This document shows, one piece after another, positions 1 through 64,000 of a DNA stretch of 64,000 bases (the first letter of the stretch is position 1; each line of letters starts with the position of its first letter). The stretch comes from Lachnospiraceae bacterium (GTDB lineage: Bacteria; Bacillota; Clostridia; Lachnospirales; Lachnospiraceae), in contig JAJQDE010000027.1 in the NCBI GenBank assembly GCA_021202335.1, positions 1 through 64,000 on the forward strand, given 5' to 3'. The notes beneath the pieces were generated by a model. That model was not told the origin of the DNA. It did no database searches and worked only from the letters and a program-made list of their open reading frames with translations. A program made the position numbers and the translations under genes.

Positions 1-1
1 A

Positions 2-1963
<1,962 letters not shown>

Positions 1964-3693
1964 TCATCGGTATACAGGCACACGGTTGCGGTAAGCCCTG
2001 TCGGGAGATATGTAACCGTACTGCCATCCTCATTACTGTACCATGTCCTTGTTGACGGCAGAGAAATATCGGAAAGTGTCAAATTCAGCGGCGCGTATAT
2101 CTTAGTCAACAGCGTCGCGCCATTCAGCATGTACGAAGCTGACGTCACACTGCTCATATCAAAGTTGCTTAAATCAAGGGTTTTCAGTGACGCGCAATTC
2201 CAGAACATATAGCTCATACTCAGCGCGCTGCTCGTTTTGACGTTACTCAAATCTATGCTTGACAGCTTGTAACAATCCCTAAACATACCGGACATATTTA
2301 TTACGCCGCTCATGTCGGCACCGCTTAAATTTACGCTCGTAAGCTTATAGCAGCTGCTAAACATAACTGCCATACCCGTCACTTTGCTCATGTCAGCGCC
2401 GCTCATATCTATGCTTTCCAAGCTGCTGCAGCCGTAAAACATCTGCCCCATGCCGCCGGAACTTGAAGAAGAATTAGCACTATCCGAACCGCCTGCCACA
2501 CTGCTTGTATCGAAATTGCTGACATCCAAGCTTGTAAGGCTGCTGCAGCTGCTAAACATACCAAACATGTTCGTAACGCTGCTTGTGTCGAAGCCGCTTA
2601 AATCCAAGCTTGTAAGGCTGCTGCAGCTCTGAAACATACTTACCATATCCGTTACGCTGCCTGTATCAAAGCCGCTTAAATCCAAGCTCTTCAAACTGCT
2701 GCAGCCGTTAAACATACATCCCATATCCGTTACGCTGCTTGTGTCAATGCTGCTGCCAAATGTCACGTTTTCCAAGCTGCTGCATGATTGAAACATTCTA
2801 TTCATATCTGTCACTTTGCTTGTATCAAAGCTGCTCAGATCCACGCTTGTAAGACTACTGCAGCTCACAAACATTTGCAGCATATCCGTAACTTTGCTTG
2901 TGTCAAAGCCGCTCAAATCCACGCTTGTAAGGCTACTGCAGCTCTGAAACATACATCTCATATCCGTTACGCTGCTTGTATCAATACTTGTAAATGTCAC
3001 TGTTTCCAAGTTGGTGCAGCCGTAAAACATATAACTCAGGGACGTTGCTCCCGTAAGGCTCACTTCCGCGCTTGTGATGTAATCACAATAGCTGTTCCAT
3101 GCAGGTTGGGTGCTGCTCCAATCTCCCGTTCCGCTGATTGTCAGCTTTCCGTCGCTGTCTATGCTCCATGTAACGTTTCCGTCTGTCGTTTCAGCCACAG
3201 GAAGAGTAACCTCATCGCTATCGCTTGTTGTGACAGTACGTGTAAGGGTTATACTGCTCGCCAAGCCCGTAGGCAGGTAGCTATAATATGTACCAGTTTC
3301 CTCACAGTAAAACTGACCCCCAAAATTAATGAAAATATCCAAGCTTAGATTTTTTTGGGTTTTAAGTTCCTCAAGCTTGCTTGTTCCCGACAGCATATTT
3401 GTCGCTTCTGTCACGCTGCCCATATCAAAGCTGCTTAAATCCAAGCTTGTAAGGCTGCTGCAATAATAGAACATAGATTTCATGTCCGTTACACTGCTTG
3501 TATCAAAGCCACTCAAGTCTATGCTCGTAAGACTGCCGCACTGGTTGAACATATATCTCATGCTCGTTACGCTGCTTGTATCAAAGCCACTCAAGTCTAT
3601 GCTCGTAAGGCTGCTGCAGCTGCTGAACATACTTCCCATGTTCGTTACGCTGCTCGTGTCAAAGCCACTCAAGTCTATGCTCGTAAGGCTGCT

Positions 3694-3927
3694 GCAGCCG
3701 CTGAACATATAGCCCATGTCCGTTACGCTGCTTGTATCAAAGCTGCTCAAGTCTATGCTCGTAAGGCTGCTGCAGCCGCTGAACATATAGCCCATGTCCG
3801 TTACGCTGCTTGTATCAAAGCTGCTCAAGTCTATGCTCGTAAGGCTGCTGCAGCCGCTGAACATATAGCCCATGTCCGTTACGCTGCTTGTATCAAAGCT
3901 GCTCAAGTCTATGCTCGTAAGGCTGCT
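3694..3927 (-). repeat. Three identical 78-bp tandem repeats inside the DUF285 array
   Basis: Identical 78-base units begin at 3694, 3772 and 3850 and encode 26-residue DUF285 repeats. Neighbouring units outside the block are diverged. DNA-level identity suggests recent duplication and a copy number that could vary between strains or be collapsed in assembly. Confidence 0.85.
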
Positions 3928-5139
3928 GCAGTAATGGAACATATAGCCCATGTTCGTTACGTTGCTTGTATCAAAGCTGCTGCCAAATGTTACACTCGTA
4001 AGACCGCCGCACTGGCAGAACATTTCATTCATACTTGTGACATTGCTTGTATCAAAGCCACTCAAGTCTATGCTCGTAAGGCTGCTGCAGTTCATGAACA
4101 TATATCTCATGCTCGTTACGCTGCTTGTATCAAAGCCACTCAAGTCTATGCTCGTAAGGCTGCTGCAGCCGTAAAACATATAGCTCATATCCGTAACACT
4201 GCTTGTATCAAGATTAGTCAAATCCACGCTTTCAAGCATTGCGCAGCCGTAAAACATATAAGACAGGTTCGTAACTCCCGACAGCTTCACTTCCGCGCTT
4301 TCAATAAGCACCCTGTAATCATACCATGGTATACTTGCATAATACGTCCCGCTCCCAAACTCTCCTGTTCCTTCCACGGTCAGCTTTCCGTCCTTGTCGA
4401 TAGTCCAGTCAACACTTTCATAGCTGCCGGACGCGATGTCGTCGTCCGATGAACGCAAAACAGAAACCGTTTCCTCGGACTCCTCTTCCTCATCCGTTGA
4501 AACCGTTTCCTCTTCCGATTCCGTATATTCCGTTTCAGCCGCTTCGGTCGCTTCCTCTGCGGATGCTTCCGTTTCGGTTGCTTCCTCCGGCTCCTGCGTC
4601 TGTGCTTCCTCCGTTGAAGCCTCCGCTACAGCTGTTTCCTCTGCAGCTGTTTCCACTGTGGTCTGCGTTTCCGCTTCGATTGTTTCCGCTTCGGTCTGCG
4701 TCTGCGTTTCCGCTTCGGTTACTTCCTCCGCGTCCGCAGTCTGCGGCTGCTCCGTTGCTTCCACAGACTCCTGCGTCTGTGCTCCCTCTGTTTCTTCCTG
4801 CTCCCGCGCGGACGCCTCGTCCGCTTCCTCTGTTTCCTCCTGCTCCTGCCGGGCATCCGCTGATACTGCTTCGGAAGCACGGACAGTTATAGTACCGTAC
4901 CCCCCCCAGGTATCATCACGGCTGCAAGCAGGACTGCGAGAGTTTTCTTCCAATATGTTTTCTTTCGCATCTCACATCTCCTCCTTGTTAAGCTCATTCT
5001 CCGCAGCCTGATTTTATTGTGCGCTGCGGTTCTATATGGTCTGCGTTTCCAGTATATCCGTATCCATAAGATTTTTCAAGGCAATTCCTGATTTTTGCAT
5101 GAATTTTTTCGCCCGAAACAGAAATTGCGGAATGCATAA

Positions 5140-5168
5140 TTGCACTCCGCAAAAATTTCCGGTAAACT
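5140..5168 (+). promoter_or_regulatory. Candidate promoter of the small toxin gene
   Basis: TTGCAC, a 17-base spacer and TAAACT form a sigma-A-like promoter about 90 bases before the toxin start. The -35 box lies within an imperfect palindrome (GCGGAaTGCA TAAT TGCAcTCCGC, about 5127-5150) that could be an operator. Confidence 0.5.
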
Positions 5169-5203
5169 TTATTTATGGTGTTGTCGTAACGGCAGGCGGT
5201 TGT

Positions 5204-5250
5204 CCCTCCACACGGAGGGTTATGCCCTCCGTTCTGTAAAGAAAGGGGGG
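5204..5250 (+). promoter_or_regulatory. Toxin 5' leader with alternative hairpins near the ribosome site
   Basis: CCCTCC (5204-5209), GGAGGG (5214-5219), CCCTCC (5225-5230) and the ribosome site GGGGGG (5245-5250) can pair in mutually exclusive ways. The clearest stem is ACGGAGGG with CCCTCCGT (5212-5232). Type I toxin mRNAs often hide their ribosome site in such structures, so this arrangement fits translational restraint. Confidence 0.5.
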
Positions 5251-5257
5251 ATAGCCA

Positions 5258-5344
5258 ATGGTTACATATGCTGATTTATTTCAGTTCTGTTTACTAATTG
5301 TTGCTATTGTAAGTCTTGTTTACAAGATTTCACATAAAAAATAA
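5258..5344 (+). CDS. Small hydrophobic holin-like toxin (type I toxin-antitoxin)
   Basis: This 28-residue ORF is too short for the ORF track. It starts MVTYADLFQF, has one hydrophobic span of about 18 residues (FCLLIVAIVSLVY) and ends in a basic tail (KISHKK), the layout of the putative holin-like toxin family and of TxpA/Fst-like type I toxins. A purine-rich ribosome site (AAAGGGGGGAT) lies 7 bases upstream. Its stop codon enters a bidirectional terminator shared with a convergent antisense RNA. Such peptides insert in the membrane and are held off by the antisense RNA. The family placement is from pattern recognition; size, gene architecture and antisense promoter all agree. Confidence 0.8.
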   Translation: MVTYADLFQFCLLIVAIVSLVYKISHKK

Positions 5345-5376
5345 CCGCCCAGTCTCCAGCTTCGCGGTTATTTTTT
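5336..5376. terminator. Bidirectional terminator shared by toxin mRNA and antisense RNA
   Basis: AATAACCGC (5340-5348) pairs with GCGGTTATT (5364-5372). A T run follows on the plus strand and an A run precedes it, so it can stop transcription in both directions. Confidence 0.85.
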
Positions 5377-5420
5377 AACTGACAAATCGGGACAGCCGTC
5401 TATCGGCAACACCTCTTTAT
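5336..5420 (-). ncRNA. Antisense RNA antitoxin to the holin-like toxin
   Basis: A strong promoter on the minus strand (5427-5455) should start an RNA near 5420 that runs about 85 bases towards the toxin gene and ends at the shared hairpin. It overlaps the toxin mRNA at their 3' ends, as in TxpA-RatA type systems. The transcript itself is inferred from promoter and terminator; its 5' end is approximate. Confidence 0.7.
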
Positions 5421-5426
5421 ATACTC

Positions 5427-5455
5427 ATAATATACCCGTCAGCCCTTTATGTCAA
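5427..5455 (-). promoter_or_regulatory. Promoter of the antisense antitoxin RNA
   Basis: On the minus strand TTGACA, a 17-base spacer and TATTAT form a near-consensus sigma-A promoter, stronger than the toxin promoter. That is expected when the antitoxin RNA must be in excess. Confidence 0.8.
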
Positions 5456-5546
5456 GGATTCCGGTAAACAAGATTTTTTCATTCACTCACCTCCCCCTCT
5501 TATCCCGCATATTTTAAAGCAGAATAGTCCGGGAGGATTTTCGGCT

Positions 5547-7400
5547 ATGTGTGGTATAGCAGGCTTTTGCAGCTTTAACGTAAACTTTCGTGAGGAACCC
5601 GCAAGATGGTATGGCGTACTTCAGAAAATGAACCGGTGTCAGAAGCACAGAGGCCCTGACGGCGACGGGCTTTTCCTCGAGCGAAGCTGCGGGCTTGCCC
5701 ACACCCGGCTGTCTGTTTTGGATATCGGGCTTGGCGCTCAGCCCATGACAAGGCAGCTTGGCAGCCGGAAAGCTGCCATTGTCTATAACGGGGAAATATA
5801 TAATATGCCGGCGCTGCGCCGGGAGCTTGAGCAGGAAGGCATGCTGTTCGAAACGAGGTGCGACACGGAGGTTATTCTGATCGGCTGGCTCCTGCACGGC
5901 ACGGATTATGTAAAGAAATTAAACGGCATTTTTTCTTTTGCCATATGGGACGAAACAGTGCGCAGGCTTTATCTGTTTCGTGACAGGCTTGGGGTGAAGC
6001 CGCTGTTTTTCACCCAAAAAGGCAGCACCCTTATCTTTTCCTCCGAGCCAAAGGGTATTCTTGCCTTTCCTGACGTTAAGGCAAGGGTTGACCGCGAGGG
6101 CTTGTGCGAGGTGTTTGGCCTTGGGCCTGCAAGGACCTGCGGAAAGGGTGTTTTTAAGGATATATCAGAGCTGCTGCCGGGACATTATCTTGAATACTAT
6201 GGCTCGGATTTTCACATCCGCCCGTACTGGAGGCTGGAAAGCCGCCCGCACACGGACTCGTGGGAGCAGACCGTCGAAAGGACGCGCAGCCTTGTGACGG
6301 ATGCCATCAGGCTGCAAATGCTCTCCGACGTGCCAATCTGCACCTTTTTGTCGGGCGGCATCGACAGCAGCCTTGTGACGGCGGTGTGCAGCAGCGAGCT
6401 GCAAAAGCAGGGTAAGCGGCTCGACACCTACTCCTTTGATTTCAAGGACAACGACAGGAATTTCCGCGCCAACGCATTTCAGCCCTCGCAGGACAGACCG
6501 TGGGTGGATTTAATGATCGCGCACTGCCGCACCTGCCATCAATACCTTGAATGCGGCAGCGCAGAGCTTTTCGATTATCTTTTCGAGGCTGTTGACGCAA
6601 GGGATTTGCCGTGCATGGCTGACGTGGAGGCGTCAATGCTCTACTTCTGCAAACGGGTTGCCGCAAACCATAAGGTAGCGCTGACCGGCGAATGTGCCGA
6701 TGAGATATTCGGCGGATACCCGTGGTTTCACAAAAAGGAATGTCTTGAAGCCGACTGCTTTCCGTGGTCTATGGATTTTGCGCCGCGCACCATGCTCCTA
6801 AAGGACAGCGTAAAGGCGCTGCTGCCCTTGGAGGACTACGCCCGCGCCGCTTATGAAAAAACGATTGACGAAACGCCGCGCCTGTATGGCGAAAACGCCA
6901 CGGAGCGCCGCAGGCGTGAAATTTCTTATCTGAATATAAAGTGGTTCATGCAGACGCTGCTTGACCGCATGGACCGCGCAGGCATGCACGCCGGACTTGA
7001 GGCGCGCGTCCCGTTTGCGGACCATCGGATTGTGGAATATTTATGGAACGTACCTTGGGAAATGAAATGTAAGGACGGCGTTGTGAAGGGGCTTCTGCGC
7101 GCCGCCGCCGAGGGGCTTTTGCCGGCAAAAACGCTCCGCCGCAAAAAAAGCCCCTATCCGAAAACCTATGACCCTGCCTATGAAAATCTCCTCCGCACCG
7201 CACTGATAGAAACGCTCTCAGATACACGCTCGCCGCTTCGTGAGCTTATCAGCCTTGACAAGACTCTTGAGCTGATGCAGCGCCCCTCAGACTACGGCAG
7301 ACCCTTCTACGGTCAGCTCATGGCAGGCCCGCAGCTTTTCGCGTACCTGCTGCAGGTAAATTACTGGCTGAAAAAATATGATGTCGAGCTGCTGCTGTAA
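5547..7400 (+). CDS. asnB: Asparagine synthetase, glutamine-hydrolysing
   Basis: It makes asparagine from aspartate, ATP and glutamine in the cytoplasm. The N-terminal Ntn glutaminase domain begins MCGIAG, with Cys2 as nucleophile once Met is removed. The synthetase half carries the PP-loop SGGIDSS near residue 268 and a later GECADEIFGGY motif. Its 617 residues match the usual AsnB length. GGAGGA sits just before the ATG. It stands alone on the plus strand between the toxin locus and the convergent histidine kinase. AsnB relatives can also amidate other acceptors such as cell-wall diaminopimelate, and sequence alone does not exclude that. Confidence 0.95.
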   Translation: MCGIAGFCSFNVNFREEPARWYGVLQKMNRCQKHRGPDGDGLFLERSCGLAHTRLSVLDIGLGAQPMTRQLGSRKAAIVYNGEIYNMPALRRELEQEGMLFETRCDTEVILIGWLLHGTDYVKKLNGIFSFAIWDETVRRLYLFRDRLGVKPLFFTQKGSTLIFSSEPKGILAFPDVKARVDREGLCEVFGLGPARTCGKGVFKDISELLPGHYLEYYGSDFHIRPYWRLESRPHTDSWEQTVERTRSLVTDAIRLQMLSDVPICTFLSGGIDSSLVTAVCSSELQKQGKRLDTYSFDFKDNDRNFRANAFQPSQDRPWVDLMIAHCRTCHQYLECGSAELFDYLFEAVDARDLPCMADVEASMLYFCKRVAANHKVALTGECADEIFGGYPWFHKKECLEADCFPWSMDFAPRTMLLKDSVKALLPLEDYARAAYEKTIDETPRLYGENATERRRREISYLNIKWFMQTLLDRMDRAGMHAGLEARVPFADHRIVEYLWNVPWEMKCKDGVVKGLLRAAAEGLLPAKTLRRKKSPYPKTYDPAYENLLRTALIETLSDTRSPLRELISLDKTLELMQRPSDYGRPFYGQLMAGPQLFAYLLQVNYWLKKYDVELLL

Positions 7401-7434
7401 AAGGCGGCAGCTTCCCATACGCTTAATCTGCCGC
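7400..7434. terminator. Convergent hairpin between asnB and the histidine kinase
   Basis: GGCGGCAG and CTGCCGCC pair across a 17-base loop. On the minus strand the stem is followed by TTTTA, so it best serves the kinase transcript, overlapping its last codons. Confidence 0.5.
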
Positions 7435-10116
7435 CAGCTCTTCCTCCCACTCGGCGATAATCTCCTCGCAGGCATCCACGTCAATCTCGTCCACCCCGTT
7501 TCTAAGGCGGACAAAAAGCTCCTTCTGCCTATCGTCGTAGCGGTACTCGTCCAGCCTGCCTATCGCCGCCTCCATGCCGTCAATGTCGAGCGCGTCCATA
7601 GCCTCGCGCATTTGTGCAAAAAGCCCGCTCAAAATCTGCCTGGAAGCCTCCTGCCTGTCGGCGTCATCCCTTTCCGACTGCTCGAAAAACGGCGCAAGCA
7701 CGGGAATGTATGCGCGGTACTGCTCGAGCATCGCGTCCGTATCGCGGTAAATGATGTTGGATTCACGCGCGTTGCCCGCCTCTTCCATGGCGGCTGCCTT
7801 TTCGGACAGCGACATTGCCCCTATCTGCTTAGAGGAGCTTTTCAGCGCGTGAACCTCTATGGTATAGCCCGCCCAATCTCTTTTTTCCAGCTTTTCCTGA
7901 ATGAGCGCGGATTTTTTCTCAATCACCTTATAATAATCCTTCAGCACGGACCAAAACAGCTTTTCGCTTCCGAGCATACCGATTGCCGCCCTTGTGTCCA
8001 GATCGCCGACCACAATATCCGCAGCAGGCTCCTGCTTTTTCTCCACATTGTAAAAGCCCTTTATATGCCTGATTTTTTCTACCGGAAGCCACTGCTTTAC
8101 CTTCGATATCAGCGCCCTGAACTCAATCGGCTTCGCGATAAAATCATTCATTCCCTCCTTAAGGAATAATTCCTTTACACCGTCCACCGCGTTTGCGGTC
8201 AGAGCGATAATCGGCACATCATTGTATTCCCTGTGGAAGCGCCTGATAATATGCATCGTTTCAATGCCGTCAAGCTCCGGCATCATGTGGTCCATAAAAA
8301 CGATATCATAGTGATGCTCGGATATTTTCCCGATTGCCTCCTTGCCGCTAAGCGCCGTTTCGATTTTCATTTTCAGCGGCTCCAAAAGTCCCTCAGCCAC
8401 GGTCAGGTTGATTGCGTTGTCGTCGACAATCAGCACCTCCGCGTCAGGCGCCGTGAAATTAATGTCGGCATCGTCGGCGGCTTCTTCATAATAGTGCAGG
8501 CTTTCCCTGTTAAAAATCATCGCAAGGTTCAGCGTGTAGAGCGGCTTCTTCACAAACAGCACATTAGAGAACGCAAGCTCGGAGGCGTCGTTCCAATCCA
8601 TGATGAGCACAGTCGTAATCAGAGGGTGCGCGCTGATATAGTCCTCAAGCTCGGCGGTGTAGATGCTTTTCTCCACAAACATAAATATCTGCCTGTCGTC
8701 CGAGGCGTCCGGAAGCTGCGTGTCAAACTGAAACTCATGATAATCCACGCCCAATGCAGCGCAGTCCCTTTCAAGCTGCTGCCCGACAATCATGCCGGAG
8801 GTCAGCGCATAGACCGTAATCCGGTCCGCATCCCGCACCTGAATACATTTTTCATGCTCCACAACCCTTTGCGGCAGGCTGAAGGAAAAGGTGCTCCCCT
8901 TTCCGTACTCGCTCTCCACGGACAGCTGCCCGCCCATCAGCGACACAAGCTGCTTTGAAATGGCAAGTCCCAGCCCGGTTCCCTCAATGTTTCTGTTGCG
9001 CTTGCTGTCAAGCTGCTGGAAGGACTTAAACAGCTTTCCCAAATCCTCCTTCTTAATACCGATGCCTGTGTCCTCCACGGACATGCACAGCTCGATTTCA
9101 CTGCCTGACAGCTCCCTGTGGTACATATGTATGGCAACCTTGCCCTGCCCGGTGAATTTCACCGCGTTGTTTGCGATGTTCAAAAGAACCTGCTTGATGC
9201 GGATATTGTCGCCAAACAGCTTATGGGGAATATCGGGCGAGATGTCCAAAATAAGCTCCACATCCTTATCCTGCAGGCGCGTCACCAAAATATTGCTCAC
9301 ATCGTTCACGATGGACATCGGCTCATACTCCACGGGAATGATATCCATTTTGCCCGATTCGATTTTGGAAAAGTCCAGTATATCGTTAATAATCGTCAGA
9401 AGCGCCCTGCCCGATGCCTTAATCTGATTGACGTAATCCCTCGCCGCAGGCGGCAGCTCCTCGCGCAGCGCCATCTCAGCCATGCCGATTACCGCATTCA
9501 TGGGGGTGCGGATTTCATGGCTCATATTTGCAAGGAAGTCCGATTTCATGTTGGCGGCCTTCTCAAGCTCCTTATTTGCCTGCAGCACAAGATATTTTCC
9601 GTATGCCATATCGGACAGCACATTGGAGATGGTGAACAAAAACTGCGCCGCGTGCTCGATGTTATCCTTGCTGAGGATATGCACCTTCTTTGCCGCATCA
9701 AAAAGGACGTCGGGGTCTACACCGATTTCCTCCGCCGTTTTTTTCATCTGCTCGTACTTCGGCTCCCTGTCGAGCGCCTGACCGCCGATAAAGCAGCCAA
9801 CACGCTCTCCGCCCGCAAGAATGGGCGCGGCATAGTCAATCAGCCCCGCATGGCAGTAATACAGCGCGGGCTTTCCGTTTTCAAGCGTTTCATGCGCGCC
9901 GAATTTGTCACACTGCTCGCAGCGGACACAGCCGACAGGCGATTTTCGCGTATATTCCATGCAAAATTCCGTAAAATTCGAGCCTTGCGTCACGGGTCTG
10001 CCGTCGGCGTCCGTCGTAAGCGCAGCCATGCCGGTCATCGCCGCAAACGCGTCCTGAATACGCTGCAGCACCTCCACATCCAGCAAATCCGTTAAATATA
10101 ATTCCTTTTCTTCCAT
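7423..10116 (-). CDS. PocR-domain hybrid sensor histidine kinase with receiver and Hpt domains
   Basis: Soluble sensor kinase of 897 residues without membrane segments. Domains in order: a PocR ligand-sensing domain (about 6-185) with a cysteine cluster and the motif CHAGLIDYAAPI; HisKA with SHEIRTP at His200; HATPase with G1/G2 boxes to about 415; a degenerate receiver (about 430-535); a true receiver (about 553-675) with VDD and Asp609 in FMDHMMP; and an Hpt domain with His756 in VHALKSSSK. This is a complete His-Asp-His relay in one chain. PocR domains are thought to bind small hydrocarbon derivatives and occur in cytosolic sensors. The response regulator gene lies 17 bases upstream in the same operon and is the likely partner. 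Confidence 0.92.
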   Translation of the reverse strand: MEEKELYLTDLLDVEVLQRIQDAFAAMTGMAALTTDADGRPVTQGSNFTEFCMEYTRKSPVGCVRCEQCDKFGAHETLENGKPALYYCHAGLIDYAAPILAGGERVGCFIGGQALDREPKYEQMKKTAEEIGVDPDVLFDAAKKVHILSKDNIEHAAQFLFTISNVLSDMAYGKYLVLQANKELEKAANMKSDFLANMSHEIRTPMNAVIGMAEMALREELPPAARDYVNQIKASGRALLTIINDILDFSKIESGKMDIIPVEYEPMSIVNDVSNILVTRLQDKDVELILDISPDIPHKLFGDNIRIKQVLLNIANNAVKFTGQGKVAIHMYHRELSGSEIELCMSVEDTGIGIKKEDLGKLFKSFQQLDSKRNRNIEGTGLGLAISKQLVSLMGGQLSVESEYGKGSTFSFSLPQRVVEHEKCIQVRDADRITVYALTSGMIVGQQLERDCAALGVDYHEFQFDTQLPDASDDRQIFMFVEKSIYTAELEDYISAHPLITTVLIMDWNDASELAFSNVLFVKKPLYTLNLAMIFNRESLHYYEEAADDADINFTAPDAEVLIVDDNAINLTVAEGLLEPLKMKIETALSGKEAIGKISEHHYDIVFMDHMMPELDGIETMHIIRRFHREYNDVPIIALTANAVDGVKELFLKEGMNDFIAKPIEFRALISKVKQWLPVEKIRHIKGFYNVEKKQEPAADIVVGDLDTRAAIGMLGSEKLFWSVLKDYYKVIEKKSALIQEKLEKRDWAGYTIEVHALKSSSKQIGAMSLSEKAAAMEEAGNARESNIIYRDTDAMLEQYRAYIPVLAPFFEQSERDDADRQEASRQILSGLFAQMREAMDALDIDGMEAAIGRLDEYRYDDRQKELFVRLRNGVDEIDVDACEEIIAEWEEELAAD

Positions 10117-10133
10117 ATCCGCCCGGCTCCTTT

Positions 10134-10967
10134 TTATCCGATGAGCTTATTTATGGTTTCAAGCAGCTTATCGCGCGAAATGGGTTTGAGCAGATATCCC
10201 TGCGGCTTCTGCACGAGCGCCTGCGTGATTTTATCCCGCTGTGTAATACCTGTCAGGAATACAACGGGTATGTCCTTCGTCGCCCGGTTTGCGTGAAGCT
10301 TCTCCAAAACCTCGGGACCGTTCTCCTGCGGCATCTCATAGTCAAGCAAAATCAAATCCGTCGTGCGCTTCTCGAGGAATTTAAGCGCCGTCTTTCCGCT
10401 CGTCGCCGTCGCCACGTCATATGTATCGCGCAGATGCTCCTTAATCATTTTGAGCATCAGCGCGTCGTCGTCCACCACAAGAATATGCTTTCTGGCGGGC
10501 ATGGCTTCATCCAAAAGCGCCTGCGTTATTTCCGATATCGAGGGCTGCACGATGCCTGTCTGAGTCTGATGCGGGGGGGGGGTATTCTTAGCCTTTGCGT
10601 TCTCATTCATAAAGTCCGTAATTTTGCGGACAATGACGCTTACCGAAGCGGGCTTTCTCACAATCAAATCCGCAACGTTAACCGCATACCGCGAAAATTC
10701 CCGGCAGTCCTCCTCCGAAGCTATCAGCGCCACGGGAATACGGTTCTCCTCCTGGCGCCGCACCAGGAAAATGATGGACTCCATATCGCTGTTTGTCACG
10801 CCGTTCGGGCAATACACAAAAAGCTCCGGCTTAAAATATTTCATGTGGTTCCAAATGTCCTCGTATCGGCACGATGTCGTCATACATTCAAATTCGGAGC
10901 TCATATGCGCAAAAAAATCATTAATCACCGAATCGCTTTTCCCTGCCAGCAGTACCTTGTATTTCAT
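10134..10967 (-). CDS. Two-domain response regulator with a 10-base homopolymer in its linker
   Basis: The ORF track starts at a TTG; the better start is ATG at 10967, seven bases after GGGGGA. The N-terminal 120 residues resemble a receiver fold but lack clear phosphorylation residues. The C-terminal receiver (about 160-277) has VVDDD, Asp209 in LLDYEMP, a Thr in FLTG and the Lys of LLKPI. No DNA-binding output domain is present, so it probably works by protein contacts or as a relay with the hybrid kinase next door. The linker reads NTPPPHQ and is encoded by ten successive C bases; gain or loss of one would remove the only functional receiver. Confidence 0.85.
   Translation of the reverse strand: MKYKVLLAGKSDSVINDFFAHMSSEFECMTTSCRYEDIWNHMKYFKPELFVYCPNGVTNSDMESIIFLVRRQEENRIPVALIASEEDCREFSRYAVNVADLIVRKPASVSVIVRKITDFMNENAKAKNTPPPHQTQTGIVQPSISEITQALLDEAMPARKHILVVDDDALMLKMIKEHLRDTYDVATATSGKTALKFLEKRTTDLILLDYEMPQENGPEVLEKLHANRATKDIPVVFLTGITQRDKITQALVQKPQGYLLKPISRDKLLETINKLIG
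10573..10582. repeat. 10-base G/C homopolymer inside the response regulator gene
   Basis: Ten G on the plus strand (ten C in the coding strand) lie between the two receiver-like domains. The gene is in frame at this length. Runs of 8 or more G/C in coding sequence are classic slippage sites. Confidence 0.95.
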
Positions 10968-10991
10968 AAACAATCCCCCACTTCCATTTAA

Positions 10992-11414
10992 TCAGCGCGA
11001 AGCCTTTTCCCTCTCAATGTCGAGCAAGTCCTGCAGCGTCATGTTGTCTATTACGGAATTTACCGCGTCATAGATGCGCTTATACACCTCTACGGTCGCA
11101 CATCTGCCGTTGCGCTCGCACGGCAGCGCGTTCTCCGCCACACAGTCCACAGGCGCAAGCGACCCCTCCGTAAGCCGCAAAATCATACCCACCGTATACT
11201 CCGCGGGCGTCCTCACAAGCCGGTACCCGCCCTGCGCGCCTCTTGTGCTGCGCACATAGCCCGCCTTGTTGAGCACCGCTATAATCTGTTCCATATATTT
11301 CTCTGAAATCTGCTGTCTTGCCGCAATATCCTTAAGCTTAACCGTTTCCTCCATGCGCGCCCCCAAATCCAGCATAATCCGCAAGGCGTAACGGCCCTTC
11401 GTAGATATGGTCAT
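10992..11414 (-). CDS. Rrf2/IscR-family transcriptional regulator
   Basis: Small DNA-binding protein of 140 residues. ATG at 11414 (MTISTKGRYALRIML) is preferred because GGAGG sits just before it; the upstream ATG overlaps that ribosome site. It has the Rrf2 winged helix with a recognition region around STRGAQGGYRL, and three cysteines in VDC-x7-C-x5-C, the arrangement that binds an iron-sulfur cluster in IscR-type members. Rrf2 proteins sense Fe-S status, nitric oxide or cysteine supply. No isc/suf or cysK gene is adjacent, so its targets are elsewhere or it is autoregulatory. It precedes the response regulator gene by 24 bases and may share its transcript. Confidence 0.92.
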   Translation of the reverse strand: MTISTKGRYALRIMLDLGARMEETVKLKDIAARQQISEKYMEQIIAVLNKAGYVRSTRGAQGGYRLVRTPAEYTVGMILRLTEGSLAPVDCVAENALPCERNGRCATVEVYKRIYDAVNSVIDNMTLQDLLDIEREKASR

Positions 11415-11449
11415 AGAAACCTCCATTTAACCTGATACTTCTAAATTAA

Positions 11450-11478
11450 TATATAGCATTTATTCTCCTTAATGTCAA
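11450..11478 (-). promoter_or_regulatory. Promoter of the Rrf2 regulator
   Basis: TTGACA, a 17-base spacer and TATATA on the minus strand, about 40 bases before the Rrf2 start. The -35 box overlaps the end of the upstream ABC permease gene. Confidence 0.7.
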
Positions 11479-13532
11479 TGTGAATTGTATGTATTCCAAA
11501 GCAGCGCAGCCCCTGCCGCCGCGGCGGCAAGCATCGGCAAGAGCACCGTGAGCAGCAAAACCGCCGCCCTGCCCTTTTTGCGGAAGCTCCCTTTCCTGCA
11601 ATCCGCCAGCGCAGTCAAAAGCCCCTGCGCTCCGCACAGGATAACCGCCGCAATAACCACCGCTTCCACGGGATAGGTCTGTTTCTCCTCCGCGGCCTCA
11701 ACCGCGGCGCTTCCCTCTCCAAGCGTCACAAATTCAAGCCCAAAGGTTCTGCCGGACGCAAGCTGCCCGGTAAGAGTCCCCTGCACAAGCTTAGCGTCCC
11801 CGCAAAGGCGCGACATATAATCCGTATACCAATCCGACGACGCCTTGCAAAAGACAATGCCAAAAACGACCTCGTTCACAAGCGGCACGCACACGCTATC
11901 GACAGGCTTATACACTGTAACGCTGCGGCTTGCGCGCATTGCGGCGACATTCTCCGGCAAATCGCCGGGCAGAACATAGGCGCACTCCGCCTCGCCCCGC
12001 AGCACAAGCTCCTTCGCCTCCTCCTCGCTTTTGCAGGGACAAAAGCTCACAAGCCCTTCATGTGCCAAAAGAAGCTCTCCGTACTCGCCGCTTTCGTCAA
12101 ACACTGCCGCCGTAAAAGCCGTGTCGGACTGCCGCTCAAGCCGGACAATCAGCAGGGACGCCGCAGCCATAAGCACAAGCGTTGCCAATATCCCCTTTTT
12201 AAAAAGCATGCGCCGCAAAACCACGCCCGCCCGTGACGGCAGACGCACCCTTCCCGGCATAAAAGCGGCTTCCTGCCCGTGAAAGCCTTTTTCTCCCCAG
12301 CCCGCGCTCCTCCAAAAGGCAGCCGCCCAATTCAGCAAAAGCAGCAAAAGCCCCCATGCAAAAAGCCCCGCTGCTGCCGTCCTAAGCCGCCTCTCATCGC
12401 CCGAAAGCATGAACGTAAACGCCTGCTTTATATACGAAGCGGGAAGATATTTCCCCACGCTATAAACCAAATCCGGCAAAAGCGCGGACGGCACAAAACA
12501 CCCCGACAGCCAGCCCTGTATAAGAGCCAAAACGCCGATTGCCGCATGCGCCTTGCGCTTTTCCCCAAAAAGCCCGTATATCAGCATAAAGTACAACGTG
12601 CCGACCGCCGCAGCCAAAAGCGCGGGCGCCAATACACGCCAATCCGCGCAGAGCCAAAAAGACTGCCCGCACACGTTCAGCCTGCTGACCGCAAATATCA
12701 GCAAAAGCGGCAAAAGCTCCATCGCCGCCACAAGCCAAAGCCCCGCCAAAAATCCGCACGGCACCTGTATGCGCCATGATACGCCAAGCCGCTTCTCAAG
12801 CACGGCGCGCCACTGCTGCCTGTGGCAGAAAAATCCGCCCAAAAACACTCCCGCCGCAAGCAGATACAACGTCAGCAGCGCGCTCCCGTAATAAGTGACA
12901 TACGTGTCATTTTCTGTCGCAGATACGCTCTTTTCCTTAAAAAGGCTTTCCCTGACTGACACCAAATTCAGGTTAAAGCGGTTAATATCATTATAAACGC
13001 CGCTTAAAAGCTCCTCATCGGAGGCGGAAACGCCCATCAGATACTCCGCCGCGTAAATCTCTGCCTGCGCAGCTTGGAGCATCCCGACCGCCGCGTCCGC
13101 AAGCTCCCTGAAAACAAGCTGCCCGACGCCCCCCGGCGCGCTGTCCGCAGTCGTATATACCGTCACCGGAGCATTGCTTCCGGAGATGATTTCCTCCACA
13201 ATATCCTCAGGCAGAACCAAAAGCATGTCAAGCCCGCCCTCACGCAAAAGCCTGAAAGCGTCCTCCTCTTCCACGCGCTCAATGCTGCAAAACCGCTTCA
13301 CCGACTCCATATCCTGCACGTAGGAAACAAGCATATCCGTAAGCGCATCATTTGGAGCCACGCAGCCAATCCGCACGCGCTCTGCCGCATCGTCCGACAG
13401 GCATTTAGCGCAAAGGGCAATCCCTCCCGCCGCCGCAGCGCAGACAAAAAGCAGCAGCGCGGCACGCCCGATAATCCCCGGCAGAAACGCTGCCGCCCTC
13501 TTAAATTCTGTTTTTAGCCATTCTCTATTCAT
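11475..13532 (-). CDS. ABC-2 type transporter permease, two-repeat form
   Basis: Integral membrane protein of 685 residues. It contains two ABC-2-like halves: each starts with one membrane span, followed by an extracellular domain of about 150 residues (LLVLPEDI in the first, YVLPGDLP in the second); the first half then has five or six spans, while the second ends with two. This resembles YhgE/Pip-like and YhaP-like permeases. The start ATG overlaps the end of the upstream gene by 8 bases, so translation is probably coupled. With the ATPase at 14876 and the membrane-anchored protein between them it should form one export complex. The substrate cannot be told from sequence. Confidence 0.8.
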   Translation of the reverse strand: MNREWLKTEFKRAAAFLPGIIGRAALLLFVCAAAAGGIALCAKCLSDDAAERVRIGCVAPNDALTDMLVSYVQDMESVKRFCSIERVEEEDAFRLLREGGLDMLLVLPEDIVEEIISGSNAPVTVYTTADSAPGGVGQLVFRELADAAVGMLQAAQAEIYAAEYLMGVSASDEELLSGVYNDINRFNLNLVSVRESLFKEKSVSATENDTYVTYYGSALLTLYLLAAGVFLGGFFCHRQQWRAVLEKRLGVSWRIQVPCGFLAGLWLVAAMELLPLLLIFAVSRLNVCGQSFWLCADWRVLAPALLAAAVGTLYFMLIYGLFGEKRKAHAAIGVLALIQGWLSGCFVPSALLPDLVYSVGKYLPASYIKQAFTFMLSGDERRLRTAAAGLFAWGLLLLLLNWAAAFWRSAGWGEKGFHGQEAAFMPGRVRLPSRAGVVLRRMLFKKGILATLVLMAAASLLIVRLERQSDTAFTAAVFDESGEYGELLLAHEGLVSFCPCKSEEEAKELVLRGEAECAYVLPGDLPENVAAMRASRSVTVYKPVDSVCVPLVNEVVFGIVFCKASSDWYTDYMSRLCGDAKLVQGTLTGQLASGRTFGLEFVTLGEGSAAVEAAEEKQTYPVEAVVIAAVILCGAQGLLTALADCRKGSFRKKGRAAVLLLTVLLPMLAAAAAGAALLWNTYNSH

Positions 13533-14862
13533 AATTCATTCGGATTGAGCCGATCGCTTCATAAAGCAGCATGTAAATCCCATTCTCATCAAGCCCGAGC
13601 AGATTGACGGCATTTTCGGGAAGCTCCGGACTTTCCCCGGAAGGCTCGAGCGCAACCGACGCGCTCAGATAGCACAGCTCATCGCCGTCTTTGCTGACGC
13701 TCGCATTATCCACCCTGAAAGTAAATCCCTCTCCCTTCACGACATCCGAAAGCTCCCCTCGCGCCGCAAGGCAAAGCTCCCGGCTGTCCGTCTGAAGCAG
13801 AATGTTAATGTCCTCGCCGTAAACCTCATCAGACAAATCTGCCGTCCGGCAAAGCCCCAGCCTGACAAGCTCATCGCCGGTCTTTATATAAATGCTTCCT
13901 TCAATCACGTCAAGCGCGCGCTCCTCACCCAAAAAGCCAAAATCCGCCGAATAGGCGCTGCCGTCCGACAGCTCCACGTCATTTGGGGTTTCCAGATATA
14001 CGATGCGCCCCTTTTTGTCAAAATAAAAATCAAGCACAACGTCGGTCGTGTGTGTGACCGTTTTCAGCCCCGCAATCACTGCAGCCGCGTCCTCACCTGC
14101 TTTGGTATTGCCGGCAAGCTCCTCATAAAGGCTGCTTTCGCCGATATCCTCCGCCAGGCTGCCCATGCACTTGTTTACGGCATCCTTATCGATTGTAAGC
14201 CTCACTCCCGCATATCCGTCCTTCTTTTCCTTTATCCTCTCACAGGTAATATTTTCCAATATGATTTCACAGTCGCCGCGAAGCTGTTCGATAAGCCCGT
14301 CCAAAGCGTCCCCGTCCGTTTCCTCCCTGAAAAGCTCAATGGAACAATCATCGGGAAGCTTTGTGTCAAAAATGTCAGCCCATGCCGAGCTGTTAAATTC
14401 CCTGCCAAGGTCGGACAGCCCCACACTGTATGTGTCGTCGAAAATCAACGGCAGGCTCACATAAATCGTGTCGGACGAAGCCGCAAGCTTCGCGACGGAA
14501 ACGTCAAAGCCGTACATTCCCGCGCTGATATCGTACTCTGCAGCCCTTTCGCTCCGGTTGGTCAGCGCATCGATGCCAAAGCTGAAATTGCTTATTTTTC
14601 CGTCGGGGATTGTCACCGACACATCCGTGTTGGTATGGATTGCCCCGTCGTCCGCCGCTGCCTTTAGCGCTTCAAAATCCGTTTTCTCCGAAAGCATGCT
14701 TCCATATTGCGAAAGCTCCTGCGCCATATTTGCAAGCCCAAGCTTTACCCTCATCTCAGGCGCAGCGCCAATCAGCCGCCATGCCGCAAACGCCGCCGCT
14801 CCGAGCAAAATCACAAGCGCCGCGGCTGCGATTATCACGCCGGGCTTCCATCTTTTCTTCAT
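13525..14862 (-). CDS. Membrane-anchored extracytoplasmic protein of an ABC-2 locus
   Basis: 445 residues with a basic N-terminus, one membrane span (VIIAAAALVILLGAAAFAAW) and a large predicted outside domain rich in beta-strand and acidic residues. I do not recognise the fold with confidence. It lies between the ATPase (13-base gap) and the permease (8-base overlap), so it is likely an accessory or substrate-handling subunit. GGAGAAAAGGAT precedes the ATG. Confidence 0.75.
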   Translation of the reverse strand: MKKRWKPGVIIAAAALVILLGAAAFAAWRLIGAAPEMRVKLGLANMAQELSQYGSMLSEKTDFEALKAAADDGAIHTNTDVSVTIPDGKISNFSFGIDALTNRSERAAEYDISAGMYGFDVSVAKLAASSDTIYVSLPLIFDDTYSVGLSDLGREFNSSAWADIFDTKLPDDCSIELFREETDGDALDGLIEQLRGDCEIILENITCERIKEKKDGYAGVRLTIDKDAVNKCMGSLAEDIGESSLYEELAGNTKAGEDAAAVIAGLKTVTHTTDVVLDFYFDKKGRIVYLETPNDVELSDGSAYSADFGFLGEERALDVIEGSIYIKTGDELVRLGLCRTADLSDEVYGEDINILLQTDSRELCLAARGELSDVVKGEGFTFRVDNASVSKDGDELCYLSASVALEPSGESPELPENAVNLLGLDENGIYMLLYEAIGSIRMNYE

Positions 14863-14875
14863 ATCCTTTTCTCCT

Positions 14876-15538
14876 TCACCACGATAAATTTTTTACCAGC
14901 TCCTCACCGCGCAGCAGACGGTCTATCTCTCTGCTCTTTCCGCCGCACAGGGCATAAAGCTTATCGCACAGCTCCAAATCGCCCTCCTCGTGAGTCGCAA
15001 TCAAAATCGTGCCGCCATGCCCCTTGTATCCGGCAAGGTAACGCCTAAGCTGCGCCTTTCCCGTCAGGTCGAGCGCCGCTCCCGGCTCGTCTAAAATTAA
15101 AATTGGCGGATTTCCCGCCAATGCGCAGCCTATGCTGACGCGTTTTTTCATACCGCCCGAAAGCTTTCCCACCCGCGTGCGGCATATCCCGGCGGCTCCA
15201 AGCCCGCCCGGAAAGTCCTGTTCCAGCAAACGCCTAAGCTCCGCCCTGTCACGGTACCAAAGGCGCAGATTGTCAAGCACGCTAAGCTCATCAAGCAGAC
15301 AGCTCTCCTGCGGCACATAACCCACGCACTCCGCCGGGGATTTCCCCGTATCAAGCCAAAGCTCCCCGCCGTCCGCTTTTTTTAAGCCCGCAAGAATGTC
15401 AAAAAGTGTGGACTTTCCGCATCCGTTCCGACCGACAATGCCAACGCACTGCCCCGCGCCCGCAGAAATATCCACACCCTTCAGCACCTGCAGCCTTCCA
15501 TAAGAGCTTACAATATTTTTCGCTGCTATCCGCTCCAT
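14876..15538 (-). CDS. ABC transporter ATP-binding protein
   Basis: ATPase of 220 residues with Walker A GRNGCGKST, the signature LSGGMKKR and Walker B ILILDEPGA, plus the H-loop histidine in ATHEEGD. The track begins at a TTG; the ATG four codons later (15538) has GGAGAG before it and is preferred. It powers the ABC-2 permease encoded two genes downstream. It follows the Rep_3 initiator by only 18 bases, an unusual pairing. Confidence 0.9.
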   Translation of the reverse strand: MERIAAKNIVSSYGRLQVLKGVDISAGAGQCVGIVGRNGCGKSTLFDILAGLKKADGGELWLDTGKSPAECVGYVPQESCLLDELSVLDNLRLWYRDRAELRRLLEQDFPGGLGAAGICRTRVGKLSGGMKKRVSIGCALAGNPPILILDEPGAALDLTGKAQLRRYLAGYKGHGGTILIATHEEGDLELCDKLYALCGGKSREIDRLLRGEELVKNLSW

Positions 15539-15556
15539 TATTCTCTCCAAAATCCA

Positions 15557-16648
15557 TCAGTTAGCCAATATCTGCTCCTCAATATCCGCCATGTTGACCT
15601 GTCTGTAACTGCTCAGCTCCTCATTTTTCCAGCCCGGGCCCGCCCGTCTGCTGCTAAACACCGTCGGCTCATTGTAGCCGTTTTTGAGAATGGTCAGCGC
15701 ATACCCGACCTTATTCTCAACCGATGGCTGATTCAGCGTGCGCGTAAGCACCTCTATAAGCTGCTCATGCGTGCGGTTGTTTGCATTCGCCGTGCGGAGA
15801 ATATCCTTTGCCTCCTTTAACGAGCAGCCGAACAGATTGATAACCTCCTGCTCCTCGTCCGTGGCTATTATCACGCCGCCGCTCTTTTCCGCGTTTTCGA
15901 CAATCTCCACCACGGTACGGTTTTTCCTGACCCGCTTTATCTTAAACCGGACAGCTCCAAGCCCCATCTGACCGCTCGGAAGCTTTTCCTGTATCAGCTC
16001 ATACTCAAAGGAAATGTCCGTGTTCCCGTTGATTTCCTCGTGCGGCTTCTCCAAAATTTCGCGCTTGACATTTCCGTTTGCATAAGATTCGGGAATTTTC
16101 ATCATTTTGCGCAGCTCCTCAAACGTGACCTGATATACGCCGTTATTGAAGGTTTCATGCTCCTTGAGGAGATAATAGAGTCTTTTGGAATACTTCTTCG
16201 TCAGGTTTAACGGGTACTCAATCCGATAGTACGCGCCCTGCTTTGCCTCCATGATCATCTGCTTCACCTCGGGATGCAGGTCAAGCACAATCTTGCTTTT
16301 TCCCTCATCGCCGCGCTTTTTCTGATATTTAATTTTGCTGAACCACGGGTAATAAATGTCCGTGCCCTCGTCCTCCTTAAGGCGGAAGCCCAAGCCCTCG
16401 AACTTTTTTACCGCCTTTTGCAGATATGAATATGCGTTCGACTCATCCTGCAAATTATAAAGGTGCTTCACATCGGCAATGTTGATTTCATACCGGGTGT
16501 TCTCCTCCGTGTCGTTCCCCTCGCCCACAATTCCAAGCAGAATGTCCAAAATATCGTTCTGCCTTCTGTCTAAGTCATACCGCGCTTCAATAATTGTTTT
16601 GGGTCGGAAGGCTACCTCCGAGCCACCCTTTTTCGGTTTGCGATTCAT
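15557..16648 (-). CDS. Rep_3 (RepB-type) replication initiator protein
   Basis: 363 residues with the Rep_3 family layout: two winged-helix domains, seen as DLDRRQNDIL near the N-terminus and RIEYPLNLTKKYSKRLYYLL near the middle, followed by a basic KIKRVRKNR stretch. Such proteins bind iterons and start replication of plasmids and chromids. Here it is the first gene of an apparent operon with an ABC-2 transporter and sits among vitamin genes. GGGAGG precedes the ATG. It may be a domesticated initiator, or the window may belong to a large secondary replicon; no clear iteron array was found. Confidence 0.85.
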   Translation of the reverse strand: MNRKPKKGGSEVAFRPKTIIEARYDLDRRQNDILDILLGIVGEGNDTEENTRYEINIADVKHLYNLQDESNAYSYLQKAVKKFEGLGFRLKEDEGTDIYYPWFSKIKYQKKRGDEGKSKIVLDLHPEVKQMIMEAKQGAYYRIEYPLNLTKKYSKRLYYLLKEHETFNNGVYQVTFEELRKMMKIPESYANGNVKREILEKPHEEINGNTDISFEYELIQEKLPSGQMGLGAVRFKIKRVRKNRTVVEIVENAEKSGGVIIATDEEQEVINLFGCSLKEAKDILRTANANNRTHEQLIEVLTRTLNQPSVENKVGYALTILKNGYNEPTVFSSRRAGPGWKNEELSSYRQVNMADIEEQILAN

Positions 16649-16711
16649 GAAAAAACCTCCCTGTCATACGCTCCAAAAAGCTATGAAAAAACATATGCCC
16701 TTATCATATCT

Positions 16712-16740
16712 ATAATAAAGCAAATCGCAGGTTTACGCAA
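16712..16740 (-). promoter_or_regulatory. Promoter of the Rep_3 gene
   Basis: TTGCGT, a 17-base spacer and TATTAT on the minus strand, about 65 bases before the initiator start. Confidence 0.6.
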
Positions 16741-16741
16741 G

Positions 16742-16781
16742 CACAAATTCGTGATTTGTGAATTTATTCATGAATTTATTC
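16742..16781. repeat. Small repeats upstream of the Rep_3 gene
   Basis: An inverted repeat CACAAAT-TCGTG-ATTTGTG (16742-16760) abuts two tandem copies of GAATTTATTC (12-base period, 16760-16781). They lie just behind the initiator promoter and overlap the end of the neighbouring gene. They could bind the initiator, but two copies fall short of an iteron array. Confidence 0.5.
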
Positions 16782-17978
16782 CGCACATTTTCCATATCGC
16801 ACGTTCTCATATTGAACATGCAGCGCTTCCATTGCCGCGTCGCCGGAAAGTCCCGCGTTTTCCTCAAGCTCCGCCGGGGATTCGTATGGCGCAGGAGCTT
16901 CCTTCCTGTGTCTGCGTATCGTTTTTTTGTATAACCGCCTGACGCGCGCCGCTTCGCTGCCTTCTCTCCGCCGACGTTTTTGCCCCAGCCCTTCCGTTTT
17001 ATCCTCAGGCCCGCCGTCAATCTCCTCCACCCTGTCGCCGTTCTCATCGAAGCTGCTCCTGAAATCCCTGAAGAACTGCCTGAGCACGTAAAACCCGGCA
17101 TAGGCGCCCGCACCGGCAATCGCCGCGACCAGCGCACGCCAAAAATATTCCCAAAATTTGGAAGGCTCGGACACAGGCTCGCCGTCATTCATCACCTCAA
17201 GCCAATTTGTCCCGACGGCTTCGCCGTCCGTCTGCACGTCATACGCCGCTGCATACGGCGCAGGCTCCACCTCATCAAACCATGTCCTGATATCCGTGTA
17301 CCTGCGCTGCCCTGCCAAAAAGACCGACGGAAGCATCGCAATCAGCACAAGCCCCGCAAACGCGCCCGTCATAGCCGCTCCGACCGCATAAAGGCGCTTT
17401 CCCGGAATGTTTTTCGTCCGGCTGTTCAAATCAAAATACTGCTTTGTGGAAGCCAAAAAGCCATGCGCTAACGCCACAAAAAAATACACGCCGGCGTTAA
17501 AAAACGCAATGTCGCAAAGCGCCGCCGAATTAAAGGCAATTCCCAGCAGATACATCACCGCAAAATACCACATAAAGGCAAACGACGGCTTGTTTATCAT
17601 GCTTATTTCGGGCGCGGCATAAATGTCGTTTTCCTTCTCCTGCGCCGCAAGCCTCATTCGCTCGCGCAGTCTGATAAGCACAATCAAAACGCTTTCCGCC
17701 GGCATCACGCAGGTATAGCAAGCGCCGCTTTCCCCAAAAAACAGCTCCATTATCCCATAAAGCGCCGCAGTCGCAGCCGCGCCCGCAAGCAGATAAAGCC
17801 CGAGCCGCCTGATTTTGCGCACCGCAAGCTCCGTTACGGCAACCGGAATGATAATAATAAAGCATTTGATATAGAGCATCAACGCGCCGCCCGCGTCCTC
17901 AAGCTCCGCCAGCGCGTACAGCAACGGTATGACAAGCATCGCAATCAGCGTGGCATGTAAATATTCACAAGCTTTCAT
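16776..17978 (-). CDS. Membrane protein with DUF4129-like C-terminus
   Basis: 400 residues. The N-terminal part has about seven membrane spans to residue 225, then an outside loop, one more span near 290 and a cytoplasmic basic tail. The tail (RRLYKKTIRRHRKEAPAPYESPAEL, ending YENVRYG) matches the DUF4129 pattern often seen at the end of transglutaminase-like membrane proteins. No transglutaminase domain is present. The ATG overlaps the end of cobD by 14 bases with GGGGAGG inside cobD, so it is in the same operon. Function unknown. Confidence 0.7.
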   Translation of the reverse strand: MKACEYLHATLIAMLVIPLLYALAELEDAGGALMLYIKCFIIIIPVAVTELAVRKIRRLGLYLLAGAAATAALYGIMELFFGESGACYTCVMPAESVLIVLIRLRERMRLAAQEKENDIYAAPEISMINKPSFAFMWYFAVMYLLGIAFNSAALCDIAFFNAGVYFFVALAHGFLASTKQYFDLNSRTKNIPGKRLYAVGAAMTGAFAGLVLIAMLPSVFLAGQRRYTDIRTWFDEVEPAPYAAAYDVQTDGEAVGTNWLEVMNDGEPVSEPSKFWEYFWRALVAAIAGAGAYAGFYVLRQFFRDFRSSFDENGDRVEEIDGGPEDKTEGLGQKRRRREGSEAARVRRLYKKTIRRHRKEAPAPYESPAELEENAGLSGDAAMEALHVQYENVRYGKCAE

Positions 17979-19050
17979 AAGCAGCCTCCCCGCCCTGCAC
18001 CAGCCTTATCGCCTCTACCAGCCGCACATTGTCCTCATGCTTTCGCACGGCAATGCGCCGGTAGCCGGTTTTTAGTCCGCGAAAGTTGCCGCAGTCCCGA
18101 ATTAAAAAGCCCTTTTTTGCAAGCTCCTCATTAAAATCACAGCAGGAGTCTTCAAGATAAAAGAGAATAAAGTTTGCCTTTCCCTCAAATACCCTTGCGC
18201 CAAGCAGGCGAAGCTCACGTTCAAGATACGCCCGCTCCCTTTGCAGATATTCCCGTGAGGATTTTGCAAACGCGCTCTGTCCCAGCGCGGCAATTCCTGC
18301 TCTCTGCGCAAGCGTTGACACCGCCCACGGCTGTCTTTGGCTGTATATTTTTTCAAAAAGCTCATGGTCTGCCGAAACGGCATAACCGAGCCTGAGTCCC
18401 GCAAGCGCAAACATTTTTGTAAACGACCTGATTATCACAAGCCGGCGTCTGCCCGCTATCCGGTCAAGCATCGAATACTCCTCCGGCTTGTCCAAAAAAT
18501 CATTAAAGCACTCGTCGAGGACAAGCAGAATATCATTCTTTCCGCAGATATCCGCAATTTTTTCAAGGCGGGCTTTCTCAATGACCATTCCTGTCGGATT
18601 GTTCGGCACGCACAGAAAGACGATGTCCAAGTCACCGTTTAGCCGGGCTTCAAAATCATCCGTCAGCGCAAAGCCGTTATCTGCCGACAGCTCATGATAT
18701 ACAAGCTGCGCCCCTGCCGCCCTCAGCGCCGCCTCGTATTCCGTAAAGCAGGGGGACAGCAGCAGCGCCTTTTTGGGGCGGCGCGCATATACAATGGAAT
18801 AAATCAGCTCCGCCGCGCCGTTTCCGCACAATATATCCTCTTCGGTGCAGCCGACCGCACGGGCAAGCCTCTTGCGAAGCTCACGGCAATAACAGTCGGG
18901 ATATGCCGCAAGCCCGGAAATGCCCGCCGCCACCGCATCGGCAATTTCCTGCGGCATGGGAAACGGATTAATGTTTGCGGAAAAATCCGTTATGTCCGTT
19001 CCGGGCAGATGCGTATAGGCGTATATGTCGCCTCCGTGTCCGTTATTCAT
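17965..19050 (-). CDS. cobD: Threonine-phosphate decarboxylase-like PLP enzyme
   Basis: A fold-type I aminotransferase-like enzyme of 361 residues. It begins NNGHGGDIYAY and has the PLP lysine in SFTKMFALAGLRLGY and NNPTG in the middle. This N-terminal pattern marks CobD, which makes aminopropanol phosphate for the nucleotide loop of cobalamin, rather than HisC. ATG 19050 follows GGAGG by seven bases and overlaps the end of cbiET by 8 bases, supporting the cobalamin role. The track start at 19068 is a TTG without a ribosome site. Only two cobalamin genes are here, so the rest of the pathway must lie elsewhere. Confidence 0.88.
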   Translation of the reverse strand: MNNGHGGDIYAYTHLPGTDITDFSANINPFPMPQEIADAVAAGISGLAAYPDCYCRELRKRLARAVGCTEEDILCGNGAAELIYSIVYARRPKKALLLSPCFTEYEAALRAAGAQLVYHELSADNGFALTDDFEARLNGDLDIVFLCVPNNPTGMVIEKARLEKIADICGKNDILLVLDECFNDFLDKPEEYSMLDRIAGRRRLVIIRSFTKMFALAGLRLGYAVSADHELFEKIYSQRQPWAVSTLAQRAGIAALGQSAFAKSSREYLQRERAYLERELRLLGARVFEGKANFILFYLEDSCCDFNEELAKKGFLIRDCGNFRGLKTGYRRIAVRKHEDNVRLVEAIRLVQGGEAAYESL

Positions 19051-20248
19051 GGGCAGCCTCCGTTTCAAGCTTTATCAGCATCACCGGGTTTTGCGCCAGC
19101 ATCAGCCGGCTCTTGCCCGCCTTTTTTGCCTTTGACACGCTAAGCTGCACAACCTCAGGCTCAATGCCGTATTCCTCCGCAAGCGTAAGCGTCTCCGACA
19201 GCGTTTCCAGCGTAATCATGCTGATCAGCACTACCGTGCGCGGATTTTTCTCCCACAGCCGCCGCAGAATTTCCCGCATCCTCCCTCCGCTTCCGCCGAT
19301 AAACGCGTGTGTTGGCGCAGGAATGTCCAAAAACGCCTCGGGCGCTTTTCCCGCAACAATCGTCACATTGTCAGCCCTGAACTTCCTTTTGTTTTCCTCA
19401 ATCAGCCTCAGCGCTTCCTCCTTGCACTCAATCGCATACACGCTGCTCTCCGGATAGCACAGCGCCGCCTGCACTGCCACCGAGCCTGTGCCCGCGCCGA
19501 TATCATACAGCACGGAGCTTTTGGAAAGTCCGAGCTTTTGTATTGCGACGCAGCGCACCTCCGCCTTTGTCATCGGCACGTCTGAGCGTATCAGCTCCTC
19601 ATCGGCAAGCTCAGGGAAAACGCGCTCCCTCGGCGTCGGATTTTCTATCACTGCCGCCACGGGACCGGCGCAGTCAAACGCTGCCGCCTCCTTTAGACGC
19701 ATGTGATAAATTTTTTCATCGGAATATCCTATGCGCCCGCCGATATGCAAAATCACATTGTCAAACGCATAATACAAAAGCCTGTCCGCAAGCTTTCTTA
19801 CTCCCCCGGCTCCGTCCAGGAGGCAGAAGGTATATCGGGAGCAATCCGCAATGCCGACTGCGTTCATCTGCCTGCCATGCAGGCTTACCACGGAAACCTC
19901 GTCCCATGAAAGCCCCAGCGCCGCACAGAACGCCGATACGGTGGAAATGCCCGGCACAAGCTCCGGCTGATACTCCTCAAGCGCTGTCATAAGCTTTTTG
20001 GCGCCGCTGTAAAAGCCCACATCCCCGGAGAGGAGGACGCCTGCTTTTTCCCACTCACTGTCTTTAAGGAAATCCGATATCTCATCAGGCTTGTAGGTGT
20101 TTATTTTTTTCCCCGGATACTGCGCAGCCGCTTCAAGCATTCTGTCCGCGCCAAACAGCAAATCGCAGGAGCTTATTATGCCTGATGCCTTTCCGGTAAG
20201 TCCCTCGTGCGTGCCCGTTCCGATTCCGATTAAATATACTTTTTTCAT
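19043..20248 (-). CDS. cbiET: Precorrin-6Y/cobalt-precorrin C5,C15-methyltransferase fusion
   Basis: 401 residues with two domains. The N-terminal CbiE half (1-200) starts YLIGIGTGTHEGLTGKA and methylates C5; the C-terminal CbiT half (from about 205) carries the SAM site DIGAGTGSVAVQAAL and methylates C15 while decarboxylating the C12 acetate. The fusion is known as CobL in aerobes and as CbiET in many anaerobes. It overlaps cobD by 8 bases and the upstream amidotransferase gene by 4 bases (ATGA). Confidence 0.93.
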   Translation of the reverse strand: MKKVYLIGIGTGTHEGLTGKASGIISSCDLLFGADRMLEAAAQYPGKKINTYKPDEISDFLKDSEWEKAGVLLSGDVGFYSGAKKLMTALEEYQPELVPGISTVSAFCAALGLSWDEVSVVSLHGRQMNAVGIADCSRYTFCLLDGAGGVRKLADRLLYYAFDNVILHIGGRIGYSDEKIYHMRLKEAAAFDCAGPVAAVIENPTPRERVFPELADEELIRSDVPMTKAEVRCVAIQKLGLSKSSVLYDIGAGTGSVAVQAALCYPESSVYAIECKEEALRLIEENKRKFRADNVTIVAGKAPEAFLDIPAPTHAFIGGSGGRMREILRRLWEKNPRTVVLISMITLETLSETLTLAEEYGIEPEVVQLSVSKAKKAGKSRLMLAQNPVMLIKLETEAAHE

Positions 20249-20976
20249 CCCGTTTCCTTTATTGTCTTATTGCATGCGGCTGCAAACGCAGCAAAAATCT
20301 TCCTCGCGGCTTCATCCTTTTCATAGGAAAATTCCGGGTGCCACTGCACTGCCCACACAAAGCGTTTATCCGGCATATAGACGGCCTCCGCCAGCCCGTC
20401 CTCCGAAATCGCCATCACGCTCAGGCGCGAAGCGGGCTTTCGGACTGCCTGATGGTGATAGCTGTTCACCGCAAGCTCTTTTGTCCGCAAAAGCTCAAAC
20501 AGCGGCGTATTCTCCAAAATGCTGACGCGGTGCACGGGAACATCGTAAGGCGCGCACTGATGATGCTCCGTTTCCGACGGGTGCATTGAGGGCAAATCCT
20601 GATACAGCGTACCGCCCAGCGCCGCGTTGATAAACTGTATTCCTCTGCATATTCCCAAAATCGGCTTATCAAGCTTAAGCGCCTCCGATAAAAGAAGCTG
20701 CTCCATCATATCCCTTTCCCGGCAGGGAGCGCCGCACTCCGGTATTGCAGCCTCCCCGTATATTTCCGGCGAAACATCCTGACCGCCCGTAAACAAAAAT
20801 CCGTCCATGGTACGGGCAAGCTGCCCGAGCGCATCCCCGTCCACTGTCAGCGGCAGCATGACAGGGATTGCCCCCGCCTGCTCAAGCGCCTTCATGTAGC
20901 CCGGCAGCATCCAGTAGCTTTCCCGCTCCTCGTCCACAAGCGGAATAACTCCAATCATCGGTCTTTTTATTTCCAT
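20245..20976 (-). CDS. Class I glutamine amidotransferase-like hydrolase (peptidase C26, PuuD-like)
   Basis: 243 residues with the C26 catalytic set: nucleophile Cys in GICRGIQ, and His and Glu in WHPEF. The FTGGQDVSPEIYGE motif is typical of gamma-glutamyl-GABA hydrolases. It should hydrolyse a gamma-glutamyl amide in the cytoplasm. It overlaps cbiET by 4 bases, yet no putrescine genes are near, so the substrate may differ from PuuD and is left open. Confidence 0.85.
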   Translation of the reverse strand: MEIKRPMIGVIPLVDEERESYWMLPGYMKALEQAGAIPVMLPLTVDGDALGQLARTMDGFLFTGGQDVSPEIYGEAAIPECGAPCRERDMMEQLLLSEALKLDKPILGICRGIQFINAALGGTLYQDLPSMHPSETEHHQCAPYDVPVHRVSILENTPLFELLRTKELAVNSYHHQAVRKPASRLSVMAISEDGLAEAVYMPDKRFVWAVQWHPEFSYEKDEAARKIFAAFAAACNKTIKETG

Positions 20977-21034
20977 ATCGGTTTTGCCTTCCTTCCATGC
21001 TCTCCAATTATCTTTTTCATGTTAAATCCGCCAT

Positions 21035-22021
21035 TCATACATGCTCGCACCGGCAGGGCGTTACATCCCTCCCAAGCCTTTCCAGCATTTGTTTATCGCT
21101 TTTGATGGTCGCGCACGCTGCTGTCGTAAGCATATTTCCCGTGATGGTCGCCGAAGCCCCGGAGGAAAAGGCGCGCTCGCCGTCGTTTGCCATAAGCGCC
21201 CTGCCCGCCGCAAGCCGTATGTCCGCCTTAGGATTAATATATCTGAACATCGCAATCGTCCTTAAAATTTCATCCTCCGACAACTGCTCCAAATGCTCAA
21301 GCGGCGTTCCCTTAATCGGCATCAGAGCGTTAATTGGAATGGAATCGACCTCAAGCTCGGAAAGGTCAAGCGCCATATCCAGCCTGTCCTCCCATGTTTC
21401 TCCCATTCCTATAATGCCGCCGGAGCACACCCACATTCCTTCCGCCTTTACCATTTTCAAGGTTTCGATTTTTTGGTCGTAGGTGTGAGTTGTGCAGATA
21501 TTAGGAAAATTGCGCCTTGAGGTTTCGATATTATGATGATAGCTGCTCACCCCCGCCTCATGCAGTCTGTGAAGCTGCTCACCGTCCAAAAATCCCATCG
21601 ACGCGCACAGGTCGATTTTACATTCCCTGTGCATAGTTTCATATGCGTGAACCGCCTTCTCAAATTCCTCTCCCGTAAGCGCCCTTCCCGCCGTTACAAT
21701 GGAAAAGCGGTCGACGCCCTGCCCCTCGTTCAGTCTGCACGCGCCGACAATGTCCTCCTCGGGCAAAAAATCATATATCTCACAGTCCGTATGGTTGTAC
21801 GCCGACTGCGCACAATATTTGCAGTCCTCGGGGCATTTCCCGCTCCTGCAGTTGATTATGGAGCATAAATCCACCTTGTCACCGACAAAATGCGCCCTGA
21901 TTTTGTCCGCGCCCTCGCAAAGCTCCGTCAGGCTGCAATCAAAGAAAAACGAAAGCTCGTTCTCCCTTCCAAGTCTTCTTCCCTCTATAATCTGTTGTGC
22001 AAGCGCTAAAATATCTGTCAT
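21035..22021 (-). CDS. bioB: Biotin synthase
   Basis: Radical SAM enzyme that inserts sulfur into dethiobiotin. The SAM cluster motif is CPEDCKYC, followed by YNIET-like and GGIIGMGE motifs (here HHNIETS and CSGGIIGMGE) and the second-cluster arginine region near the end (DIRLAAGR). 328 residues, usual length. ATG 22021 is preferred over the TTG one codon earlier. It starts 12 bases after ttcA; no other biotin gene is in the window, so it may serve salvage of dethiobiotin. Confidence 0.95.
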   Translation of the reverse strand: MTDILALAQQIIEGRRLGRENELSFFFDCSLTELCEGADKIRAHFVGDKVDLCSIINCRSGKCPEDCKYCAQSAYNHTDCEIYDFLPEEDIVGACRLNEGQGVDRFSIVTAGRALTGEEFEKAVHAYETMHRECKIDLCASMGFLDGEQLHRLHEAGVSSYHHNIETSRRNFPNICTTHTYDQKIETLKMVKAEGMWVCSGGIIGMGETWEDRLDMALDLSELEVDSIPINALMPIKGTPLEHLEQLSEDEILRTIAMFRYINPKADIRLAAGRALMANDGERAFSSGASATITGNMLTTAACATIKSDKQMLERLGRDVTPCRCEHV

Positions 22022-22033
22022 CAAACTTCACCT

Positions 22034-22939
22034 CTATGTTTCTTCCGTTTTTCGCGGTGTGCCTGCCAAATCGTACCCGTCCAAAAAGTGGTGCCGCACC
22101 CCGTCCTTTTTATATCCGATTACCGTATCAAGCATTACATTCTCCACACTTTTAAAAATATTCCCCTCCACAAACGGATTGGTTTTCTTAAGCTGCGCAA
22201 TCAGCTCCTTAACCTCTAATCTCTTTGAATTGCTCTGTCCGTCGTCCCGGCATGAGGAACAGTTATCCGTAAATCTGCACGCGCATTGCAGAAACTGCAG
22301 TCCGTTGAAATCCCGCCATTCCTTGATATTGTGCTCCCGGATAAGGTACATCGGGCGGATAATCTCCATCCCTTCAAAATTCGTGCCGTGAAGCTTCGGC
22401 ATCATCGTCTGAATCTGCGCGCCATAGAGCATTCCCATCAGAATGGTTTCAATCACATCGTCGTAGTGGTGACCGAGCGCAATCTTGTTGCAGCCAAGCT
22501 CCTGCGCCTTTTGATACAGGTACCCCCGGCGCATCCTTGCGCACAGATAGCACGGCGATTTTTCTATTTGGTACACAGCGCCAAAAATATCCGATTCAAA
22601 CACCGTAATCGGAATTTCAAGCCTTTTTGCGTTATTTTCAATCATCCGCAGGTTCTCCGGGCTGTAACCGGGGTTCATCACCAAAAACACAAGCTCAAAG
22701 TCAAATTTGTTGTGCCTTTTTAATTCCTGAAAGAGCTTTGCCATCAGCATGGAATCCTTGCCGCCCGATATGCATACCGCGATTTTATCTCCCTCATGCA
22801 CCAGATCATACTCCCGGATTGCCCTTGTAAAGCGCGACCATATTTTCTTGCGGAACCGCTTGCGGATACTCTGCTCCACATCCGCGCAGAAGGTATTGCC
22901 GCCCGGCTCCCGCACCGGTATATCCTTTAAGCCCTCCAT
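22034..22939 (-). CDS. TtcA-like tRNA 2-thiolation PP-loop protein
   Basis: 301 residues from ATG 22939, which follows AGGAAAGG; the longer track start has no ribosome site. It has the PP-loop SGGKDSM, the CYLC pair and GHHYDDVIETI typical of the TtcA/TtuA group, which thiolates tRNA using an iron-sulfur cluster. Two further cysteine pairs (CACRFTDNCSSC) near residue 240 may bind metal. It leads the vitamin operon, just before bioB, and both enzymes are Fe-S dependent sulfur-transfer proteins. The exact tRNA target is not proven. Confidence 0.85.
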   Translation of the reverse strand: MEGLKDIPVREPGGNTFCADVEQSIRKRFRKKIWSRFTRAIREYDLVHEGDKIAVCISGGKDSMLMAKLFQELKRHNKFDFELVFLVMNPGYSPENLRMIENNAKRLEIPITVFESDIFGAVYQIEKSPCYLCARMRRGYLYQKAQELGCNKIALGHHYDDVIETILMGMLYGAQIQTMMPKLHGTNFEGMEIIRPMYLIREHNIKEWRDFNGLQFLQCACRFTDNCSSCRDDGQSNSKRLEVKELIAQLKKTNPFVEGNIFKSVENVMLDTVIGYKKDGVRHHFLDGYDLAGTPRKTEET

Positions 22940-23024
22940 AATCAGTCCTTTCCTCCCACAACATATATCACGTTTCCATTGCCCGATTATAGTAAACGGC
23001 AAATATTTTCATCGTTCACTATAG

Positions 23025-23052
23025 ATTATAATAATATTGCCGTAATTGTCAA
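23025..23052 (-). promoter_or_regulatory. Promoter of the ttcA-bioB-cbiET-cobD run
   Basis: TTGACA, a 16-base spacer and TATAAT on the minus strand, about 85 bases before the ttcA-like start. Both boxes are consensus. Confidence 0.75.
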
Positions 23053-23057
23053 TTCTT

Positions 23058-24827
23058 CTATTCAAATTGCGCGTTGTACAGCTTACAGTAAAACCCGCCC
23101 TTTTTCATCAGGCTCTCATGCGTTCCCTGCTCCACCACATCCCCGTGGTCAACCACCAAAATTTGGTCGGCATTTTGAATGGTGGAAAGCCGATGGGCAA
23201 TCACAAAGCATGTTTTATCCTTCATCAACCGCCGCATGGCGGTCTGTATCTCCCTCTCGGTGCCGGTGTCCACATTGGAGGTCGCCTCATCCAAAATCAG
23301 CATTTTGCAGTCAAACAGCATGGCGCGTGCAATGGTAAGAAGCTGCTTTTGCCCCTTTGAGATATTGCCGCCGTCCTCGCTGATGACCGTTTGGTAGCCC
23401 TCCGGCAGACGCATGATAAACGGATGTATATGCGCCGCCTTAGCCGCCGCCTCGACTTCCTCCTCAGTAGCGTTCTCTTTCCCATAGGCAATGTTGTCAA
23501 AAATAGTCCCGTGAAACACCCACGTATCCTGAAGCACCATGGCGTAGGCGCCGCGAAGCCCTGAACGGGTGTAATCGCGAATATCCCCTCCGTCCACGGT
23601 AATAGAGCCGCTGTCCACATCATAAAAGCGCATCAGCAGATTTATTACAGTCGTTTTTCCCGCGCCCGTCGGACCCACAATCGCAATCAGCCTCCCGGCG
23701 TCCGCCCGCAAATTCAAGTCATGCAGAATGGTTTTTCCCGGCTCATAGCCGAAGCTTACATGCTCAAGCGTCACATTGCCCTTCACGTCGGTCAGCTGCC
23801 GCGCGCCCGGTCTGTCGGCAAGCTCCTCGGCTTCATCCAGCAGCCTGAACACCCTCTCTGCGGCAGCCAAAGCTGAAAACAGCTCGTTGATTATGTTTGC
23901 GATCTCGTTTATGGGACCTGAGAACTTACGCGAATAAAGCACAAAGGACGAAATCTGCCCCAGCGACACTATGCCGGTCATGTACAGGCACGACCCCAGC
24001 ATGGCAATCAGCGCCAGCGACATATTGTTGATGGAGCCCATGGTCGGCCCTATGGTGACTCCGTAATAATCCGCCTGATAATAGGCATCGGCGGCGTCCT
24101 CGTTTACCCTTGCAAACTGCTCCCCCACCTGACTCTCATATGCGTATGCCTGAATCGTTTTCTGTCCCGTGAGCATTTCCTCTACGAAGCCGTTCATCCT
24201 GCCATAGCTTGCGGACCTGCGGCTGTAACGGGGCTGCGTCTTGTTTCTCATATACACCGTATACGCCACCGACACGGGAATGGTAACGATTACCACAAGC
24301 GACAAAACCGGCGATATATACAGCATCATGGCAAGCGAGCCGACGACTGTCACCATGGAGGTCAGTATCGAAACCACATCCGTGGAAATGCAGGTACACA
24401 CCACGTCGGTATCGTAACTTACGCGGCTTATAATGTCGCCTGCCTGATTGCGGTCAAAATACCCGACGGGCAGGCGCATCAGCTTATCGAAAATATCCTT
24501 GCGCATCTTTCCCGCAATCCATTTGCTGACATACATCATCACCACATTGATGGCTATGGTCAGCAGCGAGGATATAACATAGCATATCAGCATCCGCTGC
24601 GCATAGTAAAAGACTCTTTGGAAGTTCACCTTCCCTGCTCCTGCCGCAGCCTCGTTGATGGCTGCGCCCGCAAGGCTCGGTCCCAAAAGTGACAGGACAT
24701 TTGACGTAAGGCACAAAATCAGCACTGTCAGCAAAATCCATTTGTACTCTGCAAGATATTTTATCAGGCGTCGGAGCGTCCCGCCCGTGTCCTTTGGTTT
24801 TTTCATCACTGTAATATTAACCGGCAT
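23058..24827 (-). CDS. ABC exporter half-transporter (second subunit)
   Basis: 589 residues: six membrane spans (to about 320), then an ATPase with Walker A GPTGAGKT, signature ISKGQKQ and Walker B MLILDEATSNVDTG. The signature begins NISKG rather than LSGG, a common change in one partner of heterodimeric exporters. The start codon overlaps the end of the partner gene by 11 bases. Multidrug or peptide export is likely; the substrate is unknown. Confidence 0.9.
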   Translation of the reverse strand: MPVNITVMKKPKDTGGTLRRLIKYLAEYKWILLTVLILCLTSNVLSLLGPSLAGAAINEAAAGAGKVNFQRVFYYAQRMLICYVISSLLTIAINVVMMYVSKWIAGKMRKDIFDKLMRLPVGYFDRNQAGDIISRVSYDTDVVCTCISTDVVSILTSMVTVVGSLAMMLYISPVLSLVVIVTIPVSVAYTVYMRNKTQPRYSRRSASYGRMNGFVEEMLTGQKTIQAYAYESQVGEQFARVNEDAADAYYQADYYGVTIGPTMGSINNMSLALIAMLGSCLYMTGIVSLGQISSFVLYSRKFSGPINEIANIINELFSALAAAERVFRLLDEAEELADRPGARQLTDVKGNVTLEHVSFGYEPGKTILHDLNLRADAGRLIAIVGPTGAGKTTVINLLMRFYDVDSGSITVDGGDIRDYTRSGLRGAYAMVLQDTWVFHGTIFDNIAYGKENATEEEVEAAAKAAHIHPFIMRLPEGYQTVISEDGGNISKGQKQLLTIARAMLFDCKMLILDEATSNVDTGTEREIQTAMRRLMKDKTCFVIAHRLSTIQNADQILVVDHGDVVEQGTHESLMKKGGFYCKLYNAQFE

Positions 24828-26568
24828 TGCTTACTCCCTCCCCCATCTGCGTATGGTAAATTTCCCGGTACTGCGGACAGGCTGCCATCAGCTCCTCATG
24901 CGTGCCGTGTCCGATTACAGCCCCCTCCTCAAGCATAATGATATCGTCCAAATTCATGATCGAGCTTATCCGCTGCGCCACCACGATTGTAGTCGTGTCC
25001 CGGTATTCATTCCGGATAACGCTGCGCAGCGCGGCGTCCGTCTTATAGTCAAGGGCGCTTGAAGCGTCGTCCAGCACCAAAATCTCCGGGCGGGCGGCAA
25101 GCGCGCGCGCCACCAAAACCCTCTGACGCTGACCTCCGGACAGATTTGCCCCGTGAATGGCTGCCTGATGCTGATATGTGTCGTCGTAGGCTTCTATGAA
25201 ATCTCGGGCGCGGGCATTATCCGCCGCCGTACGTATTCCCTGCTCGTCCACCCCCCTGCCAAAGTCTATGTTCTCCGCCAGCGACTCCGCAAAAATCACG
25301 TCGTTTTGGAACACTGTCCCGAATTTCCGCCGCAGGCTGTCCTTATCATAGGTGCGCACGTCACGTCCGTCCACAAAGACATTGCCGTCCGTCGCGTCAT
25401 AAAAGCGCATCAGCAGATTGATGATTGTCGTCTTTCCGCAGCCCGTTGCGCCGATGATACCCAATGAACCGCCCTTTTTTATCTCAAAGCATATGTCCTG
25501 CAGCGACATCTGCACGCCTTCCCGGACATTTGGCTGCTCCCCATATCTAAACGATACATGGTCAAAAATAATATATCCGTCGCGGTCTGTACGGGCTGCC
25601 TGTTCCTCCGGAATCGGCTCAAGACCCTCAGGCTGCGAAATCACGGCTGCAATACGGTTGGCTGACGCGTTTGCCTTCGACATCATCATAAACAGACGAT
25701 TCAGGCTCATAACGCCCATAAGTATCATATTAAAATATGTAAGGAACGCCAAAATCACCCCGGGCTTGGTAAGGCCGTTGTTTACCCGGACAGCGCCAAT
25801 GATTACCACAAGCGTCAGCCCGATATTCAACGCCAGCGTCATCAAAGGTCCCGGCAGCGCCATGACCACCCCCGCTTTGCGGTCACGGCGTGTCATCGTT
25901 TCGTTGGCTGCGCCAAAGCGCCGGCGCTCATAGCTCTCCTTGGACAGCGCCTTGATCACGCGGATGCCCGTGATATTTTCCCGCATGATGCGGACAATCT
26001 CATCCACGCTCTGCTGTACCTTGTCATACAGCGGAATCCCCTTTAACGACACGGAAACCACCACAATCAGCATGATGGGCGCCATGACGCACAAAACGGC
26101 TGCAAGCCCCACATCCATCGTCAGCGTAATGACAATGCCGCCGATAAGCATAATCGGGGCGCGGATGCCCATTGCCTGCCCGGACTGAAGAAAGCTTTGG
26201 ACATTGTATGAGTCCGAGGTCATCCGGCTTGTCAGCGAGGGCAGCCCGAACGCATCCGTCTGATTGCCCGAAAGGTTCAGCGAATGCCAAAACAAATCCC
26301 TGCGTATTTCATAGGTCGCGCATTTTGCGCTTTTGACGCTCATGCGGTTTGCGGAAACATTCACGAAGCGCACGAGCGCCGCCAGCGCCAGCATGGCAAA
26401 GCCCCAAAGGATTACACGGTACGGATTTTTCAACGGAGCGACCTCGTCAATCATATACTCCAGCACATATGGTATCAGAAGCTCAAGTATGGTTCCCGAC
26501 ATTTTCAAAAATACACATACGGCTACCTGATATTTGTAGCGTTTTAGATAGGAAAGCATAAATTTCAT
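24817..26568 (-). CDS. ABC exporter half-transporter (first subunit)
   Basis: 583 residues with six membrane spans and an ATPase carrying GATGCGKT, the canonical signature NLSGGQRQR and ILVLDDASSALD. Walker B ends in Asp instead of the catalytic Glu, so this half probably holds a degenerate ATP site while the partner holds the consensus one, as in BmrCD/TM287-288 type pairs. It begins directly after the receiver gene (no gap), with AAGGGGG lying in that gene's end. Confidence 0.9.
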   Translation of the reverse strand: MKFMLSYLKRYKYQVAVCVFLKMSGTILELLIPYVLEYMIDEVAPLKNPYRVILWGFAMLALAALVRFVNVSANRMSVKSAKCATYEIRRDLFWHSLNLSGNQTDAFGLPSLTSRMTSDSYNVQSFLQSGQAMGIRAPIMLIGGIVITLTMDVGLAAVLCVMAPIMLIVVVSVSLKGIPLYDKVQQSVDEIVRIMRENITGIRVIKALSKESYERRRFGAANETMTRRDRKAGVVMALPGPLMTLALNIGLTLVVIIGAVRVNNGLTKPGVILAFLTYFNMILMGVMSLNRLFMMMSKANASANRIAAVISQPEGLEPIPEEQAARTDRDGYIIFDHVSFRYGEQPNVREGVQMSLQDICFEIKKGGSLGIIGATGCGKTTIINLLMRFYDATDGNVFVDGRDVRTYDKDSLRRKFGTVFQNDVIFAESLAENIDFGRGVDEQGIRTAADNARARDFIEAYDDTYQHQAAIHGANLSGGQRQRVLVARALAARPEILVLDDASSALDYKTDAALRSVIRNEYRDTTTIVVAQRISSIMNLDDIIMLEEGAVIGHGTHEELMAACPQYREIYHTQMGEGVSNAG

Positions 26569-26943
26569 TCAAATCCCCCTTACAAGCTTTCTCAAATCAT
26601 TTTCCCAATCCGTGCGCTGTGAGTAGTGCACCGCACCCAAAATTCCCGGAATTTTTAATTCCACGGAGGAGCATACCACAATCGGAATGGCGCAGTTCAT
26701 TTCCTTTACCTTCTCTATCAGCAGCATACCTGCCCGGGCTTCGCTTCCTCCCGGCGACAGCGGATAATACATATCCGTGACAATCAGGTCATATGGCTTT
26801 TCCTGACTGACAGACCGGCCAAGCATCCCAAGACCCTCCTCCAAATTTCCTGCCCTGTCAATCTGTTTTACCCCGCAGCTTTCCAGCACCTTACATATAT
26901 CGCGGTGCTTCCACGCATCGTCCTCCACATTTAATACATACAT
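26569..26943 (-). CDS. Stand-alone receiver-like protein upstream of an ABC exporter
   Basis: 124 residues from ATG 26943 (MYVLNVEDDAWKH). It has the receiver acidic pair EDD and a central Asp in VTDMYYP, but the usual conserved Lys near the end is not evident (HYSQRTDWE region), so phosphorylation signalling may be altered. No output domain. It touches the exporter operon with zero gap and probably acts on it or on a relay. No kinase is next to it. Confidence 0.7.
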   Translation of the reverse strand: MYVLNVEDDAWKHRDICKVLESCGVKQIDRAGNLEEGLGMLGRSVSQEKPYDLIVTDMYYPLSPGGSEARAGMLLIEKVKEMNCAIPIVVCSSVELKIPGILGAVHYSQRTDWENDLRKLVRGI

Positions 26944-27051
26944 TTCACACCCGCCCCTCTTCTGCGCCAAAGCGCCGTATTGCTAAACGCCGCGGTTTGG
27001 CAAGTCCCGCGTTTCCATCACTGCCTTATAATATGTCGCAATCGGGATAAA

Positions 27052-29241
27052 TCACTGCCCGAAATTTTTAGGGCTTCCGCTTCCTGCCACGACCGCATCT
27101 CCATAAACTGCCTTTTTGCCGAGCGCACCCCCGGACTGCTCCCGTATCGCACGCTTAAAGGTCTGCTCTCCATAGCTTAAATACGCCGCATCGCCCGTAA
27201 GCTCATATGCGATGGTAAGCGATTCCAGCAAAAGCGTGTTGATGCCCGAGCGCGCAAGGCTTGGCAGCTCCTTATAATAAAACAGCCCCGTGCGTTCCAT
27301 ATAACAGCTTCTGATTAAATCGTCAACGGCATTCAGCATCATCTCCTTCAGCTCATCGCTCGGGAACACGCGGTAATAGCGCATCAGGCTTCCCACCGCC
27401 ACCGAAATCATGAAGCCCACGCGGATTACCGTGTTATCCGTGTACGGCGCAAGCCAGTTTCCGCCGTAGCGGTCGCCCCACACCTTAAAATCACGGATGA
27501 TATTGTCCGCCTTTGCAAGCCATTTTTTATCATTGGTTTCCACATAGAGCGCCGTCAGTGAACGCAGCTCCCACCCCGTTTCGCGCGCGTTTACCTCGCC
27601 AGGGTCAGCGTACATGGGGGTGTCCAAAAGCCGCAGCACATTTTCTCCGATTCCGACAGCCGTTTCCAACCCGCGCGCATCTCCCGTGAAATGATAGTAG
27701 TCCAAAAGCCCCTCCACCCACTGATGCGAGCCGACCATAAGCTTTTTTCTCTCTATGACGTTCCCCCGGCAGTGACCGTTCGTATGCTCCCACTGACCGC
27801 CCAAAAACAGCGGGTCGTTGCTGAAATGGCACACGTCCACGTCCATCCAATGGCTTACCGCCGCAATATTGTAATCGAGAAAGCGCCGCGTGGCATTCCT
27901 CACATACAGGAGCGCGCACGCATGCGGGTAATCATATTCATTATTGCACCACACCAAATCTCCGCCGCCTCTGCCCTGCGTCGTATAATTCATGTCCGGC
28001 GCGTCGCCGAAATTGAGCATTCCGTATGCGCGCGCATGTCCGTCCGCCTTCGCAATCAGCGCCTGCTCCACCTCCACATCATATTTATCGGTGAAAACAT
28101 CCAAATAACAGCCGGAAGCCCTGTGAACCTCGGGCTGCACATAAGGTCTGTCAGGCATCTGATAAATAAGGCTCCTGTTGTTAAGCTCCTCAAGCGTTTC
28201 GTCAGCCCCGTGGAAATGAAGCAAAATCCTCTGCTCACGCGACATGCCGGACTCCATCACAACCTTATCCGCTCCCTCGGGGACAAGCATCACGCAAACG
28301 CCCTCACTGTCCGCCCTCACTGCCTTAGGGTAATTTTGCTGCGCCTGAAAAACCGTCGCGCACACTCCGCCGCTCTCGTCCGTGCTGTCAGCAAAAAACG
28401 TGCCGTAAAATACCTCGGCAAAGTGCTCGTTCGATTCATACACAAGGCTTTTTGCGTCCACACACTTCGAAACCGGCTCGCCGTTTTCCCCAATCGAAAA
28501 GTCAGTCTGATAATTCGACGATGCCGCGCAGGTTCTTATTTGTGACATTGGTGTCATATTTTTACCAAACTTAATGTCAAACACAAGCAACGCCACATGA
28601 AGCTGCCTTAAGGTGGTATTGATGATGCGGTAGGACAGCTCCACCCATGGCTTGCCCGCATATGCCGTAAGCTTAAGCTCAAAGTCAACGCTGTCCGTTC
28701 CCTCGCACACGTTAGAGCCTTGCGCCTTTAATATCACGCAGACCTCGCCGCTTTCCACAATGCTCCAGCTTCCGGTTTTTATCCGGTAGCTGTTTCCTTC
28801 TCCGTCGCAAAGCACGGGGCCCAAAAGCTGCTCCTTTCCGTAGCGTCTGCCCTGCGCCTCGACAAATTCAAAAACGCTGTCGCTGTTGTCCGAAACCGCA
28901 AACGAAACCGCGCCCGTATCGACGCTTATCCCTTTGGCGTCCCGCACAACCCTTATGCCGTCGGCTTCCCGCGCCAAATCCTCCGGAGCGTTAGTGTCGC
29001 ACTGTAAAACCACGCCCTGATTTGCCGGTAAATCGGCAAGCAAACGCAGAAACATGAATTTCACGCTTCCATCATCATGCCTTGCCGTTACCCGTTTTTG
29101 AATCGGGAGCCTTCTGCCGTCCTGCGTAAGCGCTGTCCTGTCAAGCTTGTAAAGCTCCCCCTTCTTCACCGGAATACCGATAAAGCACGGCTCCGCCTTT
29201 CTCTCATAGCGGTACAGCTTATCAATATAAATGTCAATCAT
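27052..29241 (-). CDS. YetA/PcRGLX-like protein, putative exo-rhamnogalacturonan lyase family
   Basis: 729 residues from ATG 29241 (MIDIYIDKLYRYERK), preceded by GAAGGTGG. The layout, an N-terminal beta-rich domain with IGIPVKKGEL, a middle beta domain and a C-terminal helical toroid with GGDLVWCNNEYDYPHA and HCRGN-type motifs, matches the YetA/PcRGLX family related to polysaccharide lyase family 26. There is no signal peptide, so it should act in the cytoplasm on imported rhamnogalacturonan oligosaccharides. It starts one base after the CotH kinase gene ends, so the two are translated together. YetA in Bacillus is next to the lplABC genes, and an LplABC-like transporter is also in this window. 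Confidence 0.75.
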   Translation of the reverse strand: MIDIYIDKLYRYERKAEPCFIGIPVKKGELYKLDRTALTQDGRRLPIQKRVTARHDDGSVKFMFLRLLADLPANQGVVLQCDTNAPEDLAREADGIRVVRDAKGISVDTGAVSFAVSDNSDSVFEFVEAQGRRYGKEQLLGPVLCDGEGNSYRIKTGSWSIVESGEVCVILKAQGSNVCEGTDSVDFELKLTAYAGKPWVELSYRIINTTLRQLHVALLVFDIKFGKNMTPMSQIRTCAASSNYQTDFSIGENGEPVSKCVDAKSLVYESNEHFAEVFYGTFFADSTDESGGVCATVFQAQQNYPKAVRADSEGVCVMLVPEGADKVVMESGMSREQRILLHFHGADETLEELNNRSLIYQMPDRPYVQPEVHRASGCYLDVFTDKYDVEVEQALIAKADGHARAYGMLNFGDAPDMNYTTQGRGGGDLVWCNNEYDYPHACALLYVRNATRRFLDYNIAAVSHWMDVDVCHFSNDPLFLGGQWEHTNGHCRGNVIERKKLMVGSHQWVEGLLDYYHFTGDARGLETAVGIGENVLRLLDTPMYADPGEVNARETGWELRSLTALYVETNDKKWLAKADNIIRDFKVWGDRYGGNWLAPYTDNTVIRVGFMISVAVGSLMRYYRVFPSDELKEMMLNAVDDLIRSCYMERTGLFYYKELPSLARSGINTLLLESLTIAYELTGDAAYLSYGEQTFKRAIREQSGGALGKKAVYGDAVVAGSGSPKNFGQ

Positions 29242-29242
29242 A

Positions 29243-31036
29243 CTAATCCACCTTCTCTTTCCCCAATTCTTTTTCAAACTCTCTTTCCAAAAAATCCACG
29301 CGCCTTTGCATGAAATCCTTTAAATCATCGAGCTTCTGCGCATAACATTCAAGCTTATCGTCAAGCGCGCTGTACCCCGAAAAGGTATTCCATCTGACCA
29401 TATCGCAGGTGTTCGACGCCTCGATATGGCTGCTGTATTTGTCCACCATGCCGTCAAAGCTCTGCCTGATAAACGGCGCAAGCTCATCCAAAAATATCTG
29501 CGCGGCAAGCTCCCTGAAATCCTCATGGCTGTACAGCGCATACCAGATATCTGAGTCCTTTTTCTGCACATTGGCGTAAAAGCCCTCCGCATCGTGCAGA
29601 TTTATACCGGTATCGGTGACTCCGGACGCCGCAATCGATTTGTCGTAATCCCACGCGGGACCCGCAAAAAGCTTAGTGCTTACCGCATCGGCAGGCTTAT
29701 AAATATACTGGCTGGTATAGGACGCGTCCAGATTTTTCACAAGCTCCTCAAGCAGGTACTTCCTTGCAAAGGACTGCATGTCGATATAGCTGCCGTAATA
29801 TTCGCCCGTATAGGGGCTGTAACCGTCCTCGGAAAACACGGCGTCCTCAAAATCCTGATACAGCGCCGCGACGTAGGACACCTGATCATATGAGGCATAC
29901 TTAGGGCTTGCAAACACCACCGGCTGCATCCTCGACGTCAGAAAGCCGCTCTCCTCAAGCCCGTACCTGTCGCTTGTTTCCAGCTCCAAAAGATAGCCGC
30001 CCGAGATATCCTCCGGCTCATTCTCAATCATATATCCCTTAGTGCTGAAAAGCCTGCCCTGCTGCTCCATGAAAAACGCGTAATCCGCCAGCTGCGCGGG
30101 AGCGTTCATTTCCCTTACGCTCTTTTCCAAATCCGTAATGTTCACACGGCTTTTGCCGATTTCAACCTTTTCCGAAAGAAGATAATTGCCCACGTAATCG
30201 CCGTTGACATACACGTCCGTATACTGAACCTCCGGAGTGTATGAAAGCTTCAGGCTCCTTGCTATGTCAAAGGCAAGGACGTTGCGAAGAAGCGTGTCGT
30301 CAAACGCGTTTGCAGTCAATATCCAGTCCTCGGCTTCTCCCATTCCAAATAAATCGCAGTCGTCCGCAAGCGATATCAGATAGGATTTTTTATCCGTTTC
30401 ATCATAGGAGGAATTTCCCCGGCAGTGAATGTCGTCGATTCGCCCGGCATAGCACGGTCGTCCCTTCTCGTCCAAAAAAAGGTAGCTGCCGCCCTCAAAG
30501 TTATCCTTTGATTCGTGGATATAAGAGAGCGACCCCGAGTCGGTTTCCAAAAACAGGGCAGTAATCGGAGAGGTATAATAAATGTCAAGCGTGCAGTGCT
30601 TTTCTTCGCCATCCTCGCAATACACAAGCTCATGCTGACCGCCTTCGCACGCAAACACATCTCCGCTTTTGATTTCCACATCGTCAAGGAGCATTTTGCT
30701 TTGACTTCCGAGAAGCCAATACAGTCTGCGGCCGCGCATGCCTTCAGGCACAAACAGCACGTAGCTGCTGTCCTTTTTCCGGCACCACCAGTTAATGCAT
30801 ATTTTATAATTCCCGACAGACTCGTCAGTCACGCCGTTCCAAAGGGAGATTGTGAATGCTTCCCCATCGTTTTCATAGGCTTCTATAAAATTAATGCTTT
30901 TGACGAAATTCGCCACACTTTCCCTTTCCAGCATAAAAACCGTAAATGCCGTAATCAAAAGTATGCCCGCTATATTCCGAAGCTTCCTGTTGTAGATTCT
31001 CAAGCCTTCAATACGCCTCCCCTGACGCGCAAACAA
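29243..31036 (-). CDS. CotH kinase family protein, membrane-anchored
   Basis: About 597 residues with one N-terminal membrane span (NIAGILLITAFTVFML). The CotH kinase domain shows CRGNSSYDETDKKSY and the catalytic WDYD in AGPAWDYDKSI. CotH proteins are atypical kinases that phosphorylate secreted or coat proteins. This one should face outward, held by its N-terminal anchor. The start is uncertain: the track TTG at 31036 has a weak ribosome site, while TTG at 31003 (giving RIYNRKLRNIAG) lies 12 bases after GGGGAGG. It directly precedes the YetA-like gene. No classical coat substrate gene was seen nearby. Confidence 0.85.
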   Translation of the reverse strand: MFARQGRRIEGLRIYNRKLRNIAGILLITAFTVFMLERESVANFVKSINFIEAYENDGEAFTISLWNGVTDESVGNYKICINWWCRKKDSSYVLFVPEGMRGRRLYWLLGSQSKMLLDDVEIKSGDVFACEGGQHELVYCEDGEEKHCTLDIYYTSPITALFLETDSGSLSYIHESKDNFEGGSYLFLDEKGRPCYAGRIDDIHCRGNSSYDETDKKSYLISLADDCDLFGMGEAEDWILTANAFDDTLLRNVLAFDIARSLKLSYTPEVQYTDVYVNGDYVGNYLLSEKVEIGKSRVNITDLEKSVREMNAPAQLADYAFFMEQQGRLFSTKGYMIENEPEDISGGYLLELETSDRYGLEESGFLTSRMQPVVFASPKYASYDQVSYVAALYQDFEDAVFSEDGYSPYTGEYYGSYIDMQSFARKYLLEELVKNLDASYTSQYIYKPADAVSTKLFAGPAWDYDKSIAASGVTDTGINLHDAEGFYANVQKKDSDIWYALYSHEDFRELAAQIFLDELAPFIRQSFDGMVDKYSSHIEASNTCDMVRWNTFSGYSALDDKLECYAQKLDDLKDFMQRRVDFLEREFEKELGKEKVD

Positions 31037-31072
31037 TCCATGTCTGCCCCAAATGATGTCTTTACCTTCATA

Positions 31073-31101
31073 ATTATAAAGCTACGGAAAATATTTCTCA
31101 A
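31073..31101 (-). promoter_or_regulatory. Promoter of the CotH-YetA pair
   Basis: TTGAGA, a 17-base spacer and TATAAT on the minus strand, roughly 40 bases before the CotH start. The rest of the 200-base divergent gap up to the pyridoxine kinase gene is AT-rich with no other clear element. Confidence 0.75.
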
Positions 31102-31235
31102 CTGTTTTTCGTGTTCCGAAACTGTCCTTTAAAAAAATGTTAAAATTGTATATTTTTTTTAATGACATTTGTGTATTATAGTTATATGAAGTTCAGCCAT
31201 GGCAATGAATTTATTATCAAATAACGAAAGGCAGC

Positions 31236-32111
31236 ATGAGGACAATGAAAAAAATTGCGCTGGTCAACGACCTTTCAGGCTTTGGAAAATGCTCGCTCAC
31301 TGCGGCGATTTCCGTAGTGTCCGTCATGGGCATACAGGCGGTGCCGCTGCCCACGGCTGTTTTGTCGGCGCAAACAGGCTTTCCGAGCTTTTATTGCGAC
31401 GACTTTACGGACAGAATGGACTTTTTTACCGACGAATGGGAAAAAATGAACGAGCATTTTGACGGAATACATTCCGGCTACCTTGCAGGACCCAAACAAA
31501 TCCAAAAGGTTTTCCATCTGCTTGACACGTTCCAAACGGAAAATACCGTCTGCCTCGCAGACCCCGTGATGGGCGACAACGGCAGATATATCAAGGTATT
31601 CAGCGACGAGCTTTTGGACGGAATGAGGCAGCTTTGCACACGCGCAAGCATCACCACGCCAAATCTCACGGAGCTTTGTCTTTTGACGGGCGACGACTAT
31701 GGAACGCTTACCGCCCTATCCGGAAGCGGCAGCTACCTTGACTGCATTGAGGCTGTGGCGCAAAAGCTTTTATACCGGATGCCCAAAAACGCCTGCGTCC
31801 TTGTGACCGGCATTGTCCGAAGGACTGCTTCCGGCTCCTATATGGGAAATATGGCGGTCACGTCCCAAAGCCGCTTTTATCATGAAACGCCCTGCGCACC
31901 GCGCAGCTTTTCCGGAACCGGCGATCTCTTTGCGGCAGTGATATGCGCTTCACTCGTAAACGGGCTTTCCGTTGAGGAGGCGATAAAAAAGGCGGCAGGA
32001 TTTTTGCAGCCTGCCATCGAGGAGGCGGCAGCTCTGAATATTGAAAGCAATCACGGCGTGTGCTTTGAAAAGTATTTAGGGAGATTGATTGAAGGAATGG
32101 AGGAGAATTGA
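31236..32111 (+). CDS. pdxK: Pyridoxal/pyridoxamine kinase
   Basis: Phosphorylates vitamin B6 forms with ATP. 291 residues of the ribokinase-like PdxK/PdxY group, starting KKIALVNDLSGFGKCSLTAA, with DPVMGDNGRYI and the anion-hole motif FSGTGDLFAAV holding the catalytic Asp. Either ATG 31236 (AAAGG upstream) or ATG 31245 may be used. Its TGA overlaps the TTG of the next gene, an ECF substrate-binding subunit, which supports vitamin B6 salvage. Confidence 0.92.
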   Translation: MRTMKKIALVNDLSGFGKCSLTAAISVVSVMGIQAVPLPTAVLSAQTGFPSFYCDDFTDRMDFFTDEWEKMNEHFDGIHSGYLAGPKQIQKVFHLLDTFQTENTVCLADPVMGDNGRYIKVFSDELLDGMRQLCTRASITTPNLTELCLLTGDDYGTLTALSGSGSYLDCIEAVAQKLLYRMPKNACVLVTGIVRRTASGSYMGNMAVTSQSRFYHETPCAPRSFSGTGDLFAAVICASLVNGLSVEEAIKKAAGFLQPAIEEAAALNIESNHGVCFEKYLGRLIEGMEEN

Positions 32112-32665
32112 AAAATATGACAACAAAAACAACGGCAAAAACAAAAGTAAACCGGTCGGCAAAAATGAAATACATCTCGCTCACGGGACTCATGGCGGCG
32201 ATGATTGCAATTATGACAGCGTATATCTGCCATATTCCGACGGGCGTAAACGGAGGCTATATCCACTTTGGCGACTCGCTGATCTACATAGCGGCTGCCA
32301 TTCTTCCCACACCCTACGCGCTTGCGGCGGCTGCCATCGGCGGCGGGCTTGCGGATTTAATGACAGCTCCCATGTGGGCGCCCGCAACCATCATCATAAA
32401 AATGCTGATTACCATTCCTTTCACGAACAGGCCGGCAAAAATCATCACGCCGCGCAACGTGATTGCGACCGTGATTGCATATCTTATTTCCGGTGTGAGT
32501 TATTTCTTTGCGGAATACATTATTTTCGGCTCCTTTGGCAGCGCGTTCCTCGCTTCAATGTCGGGAAGCCTGATTCAATCGGGCGGCAGCGCCGTATTCT
32601 TTATCATATTCGGGCTTGCGCTTGATAAGGTACACATTAAGAGCATATTAAACAGTCAGCTTTAA
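32108..32665 (+). CDS. ECF transporter S component, probably for a vitamin B6 precursor
   Basis: Membrane protein of 185 residues with about six spans after a basic N-terminus. It contains YIHFGDSLIYIAA and AIGGGLADL, typical of small ECF-type S components that bind vitamins and use a shared energising module encoded elsewhere. The TTG start overlaps the stop of the pyridoxine kinase gene by 4 bases with GGAGG just before, so the two are coupled. Pyridoxine or a related B6 compound is the inferred substrate from this pairing. Confidence 0.82.
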   Translation: MKNMTTKTTAKTKVNRSAKMKYISLTGLMAAMIAIMTAYICHIPTGVNGGYIHFGDSLIYIAAAILPTPYALAAAAIGGGLADLMTAPMWAPATIIIKMLITIPFTNRPAKIITPRNVIATVIAYLISGVSYFFAEYIIFGSFGSAFLASMSGSLIQSGGSAVFFIIFGLALDKVHIKSILNSQL

Positions 32666-32704
32666 GCATCAGCGCTACAGCAGCGCAGAAATGAGAGGAG
32701 AAAT

Positions 32705-33301
32705 ATGGCGGATATTTTATATACATACAAAAATCAGGTTTACGCAAACATTACAAACAAGTGCGACTGCAGCTGCACCTTCTGCATACGCTCGCTCAAG
32801 GACTCCGTGGGGGACGCCCAAACGCTTTGGCACCAAAAGGATCCTTCTCTTTCACAGATTAAGGCTGCCATGGACAGCTTCGACTTTACGGGCTATGACG
32901 AGCTTGTGTTCTGCGGCTACGGCGAGCCGACCTGCGCGCTCGATATCCTGCTTGAGAGCGCCAAATACGCGAAGGAAAAATACGGCGTGAAAATCCGCCT
33001 CAACACCAACGGGCTTGGCAATCTGTACCATAAGCGCAACATTGTTCCCGAGCTTGCGTCGGTAATCGACAGCGTTTCCATCAGCTTAAACGCTCCCACG
33101 AGCGAGAAATATGACGCCGTGACAAGACCTCAGTTTGAGAACGCCTTTGAGGGACTGCTGGAATTTGCATCGCTTTCTCAGACGGCATTTGCGCACACTC
33201 AGCTTTCAATCGTGGATGTCCTGCCGGAGGATGAAATCGCCCAATGCCGGCGCATCGCCGACGAACGCGGGATATACCTTAAGATAAGGAAGTATGCGTA
33301 G
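32705..33301 (+). CDS. Radical SAM protein, TatD-associated type
   Basis: 198 residues, small for a radical SAM protein. The cluster motif is CDCSCTFC (Cx3Cx2C) right after YANITNKCD, followed by CGYGEPT and LNTNGLGN. This N-terminal form (ILYTYKNQVYANITNKC) matches the radical SAM family usually linked to TatD DNases. No tatD gene lies next to it. AGGAG precedes the ATG. It follows the B6 genes by 40 bases and ends just before a strong terminator. Substrate unknown. Confidence 0.85.
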   Translation: MADILYTYKNQVYANITNKCDCSCTFCIRSLKDSVGDAQTLWHQKDPSLSQIKAAMDSFDFTGYDELVFCGYGEPTCALDILLESAKYAKEKYGVKIRLNTNGLGNLYHKRNIVPELASVIDSVSISLNAPTSEKYDAVTRPQFENAFEGLLEFASLSQTAFAHTQLSIVDVLPEDEIAQCRRIADERGIYLKIRKYA

Positions 33302-33332
33302 CGTTGGCACATTCTCGTCCTATACGACAAAA

Positions 33333-33363
33333 AAACGGCCGCCTCACAGGCGACCGTTTTTTA
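33333..33363. terminator. Bidirectional terminator between radical SAM and galactanase genes
   Basis: AAACGGCCGCC and GGCGACCGTTT form an 11-bp stem with one mismatch, flanked by an A run on the left and a T run on the right. It serves both convergent genes. A fragment resembling the dispersed GCACATTCTC / CCTATACGACAAAA repeat precedes it. Confidence 0.85.
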
Positions 33364-33372
33364 TGTCTGTAT

Positions 33373-36300
33373 TTATTTGATTACAAATGTCTTTGTCACT
33401 GTTCCGGAATAGCTGCCGATTCCCGTAATTACAGCGGTCGCCGTTCCGCGCAGGTCGTTATTGGTATATACCACCGTATAATCTTTGTTGAGCTTCAGGC
33501 TCCTGCCGTTCACCTTAACTGTCAGCTTCGGCGTCAGCGCCTTGCCCTTATAGGTCTGCACCTTAATGTCCGCCACGCATGAAGCGTCAAGCTTCGCTTG
33601 CGTAATGCAGAAGGTCTTTGTGACCGTCGCTTTCGATGTGCCATCGGCATAGCCAAGCCCCGTCGCCGTAATTTCAGCCGTTGGAACTGCTGCCGAATTT
33701 TCATTCGCGACATTCTTTGCGTTGGTATATTTCACCTTGTATGCCGTGCCCTGCTTAAGCGTAAGCTCCTTGCCTGTTGCCTTAAGCGTAAATGTGACAG
33801 TGGGCTTAAGATTGCTTCCCGTATAAGCCGCGTTTTCAACCTTCACCGCAAAATCGCTAAGCGAGGTCGGATGTATTTCAAACGTCGTTTCGTATTTGCC
33901 GGTATAGTTGCCCTTGCCCTTGATTACTGCCGTGGCAAGCCAGGTTCCGTCTGAGGACTGCTTACCCTTCACATTATCCTTGAAGCTTACCGTATAATCC
34001 TTGCCGCTTACAAGGCTGATTAAGTTTGAAGCATCCGCCTGCACACCGTTATTCTTTGCCGCAACCGTCGCGTTTACGGTAAAGTCAGGCTTAAGCGCAT
34101 ATCCGGTATAATAGAGCACCGTTTCTTCATTGTTCGTCTTTGCAAGATATACCGTCGAAGCCGATAATCCGCAGTTTTCAATATCCGCCTTTGTAATCTT
34201 GAAGTAAACAATCTTTTCTCCCGCGTAATCTCCGTCGCCGGTAATTATCAGCTTCGCTCTGCTGCCTACATTTATGTTGTCCTCATACTCAAGCTCATAG
34301 CTTCCCGAGCTTGAAGTCAGCGGCTCCGTCGCCCCATAAGGAGTGATTGTCAATCCGCACGGCGTGCCGGCGTCTGTATATTCGGTCAGCTCCACCTTAC
34401 TGCCCGTAAACTGCGCCGCCTCCGTCTTGACCTTAGCGTAAGAAAGATTGTGCGCCTTGTCAGTCACCTTAAGAGTAACCGTCGTCGTTCCGCCGTAGTT
34501 GCCTATGCCCGTAAGCAGCAGAGAGTAGGTGCCCATATCCGTGGCGAATTTCTCCTTGCTGTTTGCAAGCGCCGTATAACCGATATCCTTTTCGGAAGAC
34601 TCCGACGATGTAAAGGTATATCCCGTAATCTCAAAATCGCGTCCGAGCGTTAATGTCCCCGAGGTATCGGAGGTTATTGTAACCGTCGCCTTCTGCGCCT
34701 TTCCCGTATATACGAGCGCCTTCGCCTTCGCCTCAATCTGCGTGCCGCTTATCTTCTGCGTTGATATTGAAAAGGTTTTCGTAACAGTTCCCGCAAAGCC
34801 GCCCTTTCCTTTAATTATCATTGTCGCAGGTTGTTCGGTTCCGGTGGCTTTTTTGTTATTCTTATAGCTTACGGTGTAATCCGTGCCCTTCTTTAATGTA
34901 TAAGAGCCGTATTTAAGCGTAACATTCGGCTTGATTGCCTTGCCCGTGTAAGAGCCGCCCGCAATCGAGGATACCGTAATATCGCCCGCCTCCTCAAGCT
35001 CGTTAATATCCGCCTTTACAACCTTAAAAGTTTTAGTCACCGAGCCGGTATAGTACGCGTTGCTCTCCTCAGCCACCACATGCACCTTCGCCGTGCCGAC
35101 CTTAATATTCTTTTCGTACTCTACGGTGTAATCCGTGCCCTCCGTAAGGTATGTTTCGCCATTATCAAAGGTTACGGCTACCGTACCGTATTCAACCTCC
35201 TCGCCGCCAAGGTAAGCAAGGTCGCCGGGCACCGCGCTGCCGTCATACGTAATCACCGCGTCCGCAAGCGATTTCGCTTTCACTATCGCAAAGCTAAGCG
35301 TCGCCGTTCCCGTAAAGGCGCCTGTTCCCGTTATGGTCGCCGCGGCTACGCTCGCATCGGTCGTGCATTCGGTATTATTGCTGTATTCCACGGTATAATC
35401 CTTACCCTCCGAAAGCGTATATCCGAGGTAGGTTCCCGTAATCTCAGGCTCAATCGCCGACCCCGTGTAAATCTGATTTCTAATCGATGCGAAGGTTACA
35501 TCGCCAATGCTCACAGCACCGTCCGCAAGCTCACTTGCCGCCTTTATATCAGCCGACACCCTGACAGGGTACTTCGGCATCAGAAACCATGCGTTTCCGG
35601 CACTGTCAATGTTTTCTTTGATGCTTATTTTCGCGCTCTCCGCTTCTTCGTCCGTAAGCGTTGTGTTGTACAAATAAATATCATTTACAAAATATCCGTC
35701 GTCCGGTGTTACCGCGACCGTTACCTTCTCGCCTGACTGCGCATAGGCTTCGCTCACGCTGATGTCTGCATGGTCGTTCGTATCGGCAGTCACCGCGAAG
35801 GTTCCGTACAGATATGTATCGTCGATGCTTCCCCATGAGCCTGTCGCCGTGCTGTTGATTTCAAAGCCGACCGTCACCGCATCGCCGTCCTCCACAGTAA
35901 AGCCTGACACCTCGGGCTGCGCCCAGTTGAGCCATCCCGAAAATTCAAATTCGGTTTTCATCGTATATGATGAGGTGTTACCGTCGTCGTCCGTCGACGT
36001 TATCGTGACATAAGCATATGAAATATTGTCCGCGCCGAACGAGCCGCCCTGCGCATATCCGCCAAAGGTGTATGTTCCTGCCGGAAGCCCCGTCACCGCC
36101 TGCGATATCGTCATGTCAAAGCCCGCATCGTCGCGCCAAAAATTCATTCCATAGCTGCCTGAACGGGGATTTTCCGTTGTCGGAGCCACCGCGTAATGCT
36201 CGGAATCCGGAGTCGACGTATCCACGCTTCCGTCTGAGCTGTAATTAGTTACTACCCACGGATCCTGACCATCCTCAAAGCCCGGGTTATCCAGCAGATT

Positions 36301-39300
36301 ATACTCGTCGCCCGTCACGACCTTTATTGTCAGATACACATCGTATTTTTCCACGACGTTCTTCTCGCCGTTGTTATATGAGCACGTAACAACGCCGTCA
36401 ACAGTATATTCGCCCTCCTTGTCCGTGGAAACAAGCTTCTGCTGATCCTCGTCCCACTTTACGGGGAACTCCTGCGTGCTCTTGTCGTTGAATTTTGCCG
36501 TAACCGTGGACGGCCATTCAATCTCATCGCCGATACCGACCTCAAGCTCCGTGTTCTTCGTCATATATGAAATGCTTGTCGTCGCCGACGACGCGCCCGT
36601 CCTTATATAGCTGTATGAGTTCAGCGACTCAAGCGCAATTCCTTCAAAATCAAACCACGACTGATTGTCGACCGCGCTGCCGCCGTACCAAAGCCCGGCA
36701 TCCTCAGGGTCATACTCCGCGGAGTAGCTTGAAGCCCAGCCCGAGCCATACTTTTCCCAAAGAGCCTTGTTTTGGCTGTACTGTGAGCTGTTGATCGTAC
36801 CGTCGTCATTATATGCGTAAGCTACGGGAATCCACGCCGGCTCCCAATAGAACACGCCTATTCCGTTCGTGACTCCGTTCACTGCCGCAACAACCGCGCG
36901 CAGCTCGTCAACCTGCCCCTGCACGGAAATATCGTACTGCAAATTCTGTCCGCTGGTCTTTGGCGCGGAATTATCGTGTCCATCGCCGTCGTCCCATGAC
37001 CACGCCCATGAGGTTTCCGCTACCATAACCTGTTTGCCGTAGGTAGACGCGACATACTCAAGCGCGCTTGTAAGCGATGATGTGTCCGACTCTGTCGTTG
37101 ATGTTTCATGCCAGTACGGATAGTATGAGGTCGCGAATACATCATAATCCACCCCATAGGTATCCAGCCTTGCCGCAATGCTGCTAAAGCCGTCCTCCGG
37201 GTCCGTATAGTGCAGCGCAACCTTTACCGCTGTCTTATCACCCAAATATTTCTCACTGTACTCTCTTACCGCCTTGCTGCCCGCATTGAAAAGGGCTGCC
37301 ACATTTGCTGCCGCCGTTTCACCCGCAACACCGGTGTTTGTTTCGTTTCCTACCTGGACCATGCCTACGTCAACGCCGTTTTTATAGAGCGTTTCAAGGC
37401 TGCTGTATGTAAAGTCATAAAGCGCCTCGACCTTCTCATCAACACTCATGCTCTCCCATGCCTTCGGCGCAGTGTATTTAGACGGATCCGCCCAAAAGTC
37501 CGAATAGTGGAAGTCAATCAGCACCCGAAGCCCCGCCGCTGTCGCAAGCTTACCGAGCTTCACGGCTGTTTCAAGGTCGTTATGCCCGCCGCCGTAGCTG
37601 TTTCCGCTTGAATCATACGGATTGTTCCAAACACGGATGCGCACCCAGTTCGTGCCGCCATTTTTCAAAGCCTCAAAAAATTCAGCGTCGCTTAAAGCGT
37701 TTCCGTCCGCGTCCTTAAATACCGCGCCGCTCTCAATAATCGAGATGTACGACGACACGTCCGCGCCTGTGATGAAGTCGTCCGAGAGCGCAACCTTTTC
37801 TACGTTTACGGAGGCCTCTGTAGCATACTTTAACGCCTCGATTGCCGCCGTAAGCGCTTCAATGGCTCCGTCAATCTCTTCGTCTGTCGTTTCTTCGTTT
37901 TCCGCGACCTCTTTTGCGGATTTCAGCGCCGACTCAAGCGCTTCCCATGTCGCCACCGTATAGTCCGCTTCCACAAGGCTCTCAGCCTCCGCAATCAGCG
38001 CCTGAAGCTGCGCCAGCTTGCTGATAGTGTCGGAAAGCACACCGTCCTTATAATATATATAACCCGAGAACACGGGCGTAATGTCCACGTTCCAATCATC
38101 AGCTGTCCCACCGTTGATGAAATTCATCTGCCATGTGTATGAACCGTCATTATCCGTATATAATTGGAATACCTGCTCTCCATCATCCGCATCCGGCACG
38201 GCAAAGGTCAGATAATACCAGTTTGACGCCGACTCATCGGCTGTCATATCGTAATAGAGATTGCCCCACTCGTCCGTACCATCCGCCGTCAGTGCCGCAG
38301 CCGTGCCCGTAGTGGAGTCAAGGGTTTTTATCTCCTCTCCGCTCATGATTGCGGGCGTTCCCGTATTGTCATACACATACAGTGTCACATTTCTGAGCGC
38401 TGCCGTCGCATCATCGCCGGCATAGGCTACGGAATCCTTAACCGCATACTGCTCTGCATCGCCTGAAACAAGCGCGGCATAAATCTCCGTATAATTCCAC
38501 TGCTGAGAGCATGACCATATTGAACTGCCATCCACATAGTCGCCGTTCTCATCAACAGACGCGGTGTAAATTTCAAAGCCCTCGGATGTGTTGGCAGTAT
38601 CTCCAAACTCCATATCAATACTGTACCAGCCCGAATATGCCGTTTCGTTCATGAGATAAAAGGTTGTTCCGCTCCACGGCGTCCAGCTTGCTGCTTCGGC
38701 ATCGCCCCAAGTGATGGTTTTCTGCCATGAATACACGCCCACCGCATAATCCGTTTCGCCCACATAATAGTATAAGGTAATCGCGGCATTGCTGACCACC
38801 ATCGCATCCACGGCTTCCTTGAGTGCCGTATACGCATCCGTGATGTCGTCGCCTGTCGTCGTTTCGGCATCGTCGTCGCTTACGTCCGCGTAGGTTCCGT
38901 CTATCAGCGTGTTTGCCGCCTCTAAAGCACTGCTGAATGTGCTCCACAGCTCCTCATCGTAGCTGGTCTCGCCGTTTTCCGTAATCGCCGTTACATCATC
39001 CGATGCGACAAGCTCCTTTAGCATTGCAAGCGTGATGCCCTCCGCAAGCTCAATTGATGAATAGAAGGTTCCGCCCTTATAATATACATCTCCGTCAAAT
39101 ACGGGGGAGATGTCAGTATTGTAATCATCAGCCGTTCCGCCGTTGATAAAATTTGTTACCCAGCCTGACGAATCCTCCGAATAGAGCTGGCATACTGTAT
39201 CACCCTCGTCCCCCGCGGGAACAGAGAAGGTAAGATAATACCAGCTTTCCTCATCCTCAACTGCCGTCATGGAATAGAAATTTCCCCAGTCCTCAGTGTA

Positions 39301-40899
39301 GGATGCCGTAAGCGCCGTGACCGTTCCCTCATCCTCATCAACATATGAAAGCTCTGTGTCGGAACCGACTTCAATCGCTGGCGTTCCCGCGGCATCGTAC
39401 ACATACAATGTCACGTTTCTCATCAGTGCCGTTATATTGTCGCTTCCCGTGTAAAGCACGGAATTTTTTACCGCATAGTCAGTATCATCGCCGGAAATCA
39501 ATGCGGCGTAGACGTCTGTATTGTTCCATTGCGGGTCGCATTGATATACCATGCTGACTGTATAATTTCCATCCGTATCGCTTGAAGCCGTATAAACATT
39601 AAATCCCGTACTTGTGTCCGTCACATCTTCAAATGTAAGCTCAATGCTGTACCAGCCCGTATAATCATTCTCCGTCATCAAACGGCAATCCGCACTTTCC
39701 CAGTCCGACGGTGTCCAATCCGCCTCTTCTGCGCTGTCAGCCGTTATAGATGTATCCCAAGCGGCAATTCCTACCTCATAATCCGTTTCACCAACGTAAT
39801 AGTAGAATGTTACTTCAATTGCCTCAAGCTCCAGCCCTTCAGCCGCCGCTTCCAGCGCCTCATATGCTTCGGTAATCTCACTCGCGCTGTTGTCGTCAGT
39901 TTTGTCGCTGTCTTCCAAAATTGTCTTGGCATCGCTCAATGCCGTTGACATTGCCGACCATGAAGCCGATGTGTATTTTGACTCATCATAATCTTTATAA
40001 GTATCATACAGGGTCTGAAGCTGCTCTTTTGTATAATAGTCGGCAACAGCCTCAAGCACGATGTTATCTATATGAATATCCTCTCCATCGGTATTGCTTG
40101 TACCTGATGGATAAAGCGTGCCCGAAACCTTAACTGTCACACTCGAATTATTGTCACCTGTTATTTCAAAGCTGTCCGTTGTCAGCGTACTCCATGTTCC
40201 CCACGCCGATGAAGCCGAGCTTAAATCCATTGACGCAAGCGTGGTATCATCACCCGAAGTCACAGTCAGAGTAAAGCTGTCGGAGCTGTACACGCCGCCA
40301 ACATCCACTGACGCCTTATACGTGCCCTCATCAACACTTTCCAGTGTCTGACTTGCAGATACTGATGTTTCAGAGTTTGCCCACTTATATAAATAAGTTG
40401 TAGTATTAGCGGTATTATATTCGTCTGTCGTATAAGTTAAATTTGTTATCTCCCACGATTCATCAGTCGAATCCTCAAAATCCCCGTTCGTCAGCAGATT
40501 GCCGTCCGTCGTTTCCTCGTCTGTTGTATCTTCATCCGAGTCCGACTCCTCTTCCAAAAGCTCCTCTTCTGAATCTGACTCCTCTTCCGAGTCCGACTCC
40601 TCTTCCGAATCCGACTCCTCTTCTGAGCCTGACTCCTCTTCCAAAAGCTCCTCTTCTGAGTCTGACTCCTCCTCCAAAAGCTCCTCCTCTGAGCCTGACT
40701 CCTCCTCTGAGTCTGATTCCTCCTCCAAAAGCTCCTCCTCCGAAGCTTTTACTTCTGTTTCCTCTGAAGCTTCTGCTTCTACTTCTGCTTCTTCAGTCTG
40801 TTCAGCCGCGCTGACCCCAAATCCCGGGACAGTGCTTCCCGTAAAGACCAGTGTCGCCGTAAGCAGCCAGCACAGGAATTTTTCTGTTACCTTTTTCAT
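33373..40899 (-). CDS. Giant secreted multidomain galactanase (GH53)
   Basis: 2508 residues from ATG 40899, after AGGAGAGG; the longer track start lacks a ribosome site. In order: signal peptide ending near VSAAEQ; acidic Ser/Glu repeats (30-126); CBM-like jelly roll starting LLTNGDFED (133-285); FIVAR (286-356); a YYYVGETDY module (363-616); FIVAR; a second YYYVGETDY module (706-950); FIVAR (955-1023); GH53 endo-beta-1,4-galactanase (1040-1430) with acid/base Glu1186 in VGNETN and nucleophile Glu1295 in VAETSW; a Big_4-type Ig domain; a CBM61-like module (1536-1700); and at least seven Ig-like repeats to the C-terminus. It cleaves beta-1,4-galactan side chains of pectin outside the cell. No LPXTG or SLH anchor is visible, so attachment is unexplained. 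The same Ig-like repeats occur in the surface protein at 1-1620. Confidence 0.92.
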   Translation of the reverse strand: MKKVTEKFLCWLLTATLVFTGSTVPGFGVSAAEQTEEAEVEAEASEETEVKASEEELLEEESDSEEESGSEEELLEEESDSEEELLEEESGSEEESDSEEESDSEEESDSEEELLEEESDSDEDTTDEETTDGNLLTNGDFEDSTDESWEITNLTYTTDEYNTANTTTYLYKWANSETSVSASQTLESVDEGTYKASVDVGGVYSSDSFTLTVTSGDDTTLASMDLSSASSAWGTWSTLTTDSFEITGDNNSSVTVKVSGTLYPSGTSNTDGEDIHIDNIVLEAVADYYTKEQLQTLYDTYKDYDESKYTSASWSAMSTALSDAKTILEDSDKTDDNSASEITEAYEALEAAAEGLELEAIEVTFYYYVGETDYEVGIAAWDTSITADSAEEADWTPSDWESADCRLMTENDYTGWYSIELTFEDVTDTSTGFNVYTASSDTDGNYTVSMVYQCDPQWNNTDVYAALISGDDTDYAVKNSVLYTGSDNITALMRNVTLYVYDAAGTPAIEVGSDTELSYVDEDEGTVTALTASYTEDWGNFYSMTAVEDEESWYYLTFSVPAGDEGDTVCQLYSEDSSGWVTNFINGGTADDYNTDISPVFDGDVYYKGGTFYSSIELAEGITLAMLKELVASDDVTAITENGETSYDEELWSTFSSALEAANTLIDGTYADVSDDDAETTTGDDITDAYTALKEAVDAMVVSNAAITLYYYVGETDYAVGVYSWQKTITWGDAEAASWTPWSGTTFYLMNETAYSGWYSIDMEFGDTANTSEGFEIYTASVDENGDYVDGSSIWSCSQQWNYTEIYAALVSGDAEQYAVKDSVAYAGDDATAALRNVTLYVYDNTGTPAIMSGEEIKTLDSTTGTAAALTADGTDEWGNLYYDMTADESASNWYYLTFAVPDADDGEQVFQLYTDNDGSYTWQMNFINGGTADDWNVDITPVFSGYIYYKDGVLSDTISKLAQLQALIAEAESLVEADYTVATWEALESALKSAKEVAENEETTDEEIDGAIEALTAAIEALKYATEASVNVEKVALSDDFITGADVSSYISIIESGAVFKDADGNALSDAEFFEALKNGGTNWVRIRVWNNPYDSSGNSYGGGHNDLETAVKLGKLATAAGLRVLIDFHYSDFWADPSKYTAPKAWESMSVDEKVEALYDFTYSSLETLYKNGVDVGMVQVGNETNTGVAGETAAANVAALFNAGSKAVREYSEKYLGDKTAVKVALHYTDPEDGFSSIAARLDTYGVDYDVFATSYYPYWHETSTTESDTSSLTSALEYVASTYGKQVMVAETSWAWSWDDGDGHDNSAPKTSGQNLQYDISVQGQVDELRAVVAAVNGVTNGIGVFYWEPAWIPVAYAYNDDGTINSSQYSQNKALWEKYGSGWASSYSAEYDPEDAGLWYGGSAVDNQSWFDFEGIALESLNSYSYIRTGASSATTSISYMTKNTELEVGIGDEIEWPSTVTAKFNDKSTQEFPVKWDEDQQKLVSTDKEGEYTVDGVVTCSYNNGEKNVVEKYDVYLTIKVVTGDEYNLLDNPGFEDGQDPWVVTNYSSDGSVDTSTPDSEHYAVAPTTENPRSGSYGMNFWRDDAGFDMTISQAVTGLPAGTYTFGGYAQGGSFGADNISYAYVTITSTDDDGNTSSYTMKTEFEFSGWLNWAQPEVSGFTVEDGDAVTVGFEINSTATGSWGSIDDTYLYGTFAVTADTNDHADISVSEAYAQSGEKVTVAVTPDDGYFVNDIYLYNTTLTDEEAESAKISIKENIDSAGNAWFLMPKYPVRVSADIKAASELADGAVSIGDVTFASIRNQIYTGSAIEPEITGTYLGYTLSEGKDYTVEYSNNTECTTDASVAAATITGTGAFTGTATLSFAIVKAKSLADAVITYDGSAVPGDLAYLGGEEVEYGTVAVTFDNGETYLTEGTDYTVEYEKNIKVGTAKVHVVAEESNAYYTGSVTKTFKVVKADINELEEAGDITVSSIAGGSYTGKAIKPNVTLKYGSYTLKKGTDYTVSYKNNKKATGTEQPATMIIKGKGGFAGTVTKTFSISTQKISGTQIEAKAKALVYTGKAQKATVTITSDTSGTLTLGRDFEITGYTFTSSESSEKDIGYTALANSKEKFATDMGTYSLLLTGIGNYGGTTTVTLKVTDKAHNLSYAKVKTEAAQFTGSKVELTEYTDAGTPCGLTITPYGATEPLTSSSGSYELEYEDNINVGSRAKLIITGDGDYAGEKIVYFKITKADIENCGLSASTVYLAKTNNEETVLYYTGYALKPDFTVNATVAAKNNGVQADASNLISLVSGKDYTVSFKDNVKGKQSSDGTWLATAVIKGKGNYTGKYETTFEIHPTSLSDFAVKVENAAYTGSNLKPTVTFTLKATGKELTLKQGTAYKVKYTNAKNVANENSAAVPTAEITATGLGYADGTSKATVTKTFCITQAKLDASCVADIKVQTYKGKALTPKLTVKVNGRSLKLNKDYTVVYTNNDLRGTATAVITGIGSYSGTVTKTFVIK
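40520..40810 (-). repeat. Acidic Ser/Glu repeat tract near the galactanase N-terminus
   Basis: Repeats of the type EEESDSEEE and LLEEESGSEEE directly after the signal peptide. In DNA they are 15- to 24-base units, so length may vary between strains. The opposite-strand Ser-rich ORF (40499-40969) is its shadow. Confidence 0.8.
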
Positions 40900-40955
40900 A
40901 AGTTCAACCTCTCCTTTCCACAAAACAAGCAATTTCTTTTTGTTAATTTTGAACA

Positions 40956-40986
40956 ATTATAACACGTAAAAAAAAAAAAATTGTGG
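40956..40986 (-). promoter_or_regulatory. Galactanase promoter with 13-base homopolymer in the spacer
   Basis: On the minus strand an extended -10 box (TGTTATAAT, hexamer at 40956-40961) is preceded by a run of 13 T (plus-strand A 40968-40980) where spacer and -35 should fall. No good -35 hexamer is visible. Tract length would set the spacing, so expression may vary by slippage. Confidence 0.55.
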
Positions 40987-41067
40987 ATTTTTACCAAGGT
41001 TGAACTATTTTGCGCCAAATAGCGTCGAAAATGGGCACAACTTTTCCCGCCATAAAATGGCATAAGT

Positions 41068-41397
41068 TCAACAGACCGTCAAACGCTTTATCCGGCGGAT
41101 ATACGCCTCAAGTCTGCCGAAGAAATTCCCCGGCTGTGACCAATGCACAATCCGGATTCTATCATCCCTTTGAATAAGCATATCTTCCATATGAAGTCCG
41201 AGCATTTGGCTCAAAATGAAAAGATTATCAATTGACGGCATGCTCTGACCCTTATACCAGCGGTAAATCGGCTGCGGGCACGAAAGCCCCAGCGCCTGCT
41301 GCACCTCGCCGACGGAATATCCGCCCTCCTGCACAAGGCGCTTAATCAGCCCGCCCGTCATCAGCATGTCAGTTGAAGTACATTTAGGTTTACTCAT
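41068..41397 (-). CDS. XRE-family helix-turn-helix regulator
   Basis: 109 residues from ATG 41397, seven bases after GAGG; the 182-residue track version would add 73 residues without a ribosome site. The helix-turn-helix covers YSVGEVQQALGLSCPQPIYRWYKGQSMPSIDNLFILSQML, a form common in small Lachnospiraceae regulators. The basic tail (RRIKRL) may help DNA binding. It lies upstream of and parallel to the galactanase gene, divergent from the relB-like remnant, so it could control either. Confidence 0.8.
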   Translation of the reverse strand: MSKPKCTSTDMLMTGGLIKRLVQEGGYSVGEVQQALGLSCPQPIYRWYKGQSMPSIDNLFILSQMLGLHMEDMLIQRDDRIRIVHWSQPGNFFGRLEAYIRRIKRLTVC

Positions 41398-41609
41398 AGT
41401 TTTCCTCATTTCCACGAACATATTTTCACTTTTATTATAAATGAGAAGCTTCTGTGAGTAAATATTTTTTAAAATTTTCCATTGGACATTTAATCCAAAT
41501 TGTTCCGAACCAAACAGAAAATTCCAATTTCCAAAGAACCTGACCTTCGAAAAAGAAATCACAGAGCTGTTATGAATTTTTAACAATTCAAGCATTAAAA
41601 TTATTCCCC

Positions 41610-41638
41610 TTGACAATTTATTGCGTCAAATCCATAAT
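41610..41638 (+). promoter_or_regulatory. Promoter of the relB-like gene
   Basis: TTGACA, a 17-base spacer and CATAAT, about 20 bases before the ATG at 41660. A near-consensus promoter on a decayed gene suggests recent inactivation. Confidence 0.75.
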
Positions 41639-41659
41639 AAGCATAAGGATGCGGAGCGT

Positions 41660-41920
41660 ATGGGTAAGAATGTTACATTACAAGTGCGTATGGATGCTGA
41701 TGTTAAAGAGAAAGCGGAGCTTTTATATAAACGTTTGGGAACATCCTTGGAAGAAGCAGTAAGAATGTTTGCTGTTCAGAGCTTGGAGGATAATACCCTG
41801 CCATTGGCGTTATATAAAAATAAAAGATGTGAAAGGATTTGAATCGCTGCCGGTGAAATTAATGTGCCTGATGAAATTGATTTTTGCAACGATGAGATAG
41901 AGAATTTATTTAATATGTGA
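41660..41920 (+). pseudogene. RelB/DinJ-type antitoxin gene with an in-frame stop
   Basis: From ATG 41660 the frame reads GKNVTLQVRMDADVKEKAELLYKRLGTSLEEAV, the ribbon-helix-helix of RelB/DinJ antitoxins. A TGA at 41840-41842 interrupts it, yet the same frame continues for 25 sense codons as IAAGEINVPDEIDFCNDEIENLF, which looks like the genuine antitoxin tail that wraps the toxin. So a single nonsense change has truncated it by about 30%. The remaining N-terminal half could still bind DNA. No toxin gene follows, only a short ORF. Confidence 0.75.
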
Positions 41921-41934
41921 TAGAGGAATATAGC

Positions 41935-42006
41935 ATGAAATGTATGTATAGTCTAAACACTTTGATATACGGCAATCAGATAAAACACACTTTTTTCACA
42001 AAATAA
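41935..42006 (+). other. Short ORF after the antitoxin remnant, possible toxin relic
   Basis: ATG at 41935 follows GAGG by eight bases, the position where a toxin gene would begin, but the frame ends after 23 codons (MKCMYSLNTL...). It shows no recognisable RelE or YafQ sequence. It may be the stump of a lost toxin gene or chance. Confidence 0.35.
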
Positions 42007-42072
42007 ACTTGTTTTGGACACAATTGTCTTGTATCATAATAATTGTTAACAGAAACACCCTTTCCCTTTTTA

Positions 42073-42101
42073 GACCCCGGTTCCCCGCCGGGGCCTTTTT
42101 T
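42073..42101 (+). terminator. Terminator after the relB remnant
   Basis: ACCCCGG and CCGGGG(C) pair across a CG-rich loop, followed by TTTTTT. Orientation fits plus-strand transcription from the antitoxin promoter. Confidence 0.75.
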
Positions 42102-42134
42102 ATCGTATATGTGCCAACGGCACATTCTTTATCC

Positions 42135-43247
42135 CTATCCCTCCAGCGCCGCAATGTCGCGCAGATACCCGGGAACCTGCAAATGCTGCGGGCAGTTTTT
42201 CACGCATTTTCCGCAGGCAATGCAGTCTGACGCGCGCCCCTTGCCAAAGGTAATGCGCTCGTGATACATTTTTGAAAAGTTCCCGTTTATTTTATAATTG
42301 TTATAAAGCCCGAAAAGCCCCGGAATGGCAATATTTTTAGGGCATACCTCCATGCAGTAGCCGCACGAGGTGCAGGGAATTGACGTCCTTTGATTTATAA
42401 GCTCCACAATCTCCGCCAAAAGCTCCCTTTCCTTCCCGTCCAAGGGCTGCGGGTCGTCCATCGTCCTGATATTTTCCGCCACCTGCGCCGCGCTGCTCAT
42501 TCCGCTCAGCACCATCATCACGTTGTCAAGCCCCGCCGCAAACCTAAGCGCATACGAAGCGGCGGACACGCCCGGTCCGTGCTGCTCCAAAAGCGCCTGT
42601 GCCGCCTCGGGAAGCGCCGCGAGGGTTCCGCCCTTTACAGGCTCCATGACAATCACCGGCTTTTTGTGCGCCGCCGCTGTTTCATAGCATTTTCGCGACT
42701 GTATAATCTCGTTTTCCCAGTCAAGATAATTAATCTGGAGCTGCACAAAATCCACCTCGGGGTGCGCAGTCAATATCCCGTCAAGCGTTTCGGCATCGTC
42801 GTGGAAGGAAAAGCCAAAGTTCCTGATTTTCCCCTCCTCCTTCTTTTTCATCGCAAATGTAAAGCCGTCAAGCTCCTTCGTCTTTTTGTATCTGTCCTTA
42901 CCCATATTGTGCATGAGATAATAGTCGAAATATTCCACACCGGTGCGCTCAAGCTGCCTCTCAAAATACACCGGGTACTCGTCCGCCGACTTGACAATCA
43001 CCGTCGGCATCTTATCCGCAAGGATATAGCTGTCCCTGTCGTATCTCTCCACGAGCGCCTTTTTAAGCGCGCCCTCCGAACATTCATTATGATACAGATA
43101 CGCGGTGTCAAAATAGCAAAAGCCCGCCTGCATGAACAAATCCACCATTTTATTCAGTTCTTCATAATCAATCGATGTCTTATCCTCCGGATTGGTAAGC
43201 GGCAGACGCATCGCCCCAAAGCCCAGTTTTTTTATTTTTCCAGCCAA
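42135..43247 (-). CDS. Aldo/keto reductase with C-terminal 4Fe-4S ferredoxin domain
   Basis: 370 residues. An AKR barrel (GFGAMRLPL, FDTAYLYHN with the catalytic Tyr, MEPVKGG) is followed from about residue 285 by two 4Fe-4S motifs, CTSCGYCMEVCP and CIACGKCVKNCP. This fused form is common in anaerobes and probably couples NAD(P)H to ferredoxin-like electron transfer; substrate unknown. It overlaps murF by 16 bases and closes the long minus-strand run. Confidence 0.92.
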   Translation of the reverse strand: MAGKIKKLGFGAMRLPLTNPEDKTSIDYEELNKMVDLFMQAGFCYFDTAYLYHNECSEGALKKALVERYDRDSYILADKMPTVIVKSADEYPVYFERQLERTGVEYFDYYLMHNMGKDRYKKTKELDGFTFAMKKKEEGKIRNFGFSFHDDAETLDGILTAHPEVDFVQLQINYLDWENEIIQSRKCYETAAAHKKPVIVMEPVKGGTLAALPEAAQALLEQHGPGVSAASYALRFAAGLDNVMMVLSGMSSAAQVAENIRTMDDPQPLDGKERELLAEIVELINQRTSIPCTSCGYCMEVCPKNIAIPGLFGLYNNYKINGNFSKMYHERITFGKGRASDCIACGKCVKNCPQHLQVPGYLRDIAALEG

Positions 43248-44632
43248 GCCACAACCTCCTCAAAATGCATCCCGTGCGATGCCTTAACAAGCACCGTGTC
43301 TTTTTCGTTTAAAATGCCTTCAAACCCGTCAAGCGCAGACTCCTTATCCTCGAAGTAATACACGCTCATGCCCTCATTTTTCGCGCTAAGCGCAGCCTCG
43401 TACATGCTTCTGCACAAATCCCCCACGCAGATAAGAACCTGTATTTCAAGCCCCGCCGCATAGCTTCCCACCTGAGCGTGGAGCTGACGCTCATTTTCCC
43501 CAAGCTCAAACATATCGCCCAAAACCGCCACCCGGCGCGGGCTTACTGCCAAATCCGACAGGTTGAGTAAATCCAGCGCCGCCTTCACCGACACCGGATT
43601 TGCGTTGTAGCAGTCGTCAATCACGGTAAATCGCTCCCCATGTATAATATTGCTCCTGCCTCCAACAGACTGCACAGCTTCAATTCCCCGCCTTATCTGC
43701 TCCGCATCCAGCCCGAGCAGCGCACCGACTGCTGCCGCCGCAAGCGCATTGTAAACCATATGCGCGCCCGGAATTGGAATTTCCGCCCGAAAATCACTTT
43801 TTAGCTGCGGCGTGTTGATATGTATTGCCACGCTGCTGCCGTCAAGCCCTCTATTTTCGTATCCATCCGCATAAACGGCGCACCTGCTGCCGTCAAGCCC
43901 GAAAAACAGCGGCTCCCCGCCGCGCACCTGCGTCACCGACGCAAGCCTGTCGTCGTCGCCGTTCAGGCAGACGCGCCCGTTTTCTTTCATAAAATCAAAA
44001 ATTTCCGTCTTTGCCTTCAATATCCCGTCGCGCGTGCCCAATTTTTCAAGATGGCACTGACCGATATTGGTTATGACACAGATGTCAGGCTTTGCGATTT
44101 TGCTGAGCCTGTGCATCTCGCCGAAATCGCTTATCCCCATCTCAAGCACCGCCGCCTCGCAGTCCTGCGAAAGTCCCAGCACCGTAAGCGGAAGCCCTAC
44201 CTCATTGTTGAAATTGCCTTCCGTTTTCTGCACCCGATAGCCCTGCGCAAGCACTGACGCCGTAAATTCCTTTGTGCCTGTCTTGCCGACGCTCCCCGTG
44301 ATGCCGACCACCCTCGTGTCAAGTCCGCTCAGATAAAACTCCGCCATGTCCTTCAGCGCCTGAAAGCTGTCCTTCACAAGAATATACGCGCCCTTTGGAT
44401 TTTCCGGAGCCTTTTCGCACACCACGCCAAGCGCTCCCTTCTCAAAAGCGCTGTCTATGAAGCTGTGCCCGTCCACGCGCGCACCCGGCGCGGCGATAAA
44501 CACAAAGCCCTTTTGCACCTTCCTTGAATCAATCGTCACGCCGAGCGCTTCCGGCGCGTCGGATGCCGCGGCTTCCATATAGAGCGTGCCGCCCACAGCC
44601 TCCGCAATATTTTTAAGCGTCATGTTCTTCAT
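43232..44632 (-). CDS. murF: UDP-MurNAc-tripeptide D-alanyl-D-alanine ligase
   Basis: Adds D-Ala-D-Ala to the peptidoglycan precursor in the cytoplasm. 466 residues with the Mur ligase ATP site GSVGKTGTKEF, the central VLEMGISDFGE and DDCYNANPVS. The ATG overlaps the TGA of ddl by 4 bases, so the enzyme making D-Ala-D-Ala and the one using it are coupled. Confidence 0.96.
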   Translation of the reverse strand: MKNMTLKNIAEAVGGTLYMEAAASDAPEALGVTIDSRKVQKGFVFIAAPGARVDGHSFIDSAFEKGALGVVCEKAPENPKGAYILVKDSFQALKDMAEFYLSGLDTRVVGITGSVGKTGTKEFTASVLAQGYRVQKTEGNFNNEVGLPLTVLGLSQDCEAAVLEMGISDFGEMHRLSKIAKPDICVITNIGQCHLEKLGTRDGILKAKTEIFDFMKENGRVCLNGDDDRLASVTQVRGGEPLFFGLDGSRCAVYADGYENRGLDGSSVAIHINTPQLKSDFRAEIPIPGAHMVYNALAAAAVGALLGLDAEQIRRGIEAVQSVGGRSNIIHGERFTVIDDCYNANPVSVKAALDLLNLSDLAVSPRRVAVLGDMFELGENERQLHAQVGSYAAGLEIQVLICVGDLCRSMYEAALSAKNEGMSVYYFEDKESALDGFEGILNEKDTVLVKASHGMHFEEVVAWLEK

Positions 44633-45717
44633 AGCTGCTCCATTTCCGATGCCCTTTGCGCACCCTCATATTTTTTCATCGAAATATCAATAATCCTTTG
44701 GCAGAGCGCGGGGAAATCAATTCCTACGGCAGCCGCCTCCTGCGGCAGAAGCGACGTGGGCGTCATCCCGGGCAGTGTGTTTGCCTCAAGACAATAGAAA
44801 TTTAAGCTTTTATCCATGCGGAAGTCCATGCGCGCGTAGGTTTTCAGGCGCAGCGCCCTGTAAACGGATTCCGCGCACGACTGCATCGCTCCCGCCACGT
44901 TTGCGTCCAACTGCGCGGGGCAGGTTTCCACGGTGGAGCCCGCCTGATATTTATTTTTGTAGTCATAAAAGCCGACCTTAGGCGCTATCTCTATAATCGG
45001 AAGCGCCTTGCCGTCCATCACGCCGATGGAAAATTCCCGCCCCTCTATGTACTGCTCGATAATCACCCTGTTTTCAAGCTCAAACGCCTTATCGAGCGCG
45101 GCTTCAAGCTCCTTCCTGTCATGCGCGATATACACGCCCACGCTGGAGCCGCCGCGGCTTACCTTCGCGATGCACGGATAAATGTTCCACATATCCGCCA
45201 TGCCCCTTTCGCTTCGCGTAACGACAATTCCCTTCGGCGTGGGAATTTTAAATCTTTCAAACAGCTCCTTTGAAATTGCCTTATCCATGGCGAGCGCGCT
45301 CGAAAGATAATCCGTGCCCGTGTACTTAATATCGAGAAGGTCAAACATTGCCTGCACCTTTCCGTCCTCGCCGTTCTCGCCGTGGAGCGCCAAAAAGACG
45401 ATGTCCGCCTGTCTGCATATTTCTATAACGTTCGGTCCGACCGCAACGTTCACCCCGAACGCGCACTCAGGATTTTCCCCTCGCATAGCCTTAACCGCGC
45501 TGATATCCGGATTGACTTCCGAAATGGCGCCAAAGCCCTCTCCCCAGTCGCGCTCCGTTTCAAATATATTGTCCGCTCTGCCCAGACAGCCCATGTACAT
45601 ATCCAAAAGCACAAGACGATGCCCTTTCCCCAAAAGCGCCTGATAAATCATTTTTCCCGTCACAAGGGAAACATCCCTCTCCGTGCTTATTCCGCCTGCC
45701 AATATCACAATATTCAT
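44629..45717 (-). CDS. ddl: D-alanine-D-alanine ligase
   Basis: ATP-grasp enzyme making D-Ala-D-Ala. 362 residues from ATG 45717, six bases after GAGG; it begins MNIVILAGGISTERDVS. Motifs: LHGENGEDGKVQ, GGSSVGVY, IEQYIEGREFSIGV and the C-terminal EANTLPGMT. Sequence position does not suggest a D-Ala-D-Lac (vancomycin-resistance) enzyme, though that is not excluded. Directly upstream of murF. Confidence 0.94.
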   Translation of the reverse strand: MNIVILAGGISTERDVSLVTGKMIYQALLGKGHRLVLLDMYMGCLGRADNIFETERDWGEGFGAISEVNPDISAVKAMRGENPECAFGVNVAVGPNVIEICRQADIVFLALHGENGEDGKVQAMFDLLDIKYTGTDYLSSALAMDKAISKELFERFKIPTPKGIVVTRSERGMADMWNIYPCIAKVSRGGSSVGVYIAHDRKELEAALDKAFELENRVIIEQYIEGREFSIGVMDGKALPIIEIAPKVGFYDYKNKYQAGSTVETCPAQLDANVAGAMQSCAESVYRALRLKTYARMDFRMDKSLNFYCLEANTLPGMTPTSLLPQEAAAVGIDFPALCQRIIDISMKKYEGAQRASEMEQL

Positions 45718-45759
45718 AATAATCCTCATTTCTATTCATTCCTGCTCAAACCCGTGAAT

Positions 45760-47172
45760 TCAGTATGAGCTGCTTTCCATATCAGTTAAGTTGTTGAGCT
45801 TGTCGCTCATTCCAAAAATCAAAATCGCGTTCCACTCAAGGCTTCTCTTTGACGTGTCCGGAAGCTCCGCCCATGCGCCGCTCCCGTCGATATAGCCTGT
45901 GCCGCTCTCGTTAAGCCCGCCCATATATTGTATGGTATTCTCAATCAGCTCCGTGTATTCCTTGCTCGGAGTGATATAATTTACAAAGCTTAAAAGCAGC
46001 AGCATATCCAAGCTGCCGGAAACGGTGCGCTCTCCGGTTCCGAAAAATACATCGTTTTTTGCTTCCCCGCAAAGCCCCTCGTCATAATCCGTCAAATCCT
46101 TCATAATATATGTACACAAATCCCTGTCCGCATTCCGCTCCGCGTTCAAATACGCAAGCACGCCGTAAAACACAAAACGGCTGTCGGAATAGCCGCCGGT
46201 TTTCCCCGTCAGAAATTCCTCCGCAAGCTGTTTATATTCCTCGCCTGACTCCGCCTTAAAAAGCTGCGCGGCAGCATAAAAGCGGGCGCAGCCTTTAGCG
46301 TCCGTGTCACATTCCTGACACTCGAGCCACTCCCACGCCCTGTAAGACGCCTCCCGGTATTCCTTCGCCACACTCTCCTCATACTTTCCAAAGGTGTCCC
46401 TGCTCATCATCATAATGCCGCAAAAGGCTGCCGTCGCCTCATAATCGCCGTAAAGGCTCCCGTCCTCGCCCTGCTGCGCCAAAAGCAGGCTTGCAAAATA
46501 CAAAAGCTGCGTCACAAGCTGCTTATCGCCGTCGTCAAAATGCAGATACGCCTCCTCAAAAAGCGAGCCGCTGCACTGCATCGCATACATGAGCACATGC
46601 ATACCAAAGCTCGTGCTGCATACCCACTCCGCGTCCTGCGCAATCGGCACCTCACCCACGTTTTTAAGCAGACCGATAAACATTTTCTCGTAGCCGTCCT
46701 GCAAAATCTCAAACGGATATGACTGCCCGATAATATCCGTTTCTATGTAATAAGTCCCCGGCTCCGTCAGCCTTGAAAAGTCGCCCTTGCTCAGATAATT
46801 TCCGCTTAACGCGTCGACGCTCCCCTTCTCAATCCTTCCCGTGTACACGATTTCCCCGTCCGATTGGCGGATTACATGAAATTCGCTCCCGATGCGCTCA
46901 CCCAAAAACACCGCGCTCTTATCCCGGTCGGAAATATAACCTGCCCTGTTTACAAAAACCTTAGAATCGCTCACGGGCAATTCAACTCCCGCGCTCGTCA
47001 AAACAGCGCCAAAGGCTTCCTCGCGCCCTAAAAGCGACTGCCCGGCGTAAGTCTGCTCCTGCCGGGCAGCGCTCTGCGCGTTATCCTGTTCCGCCGCTTT
47101 GCTGCAGCCTTCAAGCGCCGTCACCAAAGCCATACACACAGCCATAAGCCTTATTTGATATCGTTTTTTCAT
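45760..47172 (-). CDS. GH9-like lipoprotein with cellulase N-terminal Ig domain, catalytic motif not seen
   Basis: 470 residues. The N-terminus has a lipobox (ALEGC), so it should be membrane-anchored and outside. Residues about 70-160 match the Ig-like domain found before GH9 cellulases (VFVNRAGY...FSRLTEPGTYYIET). The rest is helical, like the GH9 toroid, but lacks the GGW.DAGD nucleophile motif and HHRPS-type motif; only an isolated DDGD is present. It may be a carbohydrate-binding relic or have another activity. Placed just before ddl-murF. Confidence 0.65.
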   Translation of the reverse strand: MKKRYQIRLMAVCMALVTALEGCSKAAEQDNAQSAARQEQTYAGQSLLGREEAFGAVLTSAGVELPVSDSKVFVNRAGYISDRDKSAVFLGERIGSEFHVIRQSDGEIVYTGRIEKGSVDALSGNYLSKGDFSRLTEPGTYYIETDIIGQSYPFEILQDGYEKMFIGLLKNVGEVPIAQDAEWVCSTSFGMHVLMYAMQCSGSLFEEAYLHFDDGDKQLVTQLLYFASLLLAQQGEDGSLYGDYEATAAFCGIMMMSRDTFGKYEESVAKEYREASYRAWEWLECQECDTDAKGCARFYAAAQLFKAESGEEYKQLAEEFLTGKTGGYSDSRFVFYGVLAYLNAERNADRDLCTYIMKDLTDYDEGLCGEAKNDVFFGTGERTVSGSLDMLLLLSFVNYITPSKEYTELIENTIQYMGGLNESGTGYIDGSGAWAELPDTSKRSLEWNAILIFGMSDKLNNLTDMESSSY

Positions 47173-47214
47173 CCCTGCCCCCGATTTTCAGCCGTAAAAA
47201 TTTTCACTACTATT

Positions 47215-48372
47215 TTACACGCATTTCCCCGCCCTGTAAACCACTTTTCCGTCTATAATTGTCATAAGCGTTTTAGTAAAGGTTTCCATGGGGTTGCCGT
47301 CAAATATGGCGATATCCGCGTCCTTTCCCGGCTCAATCGTGCCGACCCTGTCCGCCGTGCCGCATATCTTTGCCGCATGTATGGTCATTGCCCGATATCC
47401 GTCCTCCAATGAAAGCCCCTGCTTTACCGACAGCCCGACGCACAGCGGCAGCGATTGAATGAGGGAAACGGGGTGGTCCGTCGTAATCGCCACCATAACG
47501 CCCGCATCCGCCAAAATCCCCGCTGTCTTAAACGCAACGTTCTGCACTTCGATTTTATTCCTTGTGGTAAGGTCAGGACCCACGACCGCAGGGTACCCTT
47601 CACGCGCCAGCTCCCTGGCAATCAGATGCCCCTCGCTGCAATGGTCAATCGTCATATTTAAATCAAATTCCCTGGCAATACGGATTGCCGTGAAAATATC
47701 ATCGACGCGGTGCGCGTGTGCCTTTAATGGGATTTTTTTGTCAAAAACAGGCCGCCACGCCTCATAGTGCAGGCTGTACGCCGCCTTCCCCTGCTCATAA
47801 TCCGAAAGGTACTGCCTTGCGCTCACAAGCTCGCTGCGGAGCATCCCCGCTATTGCCATGCGGGTCGCGGGAGAGGTGTTCATTCCCGCATAATTTGTTT
47901 TCGGATTTTCTCCAAAAGCCACCTTCATAGCGGAGGGCGACTTAACTATCAAATCGTCTATACGCCTCCCGCAGGTCTTTACCACGGCAAATTGGCCTCC
48001 GACAACATTAGAGCTGCCGGGACCGATATTTGCCGACGTAATACCTGCCCGCACCGCATCGGAAAATGCCGCGTCCATCGTGTTTATGGCGTCTATCGCG
48101 CGCAGCATCGGGGTGACGGGGCGCACTGTTTCGTTGCAGTCGTCGCCCTCCTTCCCCTTTTTTTCCTCCGTGATGCCCATATGGCAATGAGCCTCAATAA
48201 GTCCGGGCATCAGCAAATGCCGGTTTACATCTATTATTTCGCAATCCGCAGACTCGGGAAGCTTAATTTCTCTTGACACCTCTGCTATTTTACCGTCCCT
48301 TATAAGTACACAGCCCTCAAAGGTGCCCGCTTTAACCATGCTGCGGATTGTCGCATTTTTCAATAAAAGCAT
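47215..48372 (-). CDS. Amidohydrolase, imidazolonepropionase-like
   Basis: 385 residues of the metal-dependent amidohydrolase superfamily: metal ligands in EAHCHMG, KAHAHR, IDHCSEGH and the catalytic Asp in TTDHP. It is related to imidazolonepropionase/prolidase-type enzymes, but the neighbours give no pathway, so the substrate stays open. There is no signal peptide. AGGAGG lies 12 bases before the ATG in the end of the SpoIIQ-like gene. Confidence 0.85.
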   Translation of the reverse strand: MLLLKNATIRSMVKAGTFEGCVLIRDGKIAEVSREIKLPESADCEIIDVNRHLLMPGLIEAHCHMGITEEKKGKEGDDCNETVRPVTPMLRAIDAINTMDAAFSDAVRAGITSANIGPGSSNVVGGQFAVVKTCGRRIDDLIVKSPSAMKVAFGENPKTNYAGMNTSPATRMAIAGMLRSELVSARQYLSDYEQGKAAYSLHYEAWRPVFDKKIPLKAHAHRVDDIFTAIRIAREFDLNMTIDHCSEGHLIARELAREGYPAVVGPDLTTRNKIEVQNVAFKTAGILADAGVMVAITTDHPVSLIQSLPLCVGLSVKQGLSLEDGYRAMTIHAAKICGTADRVGTIEPGKDADIAIFDGNPMETFTKTLMTIIDGKVVYRAGKCV

Positions 48373-48379
48373 GTGACTG

Positions 48380-49264
48380 CTAATCCTCCTGTCCGACCGA
48401 TAAAGGATTTATCGGCGTCCCGTCCTTTGTCAGCTTGAAGTAGACATTAGAGCCTTCCTCGGAATAGTAAACGGTAGGCGCAGCCACCTTTCCCACCATA
48501 TCTCCCTCAGACACTCTGTCCCCTGTTTCAACCGCTATATCGGTAAGCTGCCCGTAGGTAAGCTCATAGCCGTTACCCAAATCAAATACAACAGTGTTTC
48601 CCGTCCGGGCATCATAGTAGACGTCCGTGACAATTCCTTCCGCCGCAGCCGTAATGACCGTTCCCTCCGCTGCCGCAAGGACAAGTGCCGGGCTGTATCG
48701 GTACTGCTGCATCGTTTCATAATATACAGCCTTGTCCATGCTGTAATCAATCAGCACCTCGCCGACTACGGGCAGCGTAAGCGCCTTATCTCCGCTAAAC
48801 GACACCGGCTCCTCCCGGGCTTCCTCACTCATATACACCGCCGCCTTGTCGGTGCCCTCAAGCGTGGTATTTTCGGTCAGAACGCTTGTCACGTTTCCCG
48901 AATTAACCTCCTTAAAGCCCGGTTCAACGTCCATATCATTGTTATCGCTTAAATCATACATGTCCTCCTTTGTGTCCGAAGCATTCTCAAACCGCGAATC
49001 CGCAAGCGATGTACTGCCTGACGGCTGCTCTGATGTCGCTTTTCCCGACACAAACCGCGTATCATCCGTTTCCTCCTGCGTGTCACTGTCATTTTCCTGC
49101 TCAAGCTTGGCAAAATCTATTTTGTTATCCTCAGCTTTTGTGCCGTTCCCCGCCGACAGGTATACGCCTGTAAGCGTAAGCGCAGACAGCACAAACACGG
49201 ATGCAGCAATAATACTTAACCTTTCCTTCTGCAGGGCAGGACGCTTTTTATTACGTCTGTTCAT
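48380..49264 (-). CDS. SpoIIQ-like protein with degenerate LytM/M23 domain
   Basis: 294 residues: basic N-terminus, one membrane span (IIAASVFVLSALTLTGVYL), a long acidic linker and a C-terminal LytM fold (about 180-290). The M23 zinc ligands are missing: the HxxxD region reads YSPALVLAA, the HLS site reads GQLT and the HLHF site reads NVYF. So it is probably a binding protein, as SpoIIQ of Bacillus is in the engulfment channel. It follows a SpoIID-like gene, the order seen in clostridia. Sporulation function is inferred; other cell-wall roles are possible. Confidence 0.8.
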   Translation of the reverse strand: MNRRNKKRPALQKERLSIIAASVFVLSALTLTGVYLSAGNGTKAEDNKIDFAKLEQENDSDTQEETDDTRFVSGKATSEQPSGSTSLADSRFENASDTKEDMYDLSDNNDMDVEPGFKEVNSGNVTSVLTENTTLEGTDKAAVYMSEEAREEPVSFSGDKALTLPVVGEVLIDYSMDKAVYYETMQQYRYSPALVLAAAEGTVITAAAEGIVTDVYYDARTGNTVVFDLGNGYELTYGQLTDIAVETGDRVSEGDMVGKVAAPTVYYSEEGSNVYFKLTKDGTPINPLSVGQED

Positions 49265-49345
49265 CCTCTACCTCCATTTCCGGCAAGCCGCGACTGCCTT
49301 TTCGGTCTGCCTGGAAATAGCATTGCCTCATTAGGAGGAGTTTAT

Positions 49346-50071
49346 TCACCTAATATTTGCCTGAAAAATCTTCCTTGCGGCGTCACTCTGACGCGTTTCA
49401 TATATCTCTATTGATATATCCGTGGATGTTTCAACATAAAAATATTTTAAAATTTCATAAAAATCCATGCCGTCCTTGGCCAAAAGGTATGCAAAATTAA
49501 GCGAAAATCCGACGCCCTCGCCTGCCTCACCTACAAACATGCTGCTCTGCGAGGAGGTAAAAAACGGAGCCGCGATTACCTTCTTCTCATTCGTAATCAC
49601 AGCTCCATATGTATATTTTACGGCTTCCTCTATTTCGCTCTTTTTTGCGCTGTCCTCCTCCGCGTCAGTCAGATACCTGACTTGAAGCCCCGTATCGTCA
49701 AAATCAAGGCTTTCGGGGCAGCCCTCGGATTCCCACACATATACCAGATTGGTTCTGAGCACAATCGCCAGCGCCCTTAAATATTCCTGCCTGAAATCAT
49801 GCGCCAAGCCGGACGAAGCCTCCGCAAGGGCGCCGCCCCCGATAAAATCAATCTCCTCCGGAAGCTGCGCCGCAGCCATAAGCTCCACAGCCTCCTCAGG
49901 TGAGTATCGGAAATCGCCTCTGCTCTCATGAACGATTACCGTAAATCCCCAATCCGGGATATCCTCGTCATTTTCCGCCCCACGGCGCCAAATATCGGTC
50001 GGCTTCACCAAAAGCGCCGCTGTTATCGGCAGGGCAAGCACGATAATAAACACCATTAAAAACCTTTTCAT
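49346..50071 (-). CDS. SpoIID-like protein lacking the catalytic glutamate
   Basis: 241 residues with an N-terminal membrane span and a SpoIID/LytB domain (YLRALAIVLRTNLVY, then VITNEKKVIAAPFFTSSQSS). SpoIID is a lytic transglycosylase whose catalytic Glu lies in the AAEMP motif; here the matching stretch reads AAAQLP, with Gln in its place. The protein is also shorter than usual (about 340). Together with the SpoIIQ-like neighbour it looks like an engulfment module that has lost enzyme activity. Its ATG overlaps the end of the acyltransferase gene by 4 bases. Confidence 0.75.
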   Translation of the reverse strand: MKRFLMVFIIVLALPITAALLVKPTDIWRRGAENDEDIPDWGFTVIVHESRGDFRYSPEEAVELMAAAQLPEEIDFIGGGALAEASSGLAHDFRQEYLRALAIVLRTNLVYVWESEGCPESLDFDDTGLQVRYLTDAEEDSAKKSEIEEAVKYTYGAVITNEKKVIAAPFFTSSQSSMFVGEAGEGVGFSLNFAYLLAKDGMDFYEILKYFYVETSTDISIEIYETRQSDAARKIFQANIR

Positions 50072-51825
50072 ATATTATTATATGCGCCGGCTTTTTTATT
50101 CATGGCAATTTTTACGATTTTGTCAAAAATCGCATTGCACACAATAACCACGGTATTGTCAAACACAATCGCCATGCCAAGGCAGATTAAAAAGGTCAGC
50201 GCCACCGTCGCGGCAATCCCGCCAAATACGCCAAAGCGGAGCGCCGTGATGTGAAGGCGCCCCTCCACCACGACAAACAGCACATACCAATGTATCAGTA
50301 TGATTGAATAGCTGTACTTTGCACACATCCTCACAATCAGCGACCATGCCGCGCCGATGCGCGAAGCACGCTTTGAAACAAATTTATCCTTGTATTTTAA
50401 AAATAATGCAAAAATCGCGCACGACATAAACATCATCGGCGGCGTGCTACCATACACATAGTTCATCTGCGAGGAATCCGCAAACACCACCGCCACGGCA
50501 GCAGCAAACGCAGCCGCGCCCACAGGCAGTATGTATTTTTTCCATTTAAAGATTTCATACTGCCGCGTCAGGATAAACCCCAGCAAAAACACGCCCTCCC
50601 AGCCTGCAAGAAACGTGGACGCGCCAAAGGTCATTCCAAATATCGGCAGATAATTGGTCAGCGCATTTAATACAAAAATGACCGCCGCAAGCGACAAGAG
50701 CATCCTATCGCTCAGGTGTGCCGCCATTACCCTGAAAAACGGCGTCGCAAGATAGAGCGCCGCAATCGTGTAGATCAGCCAAAGATGCGGCGCGGCGTCA
50801 GGCGCGCCCGACACAATCCGTTTCAGGGCGGAGCCGATATTGCGTGGCGGCAAAAAGCCCACCTCATCGTTTAACGACAGTAAAAGCAGGTAATAGGCTG
50901 CAAGCGGTATCACAACCCTCGACACCCTTCTTATATAAAAGGCAGCCGTGCTTTCCACGCTTTCATCCGGGCCCTTCGGTGTAAGAAGCAGTGCGCCCGA
51001 AAGCATCACATACAAAAGATTGCAGGTAAGCCCAAGAGTAAGGCCGCACACCATCACCAGCCGTTTCCAATCCGCGCCCCCCGTTTCCTCAAGCTCCGTC
51101 ACCATAGGCGAACAGGCATGCGCGAGTATGACCAGCACGGCGGCAAGAATACGCATATAATCCCAATGCAATTTCCTGCCTGCCGCCGGCTTCACGCCAA
51201 AGAGTATCGCATCGCCCCTCTTTGCGCGCTGTCCGTGCGCCCAATAAATAAGCGGAAAGCCAATCAGCACGGCAGGAAAGCACCAAAGGCATCGGTTGAG
51301 TGTTTCATCGGAAATATAGAGCGTTTGGGACATTTCCTCCGTGCAGGCATAAAGCCCGCAAAGCTCAAACGCGCCGTCTATGTCAAGGCGCAGCACGGCA
51401 TATTCCCCAAGCGGCAGAGGAATACGCAGGCGTTCCTCCTGCGCCGCAAGCTTGACCGTCACGGAGCGCCGCTCCGAAAATCCCTCTCCTGCCCCTGCGT
51501 AAAAGACCTGCGCCTTTATCTCTTCATTCGCATCCGATGCTCCCGAAATCACAAGCTCCAGCCCGCCTATCTGCCCAAGGCTCTCTGTATTCAGATACAT
51601 CTGCGGGTCGCTGTCTGTCGGCTCAAAATACACGCCGCTGTCAAGCTCCGTCACCGCGTACCCCGACACTCCCCCGTAACATTCCGTAGGAACGCAGAGC
51701 ACATCGCCCGAAAGCGCATACTCACAGGACAGATTGCGGTAAAAAATAATCGCAAGGGCAAGCACGACAGCCGCCGCAAGCACAAGCCTTTTATGCCCCG
51801 ATATCTGCTTCAATATATATTTCAT
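50068..51825 (-). CDS. Acyltransferase 3 family membrane protein with extracytoplasmic N-domain
   Basis: 585 residues: one N-terminal span, a beta-rich outside domain of about 150 residues, then from about 190 ten or so spans of the acyltransferase 3 fold with the active-site His in ILAHACSP. Such proteins O-acylate cell-surface polysaccharide or peptidoglycan. The usual SGNH partner domain is absent; instead an SGNH esterase gene overlaps it by 4 bases upstream. The order, with an outside domain before the acyltransferase part, is uncommon. Confidence 0.85.
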   Translation of the reverse strand: MKYILKQISGHKRLVLAAAVVLALAIIFYRNLSCEYALSGDVLCVPTECYGGVSGYAVTELDSGVYFEPTDSDPQMYLNTESLGQIGGLELVISGASDANEEIKAQVFYAGAGEGFSERRSVTVKLAAQEERLRIPLPLGEYAVLRLDIDGAFELCGLYACTEEMSQTLYISDETLNRCLWCFPAVLIGFPLIYWAHGQRAKRGDAILFGVKPAAGRKLHWDYMRILAAVLVILAHACSPMVTELEETGGADWKRLVMVCGLTLGLTCNLLYVMLSGALLLTPKGPDESVESTAAFYIRRVSRVVIPLAAYYLLLLSLNDEVGFLPPRNIGSALKRIVSGAPDAAPHLWLIYTIAALYLATPFFRVMAAHLSDRMLLSLAAVIFVLNALTNYLPIFGMTFGASTFLAGWEGVFLLGFILTRQYEIFKWKKYILPVGAAAFAAAVAVVFADSSQMNYVYGSTPPMMFMSCAIFALFLKYKDKFVSKRASRIGAAWSLIVRMCAKYSYSIILIHWYVLFVVVEGRLHITALRFGVFGGIAATVALTFLICLGMAIVFDNTVVIVCNAIFDKIVKIAMNKKAGAYNNI

Positions 51826-52496
51826 TCCTGCGTTTCCTCTGTGCGGCTCTCAATCAGCGCCGCGTAAATGCCGCCAAGCCCGCGCAGCCCCTCCGCGATA
51901 AAGCCCGCATACATCAGAGCGCCGTCGTATCTAAGATGCGTATTGTCCTTCTTCTCGCCAAAGAACATATACCATTTGCGGCTTTTCTCCTCACCTGCCC
52001 GCTCAAGCACGGCGCGGCTCTCTGAAAACAGGTCAACAAGCGGCACGTTATTTTTCTTAGCAGTCTGCTTCATGGCATCCACGTAATCCGTATGCGCGCT
52101 CTCAATCAACATTCCTTTTTCATCGAACAGCCTGCGTTCAATCGGCGTAATCAGCACCGGATATGCGCCATGCCTTCTTGCCGTGTCAATGTATGTTTCC
52201 AGATTTTTAACGTATGTGGAAAACGGCTCCGTGTAACGCGCCAGATCCTGCACCTTCTCATCATTATGCCCAAACTGAATGAATAAAAAATCGCCCTCGC
52301 CAAGCTCCCTGTCAATCGCATCAAGCCTGCCCTCATCCATAAAGCTTTTCGTGCTTCTGCCGTTTTTTGCGTAATTTAAAACAAACACGCCCTCTCTGAC
52401 ATACATGGGGAAAACCTGCCCTATTCCCGTCTGCGGGTATGTCGCCAGGGTGTTGTTCTGCACTGTTGAATCCCCTGCCCAAAATATTTTATTCAT
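51822..52496 (-). CDS. SGNH esterase, rhamnogalacturonan acetylesterase type (CE12)
   Basis: 224 residues with SGNH blocks: WAGDSTVQ, KNGRSTKSF, QFGHNDEK and the catalytic His in DNTHLRYDGA. These match carbohydrate esterase family 12, which removes acetyl groups from rhamnogalacturonan. There is no signal peptide, so it should work on imported oligosaccharides, like YesT/YesY of Bacillus. It lies directly downstream of the terminator of the LplABC-type transporter locus and overlaps the acyltransferase gene by 4 bases. An alternative is deacetylation of the acyltransferase's own substrate. Confidence 0.85.
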   Translation of the reverse strand: MNKIFWAGDSTVQNNTLATYPQTGIGQVFPMYVREGVFVLNYAKNGRSTKSFMDEGRLDAIDRELGEGDFLFIQFGHNDEKVQDLARYTEPFSTYVKNLETYIDTARRHGAYPVLITPIERRLFDEKGMLIESAHTDYVDAMKQTAKKNNVPLVDLFSESRAVLERAGEEKSRKWYMFFGEKKDNTHLRYDGALMYAGFIAEGLRGLGGIYAALIESRTEETQE

Positions 52497-52526
52497 ATGC
52501 TTTAATCTCCCAATATCAATTCCTGG

Positions 52527-52578
52527 AAAAAAGAAGCTGCCGCCCCACGATTTTTCAATCGTTAAAGCGACAGCCCCT
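52527..52578 (-). terminator. Terminator after the second solute-binding protein gene
   Basis: On the minus strand GGCTGTCGC pairs with GGCGGCAGC around an inner hairpin ACGATT-GAAA-AATCGT, followed by TTCTTTTTT. It ends the transporter transcript before the esterase gene. Confidence 0.8.
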
Positions 52579-52586
52579 CATTTTCA

Positions 52587-54225
52587 CTATTCGTTTAACT
52601 CTGCAAGACACTGGTCGATGATTGAGCCTACAGATGCAACATATGTTTCCATAGCCGCATCCACATCGCCGCCCTCAACAACCACGCTTGTGATTACTGC
52701 AAGCTTCGCGTCGTAAATCGTACCTGACTCGTTCGTGTAGGTTTCCGATACGGGCGAAACAGGAGCATCCACGCAGTTCTCCGTGAAGAATGTGTTGCCT
52801 GAAGCCGCCAGCTCTGTCTGTGCCGCATAACCGTTTGTCAGCTCACATACCGAAAGAGCCGGGTCAATGAGGTTCTTCTTCCATACCGAGTTAGGGTCGT
52901 TAGGCGACTGCTTTAAGTGGAACTCACCGTCAGCATATTCATAGGTCTTTTCGCTGTCCTTACCCGCGTTTGTCGTGAAGGTTTCAGCCTCTGTTGACCA
53001 GTGAACACCCTCCGCGCCATATGTCCAAAGCGTCTGAACAACATCGCCGTCCATCATGGTTTCGATAAACGCATCAAACACTGCCTGATTGCGCGTATCG
53101 TCGCCTGAATCGATGATACACCATACAGGAGCTTCACGGTTAATATAACCGCCCACCGTGCTTGTAATCTCCTCAATGGGAGCAAGCTGTACAAGCTCCT
53201 CATCAACCTCATTCTTAATCAGATTGTCGGTCAATGTCTGATACCATGAGCCTGCCCAATATGTGAACACGCCTGACGAACCTGTCTGGTCGTTTGAGAA
53301 CCACTTCTCACGCGCAATCTTTGTAGATGCCGTAAGTGTTTCAGGGTCGATGCAGCCGTCAACATATGCCTGCTGCAATCTCAAAAGAGCTGCCTTTGTT
53401 TCCTCTGTCTGGAAGCCGTCATACCATACGCCGTCGTCCCCCTGAAGGATTGCGGGGTATGAGTCCTGCCAGAACTCAGGCAGATAATTGATATAAGGAG
53501 CCTCGTTTCCTACAAAGCCCGAAGCCACAACGCCGTAGGTGTCGCCGTTTACGCCGTTTCCGTCAGGGTCTCCCTCATGGAAAGCAAGGAGCATGTTGTA
53601 GTAATCGTCATAGGTCTTAACATCATCCGCGTTAATTCCCACTGCGTCAAGCCATGCCTTCTTCACATAGGTAACGCAGCCGTTTCCGTATGTCGGTGCA
53701 AAGCCATATAAAGAACCGTCGTCCTCCTTCAAAGCCTCATTAATTCCGGGAAGCGTCATTCGCTCCTGGAAATCAGCGTTCTCATAAGCCTCTGACAAAT
53801 CCCAAAGAAGACCTGTCGGAGCATACTGCTTGAACATATCCGCAGACATGATGATTACATCAGGGTAATCACCGCCGGCAAAAAGGCGTCCTACTGCGTC
53901 CGTATATCCCGAATGGTCAAGCTGCTGAATGTTCAGGGGAATACCCTACCGCTTCCTCCCATTGCTCCTTAAACTCAGCCTGTCCGTTATCTGTCGTCGC
54001 CGTGAGCGTACCGTTTACCACCATGGTAATTCCGGTATCGCCTAAAATGTCATGATAATCAACATCTTCTGTTGAAGCGTCCGCTGACGCACTGCTGTCC
54101 GCCGCATTGCTGTCTGATGTGCTGCTGTCCGTTGTGCTGCCCGAGTCAGACGAGCTGCTGCCGCATGCTGCAAGCGATACTGTCATCACAGATGCGAGAA
54201 GCAATGATAATGCTTTCTTTTTCAT
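52587..54225 (-). pseudogene. Second LplA-type solute-binding lipoprotein, frameshifted
   Basis: Two track ORFs (53917-54225 and 52587-53849) are one gene. The first part has a signal peptide with lipobox LAAC and runs to QWEEAVG; the intact paralogue at 56573 continues VGIPLDIQQ, and here the same text (IPLNIQQ) appears in the next frame. One extra G in the GGG at about 53944-53946 explains it. Beyond that the copies are nearly identical along about 440 residues. It is a recent duplicate, either inactivated or mis-sequenced at one base. A good ribosome site (GGGAGGAAAG) remains. Confidence 0.88.
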
Positions 54226-54375
54226 TTTTTTCTTTCCTCCCTATAAAATAAATCCTAATGCTTCAGATATGCGTCCCATTCAGACGCACACCTGTATAAA
54301 TATTAACATTGCAAAGCCTCTAACGCAAGCATAAATTGTGACATTTGCAGAAAAATTTGTTATATACGCAAAAAT

Positions 54376-54556
54376 AGAATGTGCCGAAAGCACATTCTCG
54401 CGCCGAAGCGCAGTCGCGTCAGCGACTGGTTTCCTAAGCGCGAAGTGCGCATCCTCGCGGAGCGTTTTGTCGTATAGGATGAACTTTCCTATACGACAAA
54501 AAGAGAATGTGCCGAAAGCTCATTCTCCTTGCTGATGAACGCAGGCACTGCGTTCA
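54376..54556. repeat. Cluster of six palindromes between permease and second binding-protein gene
   Basis: In 180 bases there are AGAATGTGC/GCACATTCT (54376-54398), CAGTCGC/GCGACTG (54411-54428), GCGC/GCGC (54438-54450), a 15-bp perfect stem TTTTGTCGTATAGGA/TCCTATACGACAAAA (54465-54501), GAGAATGTGC/GCTCATTCTC (54503-54527) and GAACGCAG/CTGCGTTC (54538-54556). On the minus strand the first and fifth are followed by T runs like terminators. Pieces of the same words occur near 33306 and 42112. It may be a MITE- or REP-like element or a stack of terminators. Confidence 0.75.
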
Positions 54557-54562
54557 TTATTT

Positions 54563-55432
54563 TTATTCCTTAACAGCTCCGATATTAACACCTGTCACGA
54601 AATACTTCTGCAGGAACGGATACAATAACATGAATGGCAGAATTGCCGCAATGATACCTGCGTTAAACAGCGTATTTTGGGACACATTATACGATGTCGT
54701 AGGCGTATCGCCGTCCATGATCATGTTTCTCAGCTTATACTGGAAGTTTACCTGGTTCGGGTCAGTTATGTAAATCTTAACCGTTGAGTAATCGTTCCAT
54801 ACCGTCACGGCAAACATCAGACCGATGGATGCCAGCGCCGCCTTTGAAAGCGGAAGCACAATCGTAAAGAAAATTCTCATGGGAGAGCATCCGTCAATTC
54901 TTGCCGCCTCATAAAGCGACTCAGGTATTCCCTCAAAGAAGTTCCTCATAAGCACCAAATTGTAAACATTGATACCATGCTTTACAACCAAAATCCACAT
55001 GCTGTTTACAAGACCCAACTTCTTCATTACCAAATACTCAGGAATCATACCGCCCGAGAAAATCATGGTAAACAGTAAGAAATATGCGAAGAAGTTACGA
55101 CCCGGCATATCAAACTGTATAAGCACATATCCGCCAAGTGTTGAAAGCAGCAGACCAAGCAATGTTCCGAGCACTGTCGTAATAATCGAATTTATGAATG
55201 GTCTGTACAACGCCTGTGTTTCAATAATGGTCTTATAACCTTCAATCGTAAACTTGCTGGGCCAAAGCTGGAACTGATAAACGCCTACTCTGTTTAACGA
55301 GTCCACAAGCACCTTCCAAATCGGTATCAGGATAATTAAACCTATGATAATAAACACAATGTAATTGACAATGTCGAACAATTGAAGCCTGTCTCCGGGC
55401 TTTTTTGTTTTCATTTCCTTTTCCTTTGCCAT
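54563..55432 (-). CDS. Carbohydrate ABC transporter permease, LplC/YtcP type
   Basis: 289 residues with six membrane spans and the permease EAA loop EAARIDGCSPMRIFFTIVLP. It matches the LplC/YtcP branch of MalG-like permeases, which import oligosaccharides such as rhamnogalacturonan fragments. It starts 11 bases after the partner permease with GGGGGTG before the ATG. No ATPase gene is present, as is usual for systems sharing an MsmK-type ATPase. Confidence 0.9.
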   Translation of the reverse strand: MAKEKEMKTKKPGDRLQLFDIVNYIVFIIIGLIILIPIWKVLVDSLNRVGVYQFQLWPSKFTIEGYKTIIETQALYRPFINSIITTVLGTLLGLLLSTLGGYVLIQFDMPGRNFFAYFLLFTMIFSGGMIPEYLVMKKLGLVNSMWILVVKHGINVYNLVLMRNFFEGIPESLYEAARIDGCSPMRIFFTIVLPLSKAALASIGLMFAVTVWNDYSTVKIYITDPNQVNFQYKLRNMIMDGDTPTTSYNVSQNTLFNAGIIAAILPFMLLYPFLQKYFVTGVNIGAVKE

Positions 55433-55443
55433 ATCCGCACCCC

Positions 55444-56397
55444 CTATACAATTCCGCGTCCGCGGGTCTTTTTACTTGCCCAGTTACATGCAAGGACAAG
55501 AATACATCCTACGGCGGACTTAAAAAGACCGACTGCCGTCGAGTAACCGTAATTCGGCAACGCAATAGCGAATGTCTGACGATAGATGTATGTAGAAATA
55601 ACGTCCGATACATCATAAACCGCATTGTTGTAAAGTACGAATACGGACTCAAACATGTTCATAACCTTAGCAAGGTTAAGGATAAGCACGGTAATAATGG
55701 TATTTGCAATCGCGGGAAGCGTTATGAAACGCATCTTCTGCATACGCGTCGCACCATCAATGTCCGCTGCCTCATACTGCTCCGGGTTAATTCCGGAAAG
55801 AGTGGCAAGGAATACAATTGTTCCGTAACCTGTTTCCTTCCAAATATTAATCACGTAGAAAAGCGGACGCCACCATGTCTTGCTCGCAAGGAAGTAAATG
55901 TACTTCGTTGTATCTCCGTTAAAGAGAATACCGTTCACCAAACCTGTTGATGAAGGTGAGAAGAGCAAACTGAAGATAGATGCAGTTACTGCCCAAGACA
56001 TAAAGTGCGGCAAATATATAATTGTCTGCAAGGTTTTCTTTGCAAGCAGATTTTTCATTTCATTCAGGAAAAGCGATACCACAACAGATGCAAGTGTCGT
56101 GATTATCAGCTTTATGATACTCAGCTCAAGAGTATTTTTAAAGGCGGTCCAAAACGCCGTCGTTGAAAACATCTTAGAGAAGTTTTCAAATCCCACGAAT
56201 TTCGGAGTTCCTACCGGCTTATATTCATAGAGCGACCAGCGCACACCGAGCATGGGCCAATAATAAATCAACAGCACAAAGATAAACACGGGGAGGAACA
56301 TAATGTAATATCCCCTATTGTTCCATATACGAAGGCTAAGCGGCTTTTTGTGAACTTCCACGCCACCGGAAGTCATAACAGGTTGTTTTTTTGCCAT
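55444..56397 (-). CDS. Carbohydrate ABC transporter permease, LplB/YteP type
   Basis: 317 residues, six spans, EAA loop EAADIDGATRMQKMRFITLP, and the N-terminal YYIMFLPVFIFVLLIYYWPM typical of LplB/YteP proteins. It pairs with the LplC-type permease to form the channel for a complex oligosaccharide. It lies 175 bases after the binding-protein gene, separated by a hairpin. Confidence 0.9.
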   Translation of the reverse strand: MAKKQPVMTSGGVEVHKKPLSLRIWNNRGYYIMFLPVFIFVLLIYYWPMLGVRWSLYEYKPVGTPKFVGFENFSKMFSTTAFWTAFKNTLELSIIKLIITTLASVVVSLFLNEMKNLLAKKTLQTIIYLPHFMSWAVTASIFSLLFSPSSTGLVNGILFNGDTTKYIYFLASKTWWRPLFYVINIWKETGYGTIVFLATLSGINPEQYEAADIDGATRMQKMRFITLPAIANTIITVLILNLAKVMNMFESVFVLYNNAVYDVSDVISTYIYRQTFAIALPNYGYSTAVGLFKSAVGCILVLACNWASKKTRGRGIV

Positions 56398-56507
56398 ACC
56401 GTTCTCATCCTTTCTTCCATTTCATCATACTGAAAATTTCCTCATATCACTATGCGGCCGGACGGAACGGCCACGCGTTAATAATATCGGTTGTTTTGGA
56501 ATAAGCC

Positions 56508-56527
56508 CCCTCCCTTAACAGGGAGGG
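56508..56527 (-). terminator. Intercistronic hairpin after the first binding-protein gene
   Basis: CCCTCCC-TTAACA-GGGAGGG without a strong T run. Such a stem after a binding-protein gene usually protects or partly terminates the message, giving more binding protein than permease. Confidence 0.55.
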
Positions 56528-56572
56528 ATGCTTTAATTCTTAAATTATGAAATTATGTCAATGACGCTTTTA

Positions 56573-58237
56573 CTACTCGTTTAACTCTGCAAGGCACTGG
56601 TCGATGATTGAACCTACCGTTGCAACATATGTTTCCATAGCTGCGTCTACGTCGCCGCCCTCAACAACCACGCTCGTAACTGCCGCAAGCTTAGCATCGT
56701 AAATCGTACCTGACTCGTTTGTATATGTTTCTGATGAAGGTGATGTAGGAGCATCCACACAGTTCTCCGTGAAGAACTCGTTACCTGCTGCCTGAAGCTC
56801 TGTCTGTGATACATAGCCGTTTGTAAGCTCGCATACCATAAGAGCAGGGTCAATCAGGTTCTTTGACCATACAGTGTTAGAGTCCGTAGGAGACTGCTTT
56901 AAGTGGAACTCACCGTCAGCATACTCATATACCGTCTCGTTTTCCGTACCCGGGTTTGTCGTGAAGCTCTCTGCCTCTGTTGACCAGTGAACGCCCTCTG
57001 CGCCGTATACCCAAAGTGTCTGAACAACATCGCCGTCCATCATGGTCTCGATGAATGCGTCGAACACTGCCTGATTACGTGTTTCATCACCTGAATCAAT
57101 GATAACCCAAACGGGAGCCTCACGGTTAAGGTAGCCGCCCCAAGAGCTTGTAATCTCTTCAATCGGAGCAAGCTGTACAAGGTCTGAATCAACCTCATTC
57201 TTTATAAGATTGTTTGTAAGCGTCTGATACCATGTACCTGCCCAGTATGTTAACACGCCTGACGAACCTGTCTGGTCGTTTGAGAACCACTTCTCACGCG
57301 CAATCTTTGTAGATGCAGTAAGTGTCTCAGGGTCGATGCAGCCGTCCTGATATGCCTGCTGCAATCTTAACAGGGCTGCCTTTGTTTCCTCCGTCTGGAA
57401 GCCGTCATACCATACGCCGTCTTCATCCTGAAGAATTGCGGGGTATGCATCCTGCCAAAACTCGGGCAGATAGTTGATGTAAGGAGCCTCGCTGCCTACA
57501 AAGCCTGCTGCCACAACGCCGTATGTATCGCCGTTTACGCCGTTTCCGTCAGGATCGCCCTCATGGAATGCAAGGAGCATGTTATAGTAGTCGTCATACG
57601 TCTTGATATCATCCGCATTGATGCCTACCGCGTCAAGCCAGCTCTGCTTTACATAGCTGACGCAGCCGTTGCCGTATGCAGGAGAGAAGCCGTAAAGCGC
57701 TCCGTCGTCCGTATAAAGGTTGGCATTGATTGCAGGAAGCGTCATTCTTGACTGGAAGTCAGCGTTCTCATATGCGTCTGACATGTCCCAAAGAAGACCT
57801 GTCTGCTCATACTGCTTGAACATATCCGCTGACATGATCATTACGTCAGGGTAATCTCCACTGGCAAACAGACGTCCCACTGCGTCAGCATAGCCTGAAT
57901 GGTCAAGCTGCTGAATGTCAAGGGGAATACCTACTGCCGCCTCCCACTGCTCAACAAGCTCTGCCTGTCCGCTGTCAGTGGTTGCCGTAAGGGTACCATC
58001 TACTACCATCGTAATACCCGTATCGCCTAAAATGTCGTGATAATCAGCCTTTTCCGCTGACGTGTCTGCCGATGCGCTTTCTGACGCGCTGCTGTCCGAA
58101 GAGCTGCTGCTTGAATCGGAAGCGCTGCTGCTCGAATCTGAAGAGCTGCTGCTTGAATCAGAAGAGCTGCTGCCGCATGCTGCTAAGGAAACTACCATCG
58201 CAGATGCGAGAAGTAAAGATATTGCTTTCTTTTTCAT
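56573..58237 (-). CDS. Extracellular solute-binding lipoprotein, LplA/YtcQ type
   Basis: 554 residues. Signal peptide with lipobox LAAC, then a Ser/Asp-rich linker (22-62), then a two-lobed family 1 binding domain (DILGDTGITMVV, DYPDVMIMSADMFKQY). Large size and permease type place it with LplA/YtcQ, which serve rhamnogalacturonan-type oligosaccharides. It is the first gene of the transporter operon, with its own promoter 100 bases upstream and a near-identical damaged copy behind the permeases. Confidence 0.9.
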   Translation of the reverse strand: MKKKAISLLLASAMVVSLAACGSSSSDSSSSSSDSSSSASDSSSSSSDSSASESASADTSAEKADYHDILGDTGITMVVDGTLTATTDSGQAELVEQWEAAVGIPLDIQQLDHSGYADAVGRLFASGDYPDVMIMSADMFKQYEQTGLLWDMSDAYENADFQSRMTLPAINANLYTDDGALYGFSPAYGNGCVSYVKQSWLDAVGINADDIKTYDDYYNMLLAFHEGDPDGNGVNGDTYGVVAAGFVGSEAPYINYLPEFWQDAYPAILQDEDGVWYDGFQTEETKAALLRLQQAYQDGCIDPETLTASTKIAREKWFSNDQTGSSGVLTYWAGTWYQTLTNNLIKNEVDSDLVQLAPIEEITSSWGGYLNREAPVWVIIDSGDETRNQAVFDAFIETMMDGDVVQTLWVYGAEGVHWSTEAESFTTNPGTENETVYEYADGEFHLKQSPTDSNTVWSKNLIDPALMVCELTNGYVSQTELQAAGNEFFTENCVDAPTSPSSETYTNESGTIYDAKLAAVTSVVVEGGDVDAAMETYVATVGSIIDQCLAELNE

Positions 58238-58337
58238 TTTTCTTTCCTTTCCTCCCTAAAAATAAAAAATAAATAAAAGATTAACAGTTCAGGCAGGATG
58301 TTTTCCGATTGAAAATCATGCCATATGCCTACTTAAG

Positions 58338-58366
58338 ATTTTACCATTGTAACAGCTTTCATGCAA
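58338..58366 (-). promoter_or_regulatory. Promoter of the LplABC-type operon
   Basis: TTGCAT, a 17-base spacer and TAAAAT on the minus strand, about 100 bases before the binding-protein ATG. Just upstream, TTGGCAACGCTTTACAA (about 58376-58392) resembles a LacI/CcpA-type operator, but one half is off by a base, so it is only suggestive. Confidence 0.65.
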
Positions 58367-58392
58367 GCAAGAATTTTTGTAAAGCGTTGCCA

Positions 58393-58638
58393 ATTTGACG
58401 TAATTTCTCCAAAAAGTCCTTGATTTTTCAGCGTTTTGCGCACTTTGCGCTTTCTAAAATTTTTTTTTATTTTTTTTTATGCAGATTAAATTTTACTTAA
58501 ATATTGCCGAATTTTTGCAAGCATTTTTGTGCAAATCGGATCATCCTAAATTCTCCGGGCAAAAATGCCATGTACATTCCGACAATAATTTAACACTTTT
58601 TTAATACAAATTGACATAATTTGCCTTGCCGCTGCCGG
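58393..58638. other. AT-rich intergenic stretch between the transporter promoter and pyrC
   Basis: No ORF of interest. It holds a GCGCACTTTGCGC palindrome (58439-58451), two T runs of about nine (58458-58480) and a weak CAAATT/AATTTG hairpin near the pyrC end. A clear intrinsic terminator for pyrC was not found. Confidence 0.6.
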
Positions 58639-59940
58639 CTACCCCCGGTATACGATTTCACCGGACACAATTGTATATTTCACCACGCCCTGCAGCCTTT
58701 CTCCCGTAAACGGGGAGTTTGAAGCCTTTGACACATAATCCCCCGCAGTCATGCTTTCCTCGGGATTATAGATTACGATATCGGCAGGCGCTCCGGGCGC
58801 GAGCGTCCCCACATTCAAGCCGTACAATTTCGCCGGATTGACGCTCATGCACCTTATAAGCTGCTCATGTGTAATCCCCTCCTTGCAAACGAGCACGGTC
58901 ACACCGAGCGCAAGAGCCGTTTCCAGCCCTATGATGCCGCTCGGCGCTTCCGTAAGCGGCTTTTCCTTCTCCTCTCTGCCCTGCGGGGCGTGGTCGGTGG
59001 CAATGATATCAATTGTGCCGTCGCGCAGCCCCTCCACGATTGCAAGCCTGTCTGCCTCCTCACGCAGCGGCGGATTCATCTTCGCAAGCGCTCCGTGCCG
59101 TATTGCGGCCTCCTCCGTAAGGGAAAAGTGATGCGGCGTCGCCTCGGCGTGGATATTCCCGCACCCGTTTTCTGCCGCACGCTTCTTCGCCTCACGCACG
59201 AGCGCCACGCCCTCTTTTGTACTGATGTGCTGAATATTTAAAATCGCACCCGTTTTTAATGCCAATTCCAAATCACGCGTTATTAATGAAATTTCCGCCT
59301 CGCGCGGGGAACCGCCTATCCCGAAATACTCAGACGCCTTTCCTTTGTTAATGCCGTTATTTATAATAAGGGTCGGATTTTCCTCATGCAGGCTTATGGG
59401 AACGCCAAGCTCCTTTGATTTCAGAAACGCCTTCTCCAAAAGCGTTTCGTCCATAATCGGAATGCCGTCGTCGGTAAATCCGACCGCGCCGCACCCAATA
59501 AGCGCATCCATGTCCGTAATTTCATGTCCCGCCATCGCTTTCGTGACAGTGGCGCCGGTATAAACGTTAAGCTTGGTTTTTTTTCCTTTTTGAATAACAT
59601 ACGATACGGTTTCGGCATTATCCACGGGAGGCTTCGTGTTTGCCATGAGCACCACGCTCGTAAAGCCCCCCTTGAGCGCCGCCCTTGCGCCGCTTTCAAT
59701 GTCCTCCTTATAGGTGAAGCCCGGGTCTCTGAAATGCACATGCACATCCACCAGCCCCGGCGCGACAATACAGCCGGCCGCGTCAATAATGCGCCCGCCC
59801 TCGTCCTCCAAGTTTTTTTGTGTTTCGGGCGCAAGGCTCTCTGCAATTTTCTCTATTTTTCCGTCTTTTACAAAAACATTTGCTTTTTTATAAAAATTGC
59901 AGCCCGGATCAATCACCAGACCGTTTTTAATCAATAACAT
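58639..59940 (-). CDS. pyrC: Dihydroorotase
   Basis: Closes carbamoyl-aspartate to dihydroorotate in pyrimidine synthesis. 433 residues, class I type, with zinc ligands in DVHVHFRDPG, a metal-binding region ATPHHF and catalytic Asp in IATDHAPQ. No other pyr gene is adjacent. The PrcB-like lipoprotein gene lies 54 bases upstream and may be co-transcribed. Confidence 0.95.
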   Translation of the reverse strand: MLLIKNGLVIDPGCNFYKKANVFVKDGKIEKIAESLAPETQKNLEDEGGRIIDAAGCIVAPGLVDVHVHFRDPGFTYKEDIESGARAALKGGFTSVVLMANTKPPVDNAETVSYVIQKGKKTKLNVYTGATVTKAMAGHEITDMDALIGCGAVGFTDDGIPIMDETLLEKAFLKSKELGVPISLHEENPTLIINNGINKGKASEYFGIGGSPREAEISLITRDLELALKTGAILNIQHISTKEGVALVREAKKRAAENGCGNIHAEATPHHFSLTEEAAIRHGALAKMNPPLREEADRLAIVEGLRDGTIDIIATDHAPQGREEKEKPLTEAPSGIIGLETALALGVTVLVCKEGITHEQLIRCMSVNPAKLYGLNVGTLAPGAPADIVIYNPEESMTAGDYVSKASNSPFTGERLQGVVKYTIVSGEIVYRG

Positions 59941-59994
59941 CAGTTATCCTCCTTTTGTGTTTTCTCTCCACATCAGTCTAGCATACTTTTGCAA

Positions 59995-60411
59995 TTATTG
60001 AAACTCTATCGGCTTATCTTCAATATTTTCCGTCTTAACGACAATATACGGTGTCGTCGGCGTGTCCGTCACGTTTTCCGCCGTCCCTGGTCCGATCAGC
60101 GTCGTATCTATGACAAGCGTTTCCTCCGTTTCATAGAAAGCGTTCACGCTGATGCTGTAACCCGCGCTTTGCTGCTCGCCATATCCGATTGCAATATACA
60201 AATCCTCACCGATTGTATAGCTTATCTGAAACGGCTTTCCCGACTTCTCCGCGATGATTTCCTTAAGCGCATCGGGCTGCTCCTCCTCCCCGACCACCGT
60301 AAAATCCAAATCCCGCAGCTTATCCTCCGCAGTTTCCACAGTTTCACATCCCGTAAGGGCAACAGCAAGAGCCGTAAGCAGCACTGCCGACAAAAGCCTT
60401 AAACCGCGCAT
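59995..60411 (-). CDS. PrcB-like lipoprotein
   Basis: 138 residues, lipobox LTGC, then a small domain with GYSISVNAFYETEETLVIDTTLIGPG that matches the PrcB C-terminal family; PrcB was first described as part of a spirochaete surface protease complex. AAGGAG precedes the ATG. It is divergent from plsC across a 150-base gap containing a strong palindrome. No protease gene is near, so its role here is unknown. Confidence 0.7.
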   Translation of the reverse strand: MRGLRLLSAVLLTALAVALTGCETVETAEDKLRDLDFTVVGEEEQPDALKEIIAEKSGKPFQISYTIGEDLYIAIGYGEQQSAGYSISVNAFYETEETLVIDTTLIGPGTAENVTDTPTTPYIVVKTENIEDKPIEFQ

Positions 60412-60497
60412 ACGTTGTCTCCTTGCAAATCAATCTGTATTTTCTGTACTAAGCTATGCCTGCGCGGACAAAAATATTCGCAGGAGTTCGGCACAGG

Positions 60498-60526
60498 TTG
60501 ACTTTTTGAAAAAAAATGTATAAGAT
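60498..60526 (+). promoter_or_regulatory. Promoter of plsC
   Basis: TTGACT, a 17-base spacer and TAAGAT, ending 36 bases before the plsC ATG. Its -10 box lies inside a long perfect inverted repeat. Confidence 0.75.
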
Positions 60527-60541
60527 AGCCTTATACATTTT
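60513..60541. promoter_or_regulatory. Operator-like 12-bp inverted repeat over the plsC promoter
   Basis: AAAATGTATAAG-ATAGC-CTTATACATTTT, a perfect 12-bp palindrome with a 5-base centre, covers the -10 box and the likely start site. The geometry fits a dimeric repressor. It is also within reach of the divergent PrcB-like gene. Confidence 0.7.
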
Positions 60542-60562
60542 ACGAAAGGGTTGATATTTTTT

Positions 60563-61291
60563 ATGCTAAGACTGATTCTTGTGGGGGGCTTTGTTATTCT
60601 TTTTCTGATATTTACCATTCCCGTGATGCTTGCGGAATATATAATCGGTAAATTCAATCCGCGCTTAAAAAGCACGTCGAGCCTTGCCATCGTCAATTGG
60701 GCTTTCCGCGTGATACGCGTTCTTGCCGGCGCGACGGTCGATTATGTCGGGCTTGAAAATGTCCCGTCGGACACCCCGGTACTATATGTCGGCAACCACA
60801 GAAGCTATTTTGATATTGTGCTTACATACCCCAAGGTAGCGCGCCCGACGGGATATATAGCAAAGAAAAACATGGCTAAGGTGCCTCTTTTGAGCACATG
60901 GATGCGCAATCTCCACTGTCTTTTCCTCGACCGAAATGACATCAAGGCAGGCATGAAAACCATTCTGAAGGCGATTGATTACGTGCAAAGCGGCATCTCC
61001 ATCTGTATCTTTCCCGAGGGCACAAGGGGAAAGGCGGAAGGCGAGCTTCTGCCATTCCATGAGGCAAGCTTCAAAATTGCCGCAAAGTCGGGCTGTCCCA
61101 TTGTCCCGATTACGATTGTCAACAGCGCGGGGATTTGGGAAAACCACCTTCCGTTTATAAAAAAAGCGCATGTCGTCATCGAATACGGAAAGCCCGTTTT
61201 CATAAACGAGCTTCCAAAGGAGCAGCAAAAGCAGCTTGCCCCGTATTTCCAAAGCCTCATTAAGCAGACTCACGCAAAAATTTCCATATAA
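60563..61291 (+). CDS. plsC: 1-acyl-glycerol-3-phosphate acyltransferase
   Basis: Makes phosphatidic acid at the membrane. 242 residues from ATG 60563; the track TTG lies too close to the AAAGGG ribosome site. There are one or two N-terminal membrane spans, then the acyltransferase motifs NHRSYFD (HX4D) and FPEGTRG and the late VPITIVNSAG. It stands alone on the plus strand and ends at a bidirectional terminator. Confidence 0.92.
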   Translation: MLRLILVGGFVILFLIFTIPVMLAEYIIGKFNPRLKSTSSLAIVNWAFRVIRVLAGATVDYVGLENVPSDTPVLYVGNHRSYFDIVLTYPKVARPTGYIAKKNMAKVPLLSTWMRNLHCLFLDRNDIKAGMKTILKAIDYVQSGISICIFPEGTRGKAEGELLPFHEASFKIAAKSGCPIVPITIVNSAGIWENHLPFIKKAHVVIEYGKPVFINELPKEQQKQLAPYFQSLIKQTHAKISI

Positions 61292-61298
61292 AGCACGC

Positions 61299-61325
61299 AA
61301 AAACGGGCTGTATTCAGCCCGTTCT
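61299..61325. terminator. Bidirectional terminator between plsC and the amt transcript
   Basis: AACGGGCTG-TATT-CAGCCCGTT, flanked by A5 on the left, so on the minus strand the stem is followed by T5. It ends the small ORF of the amt transcript and plsC. Confidence 0.85.
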
Positions 61326-61469
61326 CTATGCTTGAGCGGCTCTTTTTGCCGCCTCAAGCCTTTCTTTCTCAGCCCCCAATGCTTTGAAGAATACCGCAGG
61401 CATTCTTCCCACATGAAGCTTTAGAGCTTCTTTGGCAGCGTTTTCTGCTGCCTTAGAAGCTCTCTTCAT
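61326..61469 (-). CDS. Unlisted 47-residue helical ORF directly after amt-PII
   Basis: This ORF is below the track's size limit. The ATG at 61469 is 5 bases after the stop of the ammonium transporter gene and the stop is directly at the terminator, so it fills the transcript end exactly. It begins MKRASKAAENAAKEALKL and is rich in Ala, Lys and Glu, predicted as two amphipathic helices with a GRMPAVFF break. The ribosome site is weak (GGAATAAACAAC), which fits coupled re-initiation. I do not recognise a family. It could be a partner of the transporter or PII domain, or a chance ORF. Confidence 0.55.
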   Translation of the reverse strand: MKRASKAAENAAKEALKLHVGRMPAVFFKALGAEKERLEAAKRAAQA

Positions 61470-61474
61470 GTTGT

Positions 61475-63265
61475 TTATTCCACATCCGCCAATGCTGCCA
61501 CGTTCTCTTCACCTGTACGAATCTTGACAACCTTGTCAACATTGTATACAAATATCTTGCCATCGCCAATATGCCCCGTGTAGAGCGCCTTCTTAGCAGT
61601 TTCAATAACCTTGTCAACCGGAATGGTTGAAACGACAACCTCAACCTTCACCTTAGGAAGCAGCGTCGCGTCAATTTCCGCTCCGCGGTACTTCTCGCCC
61701 GCGCCCTTCTGAATACCGCAGCCCATTACCTGAGTTACCGTCATGCCGGTCACGCCAAGGTCGTTCATAGCCTTTCTCAGCTTATCATAGCGGCTCAGCT
61801 TCGCGATAATAACAACCTTGTAAATACCTGAGGCTGATGCAAACGGCACCTGAGATACCTTGACCGCCGCATTCTTCTGCGCATCGGAAGCCTCTGCGTA
61901 TTCTTCCGTGCCAAGCTGCGTATTCTCGTTCTCTTCCATAATCATGTTGTTTGATATATCCATCATTGCGAAGCCTGCATATGCGGAAGGAAGACCATGC
62001 TCCGTTGCGTCAAGACCGATAATCTCTTCCTCCTCCGTAACACGAAGCCCGAATATAGCCTTAATCACAAAGAAAGTAATTGTAATTGTCACAGCCGTCC
62101 ATGCAATGACGCAGAGCATACCGCCAAGCTGAATGCCCAACAGCTTCAAGCCGCCGCCATAGAAAAGGCCTGTGCCGCAAATCTGATTTGCGCCGTAGCT
62201 CACGCCGTCACCATAGCCTCTCGCAAAAGCGGGCGCCGTATCCGTTGCAAAAAGTCCTACCGCAATCGTACCCCAAATACCGTTAAGGCAGTGTACCGCC
62301 ACCGCGCCTACGGGGTCGTCAATATGTAATTTGTAATCCAAAAGCCATACGCCGAAGCATACCAAAAGCCCTGCCACCGCGCCGATAATAATCGCGCCGA
62401 ACGCGTCCGTCACATCGCAGCCTGCAGTAATTGCCACAAGACCTGCCAATGAAGCGTTGAGCGACATTGAAACATCAGGCTTGCCGTACTTAACCCATGT
62501 GAAAATCATGCATACTACCGTCGCAATTGCGGGAGATATGGTTGTTGTCAAAAAGATTGAGCCAAGCTCCGATACGGATGTCGCTGCCGCGCCGTTGAAG
62601 CCGTACCAGCCAATCCAAAGGATGAACACACCTAACGCGCCAATAGTAAGATTGTGTCCCGGAAACGCATTGACCTTAACGATGTTTCCGCTCTTATCCT
62701 TCGTGAACTTACCGATACGGGGTCCTAAAATCTTCGCGCCAATCAGAGCGCTGATACCGCCTACCATATGGATTGCGCATGAACCCGCAAAATCGTGGAA
62801 GCCTATCTGAGCAAGCCAGCCGCCGCCCCAAATCCAGTGCGCCTCAATAGGATAGATAATGGCTGAAATAACTGCCGAATATACACAGTATGAAAGGAAC
62901 TTAGTTCTCTCCGCCATTGCTCCCGAAACGATGGTCGCCGTCGTCGCGCAGAACACCAGGTTAAACACGAAATTCGACCAGTCGAAATCAGCATAGCTTG
63001 TGAAAATGTCAAAGCCGGGCTTTCCAATCAGCCCTACCAAATCCTCGCCAAGCAACAGGCTGAAACCGATCAAAATAAATGTACAAGTACCTATACAGAA
63101 ATCCATCAGGTTTTTCATAATGATGTTTCCCGTGTTCTTTGCTCTCGTGAAGCCTGCCTCCACCATCGCAAAGCCTGCCTGCATCCAAAATACCAGTGCA
63201 GCGCCGATCAGAAACCATACGCCATAAACCTCTCCGGATATAGCGCTCAAAATTTCCTCTGTCAT
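61475..63265 (-). CDS. Ammonium transporter fused to a PII signalling domain
   Basis: 596 residues from ATG 63265, with GAGGAGGAAG before it; the longer track start has no ribosome site. Residues 1-445 are an Amt/Rh channel of 11 spans with the twin pore histidines in CAIHMVGG and AVHCLNG. A linker of about 30 residues leads to a full PII (GlnB/GlnK) domain (478-596) with GCGIQKGAGEKYRGAEI, which keeps the T-loop Tyr, and VFVYNVD-like KIFVYNVDKVVKIRTGE. PII proteins normally bind Amt from solution and block it; here the regulator is covalently tethered and could plug its own channel in response to ATP/ADP and 2-oxoglutarate. Confidence 0.93.
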   Translation of the reverse strand: MTEEILSAISGEVYGVWFLIGAALVFWMQAGFAMVEAGFTRAKNTGNIIMKNLMDFCIGTCTFILIGFSLLLGEDLVGLIGKPGFDIFTSYADFDWSNFVFNLVFCATTATIVSGAMAERTKFLSYCVYSAVISAIIYPIEAHWIWGGGWLAQIGFHDFAGSCAIHMVGGISALIGAKILGPRIGKFTKDKSGNIVKVNAFPGHNLTIGALGVFILWIGWYGFNGAAATSVSELGSIFLTTTISPAIATVVCMIFTWVKYGKPDVSMSLNASLAGLVAITAGCDVTDAFGAIIIGAVAGLLVCFGVWLLDYKLHIDDPVGAVAVHCLNGIWGTIAVGLFATDTAPAFARGYGDGVSYGANQICGTGLFYGGGLKLLGIQLGGMLCVIAWTAVTITITFFVIKAIFGLRVTEEEEIIGLDATEHGLPSAYAGFAMMDISNNMIMEENENTQLGTEEYAEASDAQKNAAVKVSQVPFASASGIYKVVIIAKLSRYDKLRKAMNDLGVTGMTVTQVMGCGIQKGAGEKYRGAEIDATLLPKVKVEVVVSTIPVDKVIETAKKALYTGHIGDGKIFVYNVDKVVKIRTGEENVAALADVE

Positions 63266-63350
63266 AACTTCTTCCTCCTCAGCTTTCTTTTTTAATATAT
63301 ACAGCTTTCCTTTTTTGTTCTTGCGCAGAACGTATTTTCTGTGTAAGGAC

Positions 63351-63384
63351 AAAAAAACGCTTTGGGAATTTCTTCCCAAAGCGC
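63351..63384 (-). terminator. Strong hairpin in the amt leader
   Basis: On the minus strand CGCTTTGGGAA-GAAA-TTCCCAAAGCG is followed by T7, a textbook intrinsic terminator. It lies downstream of the candidate amt promoter, so it may be an attenuator as well as the end of the GNAT transcript. Confidence 0.85.
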
Positions 63385-63402
63385 CTTTGCTTTATGTGAC
63401 AT

Positions 63403-63431
63403 ATATTACCACTGCTGTTTTTTATTGTCAA
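63403..63431 (-). promoter_or_regulatory. Candidate amt promoter upstream of the leader hairpin
   Basis: TTGACA, a 17-base spacer and TAATAT on the minus strand. Transcription from here would meet the terminator hairpin within about 15 bases and the ATG about 130 bases on. No second promoter is obvious between hairpin and gene. Confidence 0.65.
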
Positions 63432-63482
63432 ACAATTTTTAGTAAGTTTTTATTCTTTGTCTATTTTTGACTAATTTTTTGT

Positions 63483-64000
63483 CTAATCATGCACCATATT
63501 GTACATAATGACCATTCCCGTATCTGAGCATGTATTCATTTTAAAGCCCAACCGCTCGCAAAGCCGTATGGACGCTGTATTTTCACGATTGACAAGCGCA
63601 TAAAAGCGCTCCGCTCCAAGCTCCCTGCCCGCATATGCAAGCACCGCCCCGCACGCCTCGCGGGCATAACCCAAATGCTGATACTGCACCCCCAGCATGA
63701 AGCCAAGCTCAAGACCGTCCATGCCTTCCTTAGACTCAAGTCCCACGCGCCCGATTACCTCGCCGCTCTCTTTCAGCACAATCACCCACATTCCGTATCC
63801 GTAAAACTCATAAACATTCTTAATATACGCCCGGGTATATTCCAGCTCCTTCTCCTGCTCGGGAAAAAGCGGCTCCATGTAGCGGGTGACGCTCTCATCA
63901 GCATATAGCTCATACAGACGCGGCACATCCCCGACCGTTATCTCTCTTATTTTAAGCCGCGCTGTTTCCGTGATATCCCAGGGAATTCCTTTAAAGCGCC
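63483..64000 (-). CDS. GNAT acetyltransferase domain protein, 5' end outside window
   Basis: The track ORF starts at a GTG at 63926, but the frame stays open to the window edge and reads ITETARLKIREITVGDV before it, a typical GNAT start, preceded by still more coding (RFKGIPWD). So the start lies beyond 64000 and an extra N-terminal part is likely. The GNAT core has YQHLGYAREACGAVL (acetyl-CoA site) and NTASIRLCERLGF. RimJ/RimL-like; substrate unknown. Confidence 0.85.
   Translation of the reverse strand, partial: RFKGIPWDITETARLKIREITVGDVPRLYELYADESVTRYMEPLFPEQEKELEYTRAYIKNVYEFYGYGMWVIVLKESGEVIGRVGLESKEGMDGLELGFMLGVQYQHLGYAREACGAVLAYAGRELGAERFYALVNRENTASIRLCERLGFKMNTCSDTGMVIMYNMVHD

Follow-up and report, generated by a model that had tools for sequence, protein, structure and literature searches.

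The question raised by this locus is whether a run of ten C residues within a response regulator gene allows a signalling protein to be switched on and off in an uncultured Lachnospiraceae species. The gene lies in the window analysed here, i.e. the first 64,000 nucleotides of contig JAJQDE010000027.1 of assembly GCA_021202335.1, a genome of 2.74 Mb in 65 contigs. On balance we favour an affirmative answer: the C10/G10 run is probably a contingency (phase-variable) tract. The run noted in the initial annotation is indeed present. On the + strand it reads GATGC-GGGGGGGGGG-TATTC, with ten G residues, and on the coding strand AAG AAT ACC CCC CCC CCG CAT CAG (K N T P P P H Q), the ten C residues encoding T-P-P-P-H in the linker between the two halves of the regulator (Table 1). 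Contingency loci are recognized by a G/C homopolymer of at least 8 bases in a reading frame or promoter, and the C10 tract is of this kind. Among the A/T runs of the window, the longest is an A13 at 40968-40980 (+).

The regulator begins at an ATG, as do its homologues (MKYKVLL); the TTG start at 10973 given by the ORF tool is 2 codons upstream. A single Response_reg domain (PF00072, E 1.1e-26) was found in the protein by Pfam, and this C-terminal receiver has the acid pocket, the phosphoacceptor Asp, the Thr and the Lys, residues D166, D167, D209, T239 and K261 being invariant in four homologues. The N-terminal half has no Pfam match. It is plausibly a degenerate receiver, because the profile of the homologues' N-terminal halves aligns end to end with that of the C-terminal receiver over 115 columns (E 7e-5, probability 35–43%). 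The adjoining gene was correctly described as a PocR kinase, Pfam resolving it as a hybrid histidine kinase of PocR-HisKA-HATPase_c-REC-Hpt architecture. Among relatives whose flanks were read, the kinase and regulator genes are neighbours both within the genus, at homologous loci, and in three named records of Lachnospiraceae type, and the two proteins are presumably phosphotransfer partners.

Table 1. Positions of the regulator, its tract and domains, the kinase and a second tract within the window
Feature	Position	Strand	Basis
5′ part of BspA/DUF285-type secreted protein gene with second tract, out of frame in assembly	4000..4970	-	
Second tract, G8-TAC on coding strand, 21 codons past gene start	4900..4907	-	
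PocR-HisKA-HATPase_c-REC-Hpt hybrid histidine kinase, conserved neighbour of regulator	7423..10116	-	Pfam
Response regulator, 277 aa, tract in inter-domain linker	10134..10967	-	
Canonical receiver domain, residues 162-272	10152..10484	-	Pfam Response_reg
C10 tract (G10 then TAT on + strand)	10573-10582	- (coding)	Window sequence
N-terminal half, probable degenerate receiver, residues 1-121	10605..10967	-	Profile-profile match

When the length of the tract was altered in silico, C8, C9, C11 and C12 gave proteins of 152, 146, 153 and 147 aa, respectively, instead of 277 aa. Every change of 1 or 2 bases deletes the only canonical receiver of the regulator, and the earlier prediction that one-base slippage would remove it is borne out for both C9 and C11. 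We envisage that replication slippage would add or drop a base in this run, one of about 15 G9-11-TAT tracts in the genome. Ten bases would give the full-length regulator, and 8, 9, 11 or 12 would end translation after 146-153 aa, just beyond the presumed degenerate receiver. Such a shortened regulator would have no phosphorylatable receiver with which to take up phosphate from the PocR hybrid kinase, and a fraction of the population would be uncoupled from the PocR signal. An early stop in translation just upstream of the kinase gene may, in addition, lower kinase expression; this is possible, not certain, since the kinase gene starts 17 bases 3′ of the regulator stop codon and has its own AAGGAG. 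A Met codon lies 3′ of the tract (MPARKHILVVDDD) and could, in principle, restart translation of a free receiver in shifted alleles.

The tract has company in its own genome, where TAT follows 15 of the 17 runs of at least nine G residues with a clean 3′ end, that of the window included, for a binomial P of about 5e-21 on base composition. One of the 15, at C49:17807, adjoins an assembly artefact and is to be discounted. Of 605 short G runs (G3-G6) in the window, 21 (about 3.5%) are followed by TAT, and G7 followed by TAT was found at 15 sites in the genome as against 2 for the reversed control. The ATGC found 5′ of the window tract is likewise common to other sites of the class. The window has a further member of the class in the G8-TAC tract of the BspA/DUF285-type gene (Table 1).

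We classified 115 distinct sites of this class by context. About nine are spacers in promoters with the form TTGACA-N9-Gn-TATAAT (also seen as TTGACA-N9-G10-TATAAT), namely L033, L135, L144-L146 and L153 among others, and nearly all of the remainder lie in ORFs whose coding strand carries the G residues, several just after a signal peptide. Products at the scanned sites include BspA-type LRR_5/DUF285 surface proteins, GDPD, sugar-transfer ATP-grasp and epimerase proteins, Acyl_transf_3, DUF6044/6020/6056, PIG-L deacetylase, methyltransferases and a sulfatase, while some products have no Pfam match. Of the scorable coding sites, about 43 have a reading frame that stays open across the tract and 29 have a shifted one, as judged by a mechanical test on stop-free frames rather than by gene calls. 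Tract length also differs between close homologues, both between the paralogues L031 (G9, open) and L034 (G10, shifted) and between the orthologues L137 (G9) and L162 (G10), which are 96.6% identical downstream. The class to which the window tract belongs is, in short, a genome-wide set of tracts in typical phase-variable genes. Given the surface genes, the mixed frames, the length differences between close homologues and the promoter-spacer tracts, we regard the G9-11-TAT class as probable contingency loci that would mediate random on/off switching of surface genes in Lachnospiraceae, and phase variation is well supported for the class as a whole.

Some individual sites in the source genome may be mentioned here. 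At L033:1153-1162 (G000:C10) a TTGACA-N9-G10-TATCAT spacer precedes a gene with an RBS and a signal peptide, in a porA-like arrangement. Sites L035, L041, L043, L032, L044 and L034 lie in BspA/LRR-type and GDPD genes and carry G9-10-TAT; the consensus of the assembly shows every one of them out of frame.

Through the genus, G8-TAT gave 176 matches against 8 for the reversed motif in 38 genomes, 25 of which have it, with 15-34 matches per genome in the closest relatives. The rest of the family (297 other genomes; totals copied by hand) gave 248 against 42; the class extends to the family more thinly than through the genus. A sample drawn class-wide has a G9-TAT match in 27 of its 293 genomes. 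Among the 150 G9 runs listed, the 3′ flank is TAT in 93, TAA in 24 and TAC in 11. The richest genome seen, G207, belongs to another Lachnospiraceae genus and has 56 G8-TAT matches against 6 reversed in 1.6 Mb at 68% completeness. G021 and G011 are among the relatives in which there is no match.

One candidate cause of the TAT flank and one of the long tracts were rejected. TAT is not a codon or amino-acid effect, because it occurs in all three downstream reading frames (32, 27 and 23 sites) and in the promoter members too. Loss of mismatch repair is likewise no reason for the long tracts, MutS1 and MutL being intact both here and in G017, G020, G027 and G029, which are relatives rich in tracts. 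Since these proteins are intact, slippage here may be rarer than in Campylobacter, where rates of 1e-4 to 1.6e-3 per division are reported without mismatch repair (PMC8355987). We found no description of a class of such tracts in Lachnospiraceae in the open-access literature, outside which most subscription journals lie. We put forward, as a tentative possibility, that the long G tracts of Lachnospiraceae and scattered other Clostridia form a class so far unrecognised, ending 3′ mostly in TAT (otherwise TAA or TAC) in all frames and in promoters. These might stem from a sequence-specific process at the DNA level that generates, maintains or slips tracts although mismatch repair is intact, and that has reached regulators like this one, giving heritable cell-to-cell differences in signalling. 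The family-wide G-run-TAT class is more surprising than the regulator locus itself.

Several other explanations of the window tract have to be weighed against phase variation. That it is an ordinary run of proline codons has some arithmetic behind it, as CCC makes up 25% of proline codons. With codons used as they are in the window, a TPPP peptide would be encoded by at least ten consecutive C residues with a probability of 0.012, and when all ORFs of the window are shuffled synonymously, 0.077 (about 0.08) runs of at least ten are expected per window; these figures are unusual, but do not settle the matter alone. However, the tract shares its TAT flank with 15 of the 17 long G runs in the genome and its ATGC 5′ flank with other sites, which makes it a member of the class and takes it clearly beyond chance, and we consider a chance run very improbable. 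More improbable still is an artefact of assembly or of the reads. Other poly-C/poly-G stretches in this assembly do look artefactual, lying at contig ends and beside N gaps and in one case by adapter-like sequence, but the window tract is mid-contig, within an ORF that is open and conserved, the sequence to either side of it is unique, and its class recurs in many independent genomes. Probable assembly artefacts of that kind are the N10 gaps flanked by 33-52 bases of poly-C at G000:C65:159547-159706 (L030) and G000:C49:17807-17970 (L028); the adapter-like sequence is at the C49 gap, and the C65 gap is just before another receiver gene. The least probable of these explanations is that G10-TATTCT on the + strand serves as the spacer and -10 box of a promoter for an antisense transcript. 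Promoter-type members with TTGACA-N9-Gn-TATAAT do occur in the genus, this genome included (L033), yet no -35-like hexamer is seen at 10545-10572 when the sequence is read by eye, and there is no downstream gene on the + strand, the neighbours being on the - strand.

A more serious rival is that the process, of whatever kind, by which G-run-TAT tracts are made or kept has left this run as a by-product in a tolerant linker, with slippage a tolerated cost and no selected switch; we hold this to be rather unlikely. The tract is absent from all 32 homologues of the regulator and confined to this species, and the linkers of the homologues vary in length and sequence, which together suggest that it probably arose in this lineage. 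As no homologue has it, comparison between species gives no sign of selection at the site. Mixed proline codons in homologous linkers had been proposed as an argument against slippage, but these linkers have no PPP at all and the comparison does not apply. The tract is also antisense to its gene, with the G strand non-coding, an orientation that it shares with a single other site, L154, among the 115. All of this would suit a by-product, as would the independence of TAT from reading frame, which argues that the tracts are shaped at the DNA level and not by the protein. On the other hand, any slip of 1 or 2 bases removes the only canonical receiver of the conserved partner of the kinase, and for this reason one would expect synonymous changes to interrupt a tract that was purely neutral; such an unbroken run is expected in only 1.2% of TPPP codings. 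We infer that the tract probably slips in vivo and that switching at it may be under selection; it may be a switch recruited by selection or, with less probability, a by-product tolerated in a loose linker. The claim that this tract phase-varies is supported in part: the run exists, has the length needed for slippage, alters the frame when it changes and belongs to the class. The other antisense site, L154:1508 (G060:C14:21708), is a C9 run coding YPPPG in an AraC-type cupin regulator. Both antisense sites are in regulators, and two cases prove nothing.

The phase-variation reading also has to be placed among known systems. Bordetella pertussis bvgS, reportedly described by Stibitz in 1989 in a study listed in PMC11868660, is said to be a case of frameshift switching of a two-component protein. 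That protein is a sensor kinase, and the window tract is in a regulator, but in both a frameshift would affect a two-component protein. In Campylobacter, homopolymer frameshifts switch the response regulator FlgR and its kinase FlgS (flgR/flgS; PMC8355987), although the tracts there are short A/T tracts and the changes are described as irreversible, in contrast to the 10-base C tract described here. Phase variation of signalling proteins is known within the Clostridia themselves from CmrRST, pdcB and pdcC of Clostridioides difficile (PMC11868660), where pdcB and pdcC are governed by invertible promoters rather than by the slippage proposed here. Phase-varying signalling proteins are, then, already known (bvgS, flgR/flgS, C. 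difficile CmrRST and PdcB/PdcC), and the suggestion in the initial annotation that phase variation of such a protein would be notable holds, though with these precedents.

For the class as a whole, the closest likeness is to the poly-G contingency loci of the Campylobacter jejuni phasome (cgtB and others), with tracts of G8-11 (PMC6437147, PMC8355987). The two sets have in common coding-frame tracts in surface-glycan genes and mixed on/off states; they differ in that, here, mismatch-repair genes are present, a 3′ TAT is conserved, the host belongs to the Clostridia and one tract is in a response regulator. The promoter-type members (L033, L135, L144-L146 and L153) resemble in architecture Neisseria meningitidis porA, which phase-varies via a promoter poly-G tract (PMC3639595); the window tract is coding instead.

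The frame-independent TAT flank is a concrete clue to a mechanism that would make or keep such tracts. If the response-regulator switch is real, a whole pathway would vary between cells, beyond one antigen. A poly-G contingency set in Lachnospiraceae, if likewise true, could explain the strain-level surface diversity of the family.
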